A DNA stretch of 64,000 bases from Planctomycetaceae bacterium (GTDB taxonomy: Bacteria; Planctomycetota; Planctomycetia; Planctomycetales; Planctomycetaceae): contig PBOJ01000112.1 of NCBI GenBank assembly GCA_002724315.1, positions 1 through 64,000 of the forward strand, read 5' to 3'. The translations under genes were made by a program, and so were the position numbers. The notes beneath the pieces were generated by a model that had not been told where the DNA came from, searched no databases, and was given only the letters and a program-made list of their open reading frames with translations. Below, one piece after another: positions 1-64,000 of the stretch. Numbering within the stretch: position 1 is the first letter of the stretch; the number at the start of each line of letters is the position of its first letter.

Positions 1-23
1 GAATCCGGTTGGTTATCGGGGTG

Positions 24-60
24 TTATTAACACGTTTCAACACTGCTTGTGAGTGAATAA
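24..60. other. Two near-match DnaA boxes upstream of dnaN (possible origin-proximal DNA)
   Basis: TTATTAACA at 24-32 differs from the DnaA box TTATNCACA at one base, and AGTGAATAA at 52-60 differs from the reverse complement TGTGNATAA at one base. The first lies inside a 13-base inverted repeat, GTGTTA-T-TAACAC (21-33). The first 180 bases are about 44% GC by my count, clearly lower than the genes that follow. Position next to dnaN is a common place for oriC, but a perfect box is not visible and dnaA lies outside the window, so this remains a candidate. Confidence 0.3.
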
Positions 61-103
61 ACCACGTGGTATCATGGACTTTCGTAGTGGATTCCTGGGA
101 AAA

Positions 104-131
104 TTGACGTCAAAAGCAGGCCCCTGATACT
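104..131 (+). promoter_or_regulatory. Candidate sigma-70 promoter of dnaN
   Basis: TTGACG (104-109, 5/6 match to -35) and GATACT (126-131, 4/6 match to -10) are separated by 16 bases and lie about 90 bases before the dnaN start. The -35 element overlaps the perfect palindrome TTGACGTCAA (104-113), and another perfect palindrome ACCACGTGGT lies at 61-70, so an operator overlapping the promoter is possible. The assignment is by eye. Confidence 0.4.
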
Positions 132-223
132 ACTACTGCTAAGTAAAAGATTCAGAACAGCCTTTTGCGACTTTGTCGCTCGTTCTGTTTGTCAATGGAG
201 TGTTCCAGAACCGACGTGACCCC

Positions 224-1336
224 ATGAAACTTCAATGCCACCGGTCCACCCTGGCAACCGCACTGCAGATTGTCGGCACGGTTGTGCCCACGCGAACGCC
301 CAAGGAAATCCTCCGCAACGTCAAGCTGCAGGTCGACACAGGAACGGCGACCCTGGTGGCCACTGACCTCGAGGTGGGTGTTCGAGTCGAGTTGACGGGG
401 GTCGAAACAGACTCGAACGGCGAAGTGCTTTTGCCAACCAGTCGGATGTCGTCGATTCTTCGTGAGTTGACCGATGAGACGATTGGCATCGAGGTGACCG
501 AGACGTCGATCCAGGTTCGCACCACCGGCAGCGAGTTCACCCTGTCATCAGAAGATCCCGACGAGTTTCCCGACGTGGCGACGTTCGAGGGGGAACAGTA
601 CCTGGCAATTCCCGGAGCAGCTCTTCGCGAGGGAATCGTACGGACGAAGTTTGCCACTGACCAGGAGAGCACCCGGTATGCCCTGGGTGGGATTCTGTTG
701 GATCCGACCAGTGACGCGGTGACACTGGTGGCAACAGACAGTCGGCGATTGGCAGTGGCTGCGTTGCCGGTCCGTCCCGAGGGGTTTGAGGAACCGGCCA
801 ATCCGGGGCCGGTAATCCCGTCGAAGGCGATGAAGTTGATCGAAAAAACGATCACCGATGACCAGGAAGAGGTCCAGGTGGCGATCAACGCCAACGACAT
901 CCTGGTCCGTTGCGGGCAATCAACGATTTCCAGCCGGCTGGTGGAAGGCCGGTTCCCGGATTACTCGAAACTGATCGATACCGGGGGAGGCAGCGTCGCG
1001 ACGCTCGAGGTTGACTCGTTCCACACGGCCGTTCGCCAGGCCGATATCGTCACCAGTGATGAGAGTCGGGGGGTCGATTTCTCGTTCGACAAGGGCCAGT
1101 TGACGTTGAAGACGGTTGCTGCCGATGTGGGTGAGTCGACCGTGGAAATCCCGGTGGCATATGACGGCGAAGCGGTCTCAATCAGTTTTGATCCAAGATA
1201 CATCATCGAATTCCTGAGGGTGCTGAAACCCGAATCCACGGTGTCGCTGCACCTCTCCGACAGTGAAAGTGCCGCCGTGTTCCGCACCGATGACGGATAC
1301 ACCTACGTGGTCATGCCGCTGTCGAGGGACCGATGA
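224..1336 (+). CDS. dnaN: DNA polymerase III beta subunit (sliding clamp)
   Basis: The protein is the ring-shaped clamp that tethers the replicative polymerase to DNA in the cytoplasm. I chose the ATG at 224, giving 370 residues starting MKLQCHR, the usual length and start type for the family; an in-frame ATG at 173 would add 17 residues without family likeness. The three repeated clamp folds fall at about residues 1-125, 126-255 and 256-370. The C-terminal end YVVMPLSRDR is the expected YxxMPM/L-R clamp ending. The gene is followed after three bases by the DUF721 gene and then gyrB, a classic replication cluster order. A candidate promoter and palindromes lie upstream. Confidence 0.97.
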   Translation: MKLQCHRSTLATALQIVGTVVPTRTPKEILRNVKLQVDTGTATLVATDLEVGVRVELTGVETDSNGEVLLPTSRMSSILRELTDETIGIEVTETSIQVRTTGSEFTLSSEDPDEFPDVATFEGEQYLAIPGAALREGIVRTKFATDQESTRYALGGILLDPTSDAVTLVATDSRRLAVAALPVRPEGFEEPANPGPVIPSKAMKLIEKTITDDQEEVQVAINANDILVRCGQSTISSRLVEGRFPDYSKLIDTGGGSVATLEVDSFHTAVRQADIVTSDESRGVDFSFDKGQLTLKTVAADVGESTVEIPVAYDGEAVSISFDPRYIIEFLRVLKPESTVSLHLSDSESAAVFRTDDGYTYVVMPLSRDR

Positions 1337-1339
1337 TCG

Positions 1340-1672
1340 ATGCGTGCAGCCCGCGGACCGCAACGGCTGAGCGACACCCTGTCCGAACTGGTGGCACTGA
1401 AGGGGCTGGCCAAGAGCGGGGCGGCCGAACAACTCAGCCAGGCTTGGCAGAAGGCCGCCGGAGAGCGAATTGCGTCAGAGACACGAGTGGTGGCGGTCAA
1501 GAACAGGTCGCTGGAGATCGAGGTGGCCAGTGCGGCGTTGATGTACGAGTTGGATTCGTTCCACAAACCGGGCCTGCTGGAAACGTTGCAGCAGCAGCCG
1601 GGCCTGGAAATTAACCGGTTGAAGTTTCGGCTGAAAGGCAGCCTCGGCCAATCGGATGGGAGCGGTGGCTAG
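1340..1672 (+). CDS. DUF721 / DciA-like protein, probable replicative helicase loader or operator
   Basis: This 110-residue protein has the DUF721 pattern: an N-terminal helix ending in a QAWQKAAGERIA segment (about residues 34-45), followed by strands containing LEIEVASAALMYEL (about 58-71). DciA proteins of this family act with DnaB helicase in bacteria that lack DnaC or DnaI; that role is known for the family and inferred here. The ATG begins three bases after the dnaN stop and the gene precedes gyrB by 18 bases, so it is almost certainly co-transcribed with both. It occupies the position where recF sits in many dnaN-gyrB clusters. The last dozen residues are glycine- and serine-rich and look unstructured. 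Confidence 0.85.
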   Translation: MRAARGPQRLSDTLSELVALKGLAKSGAAEQLSQAWQKAAGERIASETRVVAVKNRSLEIEVASAALMYELDSFHKPGLLETLQQQPGLEINRLKFRLKGSLGQSDGSGG

Positions 1673-4186
<2,514 letters not shown>

Positions 4187-4200
4187 CAGCTTCTACCGCC

Positions 4201-4229
4201 TCGACGAGCGCCCTGGTCGAAGTTAGTCT
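4201..4229 (+). promoter_or_regulatory. Candidate promoter of the sialate O-acetylesterase gene
   Basis: TCGACG (4201-4206) and TAGTCT (4224-4229) are 17 bases apart, and the -10 element ends 38 bases before the ATG at 4268. The -10 sits in GTTAGTCT, which recurs upstream of the gene at 57569. Both hexamers match consensus only partly. Confidence 0.35.
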
Positions 4230-4267
4230 GTGGGTTCCCCTTGATTGACATCCCATGGAGCCATGTC

Positions 4268-5683
4268 ATGCGCAGGCTGTTGAGCGTCCTTCTCCTTGTT
4301 CTGTTCGCATCAACCGTTCAGGCGGAAGTCCGCTTCCCCTCGGTCATCGGCGACAACATGGTGCTGCAGCGGGGCGAGGCTGTCCCGTTGTGGGGATGGG
4401 ATGACGCCGGGACCAAGGTCACCGTCACGATGGGTGACGTCACCACCTCGACGACCGCCGGTGCCGAAGGTGCCTGGGCGGTCTACCTGCCGGCGATGAA
4501 AGCCGGCGGTCCCCACGAGATCGTGGTGGCAGGGACCAGCACGGTGACCATCAAGAACGTGCTCGTCGGCGAAGTCTGGCTCTGCTCCGGACAATCCAAC
4601 ATGGAATGGCGTGTCCGGCAATCGAACAACCCCAAGGAAGAGATTGCCGCAGCCAACCATCCGCGGATCCGACACATCAAGTTCCCGCACCGGCCCGCCG
4701 CCGATCCGCAAGTGAACATTCCCAGCGACGGCTGGAAGGTCTGCAGTCCCGCGACCGTCGGCGACTTCACCGGAGTGGGATACTACTTCGGTCGTCACCT
4801 GCTCCAGGAACTTGACGTTCCGATCGGTCTGCTCGGTTGCAACTGGGGGGGGACAAGAATCGAGCCGTGGACGCCGCCTGTCGGGTTCCGGGCAGTTCCG
4901 AAACTTTCTGACATCACGGGAAAACTGGATGAATATCCCTCGGTCCGTGGAAACGGTTCGATCGATCACCAGTCGCCACTGGCGCTGTTCAACGGCATGG
5001 TCTCTCCCGTACAGCCGTACGGCATCCGTGGGGCGATCTGGTACCAGGGAGAATCGAACAACGGCGAGGGAATGCTCTACCACGAGAAAATGAAGGCCCT
5101 GATTGCCGGCTGGCGTTCGGTCTGGAACAAGCCGGCGTTGCCGTTCTACTACGTCCAGTTGGCCCCGTATCGCTACGGCAATCGCGGGTCCGAGTTGCTG
5201 GCCGGAATCTGGGAAGCACAGCTCAAGACTCTCGCGGTGCCCCACACCGGGATGGCTGTCACGGTCGACATTGGCAACACCAGGGACATTCACCCGAGGA
5301 ACAAGCAGGATGTCGGCAAGCGGCTTGCCCTTTGGGCCCTTGCCAAAGACTACGGCCGAAAAAAGCTCGTGTACTCCGGGCCCCTCTACAAGGGTATGAC
5401 GGTCCAGGGTGATGCGATTCACATCTCGTTTGATCACGTCGGCGATGGACTCGTTTCTCGCGACGGCAAGGCCCTCTCGCACTTCACGATTGCCGGAGCA
5501 AACAAGGCGTTTGTCGCAGCCTCGGCCACGATCAAGGGGAAAACGGTTGTCGTTCGTGCTGGTGGCGTCAATCAGCCTGTGGCCGTCCGGTTCGGATGGC
5601 ATCATGAGGCCGAGCCGAACCTGTCAAACAAGAACGGCCTGCCGGCTTCTCCGTTCCGTACCGATTCGTGGGATCCCAAGTGA
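4268..5683 (+). CDS. Secreted sialate O-acetylesterase-like SGNH esterase
   Basis: This 471-residue protein has a clean signal peptide (MRRLLSVLL... cleaved after QA, residue 19), so it acts outside the cytoplasm. It matches the sialate O-acetylesterase (SASA, formerly DUF303) family: the nucleophile motif GQSNMEW with S110, the WYQGESN block (258-264) and the catalytic D-x-H-P at D340 and H342. Such enzymes remove acetyl esters from sugars, often from plant or algal polysaccharides in planctomycetes. I chose the ATG at 4268 because the signal peptide starts there; an in-frame ATG at 4241 would add nine hydrophilic residues. It is separated from gyrB by 81 bases and appears to have its own promoter. 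Confidence 0.88.
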   Translation: MRRLLSVLLLVLFASTVQAEVRFPSVIGDNMVLQRGEAVPLWGWDDAGTKVTVTMGDVTTSTTAGAEGAWAVYLPAMKAGGPHEIVVAGTSTVTIKNVLVGEVWLCSGQSNMEWRVRQSNNPKEEIAAANHPRIRHIKFPHRPAADPQVNIPSDGWKVCSPATVGDFTGVGYYFGRHLLQELDVPIGLLGCNWGGTRIEPWTPPVGFRAVPKLSDITGKLDEYPSVRGNGSIDHQSPLALFNGMVSPVQPYGIRGAIWYQGESNNGEGMLYHEKMKALIAGWRSVWNKPALPFYYVQLAPYRYGNRGSELLAGIWEAQLKTLAVPHTGMAVTVDIGNTRDIHPRNKQDVGKRLALWALAKDYGRKKLVYSGPLYKGMTVQGDAIHISFDHVGDGLVSRDGKALSHFTIAGANKAFVAASATIKGKTVVVRAGGVNQPVAVRFGWHHEAEPNLSNKNGLPASPFRTDSWDPK

Positions 5684-5789
5684 ATCCCACCTGTCAGTGG
5701 TGTTCGGGGACCGATATGATGGATGAGCGGATGTTGATGTGTTCATGTTGCACATCCCCGGCATCTGTCGGAAACGATGGGGAGTGGTG

Positions 5790-7208
5790 ATGAATAGCCA
5801 GCGGTGCCAGGGTCCCGGCGGCGGGATCGGTCGGCGGGAGTTGTTGAGGACCGGGCTCGTCGGCTTCAGTGGTCTGACGCTTCCCGGGCTTTACCAGGCT
5901 CGTGCCGAGACCGCCGGTGAATCCGACGAAGTGCAGACGTCTGTGATCCTGGTCTGGTTGCGGGGCGGTTGCAGCCACCTGGACACCTGGGATCCGAAGC
6001 CGGGTGCCACCGACGCTTATCGCAGCCCATACCAACCGATCTCGACCAAGGTTCCCGGCACCCAGCTGACCGAGCTGCTGCCGAAAATGGCTGCCATTTC
6101 CGACAAGTACAACATTCTTCGCTCGGTCGCTCACGATGCCGGTGGCCATCCTGCCGGTTCGTTGCGGGTGCTCTCGGGGGATCCTGCCCGAGCCGACAAG
6201 CCCAAGCCGATCTATCCCGACTGGATGACCGTGGCCAACTTCCTGCGGTCGGATTCTCCCAAGGCCCTGCCCAATTACGTGGCGTTGAATCCCGTTGATC
6301 GCTACGACGCGTTCCAGATTGCCGGTCCGGCCTACTTGGGACCGTCGTATGAGGCGTTCCGGGTGACCGGTGATCCGAGCAAGCCGCAATTTGCGATCCC
6401 CAATATCGGTGTGAAGAAAGACGCGCTGGTGCGACTGGAACGTCGGACCAACCTGAGAGCGTCTTTTGATCGGTTGCGTCGAGACATTGACCAGGGCGGG
6501 CTGATGCAGGCGGTTGACGATTTCGAAGCCCAGGCCCTGTCGCTGTTGACCAGCACCGAGGCCCAGCAGGCGTTCGATCTCTCCGATGAACCGGCAGCTC
6601 TTCGGGATCGTTATGGTCGCAACCAGTGGGGCCAGCAGTGCCTGTTGGCCCGGCGGTTGGTCGAGGCGGGTGTGGATATTGTGGCCACCGAGTTCGACGG
6701 GCCGCTGTGTGGCCGAGTCGCCAACTGGGACGACCACGCCGTCAACCACCATGTCTTCGAGGCCCTGGCGTGGCGGGCACCGTTCTTTGACCAGGCGATC
6801 AGTGCATTGATCGAGGATGTCTACAATCGCGGGCTCGATCGACGCGTGCTGGTGATCATCACCGGCGAGTTCGGGCGAACGCCGCGGATCTCCAACCAGC
6901 CCTCCAGTGGTCCGGGCAAGGCCAGTCGTCCCAAGGGGACCCGCCAACCCGGACGTGATCACTGGCCGCGGGCCAATTCGATGGTCTTTGCCGGTGGGGG
7001 CATGGAAACCGGGCAGGTGATCGGGGCAACCGATCCCCGCGGTGAGGATCCCGTCAAGCGGCGTGTCAGCCCTTACGATTTTCTGGCGACCATCTACCAC
7101 CATCTCGGAATCGACACCCGGCACACCGCACTGACCGATTTCGGCGGTCGGCCCGTCCCGGTGCTCTCCAAGGGCACACCGATTCCCGAGCTCACCGGCC
7201 GCTCCTGA
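5790..7208 (+). CDS. DUF1501 secreted protein (paralogue 1)
   Basis: The protein has 472 residues and starts at the ATG preceded by a strong GGGGAG ribosome site. A twin arginine (R15-R16) followed by a hydrophobic stretch ending at AxA suggests Tat export. DUF1501 motifs are present: VWLRGGCSHLDTWDPKP (about 55-71), a conserved [12 protein letters not shown] block in the middle, and GEFGRTP near the C-terminus followed by a RDHW block. DUF1501 is placed with the alkaline-phosphatase/sulfatase-like fold, to my knowledge, but its reaction is not established. Unlike the other full-length copies except the one at 58945, it is not next to a PSD1 gene; it follows the esterase on the same strand after 106 bases. 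Confidence 0.88.
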   Translation: MNSQRCQGPGGGIGRRELLRTGLVGFSGLTLPGLYQARAETAGESDEVQTSVILVWLRGGCSHLDTWDPKPGATDAYRSPYQPISTKVPGTQLTELLPKMAAISDKYNILRSVAHDAGGHPAGSLRVLSGDPARADKPKPIYPDWMTVANFLRSDSPKALPNYVALNPVDRYDAFQIAGPAYLGPSYEAFRVTGDPSKPQFAIPNIGVKKDALVRLERRTNLRASFDRLRRDIDQGGLMQAVDDFEAQALSLLTSTEAQQAFDLSDEPAALRDRYGRNQWGQQCLLARRLVEAGVDIVATEFDGPLCGRVANWDDHAVNHHVFEALAWRAPFFDQAISALIEDVYNRGLDRRVLVIITGEFGRTPRISNQPSSGPGKASRPKGTRQPGRDHWPRANSMVFAGGGMETGQVIGATDPRGEDPVKRRVSPYDFLATIYHHLGIDTRHTALTDFGGRPVPVLSKGTPIPELTGRS

Positions 7209-7422
7209 TCCGGTTGATTCGGTAGGTTTTGCGGGGCTTCTCTGCAGAATGCTCCGGTTGTAACGGTTAGGCCCAGCCACGGGCGTTAACTTGCAACGCT
7301 TGAAACTGATGCGCGAACAGCCATCGGAATCGTCGATCGGACAAACCGGTACAACCGAAAGGAGACGTATACCTGTTTGGTTCGGTCTGACTCCAACACA
7401 GTTTTTCATAGTGGCAGAAATC

Positions 7423-7989
7423 ATGTTGATCGCACGGTTAGCCTTTGGATTGGCTTGTCTCGGAATGCTGATTCCCCAGGGATTGATGGCAGCAACACCC
7501 ACGCAGCCCACGGTGTCGGACGTCGTGCTGGGTGAAGGGGGAATACTGTTGGGACGTTTGGTTGACGGCCGTGGGTACGGCTTGCCGGGGCGGCGTGTGG
7601 AAATGCGACGTGGTGGCGCGGTGATTGTCTGGATGAGGACAGATCAGTTCGGACGTTTTGCCGTGAAGGATCTGCCAGGCGGAACGTATGCACTGGTCAG
7701 CGGCTCTGCGCAGAACGTGGTGCGTGCCTGGGCTGCCGGATCGGCTCCACCACGGACTTCCACGCGGGTGATCCTGGTCGAACAGCCACAAGTCGTAAGT
7801 TGGCAGGCTCCCGCGACCGAGTCGGTTGATGTGGTCTACAGCAGTTCCGAATCTCGCATCTTCGGGCTGAGCCCATGGACCCTGACGGCGGTCGTTGGAA
7901 TGGCCGTCGGGATCCCGATCCTGGTCAACCAGCACGACGACGATGGACCATCCACTGTCGGGGGTGCCGGACTACCGGCCAGTCCTTGA
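7423..7989 (+). CDS. Small secreted protein with carboxypeptidase-regulatory-like domain and C-terminal membrane segment
   Basis: The 188-residue product starts at the ATG before a signal peptide (MLIARLAFGLACLGML... ending MA). Residues about 38-95 resemble a carboxypeptidase regulatory-like (transthyretin-type) beta-sandwich: GRLVDGRGYGLPGRRVEMRR, then TDQFGRFAVKDLPGGTYAL. A hydrophobic segment, TLTAVVGMAVGIPILV, near the C-terminus could anchor it. Proteins of this plan are common in planctomycetes and have no known function. An in-frame ATG at 7291 would add 44 residues ahead of the signal peptide and was not used. A long hairpin follows the stop. Confidence 0.65.
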   Translation: MLIARLAFGLACLGMLIPQGLMAATPTQPTVSDVVLGEGGILLGRLVDGRGYGLPGRRVEMRRGGAVIVWMRTDQFGRFAVKDLPGGTYALVSGSAQNVVRAWAAGSAPPRTSTRVILVEQPQVVSWQAPATESVDVVYSSSESRIFGLSPWTLTAVVGMAVGIPILVNQHDDDGPSTVGGAGLPASP

Positions 7990-8028
7990 CCAACAGATGG
8001 CGGGCAAGGGGCCTCCGATTGAGACACG

Positions 8029-8065
8029 CAAACGGCTTCGGTACGATTTCGTCCGGAGCCGTTTG
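8029..8065 (+). promoter_or_regulatory. Strong hairpin that buries the ribosome site of the next gene
   Basis: Bases 8029-8041 (CAAACGGCTTCGG) pair with 8053-8065 (CCGGAGCCGTTTG) in 13 pairs, 12 Watson-Crick and one G-T, around an 11-base loop. The right arm contains GGAG (8055-8058), nine bases before the ATG at 8068. It could be a terminator for the preceding gene, although no run of T follows, or a structure that controls translation of the following gene. Confidence 0.55.
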
Positions 8066-8067
8066 TC

Positions 8068-9303
8068 ATGTTGTCAGCTTCCTCCGATTGCCTTGTCACC
8101 AAAGTGGTTTTCGCCGCCCTGGTGATTTCCGGAAACCTTGCGGGGGCCGAACGCCTGCGGGTTGAGGTTCGAGAGACCGGCGGCTGGTCCCGACCGGCTT
8201 ACCCCTGCACGCTGACACTCGATCGCCCCTCGGAACCCAGGCCGCTTCGCTTCCGTTTGCTAGACGAATCGTCTCGTCCGATCGTTGTGCAGGCGGACGG
8301 GGAAGAGCTCGGCAAAACCACACGCTGGCGATTGGCATTCCCGTTGAGCCTCGAGCCTCGCCAACGCCGGGTGTTGATCTTGGAAGTCGGTGTGGACGTG
8401 ACCCCGAGTCCGAAGCGTCGTCGTGGACACGTTCTCGAGACAGCCGACGGTTCGTTGAAAGTCATCAACGCGCCATACCTGACCTGGACGATTCCCTCGC
8501 GGGTTGGTCCCTGTTTGCAGTCGCTGGAATTCGGCGGTCACGAACACCTCGAGGGTCCCACGGCAAAACTGGTGCTCAAGACCCGGTCGGGACAAAGCCT
8601 GTCAGTGGGTGGCCCGAAGGCACCGGCCTGGAAGGCCGTCCGTCGGGGCCCCTTGGCTGTCACGCTGTTGGGGCGGCAAAAGATTCTGGCGGGCAAGTCG
8701 ACGCCAATCGTCAATCGTGTCGAACTCGATTTTCCTGTCTCGCGCAGCTGGGTTCGGATGGATTGGCAACTCGATGACCCGGACGATCGGATTGCTGAAG
8801 TCCGCCTCGAGGTCGATCTCAACTTGGACACATCGACATCGGCCGCTCCAAACCTGGTGGATTTCGGGGCAGGTACCTGGGTGTACTCGCGACTGCGTTC
8901 CGGGCAGGTTGCGGTGCTGGAAGCCGAGCGGCCAGGTGTCGGGCCACCTGATTCGGCACCGGCCTGGCGGGTGTCGAGAGGGACTGCCAAGACATTGCGG
9001 CCATTTGTGGTTTCGGATCCCGTCCGGCCAGTACGGGCCGAGGGCTGGGTCCACCTGATGGACCGCAAACGGTGTCTGGCACTGGCGGTTGACGGTTTTG
9101 GCCGGGAACGCCTGGAGTCGATCCAGGCGACTGCCGAGGGTGGAATCCGCGTCCGAAGGGTGTTTGGTTCGCAGAAACGTCCGGCAACCCACAACAAGTC
9201 CCTCAGGTGCTGGCTGCACTTCGTCGGCTTCCCGCCTCAACAAAGTGCAGCCACCAGCCCACGGCACATGCAGACACCGCCTGCGGTGCGAGTGCTTCGT
9301 TGA
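8068..9303 (+). CDS. Secreted beta-sandwich protein, possibly related to the RGL/YetA-like lyase group
   Basis: The 411-residue protein has a signal peptide ending near residue 28 (NLAGAE). The rest is predicted all-beta, with a segment SWVRMDWQLDDPDDRIAEV (about 228-246) of the kind seen in extracellular polysaccharide-lyase-like domains, and a C-terminal HFVGFPPQQ...SPRHMQ block that I recall from YetA-like/exo-rhamnogalacturonan lyase-like proteins. The family assignment is weak. The GGAG ribosome site lies within the right arm of the 8029-8065 hairpin. The gene is convergent with the membrane protein gene at 9423. It may act with the nearby esterase on polysaccharide. Confidence 0.55.
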   Translation: MLSASSDCLVTKVVFAALVISGNLAGAERLRVEVRETGGWSRPAYPCTLTLDRPSEPRPLRFRLLDESSRPIVVQADGEELGKTTRWRLAFPLSLEPRQRRVLILEVGVDVTPSPKRRRGHVLETADGSLKVINAPYLTWTIPSRVGPCLQSLEFGGHEHLEGPTAKLVLKTRSGQSLSVGGPKAPAWKAVRRGPLAVTLLGRQKILAGKSTPIVNRVELDFPVSRSWVRMDWQLDDPDDRIAEVRLEVDLNLDTSTSAAPNLVDFGAGTWVYSRLRSGQVAVLEAERPGVGPPDSAPAWRVSRGTAKTLRPFVVSDPVRPVRAEGWVHLMDRKRCLALAVDGFGRERLESIQATAEGGIRVRRVFGSQKRPATHNKSLRCWLHFVGFPPQQSAATSPRHMQTPPAVRVLR

Positions 9304-9422
9304 CGGCGCGCTGTCTGAGCCCCATCGGCTCACAGTCCGGTTGCTGAATCGACTTTTGCTGAGACGCCGTGGCTACCGATAGATGTTTCGCCCCGCGTCG
9401 CGGACGTCTGTCGGACCGGCGA

Positions 9423-10337
9423 TCAACTTCGCTCGAGCCGGTCCCGGAGCGCCTTGAAGCAACTGAACCCATCTTCAAAGACGGATTTGAATTCGGTCGG
9501 TTCAACAAGTTCCCTGGGGCGGTAGACAATAAACGAACCCGACTGGGTCTCAAATGACCACCCGGAACGTGTGGCAAAGAAGTCGAGCAACGTGTTGTCA
9601 AAGAACTCGCGGGTCTGTTCCGCCATGTCGGATTGCAGTACGAATTGTTGCGAGAATGCCAGGTGTTCGTCGAAATCGATATCCTGCAACCCCAGCATCT
9701 GCCCGGCCCGGTCAAACATCCGCTCGGGTCGCATGCGGAACTCGGGCAGGTTCAACAAGGCCGATTGCATCGCTACAACCGTCTGCCTGTGGACGCGTCG
9801 ATTCCTGCCGCTGCCTGTCGTGTAGCGGTAGTCGAAGATCCGCAACTCCACCTCGTCGGTTCCACCAACGCAGACGTTGGTCAACTGGCCCTTGCGGCCC
9901 TTGTTGAACAGCGGAAACGGTCCCAGTTGCCCCTCCAGGGATTCTTCTCCCATCGGCGAAAACTCGAGATTCAATTCGGCAGCTATGCCCGAGAGTGTCT
10001 GGGTCCGTTTTTGTGCGTTCGCTCGACGTATCAGGAAGATGATCACCAGGATAATCGGGATCATACCCCAGAGACCGCAACACGCCAAAAGGCCAGGCCA
10101 GTCCGCCGGGTTGTCTTCGTCGACGCCCTTCTCCTTTTCGTCCTGCTGGCGAGCCGCACCCCCGGGCTCTTGTGGTGCATCATCACTCTTCTCATCGTCT
10201 TCACCGGCGGTAACCGCCGGAACAACTTCTGTGTCGCCAGGCGGTTCGGAGCCCTCCTGTGCGCAGACAAGAGCGGGGAATGCCAACAGTATCAACCAGG
10301 TCAGCCGTTTCACGATATTCTCCAGCACAAACAGCAT
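9423..10337 (-). CDS. Membrane protein with acidic linker and uncharacterised cytoplasmic-type domain
   Basis: The 304-residue protein starts with a hydrophobic leader (about 11-26), then a very acidic, proline-rich linker (28-80), then a second membrane segment (about 81-104) followed by RRANAQKR. The C-terminal 200 residues form a globular domain with the distinctive stretch FDYRYTTGSGRNRRVHRQTV (about 168-187) and a FETQSGSFIVYRPREL ending. I do not recognise a named family with a function. It is last in the minus-strand run that begins at 19099, 71 bases after the isochorismatase/ThuA gene. Confidence 0.7.
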   Translation of the reverse strand: MLFVLENIVKRLTWLILLAFPALVCAQEGSEPPGDTEVVPAVTAGEDDEKSDDAPQEPGGAARQQDEKEKGVDEDNPADWPGLLACCGLWGMIPIILVIIFLIRRANAQKRTQTLSGIAAELNLEFSPMGEESLEGQLGPFPLFNKGRKGQLTNVCVGGTDEVELRIFDYRYTTGSGRNRRVHRQTVVAMQSALLNLPEFRMRPERMFDRAGQMLGLQDIDFDEHLAFSQQFVLQSDMAEQTREFFDNTLLDFFATRSGWSFETQSGSFIVYRPRELVEPTEFKSVFEDGFSCFKALRDRLERS

Positions 10338-10408
10338 GCGGGAATCACTTGCGATCCACGCGGAATTTTTTCTGCCACTCGGTCGGCATCACGCTCACGT
10401 CCTGTTGA

Positions 10409-12001
10409 CTATGGTCGAGCCGCAACGGCATTTTTCATCTGGGATGTCCAGCGGACCGCATTCTCCATCAACTGCCAGAACGCCGGCTGCTTGAAGTCGT
10501 CGGCGTGTCCGAGGGAGGTGTAGAAGATGCGAGCTTTGCCGAACTGGTTGGTCCAGGCTATCGGTTCGGCCTTCTTTCCCGGGATCGATCCGGACAACAG
10601 TTCGGTGGTCCCCTTGGCCAGCGGGCTGGTCATGTAGAGGGACCCTTTGCTGGTGAACGTCTTGTCGATACCGGTCAGGATCGGGTGAGCGATTCTCCGT
10701 GCGGTGATCTTCGTGGTGGGTCCGGAGGCGTGATGATTGTGATAATGGCCACCCAGCACGATCGCATCGAATTCGGGCCACTCGGCGTGCCCCTTCGGTC
10801 CGGAACCCCGGGCGTCGAATGCATGACTGGCGGTCCGGAGACCAATCAACGGCTTGCCGGCGGCCAGGTGGGCTTTCAACGCATCGAGGTCTTTCTTGGG
10901 CAATGCGCGGCGACGGACTGAAACGACGACCAGGTCGGCCTTGCTGACGGCCTCGGCCATCCCCTTGATCTCGTGAATGCCGTCGGCGGCATGCAGCACG
11001 GTGGTCTGGAAGCCCAGCCGGTCCTCAAAAAGTCGTTTGGCCAGGACCGGGAGCGTCGATCGGGTGTTGTAGATCTTCTCGGCGACCAGGAACACTGCCC
11101 GCGGTCGCTGGTCGTGTTTGAAGACGAACGGTTGTCCACCCAGCAGCTGGTTGCTGGTGATTGTCGGGCAGACGAATTTCTCGATGTGTTCGATAATCAG
11201 GTCTGTGCCCTGGAAGTGGCTGACAAACGGCCACCGCTTGGGGTTGTACATCGTGTCGGTCATGTCGCGAACCAGCACGACGTTCTTGCCGTTCTTGGAC
11301 ATCTGTCGAAGACCGAATGGCCGACCCAGCACGCACATGTTGGTGTGCACGCCGACCATGATCACGTTCTTCAGGCCCTTCTGCTCCATGATGCTCCAGA
11401 CCTCTTCACCGTTGTCCGAAATGTAATCTCGGTTGTCGATTTCGAGCGTGTCGGTCTGGCTCTTCCAGGGAGCCCGAGGGTTGCGACCCATCTTTTCGAG
11501 CTTCTTGGCCCACGCGCGGTGTTCGTCCAGGTCGTCGTCCTCGCCGCCGTCGGTCTGGTCCAACGGGTAGACGCCCTTTTCTTCGGAGGGGATCTTGTAG
11601 CACCACTTGCTGATTTCGTCGGGAAGAGACTTGGAGCGGGGTACCGCCTGGGCCCGCTTGCGGGCCGGGTGGTCCTTGTAGGTGTTCATGCAGCTGCTGG
11701 GAGCGTGGATGATCGTTGCGCCGTTGCGCCGAGCCAGCTTCAGGAGATTGTTCATCCTCGGCGCCATTTCGGCACCACGACGTGTCGCGTTCAGGCAGTG
11801 GTGCAGGTCCCACATGTCGCAGACGATCACAGCCGTCTGTTTCGGCTGCCATTTCAGCGACCGGGTGACGGTCTTGTGTCCGGGTCCCCAGGGCATTTTG
11901 GCGGCCTGCCGCGAGCGGGCCGACAGTTTGAAGTCATCGGCGTGGGCCGGCGACGAAACGAACATTGCGATCAGGGCAGCCAGGACGATGGTGCAACGCA
12001 T
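10409..12001 (-). CDS. Secreted isochorismatase-like cysteine hydrolase fused to a ThuA-like domain
   Basis: The 530-residue product begins at the ATG in front of a signal peptide (residues 1-20, ending AHA). Residues about 50-275 form an isochorismatase-like hydrolase: the catalytic aspartate block IVCDMWD (D62) and the nucleophile block GVHTNMC with C223. Residues about 283-525 form a ThuA-like domain, a glutamine-amidotransferase-like fold often linked to sugar metabolism, with GGHYHNHH and TSLGHADD blocks. Both halves appear intact. The substrate is unknown. The gene lies 80 bases after the large secreted protein gene on the same strand. An upstream in-frame ATG at 12073 was rejected because it precedes the leader. 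Confidence 0.85.
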   Translation of the reverse strand: MRCTIVLAALIAMFVSSPAHADDFKLSARSRQAAKMPWGPGHKTVTRSLKWQPKQTAVIVCDMWDLHHCLNATRRGAEMAPRMNNLLKLARRNGATIIHAPSSCMNTYKDHPARKRAQAVPRSKSLPDEISKWCYKIPSEEKGVYPLDQTDGGEDDDLDEHRAWAKKLEKMGRNPRAPWKSQTDTLEIDNRDYISDNGEEVWSIMEQKGLKNVIMVGVHTNMCVLGRPFGLRQMSKNGKNVVLVRDMTDTMYNPKRWPFVSHFQGTDLIIEHIEKFVCPTITSNQLLGGQPFVFKHDQRPRAVFLVAEKIYNTRSTLPVLAKRLFEDRLGFQTTVLHAADGIHEIKGMAEAVSKADLVVVSVRRRALPKKDLDALKAHLAAGKPLIGLRTASHAFDARGSGPKGHAEWPEFDAIVLGGHYHNHHASGPTTKITARRIAHPILTGIDKTFTSKGSLYMTSPLAKGTTELLSGSIPGKKAEPIAWTNQFGKARIFYTSLGHADDFKQPAFWQLMENAVRWTSQMKNAVAARP

Positions 12002-12081
12002 GGTGAGCCTCGGGTGTGAGGAAGAACCGTCTTCGCGGAATTCAATTGTGTCCCGCCGCGACGGGGCATGCAATCGGTCGG

Positions 12082-14559
12082 CTAGGGCGCCAACTGCACT
12101 CGGTGTGATCCGGTCGGCACTTCGAACACCAGCAGGTGCTGTCCCGACGCTCGATCGACCCGGTGAGGCACCTCGATCCCGTCAACCCGGACCCGAACCT
12201 TTCCCCAGCCGGCATTCCACCATGCGGCGAGGGTAAGACGACGGTTGCCACTGGTCTCGAGTGTCACCTGCCGCTTGGCCTGGTCAACTTCTCCGGACAC
12301 CGTTGATCCCAGCGTCTGGGGCAATCGCAACTGGGTGGCGACTCCGTCGGCGGAGACGATCCAGGCGGGAACCTGTGTGATGGTGCACATGCGGAGGATC
12401 TCCGGGGGCACATCGGGCAGTGACAACACCAGCCGTTTTTCGGTCGGTTTCACGACCGCAAGTTGCGTCGATGTGAAATAGCGGTCGACCTGTTTGGCGG
12501 GGTACTGGGAGCCGGCCTTCAGCGCTTTTCGAGCCTGGTGCTGCCAGCAGAAGATGGGCTGTTGGGAATCCAGCCTGGCACGGGCGGTGTCGATCGAGGC
12601 CGTGACGGTTGAGGATTTCTTGCGGTGGGAGATCACGTTCAGGAACCAGGTGGGACCCAGTTGCAGGGTGTAGGCTTCGATCTTGGTCTTCAGGTCATTC
12701 CACCAAGCCGGCTCGAGGCCGATGCGGACAAACCGCGCATTGCGGAACTCGTCGATGACTTCGAACAGCACGCCGTCGTCGGCACTTTCGGGAAGCTTCC
12801 CGTCCACTTCTCGGCTCCAGGCACCGTCCCTGGGAGACAGGGCCAGGGCCAGGCAGTGGTTCTGGTAGATCTGGGTGTTCTCCTCGGGGCCGTTGTTCCA
12901 CCAGTACAGCGGCACGTGGATCGTACCCGGCACCTGGTAGATCTTGTTCATCAGGTCCATGTCGGCAGCGTCACGCCAGCTCTTTCCGGCGATCTTCTGT
13001 GCACCGCTGGCTTCGTAGTAGGTGATGTCGTAATAGGCCGACCCGGTCCGGGAGTTCGTCCACAGCAGCTTGTCACGCTGATGGAGTGCGTCGAAGAGCA
13101 TCTTCCACCGATCGACGGCGGACTGGGTCTGGCTGACGGTGCGGCGGTCCCAGTCCACCTGTCCGGCATCCAGGGCGGCGTCCCAGTAAAAAACCCCGGT
13201 GCCCAGGTAATCCGATTCGGCCACGATTCCCCGGGTCTCGAACTCGAAAACTTCCTTGATCGGTCTCAGGTTGACCAGTCCGTTGGGCGTCCGTGAGGCG
13301 AGCCAGTCGAGATGATCGATCAGGACCGGGGATTCGTGGCGGCGGTAGATGTACATCCCGCCCATCAACGCCGGGTTCTTCTTTCGCTGTTGTGCAAAGC
13401 GTTCTTTCAGCTGTTTCCCGGTCAGTGACAGCACAACTTTCTTCGAGTCCGTGGGGCTGATCTGTTCAAGTCGGCTCTCGTCAGATGTCGCATACACGCC
13501 GTAGCGAAACTGCCCTTTGTCGCCCGAACCAATGTTGATCAGCGATGCTGTTGGGACACGATCACCGGGTCGCAGAAACCTTGCGGGAGTCCCCGGGGTA
13601 CGGACCTTTTCCAGCCGCAGCTTCTGCTGCGTGTCGTTTCGGATCTTGGCCAGCTCGGGCAGGCCGAGGTACTCCTCGTGTACCGCCAGGCGATCCTCTC
13701 CAAAGATGTGGTACCGCATCTCCAGCCGGTTGGTTCGCTTGTTCTCGGATTTGTCAGCAAGGAAGAATCCTCCGGAAGCGATCTGCCAACCGTTGTCTGT
13801 CCAGTGCGTGGGGTTGCGGAGCCCGACAGGGTAGACCCAGTGACGACCCACCCGGTACAGGTACTGGGACAGACCGATTTTCCACTTGGGCTGGAAAATG
13901 TCTGAGGCCGCGCGTCCCTGCCGGTCATTGCTGTGATCCCGGCGAATCAGGGGCTTGGTGATCTGTGGGGATCGTATCAGCGGCCGCTGGTCTCCGGCGA
14001 CACCCTGGGGCACGACGTAGTGGTACAGCGAGTCCTTGCGGAACCGGGGAGCAAGGACGGTGTGCGAGACGCTGGTGAACAGGGTGGCCTGCTCGGTCGG
14101 GGCCGTGATCGACACCGAGCGGCATACGATCCGCTGTTCCTCGCCGACAAGTGCGAAGTAGTAGCTCTTGCGGATTTCCGATCCGGGAATCTTTGGGTTG
14201 CGAGCAAAATAGGCGGTCTGGTTTCCCCAGCGGGGACGGTTCGGGGGCGGGGCTGTGGAAATCGCCGAGTGAACGCGGTCGTCCTTCTCGCTGACGGTGA
14301 TGGTCTTCCCGTCAGGAGTGGTCAGCCGGTAGGTCTCGTAACTCTCCTGGACCAGGCGACGGCCGGAGATGTTGTCCCAGATCCCGGCGATGTGTCCGGA
14401 TTTCATGCTGATCACGCAGGTGGCCCAGTGGTTCTTCAGCCGTCCGCCGCCGCGGGGAATCGGATCGCGCGGTTCCTCGGCCGAAACCAGCGTGCAACTC
14501 ATCAGCACAACCGGCAGCAGCAGGTTTTTTGGCACGGCCAGTGAAAGTCTGCGTGTCAT
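12082..14559 (-). CDS. Large secreted protein of unknown function, glycosidase-like layout
   Basis: The 825-residue protein has a signal peptide (about 1-27, LVSAEE). I do not recognise its family. The N-terminal half is rich in beta strands and aromatic residues; the middle carries WTNSRTGSAYYDITYYEAS and a WWNNGPEENTQIYQ block; the C-terminus ends in strands around AAWWNAGWGKVRVRVDG. This order resembles extracellular glycoside hydrolases or lyases, but no catalytic motif can be named. Its start overlaps the stop of the DUF1501 gene by four bases, so the two are translationally coupled and likely expressed with the PSD1 gene at 19099. Confidence 0.6.
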   Translation of the reverse strand: MTRRLSLAVPKNLLLPVVLMSCTLVSAEEPRDPIPRGGGRLKNHWATCVISMKSGHIAGIWDNISGRRLVQESYETYRLTTPDGKTITVSEKDDRVHSAISTAPPPNRPRWGNQTAYFARNPKIPGSEIRKSYYFALVGEEQRIVCRSVSITAPTEQATLFTSVSHTVLAPRFRKDSLYHYVVPQGVAGDQRPLIRSPQITKPLIRRDHSNDRQGRAASDIFQPKWKIGLSQYLYRVGRHWVYPVGLRNPTHWTDNGWQIASGGFFLADKSENKRTNRLEMRYHIFGEDRLAVHEEYLGLPELAKIRNDTQQKLRLEKVRTPGTPARFLRPGDRVPTASLINIGSGDKGQFRYGVYATSDESRLEQISPTDSKKVVLSLTGKQLKERFAQQRKKNPALMGGMYIYRRHESPVLIDHLDWLASRTPNGLVNLRPIKEVFEFETRGIVAESDYLGTGVFYWDAALDAGQVDWDRRTVSQTQSAVDRWKMLFDALHQRDKLLWTNSRTGSAYYDITYYEASGAQKIAGKSWRDAADMDLMNKIYQVPGTIHVPLYWWNNGPEENTQIYQNHCLALALSPRDGAWSREVDGKLPESADDGVLFEVIDEFRNARFVRIGLEPAWWNDLKTKIEAYTLQLGPTWFLNVISHRKKSSTVTASIDTARARLDSQQPIFCWQHQARKALKAGSQYPAKQVDRYFTSTQLAVVKPTEKRLVLSLPDVPPEILRMCTITQVPAWIVSADGVATQLRLPQTLGSTVSGEVDQAKRQVTLETSGNRRLTLAAWWNAGWGKVRVRVDGIEVPHRVDRASGQHLLVFEVPTGSHRVQLAP

Positions 14560-15986
14560 GACAGGATCTCCTTGACAACCCGCCCGTGAACATCGGTGAG
14601 GCGAAACTGTCGTCCCTGGAACTTGTAGGTCAGTCGTTCGTGGTTGATACCCAGGCAGTGCAGCACCGTTGCCTGGAGGTCGTGGACGTGGAATGGATCC
14701 TTGGCGACGTTGTAGCTGAAGTCGTCCGACTCCCCGTAAGTTGTCCCGCCCCGGATGCCGCCACCAGCCATCCAGAGGCAGAAATTTCGCGGATGGTGGT
14801 CCCGGCCGTGCTGTTTCTTGTTGTTGATGTCACCCTGGCAGAAGCTGGTCCGGCCGAATTCCCCGCCCCAGATCACCAGCGTCTCATCCAGCAGGCCACG
14901 CTGCTTCAGGTCCTTGACCAGTGCCGCGGAAGGCTGGTCGGTGTCCCGGCACTGTACAGCCAACTGGGTGGGCAGGTTGCCGTGTTGATCCCATCCCGCG
15001 TGCATCAACTGGATGAATCGCACTCCCCGCTCGGAGAGTCGGCGAGCGAGCAGGCAGTTATGGGCGAATGAGCCCCGGCGAGTCACGTCTGGGCCGTACA
15101 TCTCGAGGATGTGTTTGGGTTCACTGGCCAGGTTGGTCAGCTCGGGTACCGAGCTCTGCATCCTGTAGGCCATCTCGTACTGGGCGATCCGCGTCTGGAT
15201 TTCAGGATCACCCACCTCGCGAGCCCGCAGCCGATTCAGCTGGGCCAGGTCATTCAGCAATCCCCGCCGCAGGCCCTGGTCGACTCCAGGGGGGTTGGAG
15301 AGATAGAGAACCGGATCGCCGGAGCCTCGGAACTTCACTCCCTGGTGACGGCTCGGCAGGAACCCGTTTCCCCAGTACCACTCGTAGAAGATCTGACCGC
15401 AAGAGGCTTCCTTGTCGCGCGAAGTCATCACGCAGAACGTGGGCAGCTCGTCAGTCTCGCGTCCTAGCCCGTATGACAGCCAAGCACCGAAGCTCGGCCG
15501 GCCTGGTTGCTCGGATCCGGTCAGCCACAGCGTGATGGCCGGAGCGTGGTTGATGGCCTCGGTGTGAGCCGACCGAACCAGGCAGATGTCATCGGCGATC
15601 GATCCGATGTGGGGCAGCAAAGAACTGATCTGGGTGCCGCACTCGCCATGGGCCCGGAATGGCCAGGCCGTGGGCAACACCTTCTGGGACTTGCCCTGGG
15701 TCATGGTCGTCAACCGCTGACCGCCCTGGATCTCCTTGGGCAGGTCGGTGCCGCGGAATCTCTCCATTTGTGGCTTGTGGTCGTAGAGATCGACCTGGGT
15801 GGGAGCTCCGTTCTGGAACAGGTAGATCACCCGCTTGGCTGTCGGGGCGAAATGACTGACCAGTTGCTCGGCGGCTGATTCGCGGTCGAGCAGGGCCGCC
15901 AGGGCGGCGGTACCGATTCCCACCGAGGAGCGACCGAAGAACCTCCGACGAGTCTGCAGGAGATGGTGATCAGCAAGCGGTTGCAT
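14556..15986 (-). CDS. DUF1501 secreted protein (paralogue 2)
   Basis: The 476-residue form starts MQPLADHHLLQTRRRFF, typical of this subgroup, with a twin-arginine leader. DUF1501 blocks are GAPTQVDLYDHKP, a QLMHAGWDQHG block and WGGEFGRTSF, followed by GRDHHPRNFCLWMAGGG and a C-terminal FRLTDVHG. A GTG at 16028 overlaps the PSD1 stop (GTGA) and would add 14 residues; either start is possible. The gene sits between a PSD1 gene and the 825-residue secreted protein. In this subgroup the N-terminus of the mature domain and the DVHG ending match the copy at 53652, which suggests they are closer to each other than to the copies at 5790 and 58945. Confidence 0.9.
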   Translation of the reverse strand: MQPLADHHLLQTRRRFFGRSSVGIGTAALAALLDRESAAEQLVSHFAPTAKRVIYLFQNGAPTQVDLYDHKPQMERFRGTDLPKEIQGGQRLTTMTQGKSQKVLPTAWPFRAHGECGTQISSLLPHIGSIADDICLVRSAHTEAINHAPAITLWLTGSEQPGRPSFGAWLSYGLGRETDELPTFCVMTSRDKEASCGQIFYEWYWGNGFLPSRHQGVKFRGSGDPVLYLSNPPGVDQGLRRGLLNDLAQLNRLRAREVGDPEIQTRIAQYEMAYRMQSSVPELTNLASEPKHILEMYGPDVTRRGSFAHNCLLARRLSERGVRFIQLMHAGWDQHGNLPTQLAVQCRDTDQPSAALVKDLKQRGLLDETLVIWGGEFGRTSFCQGDINNKKQHGRDHHPRNFCLWMAGGGIRGGTTYGESDDFSYNVAKDPFHVHDLQATVLHCLGINHERLTYKFQGRQFRLTDVHGRVVKEILS

Positions 15987-16024
15987 GGGGAAATTCTTGG
16001 GGATGGGGGAGAACCTGAAGGCGG

Positions 16025-19000
16025 TCACTCTCGAGTAACCGCCTCGTCGGAATTCAACAGCAACGACGCCACCGCACCCCAGGCAGCAACCTCGACCGGG
16101 TCGAGTCCGATGGCCGGAGCGTGACGTCCAACAGTCGTGTAAGCCTTGACCTGGTCGGGGTGAGCCCGGTAGTGCTGGCGAGCACGATCCAGTGAGGAAT
16201 GCAGCAGTGTCCGCTCCGGGTCCGTCGGGGGGCGTGAGAGCACCAGCGTGAAGGCCCGTCTCATGCGAGCCGCGTCATTGCCGGGGGTCCCGAGCAATCT
16301 CTCGCCGAACACCCGGGCCGCCTCGGCGAACGTCTCATCGTTGAGCAGCGTCAGAGCGTGCAACGGCGTGTTGGTCCTCTGGGGATTCACGTGGCACACA
16401 TCACGGGTGCCCTCGTCGAACATGTTCGGCGGACCCAGGGAGCGTCGCCAGAAGGTGTACAGGCTGCGGCGATAGAGCTTGGCACCGGAATCGGCCGAGT
16501 ACCTGATCTTGCCGAAACTGAAGTCGGCCCAGAGTCCAGGCGGTTGGTACGGCTTGACCGATACGCCGCCGATGGTTTCGACCAACAGGCCCGAAACGGC
16601 CAGGGCCTGGTCGCGGATCACGTGAGCCGGCAGGCGAAATCGGGATGCCCGGCCCAGCAACCGGTTGTAGGGATCGGCCTCGAGTTGTTTCTGTGTCACC
16701 GCCGAGGACTGGCGATAGGTGCCGCTGGTGACCAGCAGTCGGATCATTCGCTTGGTGTCCCACCCGGTCCGGAGATACTCGGTGGCCAGCCAGTCGAGCA
16801 GCTCGGGGTGGCTGGGCGGTTCTCCCTGGGACCCGAAGTCCTCGCTGGTCTTGACCAGCCCGGTGCCGAAGAACGTCTGCCAGAGCCGGTTGACAGCTAC
16901 GCGGGCCGTCAGGGGGTGTCCGGGATCCACCAGCCAGCGGGCCATTGCCAGGCGGTTGGGCAAGGCGTTTGCCGGCAGGGGCGGCAGTGCCGTGGGGGTG
17001 CCGTGGGCAAGCTTCTCGCTGGTGACCGGCTGGTCGTAACGCGCCAGTTTCAGCAGGAAGGTGTTTCGGGGTGTTTCCCGATCGCGCATCACCATTGATT
17101 CGATCATGCCGCCCTCGTGCCGTTGTCGCGCGGCCCGGTTGATCGATACCAGTCGCCGGGCCCTTCGGGAGGCGTCGGTGGTCTTGCGGTGATACTCGGA
17201 CAACCGCTTCAGCTGGCCGGTTTTCAGGTTCGGAACCTGTTTCCGGACAAGCTCGAGAATGTCGGCTGGGGGCACCGTGGCAGTGTCGAGACCGGGGCTC
17301 GGTGTGTCGGTGGCCGAGATTCGGAAGTGGCCCAGCAGGTGTTCCTTGAAGCGTGACTGGTGCCTGAGCTTGACGACCAGGACCGACCCCTCGGCGATCT
17401 CCACTGGCTGCTTCAACCGGAAGACCGCCTGGCGATCCTGTGCGGTGTTGTTCACGCCGTCCCAGACCCCCCAGCCAGTCGTCTTGGATGGATCGATCGC
17501 GCCGGCGACTTTCCACGACTCTTCGCTGTGGTCGGCCACCGCGCCGGTGAAGTCCAGTTTCCGGGGCTTGGTCGTGCCCTGCTGGAGGCTCACTGCGAAC
17601 TCGGTCAGAACAAAGTTCGCCTTTCGGCCCGGCCCCTGGAATCCGAGGCTCGGGTCAGTGAGCGCCTCGAGTCGGAAACCGGTGATTCGTTTCAGCCCCG
17701 TCACCACGCGGATCTCGTAGTCGTCCGTGGTCGACATCTTGCCGCTGACCAGAAGCGAACCGTCGGGCTGCGTCTTGATCCGAGCTCCCTGAAGGGATTT
17801 CGCCGATCTGGGGGCCAGAATGTGCCAGCCGGCGAGTGGGCCGTCAGCCAGTTGCTGGTGGATCCGTGTGATCCACCGGTTCCGTTCGGTCTCCAGGCTG
17901 TCGAGCGGCCGGTCGAGGATCTTCTTCTGCTGCCGGATGAGGAAGTCGATCTGGTGCAGTTCGGTTTGCTGTGCCCGGGTGGTCACGCGGGCGACCGGGT
18001 TGGCGTTGCCACCCTTATCGACTCGTCCCGACTCGGCGATGCTGTTGAAGTACGCCGAGAAGCGGTAGTACTCCTTCTGGGAGAGCGGGTCGAACTTGTG
18101 GTCGTGGCATTTTGCACATCCCAATGTCAAAGCCATCCAGACGGTGGCCGTCGTGTCGGTACGGTCCAGCACGTACTCGACACGATTTTCCTCGGCGATC
18201 CGCCCACCCTCACCGTTGAGCGGATGGTTGCGGTTGAACCCGGTGGCGACCAGTTGTCCTGGAGTTGCGGAGGGGATCAGGTCGCCGGCCAGTTGGTCGA
18301 CGGTGAATCTGTCGAAGGGCAGGTTGTCGTTGAACGACCCGATCACCCATTCCCGCCACGGCCACATCACCCGAGTGCGGTCGCCTTGGTAGCCGTTGGT
18401 GTCGGCGTAACGGGAGGCCACCAGCCAGTTCCAGGCCATGTGCTCGCCGAAGCGGGGCGAATTGAGCATGCGGTCGACGGCCCGGTTCCAGGCCCCGGGT
18501 TGGGAGTCGGCCAGGAACATGGCCAGTTCGTGTTCGGTGGGTGGAAGTCCCAGCAGGTCGAAGGCCAGCCGTCGCAGCAGCGTACGGCGGTTGGCCGGTG
18601 GCGACATGGACAACCCAGCTGCCTGTTGCCGGGCCTGGATGAAGGTGTCGACGGCGTTGCGAGCCGGCGAGAGTCCTTCGGTCGGGACAGTCGGTGGTGG
18701 TCGGCGAACCGGAGGCACCAGCGACCAGTGTCGACGGAACTCACCGCCCTGGGCGATCCACCGTCGGATCAAGTCTTGCTGGGCACCGGTCAGCCGACGA
18801 TTGGATTCCTCCGGCGGCATTCGAACATCCGGGTCGTTGCTGGAGACTTTCTGCCAAAGAAGGCTTTTCTGTGGCTGGCCGGCCACGAGCAGCGGTGGGT
18901 CGTGGGCCAGGGCCTTGGTGGCGATATCCAGTCGCAGGTCGGACTTCCGCGCCTTCGCGTCGGGTCCGTGACACTGGAAGCAGTTTTCCGAAAGGATTGG

Positions 19001-19099
19001 ACGGATGTCTCGCTGGAAATCGACCCGTGATGCGTCGTCGGCCGTCGCGACAGAAGTCCACAGCAGGCAGATCAGCGCACAGATCGATCGGTGGTCCAT
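16025..19099 (-). CDS. PSD1 family cytochrome-like protein (PSCyt1-DUF1549-DUF1553)
   Basis: The 1024-residue protein has a signal peptide (1-20) and an N-terminal planctomycete cytochrome C domain with the heme motif C40-FQ-C43-H44. DUF1549 follows (about 145-350), including LLGLPPT and a second CxxCH (CAKCHDHKFDP). The middle holds a jelly-roll-like insert with the sequence GFRLEALTDPS. DUF1553 lies near the C-terminus with NRLWQTFFGTG and SEDFGSQGEPPSHPELLDWLA. The family is abundant in planctomycetes; redox function outside the cytoplasm is inferred from the heme motifs. It heads a five-gene run and is divergent from the sulfatase gene at 19227. The ATG at 19099 directly precedes the leader. 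Confidence 0.9.
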   Translation of the reverse strand: MDHRSICALICLLWTSVATADDASRVDFQRDIRPILSENCFQCHGPDAKARKSDLRLDIATKALAHDPPLLVAGQPQKSLLWQKVSSNDPDVRMPPEESNRRLTGAQQDLIRRWIAQGGEFRRHWSLVPPVRRPPPTVPTEGLSPARNAVDTFIQARQQAAGLSMSPPANRRTLLRRLAFDLLGLPPTEHELAMFLADSQPGAWNRAVDRMLNSPRFGEHMAWNWLVASRYADTNGYQGDRTRVMWPWREWVIGSFNDNLPFDRFTVDQLAGDLIPSATPGQLVATGFNRNHPLNGEGGRIAEENRVEYVLDRTDTTATVWMALTLGCAKCHDHKFDPLSQKEYYRFSAYFNSIAESGRVDKGGNANPVARVTTRAQQTELHQIDFLIRQQKKILDRPLDSLETERNRWITRIHQQLADGPLAGWHILAPRSAKSLQGARIKTQPDGSLLVSGKMSTTDDYEIRVVTGLKRITGFRLEALTDPSLGFQGPGRKANFVLTEFAVSLQQGTTKPRKLDFTGAVADHSEESWKVAGAIDPSKTTGWGVWDGVNNTAQDRQAVFRLKQPVEIAEGSVLVVKLRHQSRFKEHLLGHFRISATDTPSPGLDTATVPPADILELVRKQVPNLKTGQLKRLSEYHRKTTDASRRARRLVSINRAARQRHEGGMIESMVMRDRETPRNTFLLKLARYDQPVTSEKLAHGTPTALPPLPANALPNRLAMARWLVDPGHPLTARVAVNRLWQTFFGTGLVKTSEDFGSQGEPPSHPELLDWLATEYLRTGWDTKRMIRLLVTSGTYRQSSAVTQKQLEADPYNRLLGRASRFRLPAHVIRDQALAVSGLLVETIGGVSVKPYQPPGLWADFSFGKIRYSADSGAKLYRRSLYTFWRRSLGPPNMFDEGTRDVCHVNPQRTNTPLHALTLLNDETFAEAARVFGERLLGTPGNDAARMRRAFTLVLSRPPTDPERTLLHSSLDRARQHYRAHPDQVKAYTTVGRHAPAIGLDPVEVAAWGAVASLLLNSDEAVTRE

Positions 19100-19106
19100 G
19101 GGGCGG

Positions 19107-19112
19107 ATTGTA
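19107..19112 (-). promoter_or_regulatory. Candidate -10 element placing PSD1 transcript start at its ATG
   Basis: On the minus strand, TACAAT (with TGC in front, an extended -10) ends seven bases before the ATG at 19099. If used, the transcript would be leaderless or nearly so. No clear -35 is visible. A small GC hairpin lies at 19118-19132 in the same divergent gap. Confidence 0.35.
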
Positions 19113-19226
19113 GCATTCGCCGCGCCGCGGCGACTTGCTGGAGCCACGTTACGCGGTGATTGCAAAACTCCGCCGCGGGGTCTCCAATGGCGGTTCGGTG
19201 TTTCTCACTCGTGGGGGCTTTTCGTC

Positions 19227-20723
19227 ATGAATTGCTGGCTGAATTTCCAACCACTGTCGATCGTGATCGTGTTGCTGGTTGGCCTTGGAGCTCCGCTGGC
19301 CCACGGGGCCGATGCGGCCACGTCGCGTCCGAACATCCTGTTTCTGTTCGCCGACGATCAGCGACCCGATACGGTTGCGGCGTACGGCAACTCTCACATT
19401 CGCACTCCCAACATCGACCGACTGGTTCATTCCGGGTTCAACTTCCGCCGTGCTTACTGCATGGGGTCGACTCACGGAGCCGTCTGCCAGCCCAGCCGTG
19501 CGATGTTGATGAGTGGTCGCACGTTGTGGCGAGTGCCAATGAACCTCAAGGGTGTGCCGCTGCTACCCGCCGTGCTGGCTCGCAGCGGTTACGTCACCTT
19601 CGGTACTGGCAAGTGGCACAACCGGGCCCAGTCGTTCATCCGGGCGTTTCAACATGGCAAGTCGGTTTTCATCGGCGGCATGTCCGATCACACGAAAGTG
19701 CCCGTCCGGGACCTGGCCGCTGACGGAAAGCTGACTCCTCCAAGGAAGGCCGAGCGGTTTTCCAGCGAGGTCTTTGCCGATGCGGTGATCGATTTTCTTG
19801 GCAGCCGGAAGGGGAAATCCGACAAGCCGTTTTTTGCTTACGTCGCCTTCACCTCGCCGCACGATCCCAGGCAACCGCCCAGAAAGTTTGCCGAGATGTA
19901 CGCGCCCGACCGGGTCAAGCTGCCGCTGCCGGCCAACTTCATGCCTCAGCACCCTTTCCACAACGGATGGATGGTGGGTCGGGACGAAGCGTTGGCGGCC
20001 TGGCCACGAACCCCCGAGGTCATTCGCAGCCAGCTGGGCGAATACTACGGGATGATCAGCCATCTCGATGAACAGGTTGGACGTGTGCTGGCTGCGTTGA
20101 ACAAAAGCGGTCACGCCGAAAATACGATTGTCGTCTATACCGCTGATCATGGCCTGGCCGTCGGCAGCCACGGACTGCTGGGCAAGCAGAACCTCTACGA
20201 GCACAGCATGGGAACGCCGATGGTGATCAGCGGCCCGGGAATTCCGCAGGGGAAATCCAGCGAGGCCCTGGTCTACCTGTATGACCTGTTCCCCACCATC
20301 TGCACCTGGGCCGGGGTGGAGGTGCCCGAAAAGGTCGAGGGCCGAAGCCTGGCCGGCGTAATCAACGGAGAGAGGCGATTGGTTCGCAAGACGTTGTTCA
20401 CCGCGTACGAGAACAAGATGCGGGCAGTGCGGGATGATCGGTACAAGCTGATCCGTTATCCGCTGATCAACCACACCCAGCTGTTCGATCTTCACGGTGA
20501 TCCAGCCGAGCTGAAGAATCTTGCCGGCGAAACGGGACAGGCTGAACGAGTCGAGCGGATGATGTCGCTGCTCGAAACCTGGCAACAGCAGACCGGGGAC
20601 AAGACCCCCCACACCTCGAAGAATCCCAAGTCGAAGGCGATTGACCTGACAGGCCGAAAGCGAAAACCCGATCGGCATCAACCCGAGTGGGTCATCCGGA
20701 AGTACTTCGGTGATGTGGACTGA
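19227..20723 (+). CDS. Secreted sulfatase (choline-sulfatase/iduronate-sulfatase-like)
   Basis: The 498-residue enzyme starts at the ATG before a signal peptide (about 1-27). Type I sulfatase motifs are visible: the metal-binding FADDQRPD (41-48), the formylglycine site C87-QPSR, GKWHN, and YTADHGLAVGSHG. These enzymes hydrolyse sulfate esters, and the leader places it outside the cytoplasm, where sulfated polysaccharide fragments would be substrates. The exact substrate cannot be read. A formylglycine-generating enzyme is not in the window. The gene is divergent from the PSD1 operon and ends three bases before the convergent glutathione peroxidase stop. Upstream in-frame starts (from 19005) overlap the PSD1 gene and were rejected. 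Confidence 0.9.
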   Translation: MNCWLNFQPLSIVIVLLVGLGAPLAHGADAATSRPNILFLFADDQRPDTVAAYGNSHIRTPNIDRLVHSGFNFRRAYCMGSTHGAVCQPSRAMLMSGRTLWRVPMNLKGVPLLPAVLARSGYVTFGTGKWHNRAQSFIRAFQHGKSVFIGGMSDHTKVPVRDLAADGKLTPPRKAERFSSEVFADAVIDFLGSRKGKSDKPFFAYVAFTSPHDPRQPPRKFAEMYAPDRVKLPLPANFMPQHPFHNGWMVGRDEALAAWPRTPEVIRSQLGEYYGMISHLDEQVGRVLAALNKSGHAENTIVVYTADHGLAVGSHGLLGKQNLYEHSMGTPMVISGPGIPQGKSSEALVYLYDLFPTICTWAGVEVPEKVEGRSLAGVINGERRLVRKTLFTAYENKMRAVRDDRYKLIRYPLINHTQLFDLHGDPAELKNLAGETGQAERVERMMSLLETWQQQTGDKTPHTSKNPKSKAIDLTGRKRKPDRHQPEWVIRKYFGDVD

Positions 20724-20726
20724 ACC

Positions 20727-21329
20727 CTAGCTGGCCAGGGCCTTTTCGATCACCGACTTCATTTCTTTCGAACGGGGTTGAACGTGAGGTCGAAATCGGC
20801 CGATCACCTGGCCCTTTCGGTCGAGCACGAACTTTTCGAAGTTCCACTCGACTTTTCCCTTCCCTGTGGGCGGGGCGTCCTGGCTGGTGAGGTACCCGTA
20901 GAAAGGGGCCGCCTGTTCGCCGTTGACTTCGATCTTGGAGAACAGGTCGAATGACACCTTGTACTTCGCCTGGCAAAAGTCCTTCACTTCCTGGTCGGTT
21001 CCCGCGGCAAAGCTGCCGAACTGGTCGGTGGGGAAACCGAGGACCGCGAAGTTCTCTTCGCCGTACTTGTCCTGCATGTCCTGCAACTGCAGGAACTGGG
21101 TCGTCAACGATCAGCGACTGGCGATGTTGACGACAACCACCACTTTGCCGAAGTAGCGGGCCAGGTTCACTGGCTCACCGTCGATCGACGTCACCTGGAA
21201 ATTCAACGATTCCGGGACCGGTCCCGTGGGCGGAGTTTTCGGTAGCGGCTGGTCCTGGCAGCCGAACGAAACGAGCAGCGCGACACCCAGTGTCGCGATC
21301 GTCGCAGCGTTCATTCGGGTGCGTCGCAT
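20727..21329 (-). CDS. Selenocysteine-containing glutathione peroxidase, lipoprotein (in-frame TGA = Sec73)
   Basis: The reading frame from 21329 gives 200 residues only if the TGA at 21111-21113 is read as selenocysteine. The flanks are N-I-A-S-R-U-S-L-T, the exact active-site context of seleno-GPx (NVASxUGxT), and the frame continues without shift through LGFPTDQFG, KIEVNGE and W162-N163-FEKF, so both sides are conserved. Residues 1-24 look like a lipoprotein leader ending FGC. A SECIS-like hairpin starts 12 bases after the TGA. The enzyme would reduce peroxides at the cell surface. The catalytic glutamine position (motif GQEP) reads SFAAG here. An alternative start is the ATG at 21314. A nonsense mutation is the main alternative. 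selA, selB, selC and selD are not in the window. Confidence 0.85.
21075..21113 (-). promoter_or_regulatory. Bacterial SECIS-like element with its UGA codon
   Basis: Reading the minus strand, the TGA (21113-21111) is followed after 22 bases by a tetraloop AGTT (21088-21085). The loop is closed by TCCTGC/GCAGGA (six pairs), a two-by-two internal loop and two outer pairs (CA/TG). A G within the first two loop bases and a UGA-to-loop distance of 16-37 bases are the published bacterial SECIS rules as I know them, and both are met. Confidence 0.7.
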
Positions 21330-21395
21330 CGTTTGCTTCCGCGTCGTCGGGAACCCATTCAGGATAAGCGGCGGTCCGAGCGCGGGGCAAGTGGT

Positions 21396-22877
21396 TCATC
21401 CGGTTGCTTCGGGACCGGAAACGCCCGCTGCGGCACCCCGTGATCGCCACCGACGGCGCAATGCCAGTCCACCGCACAACAGCAACAGCAGTCCGACGGG
21501 AACCCCGATAATTGTTGGTTGGTACCACCAGCCGTTGATGGTCATCCAGGTGATACTGGTCCCGTGTGAGACTTCACATTCCGGCAGCGCCTTCTGCAAC
21601 GCCAGTACGCCGGCTGCGGTGATATCCGGACAGTCGTTGAGATTGACCCATTCGAGTTCTTCGAGGGTTGCGACTGATGTGAGACCCGCGTCGGAGATCT
21701 TCATGCAGCCATCCAGCCAAAGCTGTTTGAGCTTCTCGAGTTGTTCGAGTTGTTTCAGCCCCGTATCGGTAACCGGCATGTCGGTGAGATGGAGTTCGTG
21801 CAGCTGAGTCAGTTCCGAGATGTGGACCAGCCCCGCATCGGTGATCTTGGTGTTGCCGGGATAGACACCCAGGTTGAGCTTGGTGATCTGGCCGAGTCGG
21901 GCGAGTGATGCCAGCCCGCGGTCGGTGATCTGTTGGCAATATGCGAGGCGGACGGATTCCAGCGATTCGAGTTGCTCGAGGTGGATCATGTGCTGGTCGA
22001 CCAGCCTGGTGCCGGCCAGGTCCAGGGACTTCAGGTTGGAGAGCCCCGCCAGGTGACGGAGACCCGATCCATCGATGTTCGTCTCGGCCAGGCTCAGGGT
22101 CTCGAGGTTGACCAGGCTACCCAGGTGGACGAGACCCTCGTCGGAGACGAGTTGTTCCCGCCGCCATCCTCCTGGCAGTACGAGCGATTTGAGTTGTTGT
22201 TGATTGGCGAGGTGTACCAGCCCCTCGTCAGAGAGTGACCATTCTGAAAGATCAAGATCGGACCGGGGTGCGATGGCGTTGAGGTAGGGGGCCAGTCCGT
22301 CGTCGTTGTAAGAACCGGCAGGGAGCTTCAGCACCATGAAGTTGCGACCGGCCAGTTGCTTCAGGCCCTCGGTCGTGATTTCCGTATCCGCGAGATTCAG
22401 TTTGGTCAGCGACTTCAACCCGGCCAGCTGTGCCAGTCCCCGATCGGTCACTTGGCGGCAGCCGTCCAGGCGAAGGTCTTCCAGTGATTTCAGCCTGGCC
22501 AGCCGCGCCAGTCCTTCGTCGGTGATCTTTGTTTGGGTGAGTCCGAGAGATTTCAGTTGTTGAAGATCTTCGATGTGGGACAAATGCCGGTCGGTGAACT
22601 GAGGGGAACCCAGCCCAAGACGTTGAAGATGTTCGAGATGCCGCAGCGTGGCGAGAACCTTGTCGGACAGCCTGGTGTGGTGGTGAAACAGCACTTCGAC
22701 GACGTGGCCTGCGTCATCACGGTTCAGGGTCGCCAGGGCCCGCTCGAGGCGTGTTTCCGGCGAGTCATCGTCCACAGCGGACGACCCGGATGAGCTGGCC
22801 AGAGAGAAGACCAGCATGGCTACCGGAACCAGGGTGGCCAATGTGCGTGGTGCAGCCGACGCTCGAACCACTGTCAT
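21396..22877 (-). CDS. Leucine-rich-repeat surface protein with C-terminal membrane anchor
   Basis: The 493-residue protein has an N-terminal leader (about 11-34) and then about fifteen leucine-rich repeats of 23-27 residues of the type LxxLxLxxTxITDxGLxxL (about 75-430), similar to the cysteine-containing/RNI-like LRR class. The C-terminus has one membrane helix (about 447-470) followed by LRRRWRSRG, so the repeats face outside. LRR surfaces bind proteins; the partner is unknown. The gene lies 66 bases upstream of the seleno-GPx on the same strand, which may make them one transcript. The region downstream of the start is divergent from the PSD1 gene at 23049. A -10-like TATACT lies 39 bases before the start. 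Confidence 0.88.
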   Translation of the reverse strand: MTVVRASAAPRTLATLVPVAMLVFSLASSSGSSAVDDDSPETRLERALATLNRDDAGHVVEVLFHHHTRLSDKVLATLRHLEHLQRLGLGSPQFTDRHLSHIEDLQQLKSLGLTQTKITDEGLARLARLKSLEDLRLDGCRQVTDRGLAQLAGLKSLTKLNLADTEITTEGLKQLAGRNFMVLKLPAGSYNDDGLAPYLNAIAPRSDLDLSEWSLSDEGLVHLANQQQLKSLVLPGGWRREQLVSDEGLVHLGSLVNLETLSLAETNIDGSGLRHLAGLSNLKSLDLAGTRLVDQHMIHLEQLESLESVRLAYCQQITDRGLASLARLGQITKLNLGVYPGNTKITDAGLVHISELTQLHELHLTDMPVTDTGLKQLEQLEKLKQLWLDGCMKISDAGLTSVATLEELEWVNLNDCPDITAAGVLALQKALPECEVSHGTSITWMTINGWWYQPTIIGVPVGLLLLLCGGLALRRRWRSRGAAAGVSGPEATG

Positions 22878-22916
22878 CTCCCGGGTTGCACCACTGTTCC
22901 GTTTCCTGGCAACACC

Positions 22917-22922
22917 AGTATA
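22917..22922 (-). promoter_or_regulatory. Candidate -10 element of the LRR gene
   Basis: TATACT on the minus strand matches the -10 consensus at five of six bases and lies 39 bases before the start at 22877, the same spacing seen for other candidate promoters here. No good -35 is visible. Confidence 0.4.
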
Positions 22923-23048
22923 GCGACTGTCGTGGGCCAGCTATTGTGCGGGTTTCCGCTGTTGTTTTCGCTGCCCGGATCGTACGTGCGTGCTACGATG
23001 GACTGGAATCCCCGGGACACAACCCCTTCCGCAAAGTTCATCCGCATC

Positions 23049-25556
23049 ATGAAGTTCTCGATTGTCATCGCTGCGCTGCTCGGCGGCCTGATGTCGCCTC
23101 TCCAGGCCGCGGATCCTGCCCTCTCTCCGCGAGAGCAAGTCGACTTTTTCACCGGCAAGGTCAAGCCGCTGCTGGTGAAAAACTGCTTCAAGTGCCACGC
23201 CGGCAGCAAGGTCAAGGGAGGGTTGCATCTGGACAATCGCGCCGGATTGATGAAGGGGGGCGACAGCGGACGGGCGGTCAACCTGAAGCGACCCGAGAAG
23301 AGCCTGCTGGTTGAGGCGATCGGCTATGAACTGGAAGGCTACGAGATGCCTCCCTCGGGGAAACTGCCGGCCGACCAGATCGAGATCCTCAAGCGGTGGA
23401 TCCGCATGGGGTTGCCGATCACACCCGATTTTGCCGGGAAGATTGGCAGTTCAGACAAGAAGACGCCGCAGGTCAATGCACAGACGAAGGCCTTCTGGAG
23501 TTTCCAGAAGGTGAAACGTCCATCCGCACCGAAGGTCAAAAACCGGTCGTGGGTCCGGAGCCCGATTGATCAATTCATTCTTGCCGGTCTGGAACGTGCC
23601 GGTTTGCCGGCCCCGGTTGCGGCTGAAAAGATGTCGCTGTTGCGTCGTGCGACCTATGACCTGACCGGCCTGCCGCCGACCCCTGACGCGATGGATGCGT
23701 TCCTGGCCGATGAGTCGCCGAAGGCTTTCGAAAAGGTTGTCGACCGGTTGCTGAAGTCGCCTCACTACGGCGAAAAGTGGGCACGCCACTGGCTGGACCT
23801 GGTCCGCTATGCCGAATCCAACAGCTACGAACGCGATGACACCAAACCGTATGTCTGGCGATTTCGTGACTACGTGATCCGGTCGTTCAACAGCGACAAA
23901 CCGTTTGACCAGTTTGCCCGCGAACAACTTGCCGGTGACGAGCTGGAAGAAGTGACCCCCGCCGGTGTCGTCGCGACCGGATATTATCGCCTGGGCATCT
24001 GGCAGGATGAGCCAGTGGACCGGGAGCAGTCGCGGTTCGAAGATCTCGACGACATCCTGAGGACGACCACCGAGGTCTTCCTGGGACTCACCGTCGGCTG
24101 TGCGCGTTGTCACGACCACAAGCTCGACCCGATCCGCCAGAAGGATTACTACCGTTTGCTGGCCTTCTTCCGGAACATCCGTCGTTACGGGGTACGTGGT
24201 GGTGGTTCGGTCAAAGATGCCAGTATCACCACGGTGGCGACCGCAGCCGAGTTGAAACGGAACCAGGACCTGGTGGCCAGGCACAAGCTCGACCTGGCCC
24301 ATGTCCTGAAGCGGCTGAAAGGGCTCGATGCGAAATACAAGAACCTGCTCGAAGGTGGTGAGGTTGACGACTTCAAGCGAGAGCAGAACCGGGTGCCCAT
24401 CCTCAAGAAGAAGGTGCCGGGAAAGCTGTCCAAGGACAAGTTCGATGTGTACCAGAAGCTGGCGGCTCGCAGAGACCAGCTCCGCAAGTTTCGTCCGCCC
24501 GGATTTTCCCAGGCCCTGGTCGTCAAGGAACTCGGACCCAATCCCCCGCAGACATTCGTGCAGATCCGTGGCAACGCGCACGCTCGGGGAGACAAGGTCG
24601 AGCCCGGATTTCCCCTGGTGCTTTCACCGCCGGAACCCAACATCCGGCCCGTGGCCAAGGGTGCTCGCTCGGCGAATCGGCGACGGGCGCTGGCCGAGTG
24701 GATCACCAGCCGCGAGAACCCGCTGACGGCCCGGGTGATCGCCAACCGGCTCTGGCAATACCACTTCGGCCGCGGCATCGTCGCCTCCTCGAGCAACTTC
24801 GGCTTTGCCGGCCGGAAACCGACTCACCCGCAACTGCTCGACTGGCTGGCTGCCGAACTGGTTGACGGGGGGGGGACGCTGAAGCGGATGCACCGACGGA
24901 TCATGCTTTCGGCCACTTACCAGATGACCTCCCGCGCCAATGCGAAGGGGTTGGCTGCCGATCCCACCAACCAGTTGTTCTGGCGATACAACATGCGGCG
25001 GCTCTCCGCCGAGGAAATCCGGGATTCGGTGCTCGCCATCAACGGTGCCCTGAACCGGAAAAAGATGTTCGGGCCGAGCATCTTCACGATCATCCCCCGC
25101 GAGATTCTCCAGGGGCAGTCTCGGCCGGGAGCCGGCTGGGGCAAGTCGTCCCCGCAGGATCGCAACCGCCGCAGCATCTACGTGCACGTGAAGCGTTCAC
25201 TGGTGGTGCCGATGTTCGAGAGTTTCGACGGGCCGGATCTGGACAACAGCTGCCCGGTGCGATTCACCACCACGCAGCCCACCCAGTCGCTGGCACTGCT
25301 GAACAGCGAGTTCAGCCAGCGCGAGGCGAAGGTATTTGCCGAATTCCTCAAGAAGCATGCGGGCAATGATCCTGCTGCACAGGTCACGCTGGCCCTGAAA
25401 CGCGCCCTGCAGCGGACACCGACCCAAATCGAGGTCCAGCGGGGAGTGGACTTGATCGATGCTCTGAAGACCCAGGACAAGGCGAGCTCGGAGCTGGCTC
25501 TGAAGTCCTTCTGTCTGCTGGCACTGAATCTCAACGAGTTCCTTTATCTCGACTGA
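23049..25556 (+). CDS. PSD1 family cytochrome-like protein (PSCyt1-DUF1549-DUF1553), paralogue 2
   Basis: The 835-residue protein begins with a signal peptide (1-20, LQA). The N-terminal cytochrome domain carries C46-FK-C49-H50, followed by a GGLHLDNR and a YEMPPSGKL block. DUF1549 (about 160-370) includes DLTGLPPTPDAMD and a second CxxCH (CARCHDHKLDP). A basic helical stretch (about 400-480) is predicted coiled. DUF1553 (about 530-800) includes NRLWQYHFGRGIV and FGFAGRKPTHPQLLDWLA. I chose the ATG at 23049 because it directly precedes the leader. It starts a plus-strand run: DUF1501 follows after 55 bases and a sulfatase after that, so a shared role in sulfated-polymer use is a reasonable inference. 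Confidence 0.9.
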   Translation: MKFSIVIAALLGGLMSPLQAADPALSPREQVDFFTGKVKPLLVKNCFKCHAGSKVKGGLHLDNRAGLMKGGDSGRAVNLKRPEKSLLVEAIGYELEGYEMPPSGKLPADQIEILKRWIRMGLPITPDFAGKIGSSDKKTPQVNAQTKAFWSFQKVKRPSAPKVKNRSWVRSPIDQFILAGLERAGLPAPVAAEKMSLLRRATYDLTGLPPTPDAMDAFLADESPKAFEKVVDRLLKSPHYGEKWARHWLDLVRYAESNSYERDDTKPYVWRFRDYVIRSFNSDKPFDQFAREQLAGDELEEVTPAGVVATGYYRLGIWQDEPVDREQSRFEDLDDILRTTTEVFLGLTVGCARCHDHKLDPIRQKDYYRLLAFFRNIRRYGVRGGGSVKDASITTVATAAELKRNQDLVARHKLDLAHVLKRLKGLDAKYKNLLEGGEVDDFKREQNRVPILKKKVPGKLSKDKFDVYQKLAARRDQLRKFRPPGFSQALVVKELGPNPPQTFVQIRGNAHARGDKVEPGFPLVLSPPEPNIRPVAKGARSANRRRALAEWITSRENPLTARVIANRLWQYHFGRGIVASSSNFGFAGRKPTHPQLLDWLAAELVDGGGTLKRMHRRIMLSATYQMTSRANAKGLAADPTNQLFWRYNMRRLSAEEIRDSVLAINGALNRKKMFGPSIFTIIPREILQGQSRPGAGWGKSSPQDRNRRSIYVHVKRSLVVPMFESFDGPDLDNSCPVRFTTTQPTQSLALLNSEFSQREAKVFAEFLKKHAGNDPAAQVTLALKRALQRTPTQIEVQRGVDLIDALKTQDKASSELALKSFCLLALNLNEFLYLD

Positions 25557-25611
25557 ACCCGGCCGGAACACGCACGGCCGAACCCGTTTCATCAACACAG
25601 CACCCGATACC

Positions 25612-27075
25612 ATGACACAAGCACATACGAATTTCTGTGGTCGAACGCGGCGAGAGTTTCTCTGGGAGACCGGTGCCGGCTTCACCGGGCTGGCCCTCTC
25701 GGGTCTGCTCGACGCCGATTTTCTTTCTCGCCAGGCCGTGGCCGCCGACGGGCAGAAAAAGTTCATCAATCCGCTGGCCCCCAAGGATCCGCACTTCGAT
25801 CCCAAGGCCACCAGCGTGATTTTCCTCTACATGTACGGTGGACCCAGCCATATCGACACCTTCGAGTACAAGCCGAAGATGAAAGGTATGGACGGGAAGA
25901 CCGTCGACGTGAAGACGTTCGGACGAGGTGGACGGAAGAGCCGCGGGAGAATCGTCGAAACCCGGTGGAATTTCAAACAACACGGCAAGTGCGGCCAGTG
26001 GGTCAGCGACCTGTTTCCCCATTTTGCGACGTGCGTCGACGACGTTGCCTTCATCCACTCGATGACCGCCGACAGTCCGATTCACGGGTCGGCGATGCTG
26101 ATGATGAACTCGGGCAAGATCGTCTCCGGCAGCCCGTGCCTGGGATCGTGGGTCAACTACGGCCTGGGGACCCAGAACGAGAACCTGCCCGGTTTCGTCG
26201 TGATGCTCGATCCCCGTGGCGGTCCGATCAGCGGAGCAAAGAACTGGTCGGCCGGCTACATGCCCGCCAGTTTTCAGGCCACGATCATGAGATCCCAGGG
26301 CAACGCAATCCTGAATCTCAAGCGGCCCGATGATCTCAGCGACTCGATGCAGCGACGGTTGTTGGACACCTTGAGAGCGTACAACAACGACCACCAGTTG
26401 CGGCGTGTGGACAACAGCGATCTGGCTGCCCGCATCGCCAGCTATGAACTGGCCTACAAGATGCAGTCCTCGGCGCCCGAGGCGACAGATCTTGCCCAGG
26501 AAACCAAGGAGACGCAGGAATCCTACGGGCTCGATCGCAAGGAGAGCTCCTACTTTGGCCGCCAGTGCCTGTTGGCTCGTCGGCTGGTCGAACGGGGCGT
26601 CCGTTTCATCCAGGTCTACTCCGGTGGCAACCACAACGATGCCAACTGGGATGCCCACGGCGACCTGAAGCGAAATCACGACATGCACGCCCTGGAAACC
26701 GACAAGCCGATTGCCGGGTTGATCAAGGACCTCAAGCAGCGAGGACTCTTCGAGAAGACGTTGATTGTGTGGGGTGGTGAGTTCGGACGGCAGCCGACGG
26801 CCGAGTACGCCAAGGGAACCGGTCGCGACCACAACTCATATGGCTTCACCATGTGGATGGCCGGAGGGGGCATCAAGGGTGGTGTCAACGTTGGCAAGAC
26901 CGACGAGTTGGGTAGCGCGGCGGTGGAGGATCGGTTCCATGTCCGCAACCTTCACGCCACCGTACTCCAGCAGATGGGACTCGATCCCAACCGGCTGAGT
27001 TATTTCTTCAACGGTCTCGACCAGAAGTTGGTCGGGGTCGAGGGCGCGGAGCCGATTCGCCGGATCGTGGCGTAA
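25612..27075 (+). CDS. DUF1501 secreted protein (paralogue 3)
   Basis: The 487-residue protein has a twin-arginine leader (CGRTRREFLWETGAG) ending near AVAAD. DUF1501 blocks are MYGGPSHIDTFEYKPKM (about 80-96), [27 protein letters not shown] and WGGEFGRQPT, followed by GRDHNSYGFTMWMAGGG. An insertion between the first block and HGKCG is longer than in the copies at 53652 and 32305. The gene is 55 bases after the PSD1 gene and 112 bases before the sulfatase gene. The family is known but its reaction is not; co-export with the preceding heme protein is inferred from the repeated pairing. Confidence 0.9.
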   Translation: MTQAHTNFCGRTRREFLWETGAGFTGLALSGLLDADFLSRQAVAADGQKKFINPLAPKDPHFDPKATSVIFLYMYGGPSHIDTFEYKPKMKGMDGKTVDVKTFGRGGRKSRGRIVETRWNFKQHGKCGQWVSDLFPHFATCVDDVAFIHSMTADSPIHGSAMLMMNSGKIVSGSPCLGSWVNYGLGTQNENLPGFVVMLDPRGGPISGAKNWSAGYMPASFQATIMRSQGNAILNLKRPDDLSDSMQRRLLDTLRAYNNDHQLRRVDNSDLAARIASYELAYKMQSSAPEATDLAQETKETQESYGLDRKESSYFGRQCLLARRLVERGVRFIQVYSGGNHNDANWDAHGDLKRNHDMHALETDKPIAGLIKDLKQRGLFEKTLIVWGGEFGRQPTAEYAKGTGRDHNSYGFTMWMAGGGIKGGVNVGKTDELGSAAVEDRFHVRNLHATVLQQMGLDPNRLSYFFNGLDQKLVGVEGAEPIRRIVA

Positions 27076-27187
27076 CCGCCGGCAATGGCCACGGGCCGGC
27101 CCGCCTTCCTGTTTTCAGCAGTCTCCGCTCACTCGGGAATGCCTCCACCCGTTACGGCTGGTGGCTGGTTCTGCCAAGGACTCTCAC

Positions 27188-29308
27188 ATGTCGTTTCTGC
27201 GGATTGCCTGCCTGGTACTGCTTTTGTCCGGTTCCCTCCAGGCTGGGTCCAGGCCCAACATCATCCTGATCATGTCCGACGACATGGGATATTCGGATAT
27301 CGGCTGTTACGGCAGCGAGGTGGCGACTCCGACGCTCGATCGCCTGGCGGCCGGAGGCCTGCGGTTCACGCAGTTCTACAACACGGGCCGGTGTTGTCCG
27401 ACGCGGGCCAGCCTGATGACCGGTCTTTACCCACACCAGGCGGGAGTCGGTCACATGATGAACGACCGGGGTCATCCCGGTTACCGCGGCGATCTCAACA
27501 ATCGTTGTGTGACGATCGCGCAGGTGCTGGGCACGGCCGGGTATCGCTGCTACATGGCCGGCAAATGGCATGTCACCAAGACGACCCGCCCGACCAGCGA
27601 GGACGGAAAGCACAACTGGCCTCGCCAGCGAGGGTTCGATCGGTTCTACGGGACCATTCACGGAGCCGGCAGTTTCTTCGATCCCAATTCTCTGACCCGT
27701 GACAACACGCTGATCGCCCCCGAAGATCCCGACAGCTACTACTACACCGATGCGATCAGTGACAACGCGGCGCAGTTCATCACCGATCACAACAGCGACA
27801 AGCCGTTCTTCATGTACGTGGCCTACACCGCCGCGCACTGGCCGATGCACGCCAAGCCGATGGATATTGCCAAGTACAAGGGCCGGTACGACAAGGGCTG
27901 GGATGTGCTGCGTGAGGAGCGGTTGGCACGGATGAGGAAGATGGGACTGCTGGACCGATCCTGGCCGCTCTCGCCCAATGTCCAGGACTGGAGTGATGCC
28001 AGGAACAAGCCCTGGCAGCGGGTGCGGATGGAGGTCTACGCCGCAATGATCGATTCGATGGACCAGGGCATCTCACGAATTGTCGGAGCCCTGAAATCGA
28101 CCGGTCAATTCGACAACACGCTGGTGCTGTTCCTGCAGGACAACGGTGGGTGCCAGGAGGAGTTTGGCAGCAATGGCGCGTTGAGGCCCAAGAACCTGGC
28201 ACGCCAACCGGCGATGAAACCGGGCGAACTGCAGTACTCGATGGTGCCCAGAATCACTCGCGACGGCCGTCCGGTTCGCCAGGGATTCGGTGTCATGCCC
28301 GGTCCGTCCGATACCTATGTCGCCTATGGCATCCAGTGGGCCAACGCGTCCAACACGCCATTCCGCGAGTACAAGCACTTTGTCCACGAGGGAGGCATTT
28401 CAACGCCACTGATTGCTCACTGGCCCAACGGGATCAAGGACCACGGAACGTTCCGGCATGAGCCGGGTCACCTCGTCGACATCATGGCCACGTGTGTCGA
28501 CCTGGCCGAAGCGAAGTACCCGGCGGAATGGAAGAAGAGTCCGGTGCACTCGATGGAAGGCAAGAGCCTGGTGCCTGTCTTCGGCGGGAAGGACCTGCCG
28601 GATCGCCCGTTGTATTGGGAGCACGAGGGGAACCGGGCCGTACGAGTCGGTGACTGGAAACTGGTTGCCAAGGGTCGGAACGGGCCGTGGGAACTGTACA
28701 ACCTGAAATCCGATCGCAGTGAACTGAAGAATCTGGTTGATGCCGATGCCGAGCGGGCCAAGAAACTCGAATCACTCTGGAACACGTGGGCCATTCGTGC
28801 CAACGTGCTGCCCTGGCCAAACTCGGGACAGGCCCGGAAGGTCAGCCGCAAAAGAACGCTGAAGCTGAAAGCCAAAGCGAGATTGCCTCGGGACGGTGGC
28901 GTGCCGAACGTGAAGGATCGGGGATTCACTGTCACCGTGACGATCGGGCAGCCCGGCCAGGGCGTATTGGTCGGACACGGTGGCACCGCCCATGGCTGGG
29001 CTCTGTGGGTCAAGGACGGAAAGCCGGTCTTCTCGTTTCGCCGCAACGGTAAGCTGACCGAGTTGGCTGGTCCTGACGTGCTGGGAACAGCTCGGGTTGT
29101 TTCGGCGCGAGTCGGTAATGATGGCGGACTCGCTCTGCTGGTGCGCGACCGCGAGGTCGCTCGCGCCAAGGCCGCCGGCACCCTGGCACAGGTTCCCCAG
29201 GACGGCCTCGAGGTGGGGCAGGACATCAACGGGGCCGTGGGTGGCTATCAGGCCCCCAACCGCTTCAGCGGCCAGATCTCGGGTGTCACGATCCGACTGG
29301 CGAAGTGA
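27188..29308 (+). CDS. Secreted arylsulfatase A-like enzyme with C-terminal LamG-like domain
   Basis: The 706-residue enzyme starts at the ATG before a short signal peptide (1-19). Sulfatase motifs are IIMSDDMGYSDIG-type metal ligands (27-39), the formylglycine site C69-CPTR, AGKWH and a LQDNGG block. After the catalytic domain (to about 535), residues 555-706 form a beta-rich domain (GFTVTVTIGQPG, GQISGVTIRL) like a concanavalin/LamG fold, probably for binding its sugar polymer. The long catalytic portion fits the arylsulfatase A group. The gene is third in the PSD1 - DUF1501 - sulfatase run and is convergent with the PVC-heme gene at 29324, 15 bases apart. Confidence 0.9.
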   Translation: MSFLRIACLVLLLSGSLQAGSRPNIILIMSDDMGYSDIGCYGSEVATPTLDRLAAGGLRFTQFYNTGRCCPTRASLMTGLYPHQAGVGHMMNDRGHPGYRGDLNNRCVTIAQVLGTAGYRCYMAGKWHVTKTTRPTSEDGKHNWPRQRGFDRFYGTIHGAGSFFDPNSLTRDNTLIAPEDPDSYYYTDAISDNAAQFITDHNSDKPFFMYVAYTAAHWPMHAKPMDIAKYKGRYDKGWDVLREERLARMRKMGLLDRSWPLSPNVQDWSDARNKPWQRVRMEVYAAMIDSMDQGISRIVGALKSTGQFDNTLVLFLQDNGGCQEEFGSNGALRPKNLARQPAMKPGELQYSMVPRITRDGRPVRQGFGVMPGPSDTYVAYGIQWANASNTPFREYKHFVHEGGISTPLIAHWPNGIKDHGTFRHEPGHLVDIMATCVDLAEAKYPAEWKKSPVHSMEGKSLVPVFGGKDLPDRPLYWEHEGNRAVRVGDWKLVAKGRNGPWELYNLKSDRSELKNLVDADAERAKKLESLWNTWAIRANVLPWPNSGQARKVSRKRTLKLKAKARLPRDGGVPNVKDRGFTVTVTIGQPGQGVLVGHGGTAHGWALWVKDGKPVFSFRRNGKLTELAGPDVLGTARVVSARVGNDGGLALLVRDREVARAKAAGTLAQVPQDGLEVGQDINGAVGGYQAPNRFSGQISGVTIRLAK

Positions 29309-29323
29309 TATCCAGCAATCGCG

Positions 29324-32227
29324 TCACTTCTTGCTGAACGCCGCGTGCTTGGGATCACCGCCGGAGCGAATGTAGGCCACCAGATCGAGGATCTCGTTGC
29401 GAGTCAACGTGTTCAACAGGCCCTCGGGCATCAGCGATGTTTTCGAGGGAATGACCTCTTCGATGGTATCACGTCGCACGGCGGTGAAATTGCCGGGCTC
29501 GAGCATGTTGGTCATCACCATGATGTTCTGTCCGCTGAGATTGGCGACACGTCCGATGACCGTCTTGCCGTTGTCGAGAACGAACATCGAGGCCTGGTAC
29601 TGATCCGAGACGGTTCTCGAGGGAACGGTCATCGAATCGAGCAGGTCCTTGTTGTTGAAGCGACGGGCGGCAGCTGTCAGGTCGGGACCGACGATGCCTC
29701 CCTGGCCACGAAACCGGTGGCATTTGAAACAACTGGCTGCTGCGAACAGTTCCTGGCCTTTCCGAAAATTCCGTCCCGAGAGGGGTTGGGACAGGGCTGG
29801 AAGCAGCGCCTCGGTGGTCCACTTGCGGACGAACTTCCGCGGAGTGGCGTCGGGGGCGACTGAGTTGGGTTTGGCACCGGCCTCGAGTGTCTTGGCCAGG
29901 GCCTGCTTTTCGGTCGGCGGCAGGGCCGCGATGGCCTCGTTGCGAATGTTTCTCAGGAAGCCGGCGAAGGAGTGGCCTCCCCGCGCGGCAGCGGCAGCAT
30001 TGAAAGACTCGAAGTAGGTCTTCCGCCCCTCCCGGGTCCATCCGTTGGTCTGCTTTCTCAGCAACAATGCGTACTGCAACCGGTCTTGCTGAGTGCGGGC
30101 AGCGGCGAGCAGGGTGAGTGTCCGGGGAACGGCGCGGGGCGCATCGAGAAAGATCAACAGCTGGGCCAGTTCGCGGTTCAGCGAATCCGAGGTCGACGGG
30201 AACAGCCCGTCGATGTGGGACAGGATCTTCTGTCGGACCTGGCCGGTTGGCCGACCCATTCGGAGACCCGCCAGCCCGTAGGCCCGCAACAGTCCGAGTT
30301 GATCGGATTCCTTGAGCAACGAGATCTTGGTGCGGGACAGCGAACTGACGAGGTTGGCCTGCAGAGTCTTGTCGCCGTGGCGAGCCAGGGCGATGGCGGC
30401 CTCGATTCGTGCACGCGGGCGAGTTTCGGACAGCGCCCGCTTCGCCCACCGTTCCACCGGCTGGTGTTCAATTGCCACGCGGGCGGCGAAGCGAATGTGA
30501 CGGTCGGGACTCGAGAGGTGGGGCCACAGGGATTCGGAGACACCGACGGCACCGGGGCGCTGCATGGCCTCGAGCTGTCGTCTCAGAGAGCGCTCCTTGC
30601 TTCCGGCGGTGTTCTTGCCGTCGACCGGCTTGGTCGACTCCTTCCCGGCGTAGGTCACTCGGTACAGGCCCGACTGGGTGCGGCGGCCGCCGATGGTGAA
30701 ATACATCGCACCGTCAGCGGGGTTGATCAGCACGTCTGTGAGCGGCAGTGGCGCGGCCGAGAGGAACCGTTCGGTGGTTCCGGTGTAGGTCGAGCCTTTG
30801 GGCTGCATGTGGACGGCATAGAGGATTCCGTAACTCCAGTCGGAAATGAACAGCGCCTTCTGGTACTTGCCGGGAAACTTGGCGCCGGTGCCAAACGTGA
30901 TACCCGTGGGGCAGCCTGGTCCGATGTCAACGACCGGCGGCAGACTGTCGGGGTACCAGGTGGGCCACTTGCCGGTACCGCTGCGCCAACCGAATTCGCT
31001 ACCGCTGGTCACATGGCAGACGCGGGTGGGACGATACCACGGCGATCCGATGTCCCATTCCATGTCCGCGTCGAAAGTGAACAGTTCGCCGTCGGCGTTG
31101 AAGGCGATGTCGAACTCGTTGCGGTATCCGACGCTGATCAGTTCCCACACGGTGCCCTCGGGGTTGATCCGGGCAATCCAGCCTCCCGGGGCCATCTTGC
31201 CCACCGCGTGGCCACCGGCATCCCACATTCGGTCGTGGAGGATGTCTTCTTTCCAGTTCCGGGGGACCACCGACTTCTCCATCTTTGGCAGATTGGTGTG
31301 GTTGCCGGCGCAGACGTACAGCGATTTTCCATCCGGTGCAAGAATCACGGCGTGAGGGCCGTGTTCGCCACCACCGGGGACGGCTCGCAATTTCTTCACG
31401 GTGTCGAACTGGTCGTCACCGTTGCTGTCAGTGACCCGGTACAGGCCCGCACCGGGACCGTTGGTCATTACGTAGAGGCTGTCGAAGGCGTAGACGATGC
31501 CGTGTGCCATTCCGATGTCCGCCGCGATCGTCTCGAGCTTGATCCCCTTCTCCGACTGTCCGATTGGCGGTGGGGTGATGCGGTAGAGCTTCCCGTACTG
31601 GTCGGACGTGATCAGTCGTCCCTTGGGGTCAGTGGCCAGGGCGACCCAGGATCCCTGTTGCTTGATCGGGACCGAGTAAAGCAGCTCGACCTGGAACCCC
31701 GGGGCCGCCTTGATCCGCTTGACCGGGGTGGCCAGCGGGGTGGGAGGCTGCTTGCGTTCCAGGGCAATCGCGGCAAGTTCGACACGCCCCTTGCGGTTGC
31801 CCGGATCCAGACGCAATTGCACCAGGTCGCTGTCGGTGTGAAAGAAGACGTGGTAGCTGGCCCAGTTGTTGCCGCTTGCCCGGAACTGGAACTGCTCGGA
31901 CCGCGCCTCGCTGAAGCCATTGTCGGCCTTGGTGCCCCAGAAGATCTGTCCGTTCATACGACCCCGGAAGCGGGCCTTCAGCGTCAGGCGGTGCCAGCCA
32001 CCTGTGACCTGCACCGGCGTGACCAGGTGCGGGTCGTTGCCCGTGCACTGGATTTTCAGGACACCGTCGGCGACCGACAACTTGCAGTCCTTGACCGCAG
32101 TCCAGCCGCCCGCATCCTGCTGAAAACTCCACGACGCCAGTGGCTTGTCGTCATCAGCCGCCTCGGTGACAGCCAGCGGGACCAGGGCGAGCAGGCAAGC
32201 GACGAAGACGTTTCGATGGCAGCGCAT
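29324..32227 (-). CDS. PVC-type heme-binding propeller protein (membrane-bound dehydrogenase domain)
   Basis: The 967-residue protein has a signal peptide (1-23), an N-terminal beta-sandwich (about 30-155), a glucose/sorbosone-dehydrogenase-like propeller (about 170-520: GGEHGPHAV, SEFGWRSG), an alpha-helical HEAT-like region (about 555-800) and a C-terminal cytochrome c domain with CFKCH and the IPSKTSLMPEGLL block near the end. This is the planctomycete/verrucomicrobial architecture called PVC-type heme-binding; dehydrogenase activity is inferred, not shown. It is 77 bases after the DUF1501 gene on the same strand, with a -10-like TAGTCC (32266-32261) that could give it its own promoter. 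It is a paralogue of the gene at 50490-53603, which has a different N-terminal domain. Confidence 0.9.
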   Translation of the reverse strand: MRCHRNVFVACLLALVPLAVTEAADDDKPLASWSFQQDAGGWTAVKDCKLSVADGVLKIQCTGNDPHLVTPVQVTGGWHRLTLKARFRGRMNGQIFWGTKADNGFSEARSEQFQFRASGNNWASYHVFFHTDSDLVQLRLDPGNRKGRVELAAIALERKQPPTPLATPVKRIKAAPGFQVELLYSVPIKQQGSWVALATDPKGRLITSDQYGKLYRITPPPIGQSEKGIKLETIAADIGMAHGIVYAFDSLYVMTNGPGAGLYRVTDSNGDDQFDTVKKLRAVPGGGEHGPHAVILAPDGKSLYVCAGNHTNLPKMEKSVVPRNWKEDILHDRMWDAGGHAVGKMAPGGWIARINPEGTVWELISVGYRNEFDIAFNADGELFTFDADMEWDIGSPWYRPTRVCHVTSGSEFGWRSGTGKWPTWYPDSLPPVVDIGPGCPTGITFGTGAKFPGKYQKALFISDWSYGILYAVHMQPKGSTYTGTTERFLSAAPLPLTDVLINPADGAMYFTIGGRRTQSGLYRVTYAGKESTKPVDGKNTAGSKERSLRRQLEAMQRPGAVGVSESLWPHLSSPDRHIRFAARVAIEHQPVERWAKRALSETRPRARIEAAIALARHGDKTLQANLVSSLSRTKISLLKESDQLGLLRAYGLAGLRMGRPTGQVRQKILSHIDGLFPSTSDSLNRELAQLLIFLDAPRAVPRTLTLLAAARTQQDRLQYALLLRKQTNGWTREGRKTYFESFNAAAAARGGHSFAGFLRNIRNEAIAALPPTEKQALAKTLEAGAKPNSVAPDATPRKFVRKWTTEALLPALSQPLSGRNFRKGQELFAAASCFKCHRFRGQGGIVGPDLTAAARRFNNKDLLDSMTVPSRTVSDQYQASMFVLDNGKTVIGRVANLSGQNIMVMTNMLEPGNFTAVRRDTIEEVIPSKTSLMPEGLLNTLTRNEILDLVAYIRSGGDPKHAAFSKK

Positions 32228-32304
32228 GTTGACTCCGGCTGTGAATTCGATGCTGTCTCAGGACTAGGGTAAAGGTCATCGCGCGAAATGGTCAATCAGC
32301 GCAA

Positions 32305-33621
32305 CTAGCCGAACACCCGTGAGATCGCTCGGCCGTTGTCGGTGATGGGCACCGGGCGAATGCCGTCGTAAAGTTCCTTGGCCGGGTTGACCCGCATGGC
32401 CTGGCAGATGGTTGCGTGCAGATCGGGAATCGAGACCGGGTGGTCAAGAATGGTCTTGCCCAGCTCGTCGGTCGTGCCGACGGCCTGGCCGGTTTTCAGA
32501 CCACCACCGGCCAACACCACGCTGAAGGCCTTGCTGTAGTGGCCCCGGCCTCCGCGGGCATCGAATTCCGGCGGGCGGCCGAACTCGGTTGCGATCACGA
32601 TCAGTGTGCGGTCCAGCCGCTTTCGTTTTTCCAGGTCGGTGATCAGCGCGGCAAAGGCCTGATCAAGCTGATCGATCATCCGGTGCTGTTGCTGCTGCCC
32701 CTCGTTGTGGGTGTCCCAGCCGGTGCCGTTGATGAAGTTCAGGTTGAAGGAGACCTCGACGAATCGCACTCCCGATTCGACCAGCCGCCGTGCCAGCAGG
32801 CAACGTTGACCGAATTCCGATCCGTAGACCTGCCGCAACGCGTCGCCCTCGGACTCCAGGTCGAACACGCTCATGAACTTCGGTCCTGCCAGCTTCAGTC
32901 CCTGGGCGGCGGCGGCCGAGTAGTCCCGGACGCGAGTGTCGGCGGAATTCTTGTCGAGGAACCTGCCACGGATGCGGCCCAGCAACTTCTCGCGGCGGGC
33001 CTGTCGCTGGCGACCCACGCCAGCGGGTCGCTGCAGCCCGGCCGGGCCGGCCTTGGTGTCGGTGAGATAGAGATAGCCGGCGCCGGCACCCAGGAATCCG
33101 GGCCCGCGGCTGGCACTGGGGTACCCCATTACCACGTAGGGAGGGACGCCGTCACCCACGGCACCCCGTTCGTGTGCCATGATCGATCCGATCGAGGGAT
33201 AGATCGTCGTGCCCGAAGGCGGTCGACCGGTGTGCATGCGGTTGGTGGCTGCGGCGTGCTCGTCGATCACTTCGTGGTGGACGCCACGCAGCAACACGCA
33301 GCGATCCAGGAGTCGAGCCGACCGCTTCAGGTGTTCACAGACCTGCACACCGGGAACAGCCGTGGGAATCGGATCGTAATACGATCCGGCAATCTTCTTG
33401 CCGTCACCCTTCCGCTTGGGATCCCAGGTGTCGACGTGGCACGCGCCACCGCCCAACCACAGCAGGATGCAGTTCTCGGCTCGCCCGACTGGTCCACTGT
33501 CACGGGTGTTCCGGTTTGTCGGTTCGGATGCCGCGGACAAAACCGGCGGCAGCACGGTGGTGCCGGCCAGCTGCAGGAAATGGCGTCGGGAATTGCCGGC
33601 GAGTGAGGAGAATGGCGTCAT
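32305..33621 (-). CDS. DUF1501 secreted protein (paralogue 4)
   Basis: The 438-residue protein has a short Tat-like leader with [11 protein letters not shown] (10-20). DUF1501 blocks are [18 protein letters not shown] (about 52-69), [12 protein letters not shown], and [10 protein letters not shown], with [19 protein letters not shown] near the end. It is the shortest full copy in the window and lacks the DVHG ending of the copies at 14556 and 53652. Its ATG overlaps the stop of the PSD1-LamG gene by four bases (ATGA), so the pair is translationally coupled. The PVC-type heme gene follows. The reaction is unknown for the family. Confidence 0.9.
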
Positions 33622-36600
33622 GGAGAAAACACGAATTCGGGGGAGTTCACCAGGGCCCAGATCACGTCCTCGGCCCGCTCACGCCAGCCAGCCGTCAGTC
33701 GGTTGGTGGGCGGGTCACCGGCACGGACCAGGCGTTCGAGCTCGAGCTTGATGCGGGTGGCGTCGGGATGAAGATGATTGGACCACGAGACATGGGTCAG
33801 GCGTCGACTGGAAGGTGGTGGAGACTTGATGGCGCCGGGAACCCGTCGCTTTGAGTAGCCAGGTGACAGTACCGCGACGACCTCGGCCCGTTCTTCGGAG
33901 GAAGCCGGTCGCGAGAGGATGTGCAGGTACAGGAGATCGGCGATCTCCATCAGCGAGAGGTCGGTGACCAGCAGGTCGGTCAACGCGTGGTCATCGGAAA
34001 GGACCACGGTGCGGTGAGAGGCGGAGCTGTTGGCCAGGGCCAGCGGTTGCAGAACGCTCGTGGTGCCGTCACGTAGCGTGATCGGATGAGGCCGGCTCTC
34101 ACGCCATCCGAACGCCATCAGGACATCGACGACACTCTGGGCTGCCGGCAATGCCAGTGCTGGCCGGTCTCGTTCATTGGACAACGCCGCGAATTCCCAG
34201 GATCTCCGGGGCACGCCCAGGTTCAGGAAGGTGTTGGATCCGCGCCGGCCCTCCGGGTCGAGTGTCAGGTACTCGGTCCGCATCGCTTTTCCACTGACGA
34301 CGAACAGCGAGTCCACAATTTGTTCGGCCACCAGCCGGCGTCGAATCGGAGCGGGCGGCGGCGGCGTGTTGCCGGAAAGAGTCTTGGCGGGATGTGCCGG
34401 TCGCTGATAGGCGCGGGACTCGAAGATCAGCCGGGCGACGTGTTTCAGGTCGTATCCGTTGCGGACCAGCTCTCGTCCCAGGTAGTCGAGCAGTTTCGGG
34501 TAGACCGGCTTCGCGTCGTGCCAGTCTTCAACCGAATCGACGAAGCCCCAGCCCAGGTAGCGCTTCCAGAGTCGATTGACCATGACGTGGGGGAAACGGT
34601 GGTTGGCCGGCGAAGTGACGAGGGCGGCCAGTCGTTCCCGGGCATCAGCGCGGTCTCGCAGAAGACCCCGCGGAAGCTCGCCGCCGGCCAGTTCGGCGAA
34701 TGGCCAGACGGGATCGATCGAGGTACCCGGCTTCAGCGTGACCTTGACCGGCGAATCTCCCGACAGGGACGCGCCGGGGATCGTGCTGGTCTTGGGCAGC
34801 TTCAGGGGACGCCGGTTGAGCATCGCGGCCAGGTTGAACAGCTGCTTCTGACGGAACGGGTGGTAGGGCGCGTCGTGACAGCGAGCACATTTCAACTGAA
34901 CCCCCAGGAAAGCTGTTCCCAGCACATGGGCCTTGGCGGCCATCGGAGCATCGTTCTCGGTGGCCATCGCGAAGCCGGCCGGGCCTCCGCCGTAACGACT
35001 GCCTTTCATCAGAACCAGTTCGGTCACGAATCGGTCGATCGGCTTGTTGTCGCGGAACGAGTCGTGAATCCAGAATCGGAACGGGCCGGTGTTGTTCAAC
35101 TTGGGCTTCAGGATCCCGGGGTTCTCCGCAAGGACGTCCTGCCAGTATCCCACCCAGTGGTCGGCCCAGCGTGGATCAGCCAGGAAACGGGTGATCGCAT
35201 CGCCGCGGCGAGTGGCGGCCGGCCGGGCCATGAACCAGTGGATCTCCGACCGGGTAGGAACAACTCCGGTGGTGTCGAGCGCCAGCCGGCGAAGAAACGT
35301 GTGATCACCGACAACCGATTCGGAAGAATCCGAGGCAGCGGCCGCCAGCCAGCGATCAACCGCAGCCAGCGACGTGTCGGTGCCGGGTGGCGTCAGGGCG
35401 GGGACCGCCTGGCGGGCAATCCGGTGACGACGTTTCCAGTATTCCTGCTCGAGTGGGTCACTGGTTCGACGCCTCTGGTCGTTCCAGGCAACCAGTTGTT
35501 GGCCGAAGGTCTCGACGTAACGGTTCCATTGAACCTCCGAGAGTCCGAGCGAGTCGTCGGTACTGGCAGCCATTAGCCGAAAGGGTTTTCCCTTGGGCGC
35601 GATACCGACCAAGAGTTCTCCCAGCTCTGTCCGGACGCCCGCACCTCCGACAAATGCCTCGAGCAACACCAGGTGGTCATTGCCGCGGGCCGGTTCAAGT
35701 GTCACGTCGACCAGGGTTTGCTGGTGTCCGGGTGAAAGGTCGACGAGATCGTCCCGGCCGCTGACAACCTGTGGAGGAACTTTTTCGTGGCCGCTGGCGT
35801 TGCGACTGAGAAATCCGGTTGAGGCAACCAGGCGGCCATCAATCGAGAGCCGGGCGGCGTTGCGGGCTCGCAGCACCAGCTGGTATTTGCCGGCAGGCAA
35901 TTTCAGATGACTTCGGGCTCGCAGCAGAAATGGCGACGGCCGATCGACAATCAGGCCGCCGGATGAGTATCTGCGTGGCAGGCCGACCCATGCCGCGGCT
36001 GTTTGTTGCCAGCGTTCCACCGGACGTGAACGGGGGAAGTCCCATGACGTCTTGGCCGGCACCCCGTCAAGCAGTTCGACCAGGATTGCGTTCCCGGGCA
36101 CCTTCGCATCAGGGATCTCAGCCAGACGCGTGTCGGGACGAGTGCACTGGAAGTGAGTGGCGAGCCGCCTGGAGACCAGGGCCGTCCGGTAGATGGCCAC
36201 CTCGTCGATCCGGCCGGAGAGCGTTGCGCCGGGGCTACCGCCCAGCGTGCTGCCGATCCAGACCTCGTCGTTGTCCACGACCGGCGGCTTGGTCGTCTTG
36301 CCACCCAGATCCCAGTTTCCGGCTACCGGCTCGCCGTCCAGGTAGCCCCGCAAACTGTCCGGTTTGCCGAAGACATAGGTCACCGCGACGTGGTGCCAGG
36401 CGTTGTCGGGACGAAAGCCGACGCTGGCGATCCAGCGGTGGAAGTCGTTGCGGTTTCCCTGCCGGTTGTCGGCATTGCGGAACAGGAAGCTGACCCGAGC
36501 TGTGCCCTGGCGACCAGTCAGTCGCAGGGCCCAGTTCTGGTTCGCCGGTTTTTGTCCCGGGTTGTTCGTCCGACCCTTGCCGATGAGGTAGATGTTCTGC

Positions 36601-37001
36601 TCGCCGCTGATTTGTTTCAGCTGAACCCAGGCCTCCAGTGTGATCGCATCACCATTGGTGAAATCCAGCGGGCTGTTCTCGCCCGGATCGGAGATCACCA
36701 GGCGGTCGCTGCCGGAGAGACCCACCGAGAGGTTGGTGTCATCGAAAAGCGGATAGAACCGTGGCAGTGGCCCGGCGATGCCCGACTCGACTGACTTTGT
36801 CGCACGAGCCGGCAATTGCGCTGCACCGTGGCTGGCAAAGGGCGACTCGGGGGAATTGAACCTCCACCAGGCGACCGGCTTGTCTCGGGAAATCTCGACT
36901 TTGTACCGGTCTTTCTCCTCCGCCTCGGCGGACCCGGCCGGCAACTGCCAACCGAGACACATCACGGCCAAGAAAACCGTGAGATGGGTGAGAATGCGCA
37001 T
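33618..37001 (-). CDS. PSD1 family protein with N-terminal LamG domain instead of a cytochrome domain
   Basis: The 1127-residue protein has a signal peptide (1-28) and then a LamG/concanavalin-type domain (about 40-260: [40 protein letters not shown]). A second beta region follows (about 320-440). DUF1549 (about 540-720) includes [15 protein letters not shown] and the only heme-type motif, [15 protein letters not shown]1553 follows (about 790-1100), with [13 protein letters not shown]. The usual N-terminal PSCyt1 heme domain is absent. The ATG at 37001 precedes the leader and has a good promoter 33 bases upstream. It overlaps the DUF1501 gene by four bases. Confidence 0.9.
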
Positions 37002-37034
37002 CGACGAGGCTCCGATATCTCGACCGGGTTCTCC

Positions 37035-37064
37035 AGAATAGCCCCGTAGCCGGAGGCCGGTCAA
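37035..37064 (-). promoter_or_regulatory. Sigma-70-like promoter of the PSD1-LamG operon
   Basis: On the minus strand TTGACC (37064-37059, 5/6) and TATTCT (37040-37035, 4/6) are separated by 18 bases, with the -10 ending 33 bases before the ATG at 37001. This is the best two-part promoter match I found in the window. Confidence 0.6.
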
Positions 37065-37117
37065 TTGCCCTGAATGGGTTCTTCGAAGTCCCCGCTGGGC
37101 CGTCCCGTGGACGGGTG

Positions 37118-37125
37118 GTTAGGAT
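37118..37125 (+). promoter_or_regulatory. Candidate -10 element of the sulfatase at 37165
   Basis: GTTAGGAT ends 39 bases before the ATG. It shares the GTTAGNNT pattern with the elements upstream of the genes at 4268, 57569 and 58945. No convincing -35 is seen. Confidence 0.3.
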
Positions 37126-37164
37126 GGATCCCGGCAATCCCGTTCCCGGATCACGGATTATCCC

Positions 37165-38562
37165 ATGTGCCACGCCCGCTTCCCGCTTGCCGCGGTCCTT
37201 GTGCTGAGCCTGTTTGCTGCCCCGACGGTTGCCGACCGCCCGAACATCCTGGTTGTCATCGGCGATGACATCGGCTGGAAGGATTACGGGTGTTACGGCC
37301 ACCCTTCGATTCGCACTCCGAACATCGACGCCCTGGCTGCCGCCGGCCTGAAGTTCACTCACGCGTTCCTGACCACCTCGTCGTGCAGTCCTTCGAGGAT
37401 CAGCATTCTCAGCGGCCGGTACCCTCACCAGACCGGAGCCGAAGATCTGCACATGCGGTTGCCGGCCGGTGGGGTGTTCATTTCGACTCCCCTCCGCGAG
37501 GCCGGGTACTTCACCGGCCACATGCTCAAGACTCACTACGGTCCCAACGGGATGCAGCAGTTCGACTGGTACGGCAAATCGGTGAAGGAGTTCGGGACGT
37601 TTCTCGACAAGGCGGCGGCGAAACCGTTCTTCATGTGGGTTGGATTCCGTGACGCGCATCGTCCGTACAAGGCCGGAGCCCTGAAACCGCCTCACGATCC
37701 TGCCAAGGCGGTTGTGCCGCCGTTTCTGGTCGACACGCTCTCGACCCGGCGGGACCTGGCTCTTTACTACGATGAGATTGGCCGGATGGATCGTGACATC
37801 GGCCGCTTGCTGGACGAGTTGAAGAAACGGGGCCGTTTCAGGAACACCTTGGTGGTCTTTCTGGGAGACAACGGCGAGCCGTTTCCGCGGGCCAAGGGTA
37901 CCGTTTACGACTCGGGGATCGGCACACCACTGGTGATGTGCTGGCCGGGACGAATTGCCGGTGGAGGTGTTCACAATGGACTGGCCAGCGTCATTGACCT
38001 GGCTCCGACATTTGCCGAGGTGGCGGGAATCCAGAAGCCGTCGACGATGGTCGGCCACAGCCTGTTGCCGGTGCTCAAGGATCCTTCGCTGCCGGGCCGT
38101 GAATTCATCTTTGCCGAGAGGAACTGGCACAACGCCGACGAACACATCCGCTGCGTCCGGACGCGAACTCACAAGCTGATCACCAACGCATATCTCGACA
38201 GGCCGTTCGGGCATCCGGCCGACTGCAGCCGCAGCCCGTCGTGGAAGGACCTGCTGGCCGCCAAAGCCGGTGGCCGGATCACCGGGGATCAACTGCAGAT
38301 CTTTCGGGTACCACGGCCTGCTGTGGAACTCTACGACGCGGCCAACGATCCGGGCGAGTTCCACAACCTGGCGGATCAGCCGGCATCGAGCGGTATCCGC
38401 AAGCGGCTGGAACAGGCGCTGGAGACCTGGCGTCAGCAGACGAAAGACTTTCCGGCCAGCCGTCGCCGTCGGGCCGACAATGTTGATCGCGTGACGGGGG
38501 TGAAATTCACCAGGACGATCGGCCCGCTGGTCAAAGAGGGTAAGCCGAAACCGTTGCGGTGA
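37165..38562 (+). CDS. Secreted sulfatase (heparan N-sulfatase/SGSH-like group)
   Basis: The 465-residue enzyme has a signal peptide (1-23, VAD). Metal-binding VIGDDIGWKDYG lies at 31-42, and the formylglycine site is C74-SPSR followed by ILSGRYPHQ. A FLGDNG block lies mid-protein and a conserved RCVRTRTHKLI strand near the C-terminus. The pattern SCSPSRISILSG and the length suggest the N-sulfoglucosamine sulfohydrolase-like subgroup, but the substrate is not certain. It is divergent from the PSD1-LamG operon and convergent with the PQQ propeller gene, which ends seven bases beyond it. Confidence 0.88.
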   Translation: MCHARFPLAAVLVLSLFAAPTVADRPNILVVIGDDIGWKDYGCYGHPSIRTPNIDALAAAGLKFTHAFLTTSSCSPSRISILSGRYPHQTGAEDLHMRLPAGGVFISTPLREAGYFTGHMLKTHYGPNGMQQFDWYGKSVKEFGTFLDKAAAKPFFMWVGFRDAHRPYKAGALKPPHDPAKAVVPPFLVDTLSTRRDLALYYDEIGRMDRDIGRLLDELKKRGRFRNTLVVFLGDNGEPFPRAKGTVYDSGIGTPLVMCWPGRIAGGGVHNGLASVIDLAPTFAEVAGIQKPSTMVGHSLLPVLKDPSLPGREFIFAERNWHNADEHIRCVRTRTHKLITNAYLDRPFGHPADCSRSPSWKDLLAAKAGGRITGDQLQIFRVPRPAVELYDAANDPGEFHNLADQPASSGIRKRLEQALETWRQQTKDFPASRRRRADNVDRVTGVKFTRTIGPLVKEGKPKPLR

Positions 38563-38569
38563 GTGGCGG

Positions 38570-39808
38570 CTATTCGCTGCCGATCGCGATCAGCTGCGAG
38601 TTGGTTCGCAGCAGCAACTTGCCACCCGAGACGGCCGGGGTCGATTGTGAACGCTCGCCCAGTGGGTTCTTGCCCAGCAGCTTGTATTCGGGACTGGCCG
38701 CGACAACGACGACGGTGCCCTTGGCATCGATGGCGAACAGCCGCCCGTCGACGCAGATCGGAGAGCCGAAGAATTTTCCGCCGATTCGCTGCCGCCAGAC
38801 CGACTTGCCGGTCTTCATCGAAATGCAGGAAACGATCCCGATGTCGGCCCACAGATACATGTGGTCCTGATAGACCAATGGCGTGGGGATGTGCGGTACG
38901 GATTGCGATACCCGGAATGCCTCGGCAACCTCGCCGATTTTCTTGCCCGGACGCACTGCCACGATGTTCTTCCTGGCGGTGGTGAAACCGCTGGACCCGA
39001 TCACCAGGTCGCCGGCGATGACCGGCGATGCGATGGCCCGCTGTTTGAACGTCCCGAAGACATCGATCTGCCAGTTCTTGTTTCCGGATTCGGCCGCCAC
39101 GCCCCAGATGCCCTGGTAGGAGTGGACGAAAATGATCTCGGTGCCGTGTCCCGGACGGTTGAAGACACACGGCGTGCAGTAGCAGGCGCGTTTTCCGCTG
39201 CGAGGGACTTTCCACTTGATCTGTCCGCTGGCCGCATCAACGGCCAGCAGGAAGCTGGGTCCTTCCTGGTCGTTGCAGAGGTAAACCACCCCGCCGTGGA
39301 CGATCGGTGAGGCAGCCGGGCCGTGCCCGCCCTTGAACGTTCCCAGGGGAACTCGCCAGGACGGGGTGCCGTCGTGGCTGTAGGCCAGCAGCGCCGAATC
39401 AGTCTTGGACTGCCAGACGGTGTAGACCCGTTGGGCATCGACGGCCGGTGTGGCCGAGGCAAACGTGTTCTGCCGGTGTTTCTTGTAGCTGGCAAACGGC
39501 TCCGCTTTCTTCCACAGCTCCTTGCCGTCGGTCAACGACAGGCAGACCAGGTGCCGACGCCCGGAATCGAGGTTGGCGGATGTGACAAAGACACGGCTTC
39601 CCCAGGCGACCGGTGACGACAACCCGGTGCCGGGAAGCTTGGCCCGGAAAGCGTAATCCGCGGTTTTCCACGTCGAGGGGATTCCCGTCACCGCGCTGAT
39701 GCCGGTGCCGTTGGGGCCACGAAAGCGGGTCCATTCCTGCGCGTGGAGGTTTGCTGCCGATGACAGACAGGTGAAAGCCAGCAGCAACAGCCGGATGCGG
39801 TCGGGCAT
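38570..39808 (-). CDS. Secreted PQQ-type beta-propeller protein (BamB-like)
   Basis: The 412-residue protein has a signal peptide (1-23) followed by EWTRFRGPNGTGIS, the start typical of planctomycete outer-membrane-assembly-factor BamB-like/PQQ propellers. Repeated blades carry motifs such as LVCLSLTDGKELW, LLAVDAASGQIKW and AVSGGKLLLRTNSQLIAIG. Residues that would bind the PQQ cofactor cannot be confirmed. An upstream in-frame extension to 40561 runs antisense-like through the FMN oxidase gene and was rejected. It is the last gene of the minus-strand run that begins at 46268, 44 bases after the FMN oxidase. It may be a structural scaffold or a dehydrogenase-like protein. Confidence 0.85.
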   Translation of the reverse strand: MPDRIRLLLLAFTCLSSAANLHAQEWTRFRGPNGTGISAVTGIPSTWKTADYAFRAKLPGTGLSSPVAWGSRVFVTSANLDSGRRHLVCLSLTDGKELWKKAEPFASYKKHRQNTFASATPAVDAQRVYTVWQSKTDSALLAYSHDGTPSWRVPLGTFKGGHGPAASPIVHGGVVYLCNDQEGPSFLLAVDAASGQIKWKVPRSGKRACYCTPCVFNRPGHGTEIIFVHSYQGIWGVAAESGNKNWQIDVFGTFKQRAIASPVIAGDLVIGSSGFTTARKNIVAVRPGKKIGEVAEAFRVSQSVPHIPTPLVYQDHMYLWADIGIVSCISMKTGKSVWRQRIGGKFFGSPICVDGRLFAIDAKGTVVVVAASPEYKLLGKNPLGERSQSTPAVSGGKLLLRTNSQLIAIGSE

Positions 39809-39852
39809 CGTGTCAGGTGTCCTCGTTGTGAGAGCGTCGTGTCGTGGGTCGG

Positions 39853-41073
39853 TTAGTCCATCGGCGGAGTGTTCAGGAGCAGGTTGCTGCTGATGTCCCC
39901 GACGTTGCGGCAGCCACAGGAGATCATGGCGTTCTCGAGTTCCTCGCGGAAGAATCCCAGCATCTGGCTGACACCCTGCTGGCCGGCAGCCGACAGGCTC
40001 CAGGCCTGGGGTCGACCGACCAGCACGGCTCGTGCCCCGAGGGCCAGGGCCTTCAGGACATCTGTCCCGCGGCGGATTCCGCTGTCCAGCAGCAACTCGG
40101 ACTTGCCATTGACCGTTTCGGCAACGCGTTGCATCCGGTCGATCGAAGCAGGCATGCCATCCAGCCGCCGGCCACCATGATTGCTGACGACGATGGCGTC
40201 GACGTCTTCTTTGACCGCTCGACGGGCGTCCGCTTCGGTCAGCACACCCTTGACGATCAGTGGCAGGTTCGTGATGCCGCGGAGCCAGTCGAAGATGTCC
40301 CAGGACATCGACAGCTGCCACGCTGCCTGGTTGAAGGCATCCAGTTTCTCCGTGGTGATCGAATCGGGCAACGTGTGTCCGATGTCGCGAAGATGCTTCA
40401 GCAACATGTCGTGGGGAACACTGAAGCGGTTGCGCCGGTCGGCGTCCTTTCGCTCGCCGAGGTCGACGGTGATCACGATGGCGCTGAACCCGGCCGCCTC
40501 GACCCGCTTCACCAGTGACCTGGCCACGCCCTTGTCTTGGGGCATGTAGACCTGGAACCACTTGGGTCCGTCGCTGGCCGCGGCGACTTCCTCGATGCTG
40601 CTGAAGCAGCTGCTGCTGACAGCGCAGATCGTGCCCGCGTTCCGGGCGGCCCGGGCGGATGCCAGGGCGCCGTCCGGGTGGAACATTCTCAGGCCCGCCA
40701 CCGGGGCCAGCATCACGGGCATGTCGATCTTCTGTCCGAGGACGGTGGTCGAGAGATCGGCCTGGCCGACTCCGTGCAGGACAGGGGGCAACAGCCCGAT
40801 CCGGCGAAACGCGTCGACGTTGTCGGCCAGGGTGACCTGGTCTTCGGATCCGGTGCTGATGTACTCCCAGGACGGCCGTGGCAACTTCTGCCTCGACAGT
40901 TCGATGAAGTCCTCGACGACAACCGGGCCGGGTTGGTCGGAGGGTTTCCGGTCGTCGGAGTTCTTGGGCGTCATCGGTTTGTCGGTTTCGACCGCGGCGT
41001 CGGACTCTGGTTCGCCGATCAACTGGCTGCCAGCTCCGAGAGCGAGGAGTTTCGTGAAGGAGCGTCGTTGCAT
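39853..41073 (-). CDS. FMN-dependent alpha-hydroxy-acid oxidase/dehydrogenase with Tat-like leader
   Basis: The 406-residue protein starts MQRRSFTKLLALGAG, a good match to the Tat motif RRxFxK. The rest is a TIM-barrel FMN enzyme of the lactate/glycolate oxidase family: APVAGLRMFHPDG (FMN loop), the lysine in LIVKGV, and the active-site histidine in SNHGGRRLDG, with the family glutamine after GGR replaced by arginine. It would oxidise a 2-hydroxy acid to a 2-oxo acid. The leader suggests export of a folded FMN-loaded enzyme, unusual for a normally cytoplasmic family. A longer frame from 41163 adds 30 residues ahead of the leader and was rejected. It is 37 bases after the adenosyltransferase gene. 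Confidence 0.88.
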   Translation of the reverse strand: MQRRSFTKLLALGAGSQLIGEPESDAAVETDKPMTPKNSDDRKPSDQPGPVVVEDFIELSRQKLPRPSWEYISTGSEDQVTLADNVDAFRRIGLLPPVLHGVGQADLSTTVLGQKIDMPVMLAPVAGLRMFHPDGALASARAARNAGTICAVSSSCFSSIEEVAAASDGPKWFQVYMPQDKGVARSLVKRVEAAGFSAIVITVDLGERKDADRRNRFSVPHDMLLKHLRDIGHTLPDSITTEKLDAFNQAAWQLSMSWDIFDWLRGITNLPLIVKGVLTEADARRAVKEDVDAIVVSNHGGRRLDGMPASIDRMQRVAETVNGKSELLLDSGIRRGTDVLKALALGARAVLVGRPQAWSLSAAGQQGVSQMLGFFREELENAMISCGCRNVGDISSNLLLNTPPMD

Positions 41074-41110
41074 GAGCAGGAGGCTTCCGGTGGAAGGAGC
41101 AAAGGCGGGT

Positions 41111-41674
41111 TCATTCGGGTTGCCCGCCGGGAACCCACAGCACGTCATCTCGGCCGTCGTCATTGGCGGATCGTGCCACCACGAACAGGAGATCCGAGAG
41201 CCGGTTGAGGTAGATGATCACCTGGTCGTTGACGGTTTCGTGTTCGGCCAGCCGCAGCACTTCGATTTCGGCACGGCGGCAGACGGTGCGTGCCTGGTGC
41301 AGCGTGGCGGCGGCCGGCGAGCCGCCCGGCAGCACGAAGCTGGTCAGCGGTTCGAGCCGGTCGGTGAACGTGTCGATGGTGTTCTCGAGCCAGGCGACCT
41401 GCTCGGGGGTGACCCTCAACGACTTGTCGTCCCCGTTGGCTGCGGGGACGCACAAATCGGCACCGACATCGAAAAGATCATTCTGGATCGTGGCCAGGTT
41501 TGCGGCGATTTCTTCGCCGGTGGCGGCACGGGCCGCTCCGATCGTCGCGTTGAGTTCGTCAACGGATCCGTAGGCAACGATCCGCAAGCTGGTCTTGGGA
41601 ACGCGACTGCCGTCACCCAGCGACGTCTCGCCCGCATCACCGCTGCGAGTGTAGATCCGATCCAGGTACACCAT
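41111..41674 (-). CDS. Cob(I)alamin adenosyltransferase, PduO type
   Basis: The 187-residue protein transfers the adenosyl group of ATP to cob(I)alamin to make coenzyme B12. The N-terminal ATP-binding signature is clear: Y8-TRSGDAGETSLGDGSRVPK, followed by YGSVDELNA (35-43). The C-terminal helix has the conserved YLNRLSDLLFVVAR. The length is normal for the family. It starts eight bases after the stop of the HEAT/TPR gene. No B12-dependent enzyme or B12 riboswitch is visible nearby, so the partner enzyme must be elsewhere. The frame extends upstream inside the HEAT/TPR gene, but only the ATG at 41674 gives the family N-terminus. Confidence 0.93.
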   Translation of the reverse strand: MVYLDRIYTRSGDAGETSLGDGSRVPKTSLRIVAYGSVDELNATIGAARAATGEEIAANLATIQNDLFDVGADLCVPAANGDDKSLRVTPEQVAWLENTIDTFTDRLEPLTSFVLPGGSPAAATLHQARTVCRRAEIEVLRLAEHETVNDQVIIYLNRLSDLLFVVARSANDDGRDDVLWVPGGQPE

Positions 41675-41682
41675 CGCCAGGC

Positions 41683-44622
41683 TCAACCCTCTTTCTTTTT
41701 CACGGATTTTCGGACGGCCTTGGGCAACGCTTTCTTCGGCCGCACGGCCTTGGGCCGGGCCGGCTTCGGGATCTTCAGCTTTTTGGCAGCTTTCAGCTTC
41801 GGTTTCAGGGTCGCCTTGGGCCGGGGCTTCGGGGCGGTGCCGAAGATTTTCTTGAACTCCGGCATTCCACGGACCGACTTGAGGTCGGGATCCTTGTTCA
41901 GCCAGGCCTTGTCCCGCCAGCCGTACTTGACGGCCTTTTCGAGCTGTTCGAGGGCTTTTTTGCGACAGGTGGCCAGGCGATTGTCGCGGTCGGGCAGCTT
42001 GGGATCCTTGTTGATCATCTCGATCGCGCGGCTGTAAACACACGCCAGGTTGTAGGCGTACATCCGGCGGACCGACGTGAGGTTGCTGGACGTGGCTTTC
42101 TTCTGAGAGTCCTCGGCGTATTTCAATCCCGCATCCAGCTTGCCTTCACGCAGCAGAACGATGGCCATGCCGGTCATGGCCTGCGAGTTCAGCGGGTCGA
42201 GTTCGACGGCCTTGACGAAATCCTTGCGGGCTTCGGCCAGTTTTTTGTCGTCAAGTTGCAGCTTGACGTTGCCTCGGCCGGCGTAGGCCGCCGAGAGACG
42301 GGGGTCGATTTTGACGGCGAGGTTGTACTGGGTGAGAGCCTGTTTCCAGTTCAGTTGCTGCGAGTAGTGCCGCCCCATCGAGAGGTACTGGTAGCCGGGC
42401 GATCGTTGCATCAGGTTCCGCAGGGCGTTGACCGCGTAGTTCCGCTTGTTGGTGTTTTTCTCGGACCGGGCTGCTTCGAGCACCTTGCGGGCTTCGCTGG
42501 TGCCGATGCCCGCAAGGGCGTTGGCGGTGTAGTTCCAGGTGGTCGATGAGCTTGTCGAATTGAAGGCCTTGACGAGCATGGCGACGGCCTGTGGCGAGGC
42601 GTCCTGCAGAAGCGTCTGGCAGGCGGCGTTGACCAGGGTGCTGTTGTTCGAGGCCAGGGCGTCGGGAGCGAGCTTGCGGAAGGTATTGATGTCGACCTGC
42701 CCGATGGCTCGCAGCACGTTGGCCCGGTCGGTGTTGCTGAGCTTGGGGTAGTGTTCCAGCAGCTTGGCGGCGATGTCCTGGTCGCCGACCTGGATCAGCG
42801 TTTTGATGACCGTCGAACGACTGGCCGGCGAGTTGGCCAGGTGCTTGAGCAACATCGGGATGGCTCGAGGATCGCGAGTCCGGATCAGCAGCGACGTCAT
42901 GGTGTTGTCCGGCGGAGTCGACTCGAGCCTCTTGAGCACGTATTCGATGGCCAGTTTCTGGCTGTTCTGGTCGGGCCGCGAGGCGAGAATTGTCAGTGCC
43001 GCGTTGCGTCGGGGAGGATGGGTACTCTTGAGGGCGTCTCCCAGTGCCGTCATCAGCTTGGGGTGCCCAATCTGGGCCAGCGCCTGCAGGGCGGCCAGGG
43101 ACAGTTCCGGATCGCCGCTCGTGGCGTACCCGTGAATCGCGTCTGCGAATGCCGGTCGCGGATACCGGGCCATGGTCGACACGATGTCCTTGCGAGCCTT
43201 GGGGTCGGAGTCGCCCAGCATTTTCAACAGCGTCTCGTGGGCTGCGGGATATCGCGATGCAGCCAGGCTGTCGAAAGCGGTTTTCGACAGCGGTGGCTGA
43301 TTGCGATGGGCGAGGTCCTTGAGCTTCTTGACCGCTGCTGGTTCTCCATAGTGCCGAAGGCTCATCACTGCGGCCTGGGCAATCGCTGGCGACTCGTCGG
43401 CGGTCAGGGTGAGCAACAACGGCAGGTCCTCGGTCTTCAGCCGGCCGCCTCCACTGGCCAGTGCCGCCGGTCGTGTCAGCGGATCCCCTTGCTGGATTTC
43501 CTCGAGCAACTCGCCGCGGGGCAAAACGCGATACGCGGTGTCCAACGCGGCCATCACCGCCAGTTCAACGGTCTTGTGGACTCGCTGGGGGTTGGCTCCC
43601 GAGGGCCGCGTGGTGGAGATCTGAACAGGAAATCCCTTGAATGGCATGCCGCCTGGACGGACGGGTCCGCCACTTGTGGATCGCCGGTTGGGAATTGCTG
43701 CAAGGTGCAGTTCGCGGATTGCGGCCGGGATCGTGGGAAACGGGGTGCTGCCGGTGACCGTCCCTCGACCGGCCAGCGAGGCGGCCTGGTTCATCCAGCT
43801 GTAGATCCTGGATTCGATGGGGGGCGCCTTGTCGGTGAAATTGATGACCGAACGAACGACTCCGGCGGTGGCCAGCGTGTCGAGCTGGTCGACCAGCGAG
43901 GCGATGTTGATGGTGTCGATAGGGCCGCCGATCGTGATCAGTCCCAGGCTGCCACGTGGTCCGATTTGCCGCGTTTCCATGGCCAGTCGGCTGCGGGCGC
44001 GGGCGTTCAGATCGATGGTCATGGGTGTCTTGCCCAGCCCCAGTGACAGGCTGAGCTTGGGCACCTGGGGACCCTGCGGCAGTCCGGGGAAGATCAGCCA
44101 GGTCGATCCGCTGCCGCCGCTTTTCAACGTCACCTTGTTCAACCACTTCAGCTGGCTGGACTGGAAACTCTGATTTCCGACCTGGAATGAGAACGATCGG
44201 AGCGTCGACGGCAGAGTGGCCGGCATCGTGTGCGGCTTGCCGTCAACGGTCAGCTTCACCGAATCTCGCGTGAGCTCCCGGGGCGTGTTGGTGAGGTTGA
44301 CCAGCACCAGCTTGGCGGCCAGGAACCGTGTTCCGGTGGTCCGGTAGTACGGCGCGCCCAGGAATGTGGACTCGACCATCGCCACGACCTGCCGCTTGGA
44401 CGGATCGACCGGAACCACCGTTTTGCCGGTTTCCCGCAGCTTCTTCAGTTCCACCTCGAGTGTCTCAACTCGCTGCAGCAGTTTCTGCAGCAGTGCCCGA
44501 TTGCTTGCGGCCGGCTTTGGTTTTGCCGCCGTTGGAGCCTTGTCCTGGGCCAGTCCAACGGCTGACAGGGTGGCCAGGGCCACCGTTGTCGTGAGCAGGT
44601 GGCGAAGAGGAAGAAAGGTCAT
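41683..44622 (-). CDS. Secreted HEAT- and TPR-repeat protein with lysine-rich histone-like tail
   Basis: The 979-residue protein has a signal peptide (about 1-25), a short coiled coil (LLQRVETLEVELKKL, about 47-61), a beta-rich domain (about 75-350), HEAT-like helical repeats (about 370-730, with PAVKKLKDLA-type units), TPR units (about 745-860, e.g. YNLAVKIDP and FVKAVELDPLN) and a strongly basic tail (about 928-979) made of K, P, A and R, like a histone H1 tail. Function is unknown. It could be a periplasmic scaffold, with the tail binding nucleic acid or acidic polymer. It is 49 bases after the aldose epimerase gene and 8 before the adenosyltransferase gene. Confidence 0.8.
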   Translation of the reverse strand: MTFLPLRHLLTTTVALATLSAVGLAQDKAPTAAKPKPAASNRALLQKLLQRVETLEVELKKLRETGKTVVPVDPSKRQVVAMVESTFLGAPYYRTTGTRFLAAKLVLVNLTNTPRELTRDSVKLTVDGKPHTMPATLPSTLRSFSFQVGNQSFQSSQLKWLNKVTLKSGGSGSTWLIFPGLPQGPQVPKLSLSLGLGKTPMTIDLNARARSRLAMETRQIGPRGSLGLITIGGPIDTINIASLVDQLDTLATAGVVRSVINFTDKAPPIESRIYSWMNQAASLAGRGTVTGSTPFPTIPAAIRELHLAAIPNRRSTSGGPVRPGGMPFKGFPVQISTTRPSGANPQRVHKTVELAVMAALDTAYRVLPRGELLEEIQQGDPLTRPAALASGGGRLKTEDLPLLLTLTADESPAIAQAAVMSLRHYGEPAAVKKLKDLAHRNQPPLSKTAFDSLAASRYPAAHETLLKMLGDSDPKARKDIVSTMARYPRPAFADAIHGYATSGDPELSLAALQALAQIGHPKLMTALGDALKSTHPPRRNAALTILASRPDQNSQKLAIEYVLKRLESTPPDNTMTSLLIRTRDPRAIPMLLKHLANSPASRSTVIKTLIQVGDQDIAAKLLEHYPKLSNTDRANVLRAIGQVDINTFRKLAPDALASNNSTLVNAACQTLLQDASPQAVAMLVKAFNSTSSSTTWNYTANALAGIGTSEARKVLEAARSEKNTNKRNYAVNALRNLMQRSPGYQYLSMGRHYSQQLNWKQALTQYNLAVKIDPRLSAAYAGRGNVKLQLDDKKLAEARKDFVKAVELDPLNSQAMTGMAIVLLREGKLDAGLKYAEDSQKKATSSNLTSVRRMYAYNLACVYSRAIEMINKDPKLPDRDNRLATCRKKALEQLEKAVKYGWRDKAWLNKDPDLKSVRGMPEFKKIFGTAPKPRPKATLKPKLKAAKKLKIPKPARPKAVRPKKALPKAVRKSVKKKEG

Positions 44623-44671
44623 CGGGGAAACTCCGATTCGCAGAGCAAGTTCTGATCGAGGGGAAACCGGT

Positions 44672-45664
44672 TCAGTCTACCACTGTCGCAGCCCCGAGGG
44701 GACCAGTGAACAGCTCGATCCGGGTTTCCCAGGTCTCTCCGGCCGGAAGGACCCGCCAACCCGAACCGGTTCCGGTCGGATCCAGGTTGATCGCGTCGGT
44801 GACGCAGGTGTAGGGCTCGAGACAAACGGCATCCCGGCCGGGCGGAGTGTAGACGACCACCTCCCGGAACAACCGGCCGTCGCACCGTTGGACCAGCCGA
44901 TGTCCGGCCACCGGATCATCGACGCTCATTTCCAGCGTTTCCAGTGGCTCGGCATGTTCGTCGGAGATCGACGTCAGCACGTGGTCCAGTCGCATGTCGC
45001 CGAAACGGCCTCCGGTTCGCAGGTCGCACGATGGGTCAACCGGCAACCGGTGACCGGTGGGCAGGCAGGCGTCGAGTTCCCATTGCTGGTGGGCCGGGAC
45101 GCGGACGAGGCAGTCGGCGGCCGTGCTGTTCGGTCCCAGCGGCAGCCGAAAGTAGGGATGGGTCCCGAAACCGAACGGCATGTCCTGCCCGTCGGGATTG
45201 TCGATGGTGACCCTGGCGATCAGCCGAGATTGTTCGAGACCGTAGCGGATGGTGATCCGGGCGTCGGTTGGCCACAGCGGGCGTCGTTCGGCCGCATCAC
45301 GCGACAGGTGGAATTCTCCGGTGACACTCGCATCATCTTCTGAGATCACCCGCCACGGTCGATCGAGACAGAAGCCGTGTATGGCGTTGCCATTGCCGTC
45401 ATCGGGAGCTGTTCCGCCTGACAAGTCGTAATGCTGGCCGTTCCAGTCAAAGCGGCCATGGCGAATTCGGTTGGGAAAGGGGAACAGGATCGGGATCCCG
45501 TGTCCGCTGGGCCGACCGGATCCAGCATCGAAACCGGTCTCGGCATCGAGCAGCTCGTGGCCATCGACCCGCCAGGAGAAACAGTTGAAGCCACGGTCAA
45601 CGGAAATCTGTGCCGTTGCACCGCAGTCCGGATCAGCGATTTCGACAACCTGTGGCATGAGCAT
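44672..45664 (-). CDS. Aldose 1-epimerase family protein
   Basis: The 330-residue protein interconverts sugar anomers if its family function holds. Visible motifs are GIPILFPFPNRI (about 58-69), NAIHGF (about 92-97) with the catalytic-type histidine, FGFGTHPYFRLP with the second histidine, and a C-terminal VVYTPPGRDAVCLEPYTC segment containing the catalytic-type glutamate. It has no signal peptide, so it should be cytoplasmic. The ATG at 45664 follows an AGGA site; an ATG six bases later is the alternative. It follows yqgE by 16 bases and likely shares its transcript. This is the subgroup between GalM and YeaD-type epimerases, so the exact sugar is not known. Confidence 0.85.
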   Translation of the reverse strand: MLMPQVVEIADPDCGATAQISVDRGFNCFSWRVDGHELLDAETGFDAGSGRPSGHGIPILFPFPNRIRHGRFDWNGQHYDLSGGTAPDDGNGNAIHGFCLDRPWRVISEDDASVTGEFHLSRDAAERRPLWPTDARITIRYGLEQSRLIARVTIDNPDGQDMPFGFGTHPYFRLPLGPNSTAADCLVRVPAHQQWELDACLPTGHRLPVDPSCDLRTGGRFGDMRLDHVLTSISDEHAEPLETLEMSVDDPVAGHRLVQRCDGRLFREVVVYTPPGRDAVCLEPYTCVTDAINLDPTGTGSGWRVLPAGETWETRIELFTGPLGAATVVD

Positions 45665-45680
45665 GTTCCTGTCGCGACAC

Positions 45681-46268
45681 TCAGTTCCACTCGGGGTTGC
45701 CCGGCGACGGCGGGACCGTGCGGTTGGTGGCCTGGATCCGCCCGACCAGCTCGTCCCACAGTGCGTAAGGGTCCTGCGGGAGGATCTCGCAGGCCTCGGC
45801 CGGCAGCAGGTGCCAGTCGCCACCGGACAATTCGTCCTCGAGCTGTCCCGGGGCCCAGCCGGCACAGCCGGCGAAGATGCGGAACAACAGTTCGTCGGTG
45901 TCGTCGACGACCCGTGCGATCACCCGCTCGAATACTTCGGGGCTGCTGCCCACGAAGATGCCCGGTACCACATCGGAATGGTTCTCTTCGAACTCGCCGG
46001 CGCTGTGCAGCACGAACAGTGCTGACGGTTCGACCGGGCCGCCCACATAGACAAGCTCGTCGTTCTCGGGCAGCTCGTAGTGTCCCGACAAAGCCCGTGC
46101 AACCGAGACGTTGGAAGGGCGGTTGACCACCAGTCCCATCGATCCCGAATCGCTGTGTTCGACCATCAACACCACCGACCGAAAGAAGTTCGGATCGCGC
46201 AGCTGCTTGCCGGCGACCAGGAACTGGCCCTTGAGAGATTCGTTGGGCGAATCGGGTGTACTCGACAT
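45681..46268 (-). CDS. YqgE/AlgH family protein
   Basis: The 195-residue protein matches the YqgE/AlgH (DUF179) family: LKGQFLVAGKQLRDPNFFRSV-like N-terminus (12-32), MGLVVNRPS (44-52), VYVGGPV (73-79) and RIFAGCAGWAPGQLEDEL (about 129-146). The length is normal. The family is widely conserved and cytoplasmic with no proven reaction. It starts a six-gene run through the epimerase, the HEAT/TPR protein and the adenosyltransferase. A strong promoter lies upstream, symmetric with that of the hydrolase gene. The upstream in-frame extension to 46775 lies antisense to the hydrolase and was rejected. Confidence 0.93.
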   Translation of the reverse strand: MSSTPDSPNESLKGQFLVAGKQLRDPNFFRSVVLMVEHSDSGSMGLVVNRPSNVSVARALSGHYELPENDELVYVGGPVEPSALFVLHSAGEFEENHSDVVPGIFVGSSPEVFERVIARVVDDTDELLFRIFAGCAGWAPGQLEDELSGGDWHLLPAEACEILPQDPYALWDELVGRIQATNRTVPPSPGNPEWN

Positions 46269-46308
46269 TCGGACAGTCGCGCGGTGGCATCGGGAGTTCT
46301 TACTTCGG

Positions 46309-46337
46309 ATTATAGTTGGCGGCGAGGAGTGTGTCTC
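46309..46337 (-). promoter_or_regulatory. yqgE promoter
   Basis: On the minus strand GAGACA (46337-46332, 4/6) and a perfect TATAAT (46314-46309) are separated by 17 bases, with the -10 ending 40 bases before the ATG at 46268. The -10 overlaps the plus-strand element TATAGT at 46311-46316. Confidence 0.6.
46311..46316 (+). promoter_or_regulatory. Candidate -10 of the alpha/beta-hydrolase operon
   Basis: TATAGT (5/6) ends 40 bases before the ATG at 46357 and overlaps the minus-strand TATAAT of yqgE, so the same few bases can serve both directions. No clear plus-strand -35 is seen. Confidence 0.45.
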
Positions 46338-46356
46338 ACTGGAGAGGAGAAGCGGC

Positions 46357-47424
46357 ATGGACTCGAAGGAAATGCCGGTTGATGTGGCGTGGCTTGACTC
46401 GGTGACCCGGGCACCGGCCCGTGTTCCGAGGGACAAGCTCAGGCCATTGGCAGGCGTGTTGCTCCGGGAGAATGCGGATCCGGTCAAGACGCGTCGCGAG
46501 TGGATTCGGCATCGGCAGACGCTGCGGGCGGCCTGGATGAGGTTTCTGGGTCCGATGCCAGAACGGCCGATTTCGGCCGATTTCGAAGTGCTGAGGGACG
46601 AGAAGCTGACCGGTGTGCGACGGCAGTTGATCCGGTATGAGGCCGAGGCGGGCCAGCCGGTCGAAGCGTACCTGTTGTTTCCCCGCACGGCGGCGAGGAC
46701 AACTCGTCCTCGGCCGGGCATCGTTGCGCTGCACCAGACAACCGGTGACACGATCGAACAGATTGCCGGGGTCAAGGGGCCGCTGATGCAGCAGATCGGC
46801 CTGCAATTGGCTCGGCGTGGGTTCGTGGTAATCTGTCCGCGGAACTACCTGTGGCAGAACGTGACGAAGTATCTCGAGGCGGTGGACAAGTTCCGTCGGC
46901 GGCATCCCGGTACGCTGGGGATGCACAAGATGCTCTACGATTCGCAACGGGCCGTCGACATCCTGGCGGCGTTGCCCGGGGTGGACGCCGATCGGATCGG
47001 CGCAACCGGTCATTCACTTGGCGGCAAGGAAACGCTCTATCTCGCTGCGTTCGATGAGCGAATCGCCGCAGCGGTTGCCAGCGAGGGCGGGGTGGGCTTC
47101 CGTTTCACCAACTGGAACGCGCCCTGGTATCTGGGCAAGGGGATCGACAAGGACACGTTTCCGCTGAATCACCACCAGTTGCTGGCGCTGGCGGCTCCCC
47201 GACCATTCCTGGTGCTGGCCGGAGAGAATTCCAGCCCGTCGGCCTCGGATGGTGACCGCACGTGGCCACTTGTCGAAGCGGCCCTGCCCGCATGGAGGCT
47301 TTACGGGGGGCGGTCGAGATTGGGACTGTTCAATCACCGCCAGGGACACTCGATCCCGCCGATTGCCTTCTCGAGGCTCCATGAGTGGCTGGCCACGTAC
47401 CTGCGGTTGAAGGTGACTGGATGA
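46357..47424 (+). CDS. Alpha/beta hydrolase, dienelactone-hydrolase/acetyl-esterase-like
   Basis: The 355-residue protein starts at the ATG preceded by GGAGAGGAG. The nucleophile elbow is G218-H-S220-LGG, the histidine is H331 in QGHSIPP, and the acid is probably in the AGENSSPSASDGD loop. An insertion before the elbow (about 165-190) fits the dienelactone-hydrolase-like/acetyl-xylan-esterase-like proteins of planctomycetes. There is no signal peptide, so it is cytoplasmic. It is divergent from yqgE, and its last four bases overlap the start of the acetyltransferase gene (ATGA), which means the two are translationally coupled. The substrate is not known. Confidence 0.85.
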   Translation: MDSKEMPVDVAWLDSVTRAPARVPRDKLRPLAGVLLRENADPVKTRREWIRHRQTLRAAWMRFLGPMPERPISADFEVLRDEKLTGVRRQLIRYEAEAGQPVEAYLLFPRTAARTTRPRPGIVALHQTTGDTIEQIAGVKGPLMQQIGLQLARRGFVVICPRNYLWQNVTKYLEAVDKFRRRHPGTLGMHKMLYDSQRAVDILAALPGVDADRIGATGHSLGGKETLYLAAFDERIAAAVASEGGVGFRFTNWNAPWYLGKGIDKDTFPLNHHQLLALAAPRPFLVLAGENSSPSASDGDRTWPLVEAALPAWRLYGGRSRLGLFNHRQGHSIPPIAFSRLHEWLATYLRLKVTG

Positions 47425-48449
47425 GTGACGGGCGATCCATCGAGATCGAGCGTGCACCGGTTTCGGCCGGGCTTGCCGACGAGTTGGCCGTGTTCTGGGA
47501 AGAGACCTTCGGGACATCTTTCGACGAAACCCGCGAGGTGCTCGGGAACGGGCTTGAGGTGGGCCGGAATCGTGACATCGTGTGGTTTGTCCGTCGCAAT
47601 CCCTCCGAGGATGTTGCCGAGACCTGTGGCCTGGGAGCGACCTGCCAGTTGACCATTTCGATCGACCAGCCGGAACTGGGTGGCTTGGGAGGAGTGGCCA
47701 CTGCCGAAGACTGTCGTCGCCAGGGATTGGCCGAACGGTTGTGCCGTGAGGCCCGAGACCTGTTTCGCGAAGCGGGTGGCGAGGCGGTGTTCCTGGGCAC
47801 GATCAATCCGGCCGCGGCACGGGTCTACAATCGGTTGGGCTGGAGACGGCTGGCTGGGAGCACCGTCTACGCCAACATCACCGGCGATCAGTCGCCGGAG
47901 GAGTTCTTGGTTGACTGGTTCCGCGGGGCCACCGGACCGGTGACCGTTGTCCCGGGAACAGCCCACGCCCGGATCCCGATGATTCCGCTGCTGCTGACCC
48001 CACACAGCGAACAGGTTCTTGATGCCAATGTTGATCTGTTGTCCGTTCGGTACGCTCGGCAGAACTCGTGCATGGGCCTTTATCCACGCTACGCCGAATT
48101 GGCATCAGCCGGAGGGGCATGGTTTGGGGGCTGGAGCGAGAACGGACGGCTGGTCGGGTTGTCCAGCGTCAGGCCGCTGCCGGTCGCCGATGGTGAGCCA
48201 GGTTGGACAGCCCAGCTCGACGGTTGTGTTCACCGGGTGGCACGCGCGGCCTGGCGTGATCTGATCGACGCCGCACTGGACTGGGCCAGGGAGGCGGGTG
48301 CCGGCGAGGCACTGGTGGTGACATCGGTGGAAGACGAATCGAAGAGAATTCAGTTCGAGGCAAACGGGTTCGTGCCGGATGGTGCTGGTGACGAGATCGA
48401 CATCGACGGGCGACGGGTGGGGACGGCAAGGCTGAAACGACAGTTGTAG
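47421..48449 (+). CDS. GNAT-family N-acetyltransferase, possibly two-domain
   Basis: The 342-residue protein contains a GNAT domain with the acetyl-CoA loop GGVATAEDCRRQGLA (about 90-104), where RRQGLA fits the Q/RxxGxG/A motif, followed by FLGTINPAAARVYNRLGWR. The second half (about 190-342) ends in LVVTSVEDESKRIQFEANGF and looks like a second, degenerate GNAT fold without a clear acetyl-CoA loop. The double-GNAT layout resembles enzymes that acetylate amines or antibiotics, but the target is unknown. It overlaps the hydrolase stop by four bases and precedes the transporter by 15 bases. No signal peptide is present. Confidence 0.82.
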   Translation: MSDGRSIEIERAPVSAGLADELAVFWEETFGTSFDETREVLGNGLEVGRNRDIVWFVRRNPSEDVAETCGLGATCQLTISIDQPELGGLGGVATAEDCRRQGLAERLCREARDLFREAGGEAVFLGTINPAAARVYNRLGWRRLAGSTVYANITGDQSPEEFLVDWFRGATGPVTVVPGTAHARIPMIPLLLTPHSEQVLDANVDLLSVRYARQNSCMGLYPRYAELASAGGAWFGGWSENGRLVGLSSVRPLPVADGEPGWTAQLDGCVHRVARAAWRDLIDAALDWAREAGAGEALVVTSVEDESKRIQFEANGFVPDGAGDEIDIDGRRVGTARLKRQL

Positions 48450-48464
48450 AGCGGGAACGATGCC

Positions 48465-50471
48465 ATGACCGAGCACGATGACCAGCTGTTGCCAGTGCCC
48501 GAGTCGACAACACCGAAAAAACGGGCTGGCGGGGCTCTCCAGCCGTGGGATGTCGGTGACCTGCCCGAACCGCCGACGATGGACTGGAGGAAACTGCCGA
48601 CGCTGATCGGGCCGGGAATCCTGATGGCCGGCGTAGCGATCGGAGCGGGGGAATGGCTGTTTGGGCCGGCCGTCAGTGCCCAATACGGCGGAACACTGCT
48701 TTGGCTGGCCACGCTGTCAATATTGGGACAGGTGTTCTTCAACATCGAGGTGATGCGGTACGCCCTGTACTGCGGCGAGCCGATCGTGGTCGGCTACTTC
48801 CGGACGACCCCTGGTCCACGGTTGTGGTTGCCGATCTACCTGTTGCTGGAGATCTGCAACATCTGGCCGTTCATGGCGGCCAACGCGGCGGTGCCGTTGG
48901 CCGCGGCGATCTTTGGCCACTTGCCGACCGATGCCGATTACCGGCTGCTGGGGATCACGTTGACCGAGGCCGAATGGGTCAAGGCGATGGGTTACGCGAT
49001 CTTCCTGCTGGCGTTCTTGCCACTGGTTTTTGGCGGAACGATTTACCGCGTGATCGAGAAGATGATGACCTTCAAGGTGGTTGTCGTCCTGTTGGTGGTG
49101 GCCGTGATCGCGGTGTTCCAGGTCAGCTGGGACAACATGGTCGAGGTGGTGACCGGGTTCGGGCGGTTTGGCCAGGTGCCTGACCGGGCCGAGTCGGTGA
49201 TAGCCGGGCGACATTTTTCTGTGAACCTGCCTGGCGGCGGTCGCGAGTTCACTCTCCGCGGATCCATCGGTGACGGGACGCCCGATTTCATCGAGCTGCT
49301 TGTTGACGGATCGAAGGTGGACCCACAGGGAAAGAACCAGGATGCCGAGACCCGGACGGTGCGGGCGAAACTCGAAAAGCTGGTGCGGAGCGAAGCGCGG
49401 GATGGCCGATTTCTCGTCGACGATCTTGATGGTCGAAGACGGCTGCTGATTCGGGGACGAATCCGTGACCCGCTGAAGAAACGTCGTGCCGAATCCGCCT
49501 GGGTGGCTGAGTCGTACATGCTGGTTGCCGGCGGCCGGACGCAGACCTTCGCCGTGGGCGAAGAGATGCCTGCGGAGGTCCGCGAGTGGGCTGACGAACT
49601 GGTGGCGTTGCAGGGAATGCGGCGGGTCGGGCTGGTCGGGTACATCGGCGAACATGGCGGGCTGCCCGATTTGAACTGGGCGATCATCATTGCCTTCGCG
49701 GCGATTGCCGGGGCGGGTGGCCTGTCCAACACTCTGGCGTCCAATTACGCGCGCGACAAAGGATGGGGTATGGGGCACCACGTGGGAGCGATTCCCAGTG
49801 CCATCGGAGGTCACAAGGTCGAACTCTCGCACGTTGGCATGGTCTTCGATGTCGACGACACGTCGCGGCAGCGCTGGAAGGGGTGGGTCCGTTATATTGT
49901 CCGTGACCAGGCCGGTGTCTGGCTGGGTTGCTGCCTTCTGGGGATGGCGCTGCCCTGCATGATGTCGCTGGAGTTCATCCGCAACGTGCCGGTTGAGGGA
50001 AACCGTGCTGCTGCGATGACCGCGGTAGGACTTGCCGATCACCTGCCCGGTTACCGCGGCCTGGTCTGGACGTTCATGCTGATGGTCAGTTTCCTGGTGC
50101 TGGCGCCCAATGCCGTATTCACCGGTGAACAGATTTCGCGGCGATGGACGGATGTGATCTGGACCATCAGTCCCCGCGCCCAGCGACTGGAAGGGGGACA
50201 GGTTCGACTGATCTACTACGGCATCCTGTCGCTTTACGGCGTGTGGGGCCTGTTTGCCCTGGCCTTCTTTGATCCGCTTCAGATTGCCATCATCGGCGCG
50301 GTGTTGCAGAACGTTGCACTGGGGTGCGCCGCGCTGCACACGCTTTACGTCAACCGCACGCTGCTACCACGCGAAATGCAGCCCAACCGGCTGATGCAAG
50401 TCGGCCTGGTCTTCTGCAGCGTGTTTTTCATCACGATCTCGATCGTGGTGGTGGTGACACGGGTGATGTAG
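48465..50471 (+). CDS. Nramp-like transporter with altered metal site and large soluble insertion
   Basis: The 668-residue membrane protein has about eleven hydrophobic segments and the Nramp (SLC11-like) core: TM1 is IGPGILMAGVAIGAGEWLFGP (about 48-68) and TM6 is AFAAIAGAGGLSNTLASNYARD (about 408-429). The metal-binding DPGN of TM1 is replaced by GAGE, and the MPH of TM6 is replaced by GLS, so it probably does not bind Mn/Fe in the classical way. A soluble, charged stretch of about 180 residues lies between the fifth and sixth segments (about 215-400). The substrate is unknown. It is third in the hydrolase-GNAT-transporter run and convergent with the PVC-heme gene. Confidence 0.82.
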   Translation: MTEHDDQLLPVPESTTPKKRAGGALQPWDVGDLPEPPTMDWRKLPTLIGPGILMAGVAIGAGEWLFGPAVSAQYGGTLLWLATLSILGQVFFNIEVMRYALYCGEPIVVGYFRTTPGPRLWLPIYLLLEICNIWPFMAANAAVPLAAAIFGHLPTDADYRLLGITLTEAEWVKAMGYAIFLLAFLPLVFGGTIYRVIEKMMTFKVVVVLLVVAVIAVFQVSWDNMVEVVTGFGRFGQVPDRAESVIAGRHFSVNLPGGGREFTLRGSIGDGTPDFIELLVDGSKVDPQGKNQDAETRTVRAKLEKLVRSEARDGRFLVDDLDGRRRLLIRGRIRDPLKKRRAESAWVAESYMLVAGGRTQTFAVGEEMPAEVREWADELVALQGMRRVGLVGYIGEHGGLPDLNWAIIIAFAAIAGAGGLSNTLASNYARDKGWGMGHHVGAIPSAIGGHKVELSHVGMVFDVDDTSRQRWKGWVRYIVRDQAGVWLGCCLLGMALPCMMSLEFIRNVPVEGNRAAAMTAVGLADHLPGYRGLVWTFMLMVSFLVLAPNAVFTGEQISRRWTDVIWTISPRAQRLEGGQVRLIYYGILSLYGVWGLFALAFFDPLQIAIIGAVLQNVALGCAALHTLYVNRTLLPREMQPNRLMQVGLVFCSVFFITISIVVVVTRVM

Positions 50472-50489
50472 AACCCGCCCGGTCCCGAC

Positions 50490-53400
50490 TCATTCCCCGA
50501 ACATCAAATCGTTGGGATTGCCTCGCGAGAGCAGGTAAGCGACCAGGTCCAGCAGTTCGTCTTTGCTCAGGGAGTGCAGCAGCTTCTCGGGCATCAGTGA
50601 TGTCTTTGACGGGCTTGTCTCATCGACCTTGTCGGCAGGGACCGTGGTGATCTTCGACGCGTCGAACGGGTCGGTCAGGATTGTCAGGGTGCCCTTGTTG
50701 TCATTGATGATGCGACCAGTGATCACCTTGCCGGCGGTGGTCAGAACCACGCTGGCCCGGTACTGGTCCGAGATGACCTTGCTGGGAACGATCAGCGACT
50801 CTGCCAGGTCCTTGATACTGAATCGACCGGCGACGTTGCTGAGGTCCGGACCGGTTGCCCCGCCGGTTCCATCGAACCGGTGGCAGGCACCGCAGCGGGC
50901 CGCCTGATAGGTCCGCCGGCCATTGGCGAAATTTCGACCGGCCAGGCCACCACGGCTGGCGTCAACCACTTGGGCAACCGTCCACGCCTGGCCCGGCCCC
51001 TTGGGCTTGGGCAGGGTGTCGAGTTTCACCGCCGGTGGTGCTACCGTCGTGGCCAGGGCTTTCTTTTCGGCTTCGGAGACATTGGCCAGTGCCTCCTTGC
51101 GGATGTTGTTCAGGAAGCCGTTGTAGCTGGCCCCTCCGCTGCGTCCTCCGGCATCTCCCAGCCATTTGAAGTACTCGCGCCGCTGATCCAGCGTCCATCC
51201 GTACCGCATTGTTCGCAGGACGAACGCGTAGTGGATCTTCTGCAGTTCGGGATGGTTGGAGAGCATGCGGGCAATTGTTCCGCCGTAACCCCGGTTGCGT
51301 GACAACAGCCGGGCCAGGTCCTCTTTCACCTTCGGAGACGGCTTCTTCATCAGGGCCAGCGTCTTGTCGATCACGGTGGGTGAATTGACATAGGCCAGTA
51401 GTTGCGACAGGTCGCGGTCGAGACGGTTGTCCCCGGTCGGGAAGGCCTTGTCGAGCTGCGCGAGCACAGGGGCTGCGGTGGCCTGGTCGGGGGCGCCCAT
51501 GCGGATGAACGTCAGCGAGTAGGCTCGCAGCAGCGCCAGCCGATTGTTGACACCGAGCTCGGCCCAGCCGAGTCCGGCCAGGGCCTTCAGCAGGTGGGGC
51601 CGCAGCGACTTGCTGCCTTGCCGGGCCAGGGCGATCACGCCGGTCAGCAGGCCTGCGGGATTCTCCTGAGCGAGGACCGCGTCCTGCCACGAGGCGACCG
51701 GTTGGGACTCCAGGGCGATTCGGGCCGCGTAGCGGATGTGGCGATCAGCATGACCAAGGTGGTTCAGCGCGGCCTGGACCGCTGCCGGATCCTGCTGGCC
51801 ATGGAAGTCCTCGAGCGATCGTCGCAACCGGCGGAGTGGGGCGAACTTGTCGGCGGCTGGACGGGCCGGGGCGGTTGATGCCTTGCCGGTGTAGGTGACC
51901 CGGAAGAGTTCCGACTGGGCTCCACGGCCACCGATGGTGAAGTACATGGCTCCGTCGTCACCGATCGCCACGTCGGTCAGCGGCAACGGCGCGCGGGCCA
52001 CGAATTCCTCGCGGATGCCGACGTAGCTGGCACCGCGAGGTTGCAGGTGCACCGCGTACATGGTGCCGAATGTCCAGTCGCACAGGTAAACGGCTCGCTG
52101 GTACTTCTCCGGAAATTTTGTCCCCGTGCCGAAGTTGACTCCGACTGGTGAGCCGGGACCGATGTCGACAACCTGCGGCAGGCTGTCGGCGTACCATGTG
52201 GGCCACTTGCCGGTTCCGCTGCGCCAGCCGAATTCGCTGCCGCTGACGGCGTGGCACAGCCGGGTCGGACGGTACCAGGGCGACCCCATGTCCCATTCCA
52301 TGTCGGCGTCGTAGGCAAACAACTCGCCCTCGGCACTGAAGTCCATGTCGTAGGCGTTGCGGTAACCGGCGCTGATGATACTCCAGGTCTTGCCATCCGG
52401 GTCGGTTCGGGCGATCCAGCCTCCCGGAGCCATTCGGCCCCGGGCGTGGCCGCGGGCATCCCATTGGCGTGGCAGCAGGAGGTCCTCGGACCAGTTCGAC
52501 GGCAGGTGATTGGCGGTCAGGCCAGCGGGAGGATTGGTGTGGTTGCCGGCGATCAGGTAGATCGATTTGCCGTCCGGCGAGAGTCTCAGTGCGTGAGGCC
52601 CGTGCTCACCACCTCCGGCCAGCGCCTTGAGTTTCTCGATCTTGTCCCATTCCCCGTCCTTGTTGCTGTCGACGGCACGGTAGAACCCGCTGCCGGGACC
52701 TCCGTTGATCGAAAAGTAAAGGTGGCCGAAGGCCACCAGCATGCCCTGGGCGCTGCTGATCGGCAGTTTCAGCTTCTCGACACGGGTCGGTTCCCCGCTG
52801 CCGATCTTCGGCGGGGTGATCCGGTAGATGCCTCGACCTCCCTGGTCGCTGGCCAGCAGTCTCCCCCGGCCATCACTGGCCAGGCAGACCCACGATCCCT
52901 GCGTAGGTTTCGGGACGGTGTAGAGCCGTTCAATCTGGAAACCGGGCAAAACCTGGAACAGGCCGCGGTTGGTGGCGACGCGTCCACCGCCGCCGAAGAC
53001 ATTGCCCCACGGTCCGACGCCCATGGCACCCAGGTCCGTTGCGGCCGTCCAGGTCTTGGAGTCGCGCGATGTGGCCACTTGCCAGCTCTTGTCGCTGACG
53101 ATGACCGATGTCTTGTTCGCGGTATCGCGGTAGACCAGTTTCACGGCCAGCCCTGCCGGACCGCCGTCGTTGCGACCTTCGATTTCGATCACGTTCTTGC
53201 CCGGCAGCAGGTGCTGCTGGATGTCGGTGGTGACCGGGGCGTTCCATTCGTCGCCGGCCAGCAGCCGCTTGCCGTTGATCCACACCACCAGGTGGTTGTC
53301 GCAACTGGCGATGATCTTCGCCTGCCTGGTCGTCGCGGTGAACGTGCGACGGAAGTAGTACCGGTCTTTGGCCTTGGCCGGTTTTCTGCCCCAGATCCAC

Positions 53401-53603
53401 CGGGCCTTTGGACCGGACTTGATGTCCAGCGTCTTGGAGGCGGTTTTCTTTTTCGTCGTCTTCGGGGTGGCCGCCTTGGCGCCCCGGACCTCGACGGGAA
53501 CCACCTCCGGTTTCTGGATGAACACCTCGTCGGCTGCCCGGGCGGCGGGCGAGATCATCACGATGGCCAGGAACAGTGACGTCAACAGGGCGTTGCGAAT
53601 CAT
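50490..53603 (-). CDS. PVC-type heme-binding propeller protein, paralogue 2
   Basis: The 1037-residue protein has a signal peptide (1-23), a lysine-rich linker, an N-terminal galactose-binding-like beta domain (about 68-190: YYFRRTFTA, VVWINGKRLLAG), the propeller (about 205-560, GGEHGPHAL, SEFGWRSG), a HEAT-like region (about 570-860) and a C-terminal cytochrome c domain with CGACHRFDG and SPSKTSLMPEKLL. The propeller and heme parts are close to the protein at 29324, but the N-terminal domain differs. It follows the DUF1501 gene by 48 bases in the PSD1-DUF1501-PVC operon starting at 57419. Dehydrogenase function is inferred only. Confidence 0.9.
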   Translation of the reverse strand: MIRNALLTSLFLAIVMISPAARAADEVFIQKPEVVPVEVRGAKAATPKTTKKKTASKTLDIKSGPKARWIWGRKPAKAKDRYYFRRTFTATTRQAKIIASCDNHLVVWINGKRLLAGDEWNAPVTTDIQQHLLPGKNVIEIEGRNDGGPAGLAVKLVYRDTANKTSVIVSDKSWQVATSRDSKTWTAATDLGAMGVGPWGNVFGGGGRVATNRGLFQVLPGFQIERLYTVPKPTQGSWVCLASDGRGRLLASDQGGRGIYRITPPKIGSGEPTRVEKLKLPISSAQGMLVAFGHLYFSINGGPGSGFYRAVDSNKDGEWDKIEKLKALAGGGEHGPHALRLSPDGKSIYLIAGNHTNPPAGLTANHLPSNWSEDLLLPRQWDARGHARGRMAPGGWIARTDPDGKTWSIISAGYRNAYDMDFSAEGELFAYDADMEWDMGSPWYRPTRLCHAVSGSEFGWRSGTGKWPTWYADSLPQVVDIGPGSPVGVNFGTGTKFPEKYQRAVYLCDWTFGTMYAVHLQPRGASYVGIREEFVARAPLPLTDVAIGDDGAMYFTIGGRGAQSELFRVTYTGKASTAPARPAADKFAPLRRLRRSLEDFHGQQDPAAVQAALNHLGHADRHIRYAARIALESQPVASWQDAVLAQENPAGLLTGVIALARQGSKSLRPHLLKALAGLGWAELGVNNRLALLRAYSLTFIRMGAPDQATAAPVLAQLDKAFPTGDNRLDRDLSQLLAYVNSPTVIDKTLALMKKPSPKVKEDLARLLSRNRGYGGTIARMLSNHPELQKIHYAFVLRTMRYGWTLDQRREYFKWLGDAGGRSGGASYNGFLNNIRKEALANVSEAEKKALATTVAPPAVKLDTLPKPKGPGQAWTVAQVVDASRGGLAGRNFANGRRTYQAARCGACHRFDGTGGATGPDLSNVAGRFSIKDLAESLIVPSKVISDQYRASVVLTTAGKVITGRIINDNKGTLTILTDPFDASKITTVPADKVDETSPSKTSLMPEKLLHSLSKDELLDLVAYLLSRGNPNDLMFGE

Positions 53604-53651
53604 TTGAGCGGTCTCGTATCGGAAGTCTCTTGAACGGACAGAATCGGTGTC

Positions 53652-55049
53652 TCAGGCGACCAGGTCGTCGACGATCTCTCCGTGGACGTCGGTCAGCCGG
53701 AAGTCGCGACCACTGTAGCGGAAAGTCAGTTGCTGGTGTTCGATGCCCATCAGGTGCAGGATCGTGGCGTGCAGGTCGTGGAAGTGGACCTTGTTCTCGA
53801 CCGCGTAGTAACCGTACTCGTCGGTCCGCCCGTGAACGATCCCGGGGCGTACACCGCCTCCGGCCATCCACATCGTGAACCCGTGCGGGTTGTGGTCACG
53901 CCCGTTTCCGTTCTCGGCCGTCGGTGTCCGACCGAATTCCCCGCCCCAGATGACCAGGGTCTCGTCGAGCAGTCCACGGGCCTCGAGGTCGGTCAGCAAT
54001 CCGGCGATCGGCTTGTCGACCGACCGGGCCATGTTCCGCATCGACGACTCGAGTCCGGAGTGGTGGTCCCAGCCGTTGCTGTTGCACTGGACGAAGCGGA
54101 CGCCTCGCTCGGAAAATCGGCGAGCCAGCAGGCACTGTCGGCCGAAGTCTTCGGTGGCCTTGTCGTCGATTCCGTAGAGGGCCTGGGTGGCGCGGGATTC
54201 GGTTTCCATCGCCTGCACTTCGGGGGCAGCGGCCTGCATGCGGAAGGCGAGTTCGAACGAGGCGATGCGGCCTTCCAGGGCCCGGTCGGCTCCGGTCAAT
54301 TCGAGCTGGTTGCGACCCAGCCGCCGGATCATCTCGAGTTCTTTTTTCTGTACGGCCCGGGATGCGGCCGGCTTGATGAAGGGAAACCTGGCTTTTGCGG
54401 CCGACGTACCGTCACGTCCCAGTGGCGTGCCCCCGCAGGCGGCCGGCAGGAAGGCCGAACTGAAGTTGTTGGCTCCCCCCTGGGAGAGTGCCTGGCAGAT
54501 GGTCACGTAACCGGGCAGGTTGCGGTTTTCGGTGCCCAGTCCGTAAACCAGCCAGGAGCCCAGGCTGGGACGGATGAAGGTGTCGGTTCCGGTGTGCCAT
54601 TCGAGCACCGCGCCGCCGTGGCGGGGATTGGTGCAGTGCATCGAGTTGACGATGCAGAGATCGTCGACATGGCCGGCGACGTGGGGAAACACCTCGCTGA
54701 CGGCGGCACCCGATTCGCCGTGGCGGCGGAAACCGAAGGGAGATCCGACCAGGTTGCCGTGGCGGAGCGGGAACGAGAGCACCCGCGGCTTGGCAAAGGG
54801 AAGCGGCCGTCCGTGCTCGGCGACCAGTCGGGGCTTGGGATCGAAGCTGTCGATGTGGCTCGGGCCGCCGAACATGAACAGCATGATCACCCGCTTGGCC
54901 CGTGGCGCCACGCCGGATGGCCGAGGCCGCAGCACGTCGTCGCCGTCCGCAGCGGTTTCATCGGCCAGCAGTCCCGTCAGCGCCAGCGAACCAAACCCGG
55001 CTCCGAGGTCGGAAAGGAATCGGCGGCGGTGTCCGGTTGTGGGTGTCAT
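53652..55049 (-). CDS. DUF1501 secreted protein (paralogue 5)
   Basis: The 465-residue protein has a Tat-like leader with HRRRFLSDLGAGFGSLAL (7-24). DUF1501 blocks are LFMFGGPSHIDSFDPKP (about 51-67), ESGAAVSEVFPH, RQCLLARRFSERG, WGGEFGRTPT and RDHNPHGFTMWMAGGG, with a C-terminal FRLTDVHGEIVDDL. The YSGRDFRLTDVHG ending matches the copy at 14556, so these two form one subgroup. It begins three bases after the PSD1 stop and precedes the PVC-type gene, so the three should be one transcript. Confidence 0.9.
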   Translation of the reverse strand: MTPTTGHRRRFLSDLGAGFGSLALTGLLADETAADGDDVLRPRPSGVAPRAKRVIMLFMFGGPSHIDSFDPKPRLVAEHGRPLPFAKPRVLSFPLRHGNLVGSPFGFRRHGESGAAVSEVFPHVAGHVDDLCIVNSMHCTNPRHGGAVLEWHTGTDTFIRPSLGSWLVYGLGTENRNLPGYVTICQALSQGGANNFSSAFLPAACGGTPLGRDGTSAAKARFPFIKPAASRAVQKKELEMIRRLGRNQLELTGADRALEGRIASFELAFRMQAAAPEVQAMETESRATQALYGIDDKATEDFGRQCLLARRFSERGVRFVQCNSNGWDHHSGLESSMRNMARSVDKPIAGLLTDLEARGLLDETLVIWGGEFGRTPTAENGNGRDHNPHGFTMWMAGGGVRPGIVHGRTDEYGYYAVENKVHFHDLHATILHLMGIEHQQLTFRYSGRDFRLTDVHGEIVDDLVA

Positions 55050-55052
55050 CGG

Positions 55053-57419
55053 CTACTCGATGTAAACAAACTCGTTGGAGGACACCAGGACCCGGCAGAC
55101 GCTCTGCCAGGCCGACAACCGGTCGTCGAACCCGTCGAGGAACGGCCGCCACGCCGCTTGTTCGTCCGGGCGGGGATCACGGCCGAGAATCCGGAGATAG
55201 GCCTGCTGCAGCCTGGCCGCATCACTCGGTTCGCTCTGCAGTGCGAGAGCCATCGCCCGGGTCGATTCGGTGACCAGCTTGCCGTTCATCAGAAACAGGG
55301 CCTGGGGGGCCACTGTGGTTTCATCGCGGCGTCCACTGGGGACTGCCGGGTCCGGGAAGTCGAAGGCCTGGAAGACCTCGTAGACGGCGCTGCGGAGCAC
55401 AGGAAGGTAGACGCTGCGGCGGGGGACGTCGAAGCGAATCTTTGACCTCGGCCCGGCACCGGAGAGGTTGTCGAAGGCGCGCGCGTCGATTGGCTGGCCG
55501 CCCATGGTCTCGTCGAGTCGGCCGGCAAGGGCGAGCAGGGAATCGCGGAGAACCTCGGCGTGCATCCGGCGACGGTTCATCTTCCACAGCAGGCGGTTGT
55601 CGGGATCGAGTTGACTCGCTCGCCGCCGCGTGTTGGCTCCCGCGATGGTGTCCATCCGGTAGGCGGCCGAGTTCATGATGCGGCGGTGGAGTTTTTTGAT
55701 TGACCAGCCGTCGTCGACAAATCGCAGGGCCAGCCAGTCGAGCAGGGGTTGGTTGTCGGGACGCTGGCCGAGATGGCCGAAGTTGTCGGGCGAGCGGACC
55801 AGCCCGTGGCCGAAATGGGCCTGCCAGATTCGGTTGACCATCACGCGAGCGACCAGGGGATTGCGGTCGGATCCCACCCAGCGAGCCAAATCCAGGCGGC
55901 CGCTGCCGGGTCCGGCCAGGGGTGGCTGATCGAAACCGGCCGCAATCCTCGGGAACCGGCGAGGGACCCTGGGGCCGCGTGTCAGGTGATTTCCGCGCAG
56001 AAAGATCTCGAGGTCATCGCCGGTGCCGTCGTTGACGGCCATCGCCTTGGGAATGGACCGGTAGGTTGTGCGGGCGGCTTCCAGTTCATCGGAGTACGCC
56101 TTGCGTTGCTTGTCGGACATCTGCTGCCGGTTGCCGAGAACCAGGATCCGGTCGAGGCGGTCGATGGTGCCCTCGAGCTGGCTGAGCTGTTGTTCGAGCG
56201 ATGCGGGACCCAGGGCGGTGGCGTTCCACTTCGAGTCGACGCGGAAGCTGAGCATCACCTGGGTGTTCTTGAAGATTCCGGCCAGTGCGTAGTAGTCGCT
56301 GGTGGGCACCGGGTCGAACTTGTGATCGTGACACCGCGCACAACCAAGCGTCAGTCCCAGGGCGGCTCGGCCGAGCGTATCGATCTGGTCATCGACGATG
56401 TCCATTTGCTGCTTGGTCGGGTCGTCTTCGGCCAGCATCTTCGGGCCGAGTGTCAGGAACCCGGTGGCGATCACCCGCGCGTGCCGATCCGAGGCCGCCT
56501 CGTTCGGGGACGGTGGAACCAGGTCACCGGCGATCTGTTCGACCAGAAACCGGTCGAATGGCCAGTCGGCGTTGAAGCGGTCAATGACCCAGTCGCGGTA
56601 TCTCCAGGCGTCGGCGTAGTACAGGTTGTCGTCCATGCCGTTGCTGTCGGCGTAGCGAACAACATCGAGCCACAATCGTCCGTAGCGTTGGCCGTAGCGA
56701 GGCGAGGCGAGCAGTCGGTCGATCAGTCGTGTGAAGGCCCCCGGCCGGGAATCGGCCAGGAAGGCTTTGATCTGACGGGGCGTCGGGGGGAGTCCGTGGA
56801 GATCGAGCGTGGCGCGCCGAACCAGCCGTCGTCGGTTGGTTTCGGGAGCGGGCTCGAGGCCGGTGGCGGCCAGTCGTTGCAGCACAAAGCGGTCGATGGG
56901 GGATTGAATGCGGTCGAGTGGAGCCGCCTCGGGTGGGCGGGCTGGCCGTGGTGGTTGGAAGGCCCAGTGGTCTTTCGAGGCCTGGTCGTAGGGGAACGCA
57001 TCGGGGTCGGCGACGGGGCGGGGCCTGGCCCGGCTTGGTCGCTGCCCGGGCCACGGGGCCCCCCGCTTGATCCACTCGGACAGGTCGGCCACTTCGTGCA
57101 ACGGCAACTTGGTCTTGGGAGGCATGTCGGGTGTGGCGGGATCGTGACGCACTGCCAGTACCAGAAGGCTGCTGTCGGGATTGCCGGGTTTGATTGCCGG
57201 TCCCGAGCGGCCGCCGCCGAGCATTGCTCCCAGGGAATCGAGTTTCAGGCCGGCCTCGTTTTCGGTGTCCGGGCCGTGGCAGTCGAAACATCGTTTCACC
57301 AGCAGTGGCCGGATACGTGTTTCGAAGAAGGCGGCGTCCTCCCGAGAGACCTTCGGCGGGGCAGCCGAGATCACTTCCAGGCCAAAGGCCAACACGAGCA
57401 GGAGCGGCGGGATCCTCAT
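55053..57419 (-). CDS. PSD1 family cytochrome-like protein (PSCyt1-DUF1549-DUF1553), paralogue 4
   Basis: The 788-residue protein has a signal peptide (1-19) and an N-terminal cytochrome domain with CFDCHGPD (about 43-50) and the MPPKTKLPL block. DUF1549 (about 160-370) has LHGLPPTPRQ and the second heme motif CARCHDHKFDP. DUF1553 (about 485-760) has NRIWQAHFGHGLV and FGHLGQRPDNQPLLDWLA. It is the shortest complete PSD1 here, lacking the long central insert of the 19099 copy. It heads an operon of PSD1 - DUF1501 - PVC-type protein. A -10-like TAGATT lies six bases before the ATG, which may make its mRNA leaderless. Confidence 0.9.
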   Translation of the reverse strand: MRIPPLLLVLAFGLEVISAAPPKVSREDAAFFETRIRPLLVKRCFDCHGPDTENEAGLKLDSLGAMLGGGRSGPAIKPGNPDSSLLVLAVRHDPATPDMPPKTKLPLHEVADLSEWIKRGAPWPGQRPSRARPRPVADPDAFPYDQASKDHWAFQPPRPARPPEAAPLDRIQSPIDRFVLQRLAATGLEPAPETNRRRLVRRATLDLHGLPPTPRQIKAFLADSRPGAFTRLIDRLLASPRYGQRYGRLWLDVVRYADSNGMDDNLYYADAWRYRDWVIDRFNADWPFDRFLVEQIAGDLVPPSPNEAASDRHARVIATGFLTLGPKMLAEDDPTKQQMDIVDDQIDTLGRAALGLTLGCARCHDHKFDPVPTSDYYALAGIFKNTQVMLSFRVDSKWNATALGPASLEQQLSQLEGTIDRLDRILVLGNRQQMSDKQRKAYSDELEAARTTYRSIPKAMAVNDGTGDDLEIFLRGNHLTRGPRVPRRFPRIAAGFDQPPLAGPGSGRLDLARWVGSDRNPLVARVMVNRIWQAHFGHGLVRSPDNFGHLGQRPDNQPLLDWLALRFVDDGWSIKKLHRRIMNSAAYRMDTIAGANTRRRASQLDPDNRLLWKMNRRRMHAEVLRDSLLALAGRLDETMGGQPIDARAFDNLSGAGPRSKIRFDVPRRSVYLPVLRSAVYEVFQAFDFPDPAVPSGRRDETTVAPQALFLMNGKLVTESTRAMALALQSEPSDAARLQQAYLRILGRDPRPDEQAAWRPFLDGFDDRLSAWQSVCRVLVSSNEFVYIE

Positions 57420-57425
57420 GCCCCC

Positions 57426-57431
57426 AATCTA
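57426..57431 (-). promoter_or_regulatory. Candidate -10 element very close to the PSD1 start
   Basis: On the minus strand TAGATT (TANNNT type) ends six bases before the ATG at 57419, similar to TACAAT seven bases before the PSD1 start at 19099. This spacing is typical of leaderless transcription; no -35 is clear. Confidence 0.3.
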
Positions 57432-57528
57432 CAGGAACCGGAATCTGCAGGGCATGCTCGGCACGCCAGGCCGGCCGCATCGATCGTCCAGGGACCTCGT
57501 TCCGCTTTGCAGTCGACCGCGTGTGATC

Positions 57529-57536
57529 GTTAGTCT
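57529..57536 (+). promoter_or_regulatory. Candidate -10 of the PQQ propeller gene
   Basis: GTTAGTCT ends 32 bases before the ATG at 57569; TTGCAG at 57507-57512 is 18 bases upstream of TAGTCT and is a weak -35. The same GTTAGTCT is found at 4222-4229. Confidence 0.35.
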
Positions 57537-57568
57537 GACGTCAGTGACACACGCATAAGGACACACCG

Positions 57569-58840
57569 ATGGCTCGCCAACTGCTCACACTGCTGATTGC
57601 GTTCACGTTCTCTTCCTCCCTGCTGACCGCCGCTGAATGGACCGGCTGGAGAGGTCCCAACGGGGATGCCCGGGCGACCGACGCCAGCCTGCCGACCGAA
57701 TGGGCTGCCGGAAAGAACGTCGTGTGGAAGACGAAGACGCCCGGACCCGGGACGGCGTGTCCGCTGGTTGTGGGCGACCGTGTGTACGTGACCTGCTACA
57801 CCGGGTACGGCCTGGCGGCGGGCCAGGGTGATCAGAAACAGTTGAAACGGCACCTGGTGTGCCTGGACCGGAAGTCCGGAGAAGTTCAGTGGACAAAGGT
57901 TTTCCAGCCGAAGCTGCCCGAACATCGCTATGCCGGTGAGGGTGCGTATCACGGTTACGCAGCCAGCACTCCGGCTACCGACGGAAAACACCTCTACCTG
58001 TTCCTGGGCAAGAGCGGCGTGTTCTGCCTGAACCTGGATGGGAAGCAGGTCTGGCACGCCGATGTCGGCGGCGGCATCAACAGGTGGGGATCGGGCACAT
58101 CACCGGTGCTCCACAAGGGCCTGGTGATCGTCAACGCGAGTGTCGAAAGTGGGTCGATGGTTGCGTTGGACCAGAAGACTGGACGCCAGGCGTGGAAGAC
58201 AGGCGGGATTTCCTCGTCCTGGAACACTCCGATCATCGCGTCGGTGGCCGGCGGCGGGTCCGAACTGGTTGTCAGCATTCAGGGGCGTGTGCTGGGCCTG
58301 GACCCCGGCACTGGCCAGAAACTCTGGAACGCCGACGGCGTGCATCGCTACGTCTGCCCCAGTGTGGTGGCTCACAAAGGCGTCGCCTACATCATCGGTG
58401 GAGGCCACACCTCGCTGGCGGTGAAGATTGGCGGTCGGGGTGATGTCACCAAGTCCCATGGGGTCTGGCGGCTCACGAAGGGATCAAATGTCTCCTCGCC
58501 GATTTATCACGAGGGACACTTGTACTGGGCCCACGACAGCAACGGGGCCGTGTTCTGTCAGGATGCCGCAACCGGCAAGATTGTCTACCAGAAACGGCTT
58601 GAGCCGCGACCCGGCCGCATCTGGTCCTCCCCAATCCTGGGCGATGGCAAGATCTACTACACGTCGCAGCACAACGGCACCTTCGTGGTGGCGGCCGGTC
58701 CGAAGTTTGAACAACTGGCCCACAACGTGTTTGCCGACGACAAGACTCGCACCAACGCGTCGCCCGTACCGTCCCGAGGACAGTTGCTGATGCGTAGCGA
58801 CCAGGCGGTCTACCTGCTGGGAGCCGGTGGCGGCAAGTAG
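57569..58840 (+). CDS. Secreted PQQ-type beta-propeller protein, paralogue 2
   Basis: The 423-residue protein has a signal peptide (1-22, LTAAE) and then EWTGWRGPNGDAR, the W-x-x-(F/W)RGPxG start typical of this planctomycete family. Blades are marked by LVCLDRKSGEVQW, VFCLNLDGKQVW, MVALDQKTGRQAW and VLGLDPGTGQKLW. These propellers resemble BamB and quinoprotein dehydrogenases, but catalytic residues are not established. The gene is alone between the PSD1 operon (divergent) and the DUF1501 gene downstream on the same strand, 104 bases away with its own likely promoter. Together with the genes at 38570 and 61895 it is one of three such propellers. Confidence 0.87.
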   Translation: MARQLLTLLIAFTFSSSLLTAAEWTGWRGPNGDARATDASLPTEWAAGKNVVWKTKTPGPGTACPLVVGDRVYVTCYTGYGLAAGQGDQKQLKRHLVCLDRKSGEVQWTKVFQPKLPEHRYAGEGAYHGYAASTPATDGKHLYLFLGKSGVFCLNLDGKQVWHADVGGGINRWGSGTSPVLHKGLVIVNASVESGSMVALDQKTGRQAWKTGGISSSWNTPIIASVAGGGSELVVSIQGRVLGLDPGTGQKLWNADGVHRYVCPSVVAHKGVAYIIGGGHTSLAVKIGGRGDVTKSHGVWRLTKGSNVSSPIYHEGHLYWAHDSNGAVFCQDAATGKIVYQKRLEPRPGRIWSSPILGDGKIYYTSQHNGTFVVAAGPKFEQLAHNVFADDKTRTNASPVPSRGQLLMRSDQAVYLLGAGGGK

Positions 58841-58873
58841 ATCGATTTCGGCCGGCACTGGGCTCGATCTGCC

Positions 58874-58904
58874 TTGGCCGCATGGCCGATATATCTGTTA
58901 GAAT
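58874..58904 (+). promoter_or_regulatory. Candidate promoter of the DUF1501 gene at 58945
   Basis: TTGGCC (58874-58879, 4/6) and TAGAAT (58899-58904, 5/6, preceded by TGT as an extended -10) are 19 bases apart. The -10 ends 40 bases before the ATG, and a GGGAG ribosome site follows at about 58934. Confidence 0.45.
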
Positions 58905-58944
58905 GGACGGCCAATGGTGCCTGGGGACTTTCCGGGAGTTTTCG

Positions 58945-60384
58945 ATGCATTCCCACGACCACGCTTTCACCGGCCTGAATCCGCGTCAGCGCGAGGGCCT
59001 GATGCACCTGGATCGTCGTGGCATGATGAAGGTCTCGATGGCCGGCCTGGCGGGCTTGTCGCTGCCGGCTCTGTTGGCCGAGCGTGCCCACGCTGCCCAG
59101 ACGGGTCGGCAGATGTCCAGCCGGAAGTCCGTGATCCTGTTGTGGATGTGCGGGGGACCCAGCCACATTGACACGTGGGACCCCAAGCCCGAACGGCCGT
59201 TCAACAATCGCGGTCCCTTTGGGGTGATCCAGACCGCCCAGCCGGGCGTCTTCATCTGCGATCTGTTGCCCAAGCAGGCGGCGATGCTCGACAAGTTCAC
59301 CGTGATGCGGTCGGTGAATGCCCACAAGAGCGACCACGAACCGAACATGGCCTTCCAGACCGGTCATCGCGATGCGGCTCCGCGGCGGAACAAGGATGGC
59401 CGCAAGTATCCGGCAATCGGTTCCTTCATCTCGAAACACCGCGGGGCCAATGATCCCGGAATGCCCGCCTACGTGGGCTTCCGCAGGCATCCCTGGCACC
59501 TCGCCATCGGTGGCTGGCTCGGCAAGCAGTACGACCCGTTCATCGCCAACGAGGCCAGCAAACTGCCCGTTTACGACAAGGCGGGCAATGACACCGGCAG
59601 GATGTCCGGGGCGGACCTGTTCCAGTTTCCCGATGGAATCAGTGTCGGCCGGGTCCGCAATCGGCAGGAACTGGTGAATCGGTTTGACCGGCTGCGTCGT
59701 GACATCGACCAGCGGGGGTCACTCGAAGCGGTGGACAGCTACCGCGCCAAGGCGGTCGACATGCTGTTGGGCCGCCGGGCACGTGATGCGTTTGACCTGT
59801 CCAGGGAAGATCCGGCGACGATCAAGAAATACGGCAAGCACCTGTGGTGTCAGCAGGCGCTGCTGGCCCGCCGACTGGTCGAAGCCGGATCGAGTTTCGT
59901 GACCCTGGATCTCAGTTACCACACCGCCTCGGGGACCTGGGACACTCACGGAATTCCCGGCTGTGTCTACGGCGGCATCACCAAGGGACTCGGTGGGCTG
60001 TTGCCCCTGTTTGACCACTTGCTGACCACCCTGGTGACCGATCTCGAGGAACGCGATCTGCTGGATGACACGCTGGTGATCGCGATGGGCGAGTTCGGTC
60101 GGACGCCGAACATGGGCACACAGGGCAGTACTGACGGCCGGAACCACTGGCCGGTGGTGATGTCGATGTGCATGGCCGGTGGTGGCCTGAACCACAACCA
60201 GACGCTTGGTTCGACGGTCAAGGACGGCAGCCATCTGAAGGATCGTCCCATCATCCCCGGCGATATCGCCGCGTCGATCTACAAGCACATGGAAGTTCCG
60301 CTCGACACCCAGTACATCGATCCGCGGGGCCGTCCGAGGTTCATGCTCGAGGACGGCGGAGAACCGATCGCCGAACTGTTCTGA
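58945..60384 (+). CDS. DUF1501 secreted protein (paralogue 6)
   Basis: The 479-residue protein starts MHSHDHAFTGLNPRQREG, then HLDRRGMMKVSMAGLAGLSLPALL with a Tat-like RR. DUF1501 blocks are LWMCGGPSHIDTWDPKP (about 70-86), [13 protein letters not shown] and AMGEFGRTPNMG, followed by GRNHWPVVMSMCMAGGG. The mid-region TFDRLRRDIDQ-like block (RFDRLRRDIDQRG) matches the copy at 5790, so these two form a subgroup. It is a single gene, not next to PSD1, and convergent with the cyanophycinase-like gene. An earlier in-frame ATG at 58882 was rejected because it has no ribosome site and lacks the family start. Confidence 0.9.
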   Translation: MHSHDHAFTGLNPRQREGLMHLDRRGMMKVSMAGLAGLSLPALLAERAHAAQTGRQMSSRKSVILLWMCGGPSHIDTWDPKPERPFNNRGPFGVIQTAQPGVFICDLLPKQAAMLDKFTVMRSVNAHKSDHEPNMAFQTGHRDAAPRRNKDGRKYPAIGSFISKHRGANDPGMPAYVGFRRHPWHLAIGGWLGKQYDPFIANEASKLPVYDKAGNDTGRMSGADLFQFPDGISVGRVRNRQELVNRFDRLRRDIDQRGSLEAVDSYRAKAVDMLLGRRARDAFDLSREDPATIKKYGKHLWCQQALLARRLVEAGSSFVTLDLSYHTASGTWDTHGIPGCVYGGITKGLGGLLPLFDHLLTTLVTDLEERDLLDDTLVIAMGEFGRTPNMGTQGSTDGRNHWPVVMSMCMAGGGLNHNQTLGSTVKDGSHLKDRPIIPGDIAASIYKHMEVPLDTQYIDPRGRPRFMLEDGGEPIAELF

Positions 60385-60399
60385 ACACCGGTTCTGCCC

Positions 60400-61299
60400 T
60401 CACGGCACCAGGTGCAGCACCCGCCGCTTCTTCATGTCGTAGCGGGCTCCCAGCTTTAGCGTGATGTACTTCTTGGCGTCCGCCGTTTGAGCAGTCCATT
60501 TTCTCGGGTCGTAGATCAGCACTGCCGCATCCGGTTTGCCGAAGACCTCGAACGTGTTCTTGCGGACAATGATCGCGGTGTCCTCGTCGATGCCGATCCC
60601 CAGCAGGTCCTCGCGGTCGAATCGGCGGAGCATCTTTCCGTCGGGGTCGGTCAGCACTTTCACCAGTCCCATCTGTCGGCCTCGCTTGATCACGTGCTGG
60701 TCGATGGCACAGTTCTCGATGAATCCCAGTCCCCGCTGGTGATCCCCGATCATGATGCGGTTGGTCCGGGAATCTCCGCGGACCAGGAAATCGGCCTGGA
60801 TGGACGCTCCGGCCGAGGAGCCCCCGATCACGCCACCCCGCTTCAATACGCGGTGAAACTCCTTCTCGGAGCGTGTGCCGAGGTACGAGTCGGCGAACCG
60901 CCACTGGCGACCCCCGCTGAACCAGACCCCGTTGGCGGTCTTCAAGGGCCTCACGAATTCCCGGGTGTCGGCTTCACGGCGATCGTGAGTGTGCAGCACA
61001 GTGACGTGTTTGAGCTTCAGCCGGTCCCGGGCGAACTTGGCGACGCCCGGGTTCTGGTAGTCGTAGTTGGGATCCGACGATATCGCCGTGGGCACGATGA
61101 CGATCCGCGCCGTGTTTCCGCCGGCGAGTTCGACGAACTTCCGGAAGATCGCTGCTCCCTGCTTGCCGCCTCCACCGGCGATCAGCAGCGTGCCTCGGTC
61201 GGGGCCCTCGGTGTCGTCGGCAGCGACCATGCCGGGAATCGTCAGCCCCAGCAGCAGAACCCAGATCAGCAGAATTCGGTCGGGGGGCGGGTGTTTCAT
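60400..61299 (-). CDS. Secreted cyanophycinase-like serine peptidase (S51 family)
   Basis: The 299-residue protein has an N-terminal leader (about 8-27) and the S51/cyanophycinase fold: LLIAGGGGKQG (38-48), the nucleophile block GGSSAGA with S162, and DQHVIKRGRQMGL, which is conserved in cyanophycinases. These enzymes cut cyanophycin (arginine-aspartate polymer) or related beta-aspartyl dipeptides. The leader suggests extracellular or periplasmic action. It overlaps the stop of the 2-TM protein gene by four bases, so it is translationally coupled with it and with the PQQ propeller upstream. No cyanophycin synthetase is present. The substrate is inferred from family only. Confidence 0.88.
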   Translation of the reverse strand: MKHPPPDRILLIWVLLLGLTIPGMVAADDTEGPDRGTLLIAGGGGKQGAAIFRKFVELAGGNTARIVIVPTAISSDPNYDYQNPGVAKFARDRLKLKHVTVLHTHDRREADTREFVRPLKTANGVWFSGGRQWRFADSYLGTRSEKEFHRVLKRGGVIGGSSAGASIQADFLVRGDSRTNRIMIGDHQRGLGFIENCAIDQHVIKRGRQMGLVKVLTDPDGKMLRRFDREDLLGIGIDEDTAIIVRKNTFEVFGKPDAAVLIYDPRKWTAQTADAKKYITLKLGARYDMKKRRVLHLVP

Positions 61300-61898
61300 G
61301 ATGTGGCCTCTTGTTCCGGGAACAGGATTTCGTCGTCGGCGACATCGGCGGGCGGACCAACTGCCACCTGGCCGGAATCGGCTCCGTCGAGATCCGCTGT
61401 TGAGTTCTGTTGCTGGATGAATTTCAGCTGCGTCTGAACCGTGTCACGACGCTGGCGGAGGAAATCGAGCTGTGAGCAGACGTTCTGGTGTTCGTAGTCG
61501 ATCGAGGCGGCGACCTGTGAGAGGACCAGGCGGCGGCGGTTGAGTGATCCATCGGGCGGAAGAAAGACGATCAGGGTGAGTGCGACAGCAGCGACGGCAC
61601 CGGCTCCGCCGACGGCGGTCGCTGTGTGTGGCGTGTGCCGGGTTGCCAGGAACGTGACGGCCACCAGGACGGATGTCCCGATGATCAGTACGAACGTTCT
61701 CCAGAACACGTCGGAAATCCTGTCCCGCACCTGCAACAGTCGAACAACCAGTCGCAGTTCGCGGTTCACCCGGCAGCGCGTTACCGTCCGTCGTCGATTC
61801 ATCCGGCTCAATCGCTGGATTTCTGCGCAACAGCTTTCCAGGCGGCCACGTGCGGTGGCCAGGCGGTCGCCGGTAGCGTCAACAGAAGGTTCGGTCAC
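61296..61898 (-). CDS. Small two-helix membrane protein of unknown function
   Basis: The 200-residue protein has an N-terminal basic, helical part (1-62, rich in R), two hydrophobic segments (about 66-87 and 91-113), and a C-terminal helical part (about 120-165, likely coiled coil) with an acidic end. No family is recognised. It is bracketed by four-base overlaps (61895-61898 with the PQQ propeller gene and 61296-61299 with the cyanophycinase-like gene), which argues strongly that it is a real gene. It could anchor or help export the two flanking proteins. Confidence 0.8.
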   Translation of the reverse strand: MTEPSVDATGDRLATARGRLESCCAEIQRLSRMNRRRTVTRCRVNRELRLVVRLLQVRDRISDVFWRTFVLIIGTSVLVAVTFLATRHTPHTATAVGGAGAVAAVALTLIVFLPPDGSLNRRRLVLSQVAASIDYEHQNVCSQLDFLRQRRDTVQTQLKFIQQQNSTADLDGADSGQVAVGPPADVADDEILFPEQEATS

Positions 61899-63310
61899 GG
61901 CTGGACTGACGTGGTGCCGCTGGCTGCAGTGGTCGAGCGGGGCAGGCTACAGGGTGTGCCGATGCCAAAAACGTGGTCCTGGCCCCTGATCAGCAGCAGG
62001 CCGCCCGAGAGTGATGGTGTGGCCATGCACTGTTCGCCCAGGGGGTTGGTCGCCAGGTGCTTGTAGGTCTTCCCGGCGGCAACGACATGGACTTTTCCGT
62101 CCTCGCTGGCGAAGAACAGCTTGCCGTCGGCGGCGACTGGAGAGGCGGTGAAGCCGACACCTCCGCCAACCCGTTCCCGATAGATGCGTTTCCCTGTGGC
62201 GGGATCGTAGCATCCCAGCACACCGTTCATGCGGCAGGCGTACAGCAAGCCGTCGTAGAGGATCGGGGTCTGCATGTAGATGCCGTCACTGGGCAGCGAC
62301 CAGGCGATGTGCTCGGTCGAGCCCGAGGTGGACTTTGGCGTAATGTCGCCGGTGGCGTCGAAGCGGATCGCCCGCAGCGGGCGGCTTGGTCCGTGAGCGG
62401 AACTGAGAATCATCAGATCGCCGGCGGCAATTGGCGTGCAGACAGGAATGTCTCCGCCGCCTGTGAGTTTCCAGAGCTCCTGTCCGGTGCGGGGATCGTA
62501 ACCGCCCGAATGGCGGTAGCCGGCCAGGACCACCTGGGAACGGTTTCCGTGCCGCCAGAGCGTGGGCGTGCTCCATGTCGGCACCTCGTCCCGGCCGATT
62601 CCCCACACCTGTCGCCCGGTTTCCAGTGAGAAGGCGGCCAGGCAGGACCCTTTCTGGACATCACACTGGATGATCACGGTGTTCTCGAACAGGATCGGTG
62701 AACTGCCGAAGCCCCACTGTGCGGCGGGGACCTGGTAGTAGCCGGAGTCGAGCAATCCCAGGTCCCGTTTCCAGAGCCGTTTCCCGTTGAGGTCGAAGCA
62801 GTGGAGGCCCTCGGAGCCCAGCGAGACAACGATACGGCGGCCGTCGGTGACCGGGGTGGCGTTGGCGTGGGTCGCCTTGGTGTGCCGCTTGATCCGGGGC
62901 ACGCCCCGGTGCAGGCACTGGTTCCAGAGTACCTCTCCGGTGCCTCGGTCCAGGCAGAGAAGTCGCCACGAGTGGACGGTCTTGTCGTCAACGGAGGCGA
63001 TGTTGCCGTAGATGCCGACCTTGACCCCGGCATCCTTGACGCCGCTGACGGCGGTTGTGACGAAGACACGGTTGCCGGTGACGATCACTGCCGAGTGGCC
63101 CAGCCCCGGGATCCGTGTCTGCCACGCCACTTCGTCGCCCGTCTCGACATTCCACGAATCGGGCAACCTGTGCCCACCATGTCCGACACCCGAGGCGTCC
63201 GGTCCACGGAACTGTCGCCAGTCGGTTTCGGGGACAGGTTCACCCGCGGGAGATGTCGTGGCACCGGTGAACAGGATCACCGCAAGCAGGATCAGGTGGC
63301 GTGAAGTCAT
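61895..63310 (-). CDS. Secreted PQQ-type beta-propeller protein, paralogue 3
   Basis: The 471-residue protein starts at the ATG in front of the signal peptide ([16 protein letters not shown], ending near ATTSPAG). The mature start [15 protein letters not shown] is typical of the family. Blades carry [38 protein letters not shown] and [13 protein letters not shown]. Its stop overlaps the next gene start by four bases. It heads the propeller - 2-TM - cyanophycinase operon and is divergent from the partial PSD1 gene at 63463. An upstream in-frame ATG at 63385 or 63358 would put 16-25 residues before the leader and was not used. Confidence 0.88.
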
Positions 63311-63424
63311 GGCGGAGACGAGCTGAGTGGAGAGTGGTTGAACGGTGAGAAGATCCATGGTCCCACCCCGATGGGGCTGGTGCAAGGCGATGCTCCGAAG
63401 CGGTCAACCGGGGCGGGCATTGGT

Positions 63425-63430
63425 TATAAT
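63425..63430 (+). promoter_or_regulatory. Perfect -10 element upstream of the partial PSD1 gene
   Basis: TATAAT at 63425-63430 is a perfect -10 and ends 32 bases before the GTG start at 63463. No convincing -35 is visible at 16-19 bases upstream. Confidence 0.5.
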
Positions 63431-63462
63431 GCGGCGTGCCTTCATGTTCCGGGGACCGATTC

Positions 63463-64000
63463 GTGTCATCGCGCCTGCCGTTTCCATCGACGCTGTTGTT
63501 GCCGGCTGTCGGGTTGTGGTTTGGCCTGGTGGCGGACGTGAGGGCCGAGCGGGCCCCGGTGGTCACACAGCACGATGTTCAGGCGATCCTGCTGCGACAT
63601 TGCACGATCTGCCATGGGCGGCACCACCAGGAGGGCGGCTTGAACCTGCTGGACCGGAAATCACTCTTGAAGGGTGGCAAGTCGGGTCCGGCGATCGTCC
63701 TGAAGAAAGGCACTAAAGCCGAGCAGTCAGCCGCACTGGACTCGGCCCGGGCCAGGCTCGATGCCGCGAAGAAAGGGTTGCAGAGCCGGATTCCCGAATT
63801 GGTGGACCGACTGAAAAAACAGTTCCCCACCGGCAAGGCCGAACCGGCGTCGTCGGGGTTGATTGCCCATTTCCCGCTCGACGGCCCGGCAGCACAGCTC
63901 GTCAAGAACAGTCGCTCGAAAACAGATGCCGTGTTTCACGGACCTGGTGCCCTGAGAACCACGGCCGGGCAGGATTCGAAGGACGAAACGCACAAAACGG
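63463..64000 (+). CDS. PSD1-type protein, N-terminal part (cytochrome motif then LamG-like domain), cut by window end
   Basis: The frame is open from the GTG at 63463 to the window end (179 codons). GTG is chosen because GGGGA precedes it by about eight bases and the product begins with a signal peptide (SSRLPFPSTLLLPAVG... ending VRA). A heme motif HCTICHGRHHQEGG lies at about 45-58, followed by LNLLDRKSLLKGG, as in PSCyt1 domains. A helical, likely coiled-coil part (about 85-115) precedes GLIAHFPLDGPAA, the start of a LamG-type domain. DUF1549/DUF1553 are expected beyond the window. A perfect TATAAT lies upstream. Without the remainder the assignment rests on the N-terminal pattern. Confidence 0.75.
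   Translation, partial: MSSRLPFPSTLLLPAVGLWFGLVADVRAERAPVVTQHDVQAILLRHCTICHGRHHQEGGLNLLDRKSLLKGGKSGPAIVLKKGTKAEQSAALDSARARLDAAKKGLQSRIPELVDRLKKQFPTGKAEPASSGLIAHFPLDGPAAQLVKNSRSKTDAVFHGPGALRTTAGQDSKDETHKT

Follow-up and report, generated by a model that had tools for sequence, protein, structure and literature searches.

The minus strand from position 21329 to 20727 of the 64,000-nucleotide stretch of planctomycete DNA analysed here (the window) very probably encodes one intact glutathione peroxidase (GPx) containing selenocysteine (Sec), with a predicted lipid anchor and a proposed thioredoxin-like Sec/Cys cycle. Two minus-strand open reading frames, 21111..21329 (72 aa) and 20727..21107 (126 aa), are split only by a TGA at 21113-21111, and the sequence confirms an earlier suggestion that they join in the same frame across it. 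Reading through the TGA gives a 200-aa protein with TAG as terminator. Standard annotation splits the gene, so that in these marine planctomycetes the antioxidant enzyme would be overlooked and, with it, the need for selenium. The features of the gene, all on the minus strand, are:

20727..21329, minus strand: Sec-containing GPx gene, 200 codons plus TAG, with ATG at 21329 (Pfam match, structure alignment, purifying selection in comparison with the ortholog at 92% identity)
21258..21329, minus strand: predicted lipoprotein signal peptide up to lipobox Cys24, VSFG-C (sequence, conserved in both orthologs)
21111..21113, minus strand: TGA codon of the peroxidatic residue, predicted to be selenocysteine (U73) (frame, alignment, codon comparison)
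21079..21094, minus strand: putative bacterial SECIS stem-loop, UCCUGC-AGUU-GCAGGA, with the loop starting 22 nt after the UGA (comparison across genes)
20841..21023, minus strand: span containing Gln103, Trp162 and Asn163, which complete the tetrad (alignment)
20973..20975, minus strand: Cys119, the putative resolving residue (opposite a Cys of yeast Hyr1 (Gpx3) in the alignment)

Catalytic residues and probable reductant

The readthrough protein matches Pfam family GSHPx (PF00255) over residues 43-147 (2.5e-35; 120.8 bits against a cut-off of 27). Two NCBIfam GPx models also match, with scores below their equivalog cut-offs. An AlphaFold model has pLDDT values mostly of 93-98 across the GPx domain, and the solved folds nearest to it are Schistosoma GPx, poplar GPX5 and human GPX4. 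The profile match covers the catalytic domain, as membership of PF00255 demands, and the fold match to solved GPx proteins adds to it. Rfam gave no family match within the window.

A preliminary description had placed the TGA at the active site of GPx, with homology continuing on both sides. Alignment to solved GPx proteins bears this out: residue 73 falls in the catalytic (peroxidatic) Cys/Sec column, and homology is unbroken on either side. Comparison with Sec- and Cys-containing homologs, which had been proposed as a check, found TGA exactly at the catalytic codon in 16 distinct GPx genes and TGC or TGT there in 112 distinct others; the position of the TGA is therefore not due to chance. 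When all 677 in-frame TGAs in the window were ranked by the codon bias before and after each, the GPx TGA was the sole recognised selenoprotein among the top 25, the other candidates being judged by eye. By alignment, U73, Q103, W162 and N163 would form the Cys/Sec-Gln-Trp-Asn tetrad. W162 and N163 are invariant in 23 aligned sequences, and Q103 is present, with variation at this position in a few of the Cys homologs.

In the alignment, Cys119 falls in the column of the resolving Cys of yeast Hyr1. The residue is kept in 15 of the 16 Sec genes and in 111/112 Cys genes, and a glutathione synthase search of five genomes returned none above cut-off. Since the resolving Cys is kept and no such synthase was found, a thioredoxin-like donor is favored, and our best guess from these sequences is that a thioredoxin-like Sec/Cys mechanism is likelier than a glutathione one. 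Sec73, activated by Gln103, Trp162 and Asn163, would reduce hydroperoxides; Cys119 would then resolve the selenenic acid by forming a selenenylsulfide, and this might in turn be reduced by a thioredoxin-like protein outside the cytoplasm. The last two steps are suggested by the conserved residues and the lack of a recognisable glutathione synthase. In a distant planctomycete Sec-GPx (L069, genome G215), Val replaces the resolving Cys.

The two-Cys GPx proteins of yeast (Hyr1/Gpx3) and poplar (GPX5) share the fold, the tetrad residues and the resolving Cys position with the window protein, which differs in having Sec for the peroxidatic Cys and in carrying a lipoprotein signal for export. Mammalian GPX4 has the same Sec peroxidatic residue and a monomer-type GPx fold, but differs in missing the resolving Cys and in its eukaryotic 3' UTR SECIS. 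It is unlikely that the window enzyme is a Sec protein that uses glutathione as mammalian GPX4 does, rather than depending on a thioredoxin-like protein; human GPX4 is indeed among the nearest solved folds, but retention of Cys119 and the result of the synthase search both argue against glutathione. Glutathione might possibly be taken up, or made by another kind of synthase.

Predicted selenocysteine insertion

The source genome is a 5.69 Mb assembly of 175 contigs (91.8% complete) in which the window is contig C90, and the Sec machinery and the GPx gene accordingly lie on different contigs. The organism had been expected to possess a selenocysteine system, whose absence would have spoken against the Sec reading. 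The search found a tRNA-Sec (75.5 bits, anticodon tca), selB (336.7 bits) with selA adjoining it (485 bits), and selD (336.6 bits), so that selA, selB, selC and selD, the set expected of a genome encoding bacterial selenoproteins, are all present. The selD gene (L023, G000:C25:21123-22043, plus strand) has its own in-frame TGA within CAGUAGK, at its own Sec position, and SelD is therefore probably a selenoprotein too. Since selB was also above cut-off in 4/4 genomes reached via their GPx genes, contamination of one bin is an unlikely source of the machinery. The system had been called patchy among planctomycetes, and so it is: selA exceeds the cut-off in 239 of 392 genomes, but in just 5 of 28 sampled from the family of the window. 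SelA would make Sec-tRNA-Sec with selenophosphate from SelD, this machinery being recognised by sequence, and SelB would deliver it while attached to a hairpin that closely follows UGA73.

Published criteria for a bacterial SECIS are a loop of 3-9 nt, an upper stem of 4-16 bp, a G in the first two loop bases, a position 16-37 nt after the UGA, and a minimum free energy (MFE) of -7.5 kcal/mol or lower (PMC13188914). The window hairpin agrees with them, having a 6-bp stem (UCCUGC/GCAGGA), the loop AGUU and a spacing of 22; folding of the 41-nt hairpin stretch gave an MFE of -10.5 kcal/mol. Taken alone it is not unusually stable (z -0.26): of 1000 synonymous recodings, 147 fold equally well, which for a single gene is not significant; support for the SECIS is thus comparative only. 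The hairpin codons CTG CAG TTG CAG are identical in 7/7 genes of the two GPx paralogs described below, TTG being a minority Leu codon. All 4 hairpin codons are invariant, against 4 of 22 other codons with a conserved amino acid (Fisher p 0.005, with related genes treated as independent). Such hairpins are also better, and far commoner, in the 16 distinct Sec genes than in the 112 distinct Cys homologs (Mann-Whitney p 5e-7, without correction for relatedness). Among the more distant Sec-GPx genes of planctomycetes, most carry a hairpin of different sequence, 21-25 nt after the UGA.

Orthologs of the window gene are found in a same-genus genome (G396, 92% identical) and in the marine MAG NP87 (G392, 55%). 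A second GPx with TGA at the active site is encoded in the source genome itself (C109:94675-95172, 52% identical to the window gene), and its orthologs in NP87 and in the Red Sea MAGs RS383 and RS398 all have TGA at the active-site codon. RS383 appears to be the same as the same-genus genome G395, the GPx coordinates being identical. An in-frame UGA where homologs have Cys, kept in orthologs, is the pattern expected of a bacterial selenoprotein, and it is seen here. The window gene and its 92% ortholog differ at 37 codons synonymously and at 16 nonsynonymously, with 13 of the 16 in codons 2-35 (signal peptide and linker). Behind the TGA lie 26 of the synonymous differences but just 2 of the nonsynonymous ones, which argues that this part is translated and constrained. 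Close relatives with TGC, together with decay elsewhere in the gene, had been named as grounds for doubt; both orthologs instead keep the TGA, and the gene is under purifying selection with no decay.

TGA recoding occurs in other bacteria, and the codon might stand for Trp, Gly or Cys, or be leaky, with no Sec involved. This is very improbable, given that the genome has tRNA-Sec with anticodon tca, SelA, SelB and SelD, and that these GPx genes have TGA at the catalytic Cys codon and nowhere else, with selD carrying one at its own Sec position; general recoding was rejected on these two grounds. A pseudogene or sequencing error, with TGC turned into TGA by mutation or misreading and the gene broken, is scarcely credible: one base separates the codons and the frame is unbroken in almost every GPx relative in the family, but TGA recurs at the same codon across independent genomes and in both paralogs, the Sec machinery is complete, and this reading was rejected because conservation of the TGA in diverged orthologs and constraint behind it were both found.

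Predicted membrane anchoring and the second paralog

The lipobox of the window gene recurs in both its orthologs (VAFGC and VMVGC). The pattern is present in just 4 of the 112 Cys homologs, and neither the second paralog nor any of its orthologs showed it. A signal peptide with a lipobox ending in Cys is the mark of a bacterial lipoprotein, and its presence in the window gene and both orthologs supports the prediction of a membrane-anchored, extracytoplasmic enzyme. The enzyme had been described as a surface lipoprotein; the lipobox is real and conserved, and the support it gives reaches as far as membrane anchoring, stopping short of exposure on the outer surface. The anchor plausibly puts the enzyme at the membrane, where it might handle lipid hydroperoxides, and the second, non-lipidated Sec-GPx, with its likely signal peptide, would act alongside it. 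The locus of this paralog (L002:1492-2061 on G000:C109, minus strand) lacks a lipobox and has the usual FPCNQFG stretch.

Relation to known enzymes and possible origin of Sec

Bacterial Sec-GPx is a recognised predicted selenoprotein (PMC13188914, PMC9312934), rated a high-confidence prediction in PMC13188914. Marine sequences include 5 from the Sargasso Sea (PMC1088965) and 40 from GOS (PMC2398784), and planctomycetes have already been reported to use Sec (PMC4807772). The kind of protein is therefore not new, and it is well supported that the window gene joins a known bacterial selenoprotein family. A planctomycete Sec-GPx is not named in the main texts of this literature, as far as these were consulted, and the S9 table of PMC4807772, which covers planctomycete selenoprotein candidates, may list one.

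Like the bacterial GPX-like selenoproteins (PF00255, UxxT; the Treponema denticola type, Sargasso/GOS), the window protein has Sec at the peroxidatic site, the motif U-x-x-T (here U-S-L-T) and a SECIS-like hairpin just after the UGA. The window genome differs in having two Sec paralogs, one with a conserved lipobox, and the 55% ortholog in having U-G-F-S in place of UxxT. Codons 100-111 of the window gene (20997-21032, minus strand) read TDQFGSFAAG where GPx proteins usually have CNQFGxQEPG; the 55% ortholog has CDQFGDFATG, and this divergence is peculiar to the window-gene paralog.

GPx matches were obtained in 152 of 170 genomes of the family. Among the matches listed, outside which the weakest fall, stop-containing GPx genes occur only in the genus of the window and one other; the rest are uninterrupted, with TGC or TGT in those checked at codon level. 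Four genomes flagged with one TGA (G323, G183, G140 and G103) were rejected as Sec-GPx genomes, the active-site codon being TGC. The window gene is notable because its genome has a second Sec copy while most close relatives use Cys; less usual, too, are the pairing of two Sec paralogs and the presence of a lipoprotein signal.

A 79-row tree joins the seven Sec genes of the lineage in one group (96/78) that sits among Cys genes, and four changes of the Sec/Cys label are needed to explain it. AU tests, on groups picked after the labels were seen, reject a single clade of all Sec rows (p 0.001) and one of the lineage Sec clade with the f70/f62 Sec genes (p 0.006). The tree does not tell which way the label changed; that Sec was gained from Cys is the simpler view. 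We would put at even chances a history in which a small marine planctomycete lineage converted an ancestral Cys-GPx to a Sec-GPx and then duplicated it into lipid-anchored and non-lipidated Sec forms keeping the same SECIS hairpin, Sec having arisen in GPx separately elsewhere in the phylum. If true, the lineage would offer a tractable example of selenocysteine being gained from cysteine, with the products then diverging outside the cytoplasm. A Sec paralog pair nested among Cys homologs, and Sec genes of the phylum that are not one clade, make a concrete system for studying the timing of Cys-to-Sec exchange and the reduction of selenoenzymes outside the cytoplasm.

The window gene is flanked by a convergent sulfatase gene downstream (19005-20723) and a leucine-rich-repeat (LRR) protein gene upstream (21396-22877), and the order sulfatase-GPx-LRR is kept in the same-genus genome (L157).
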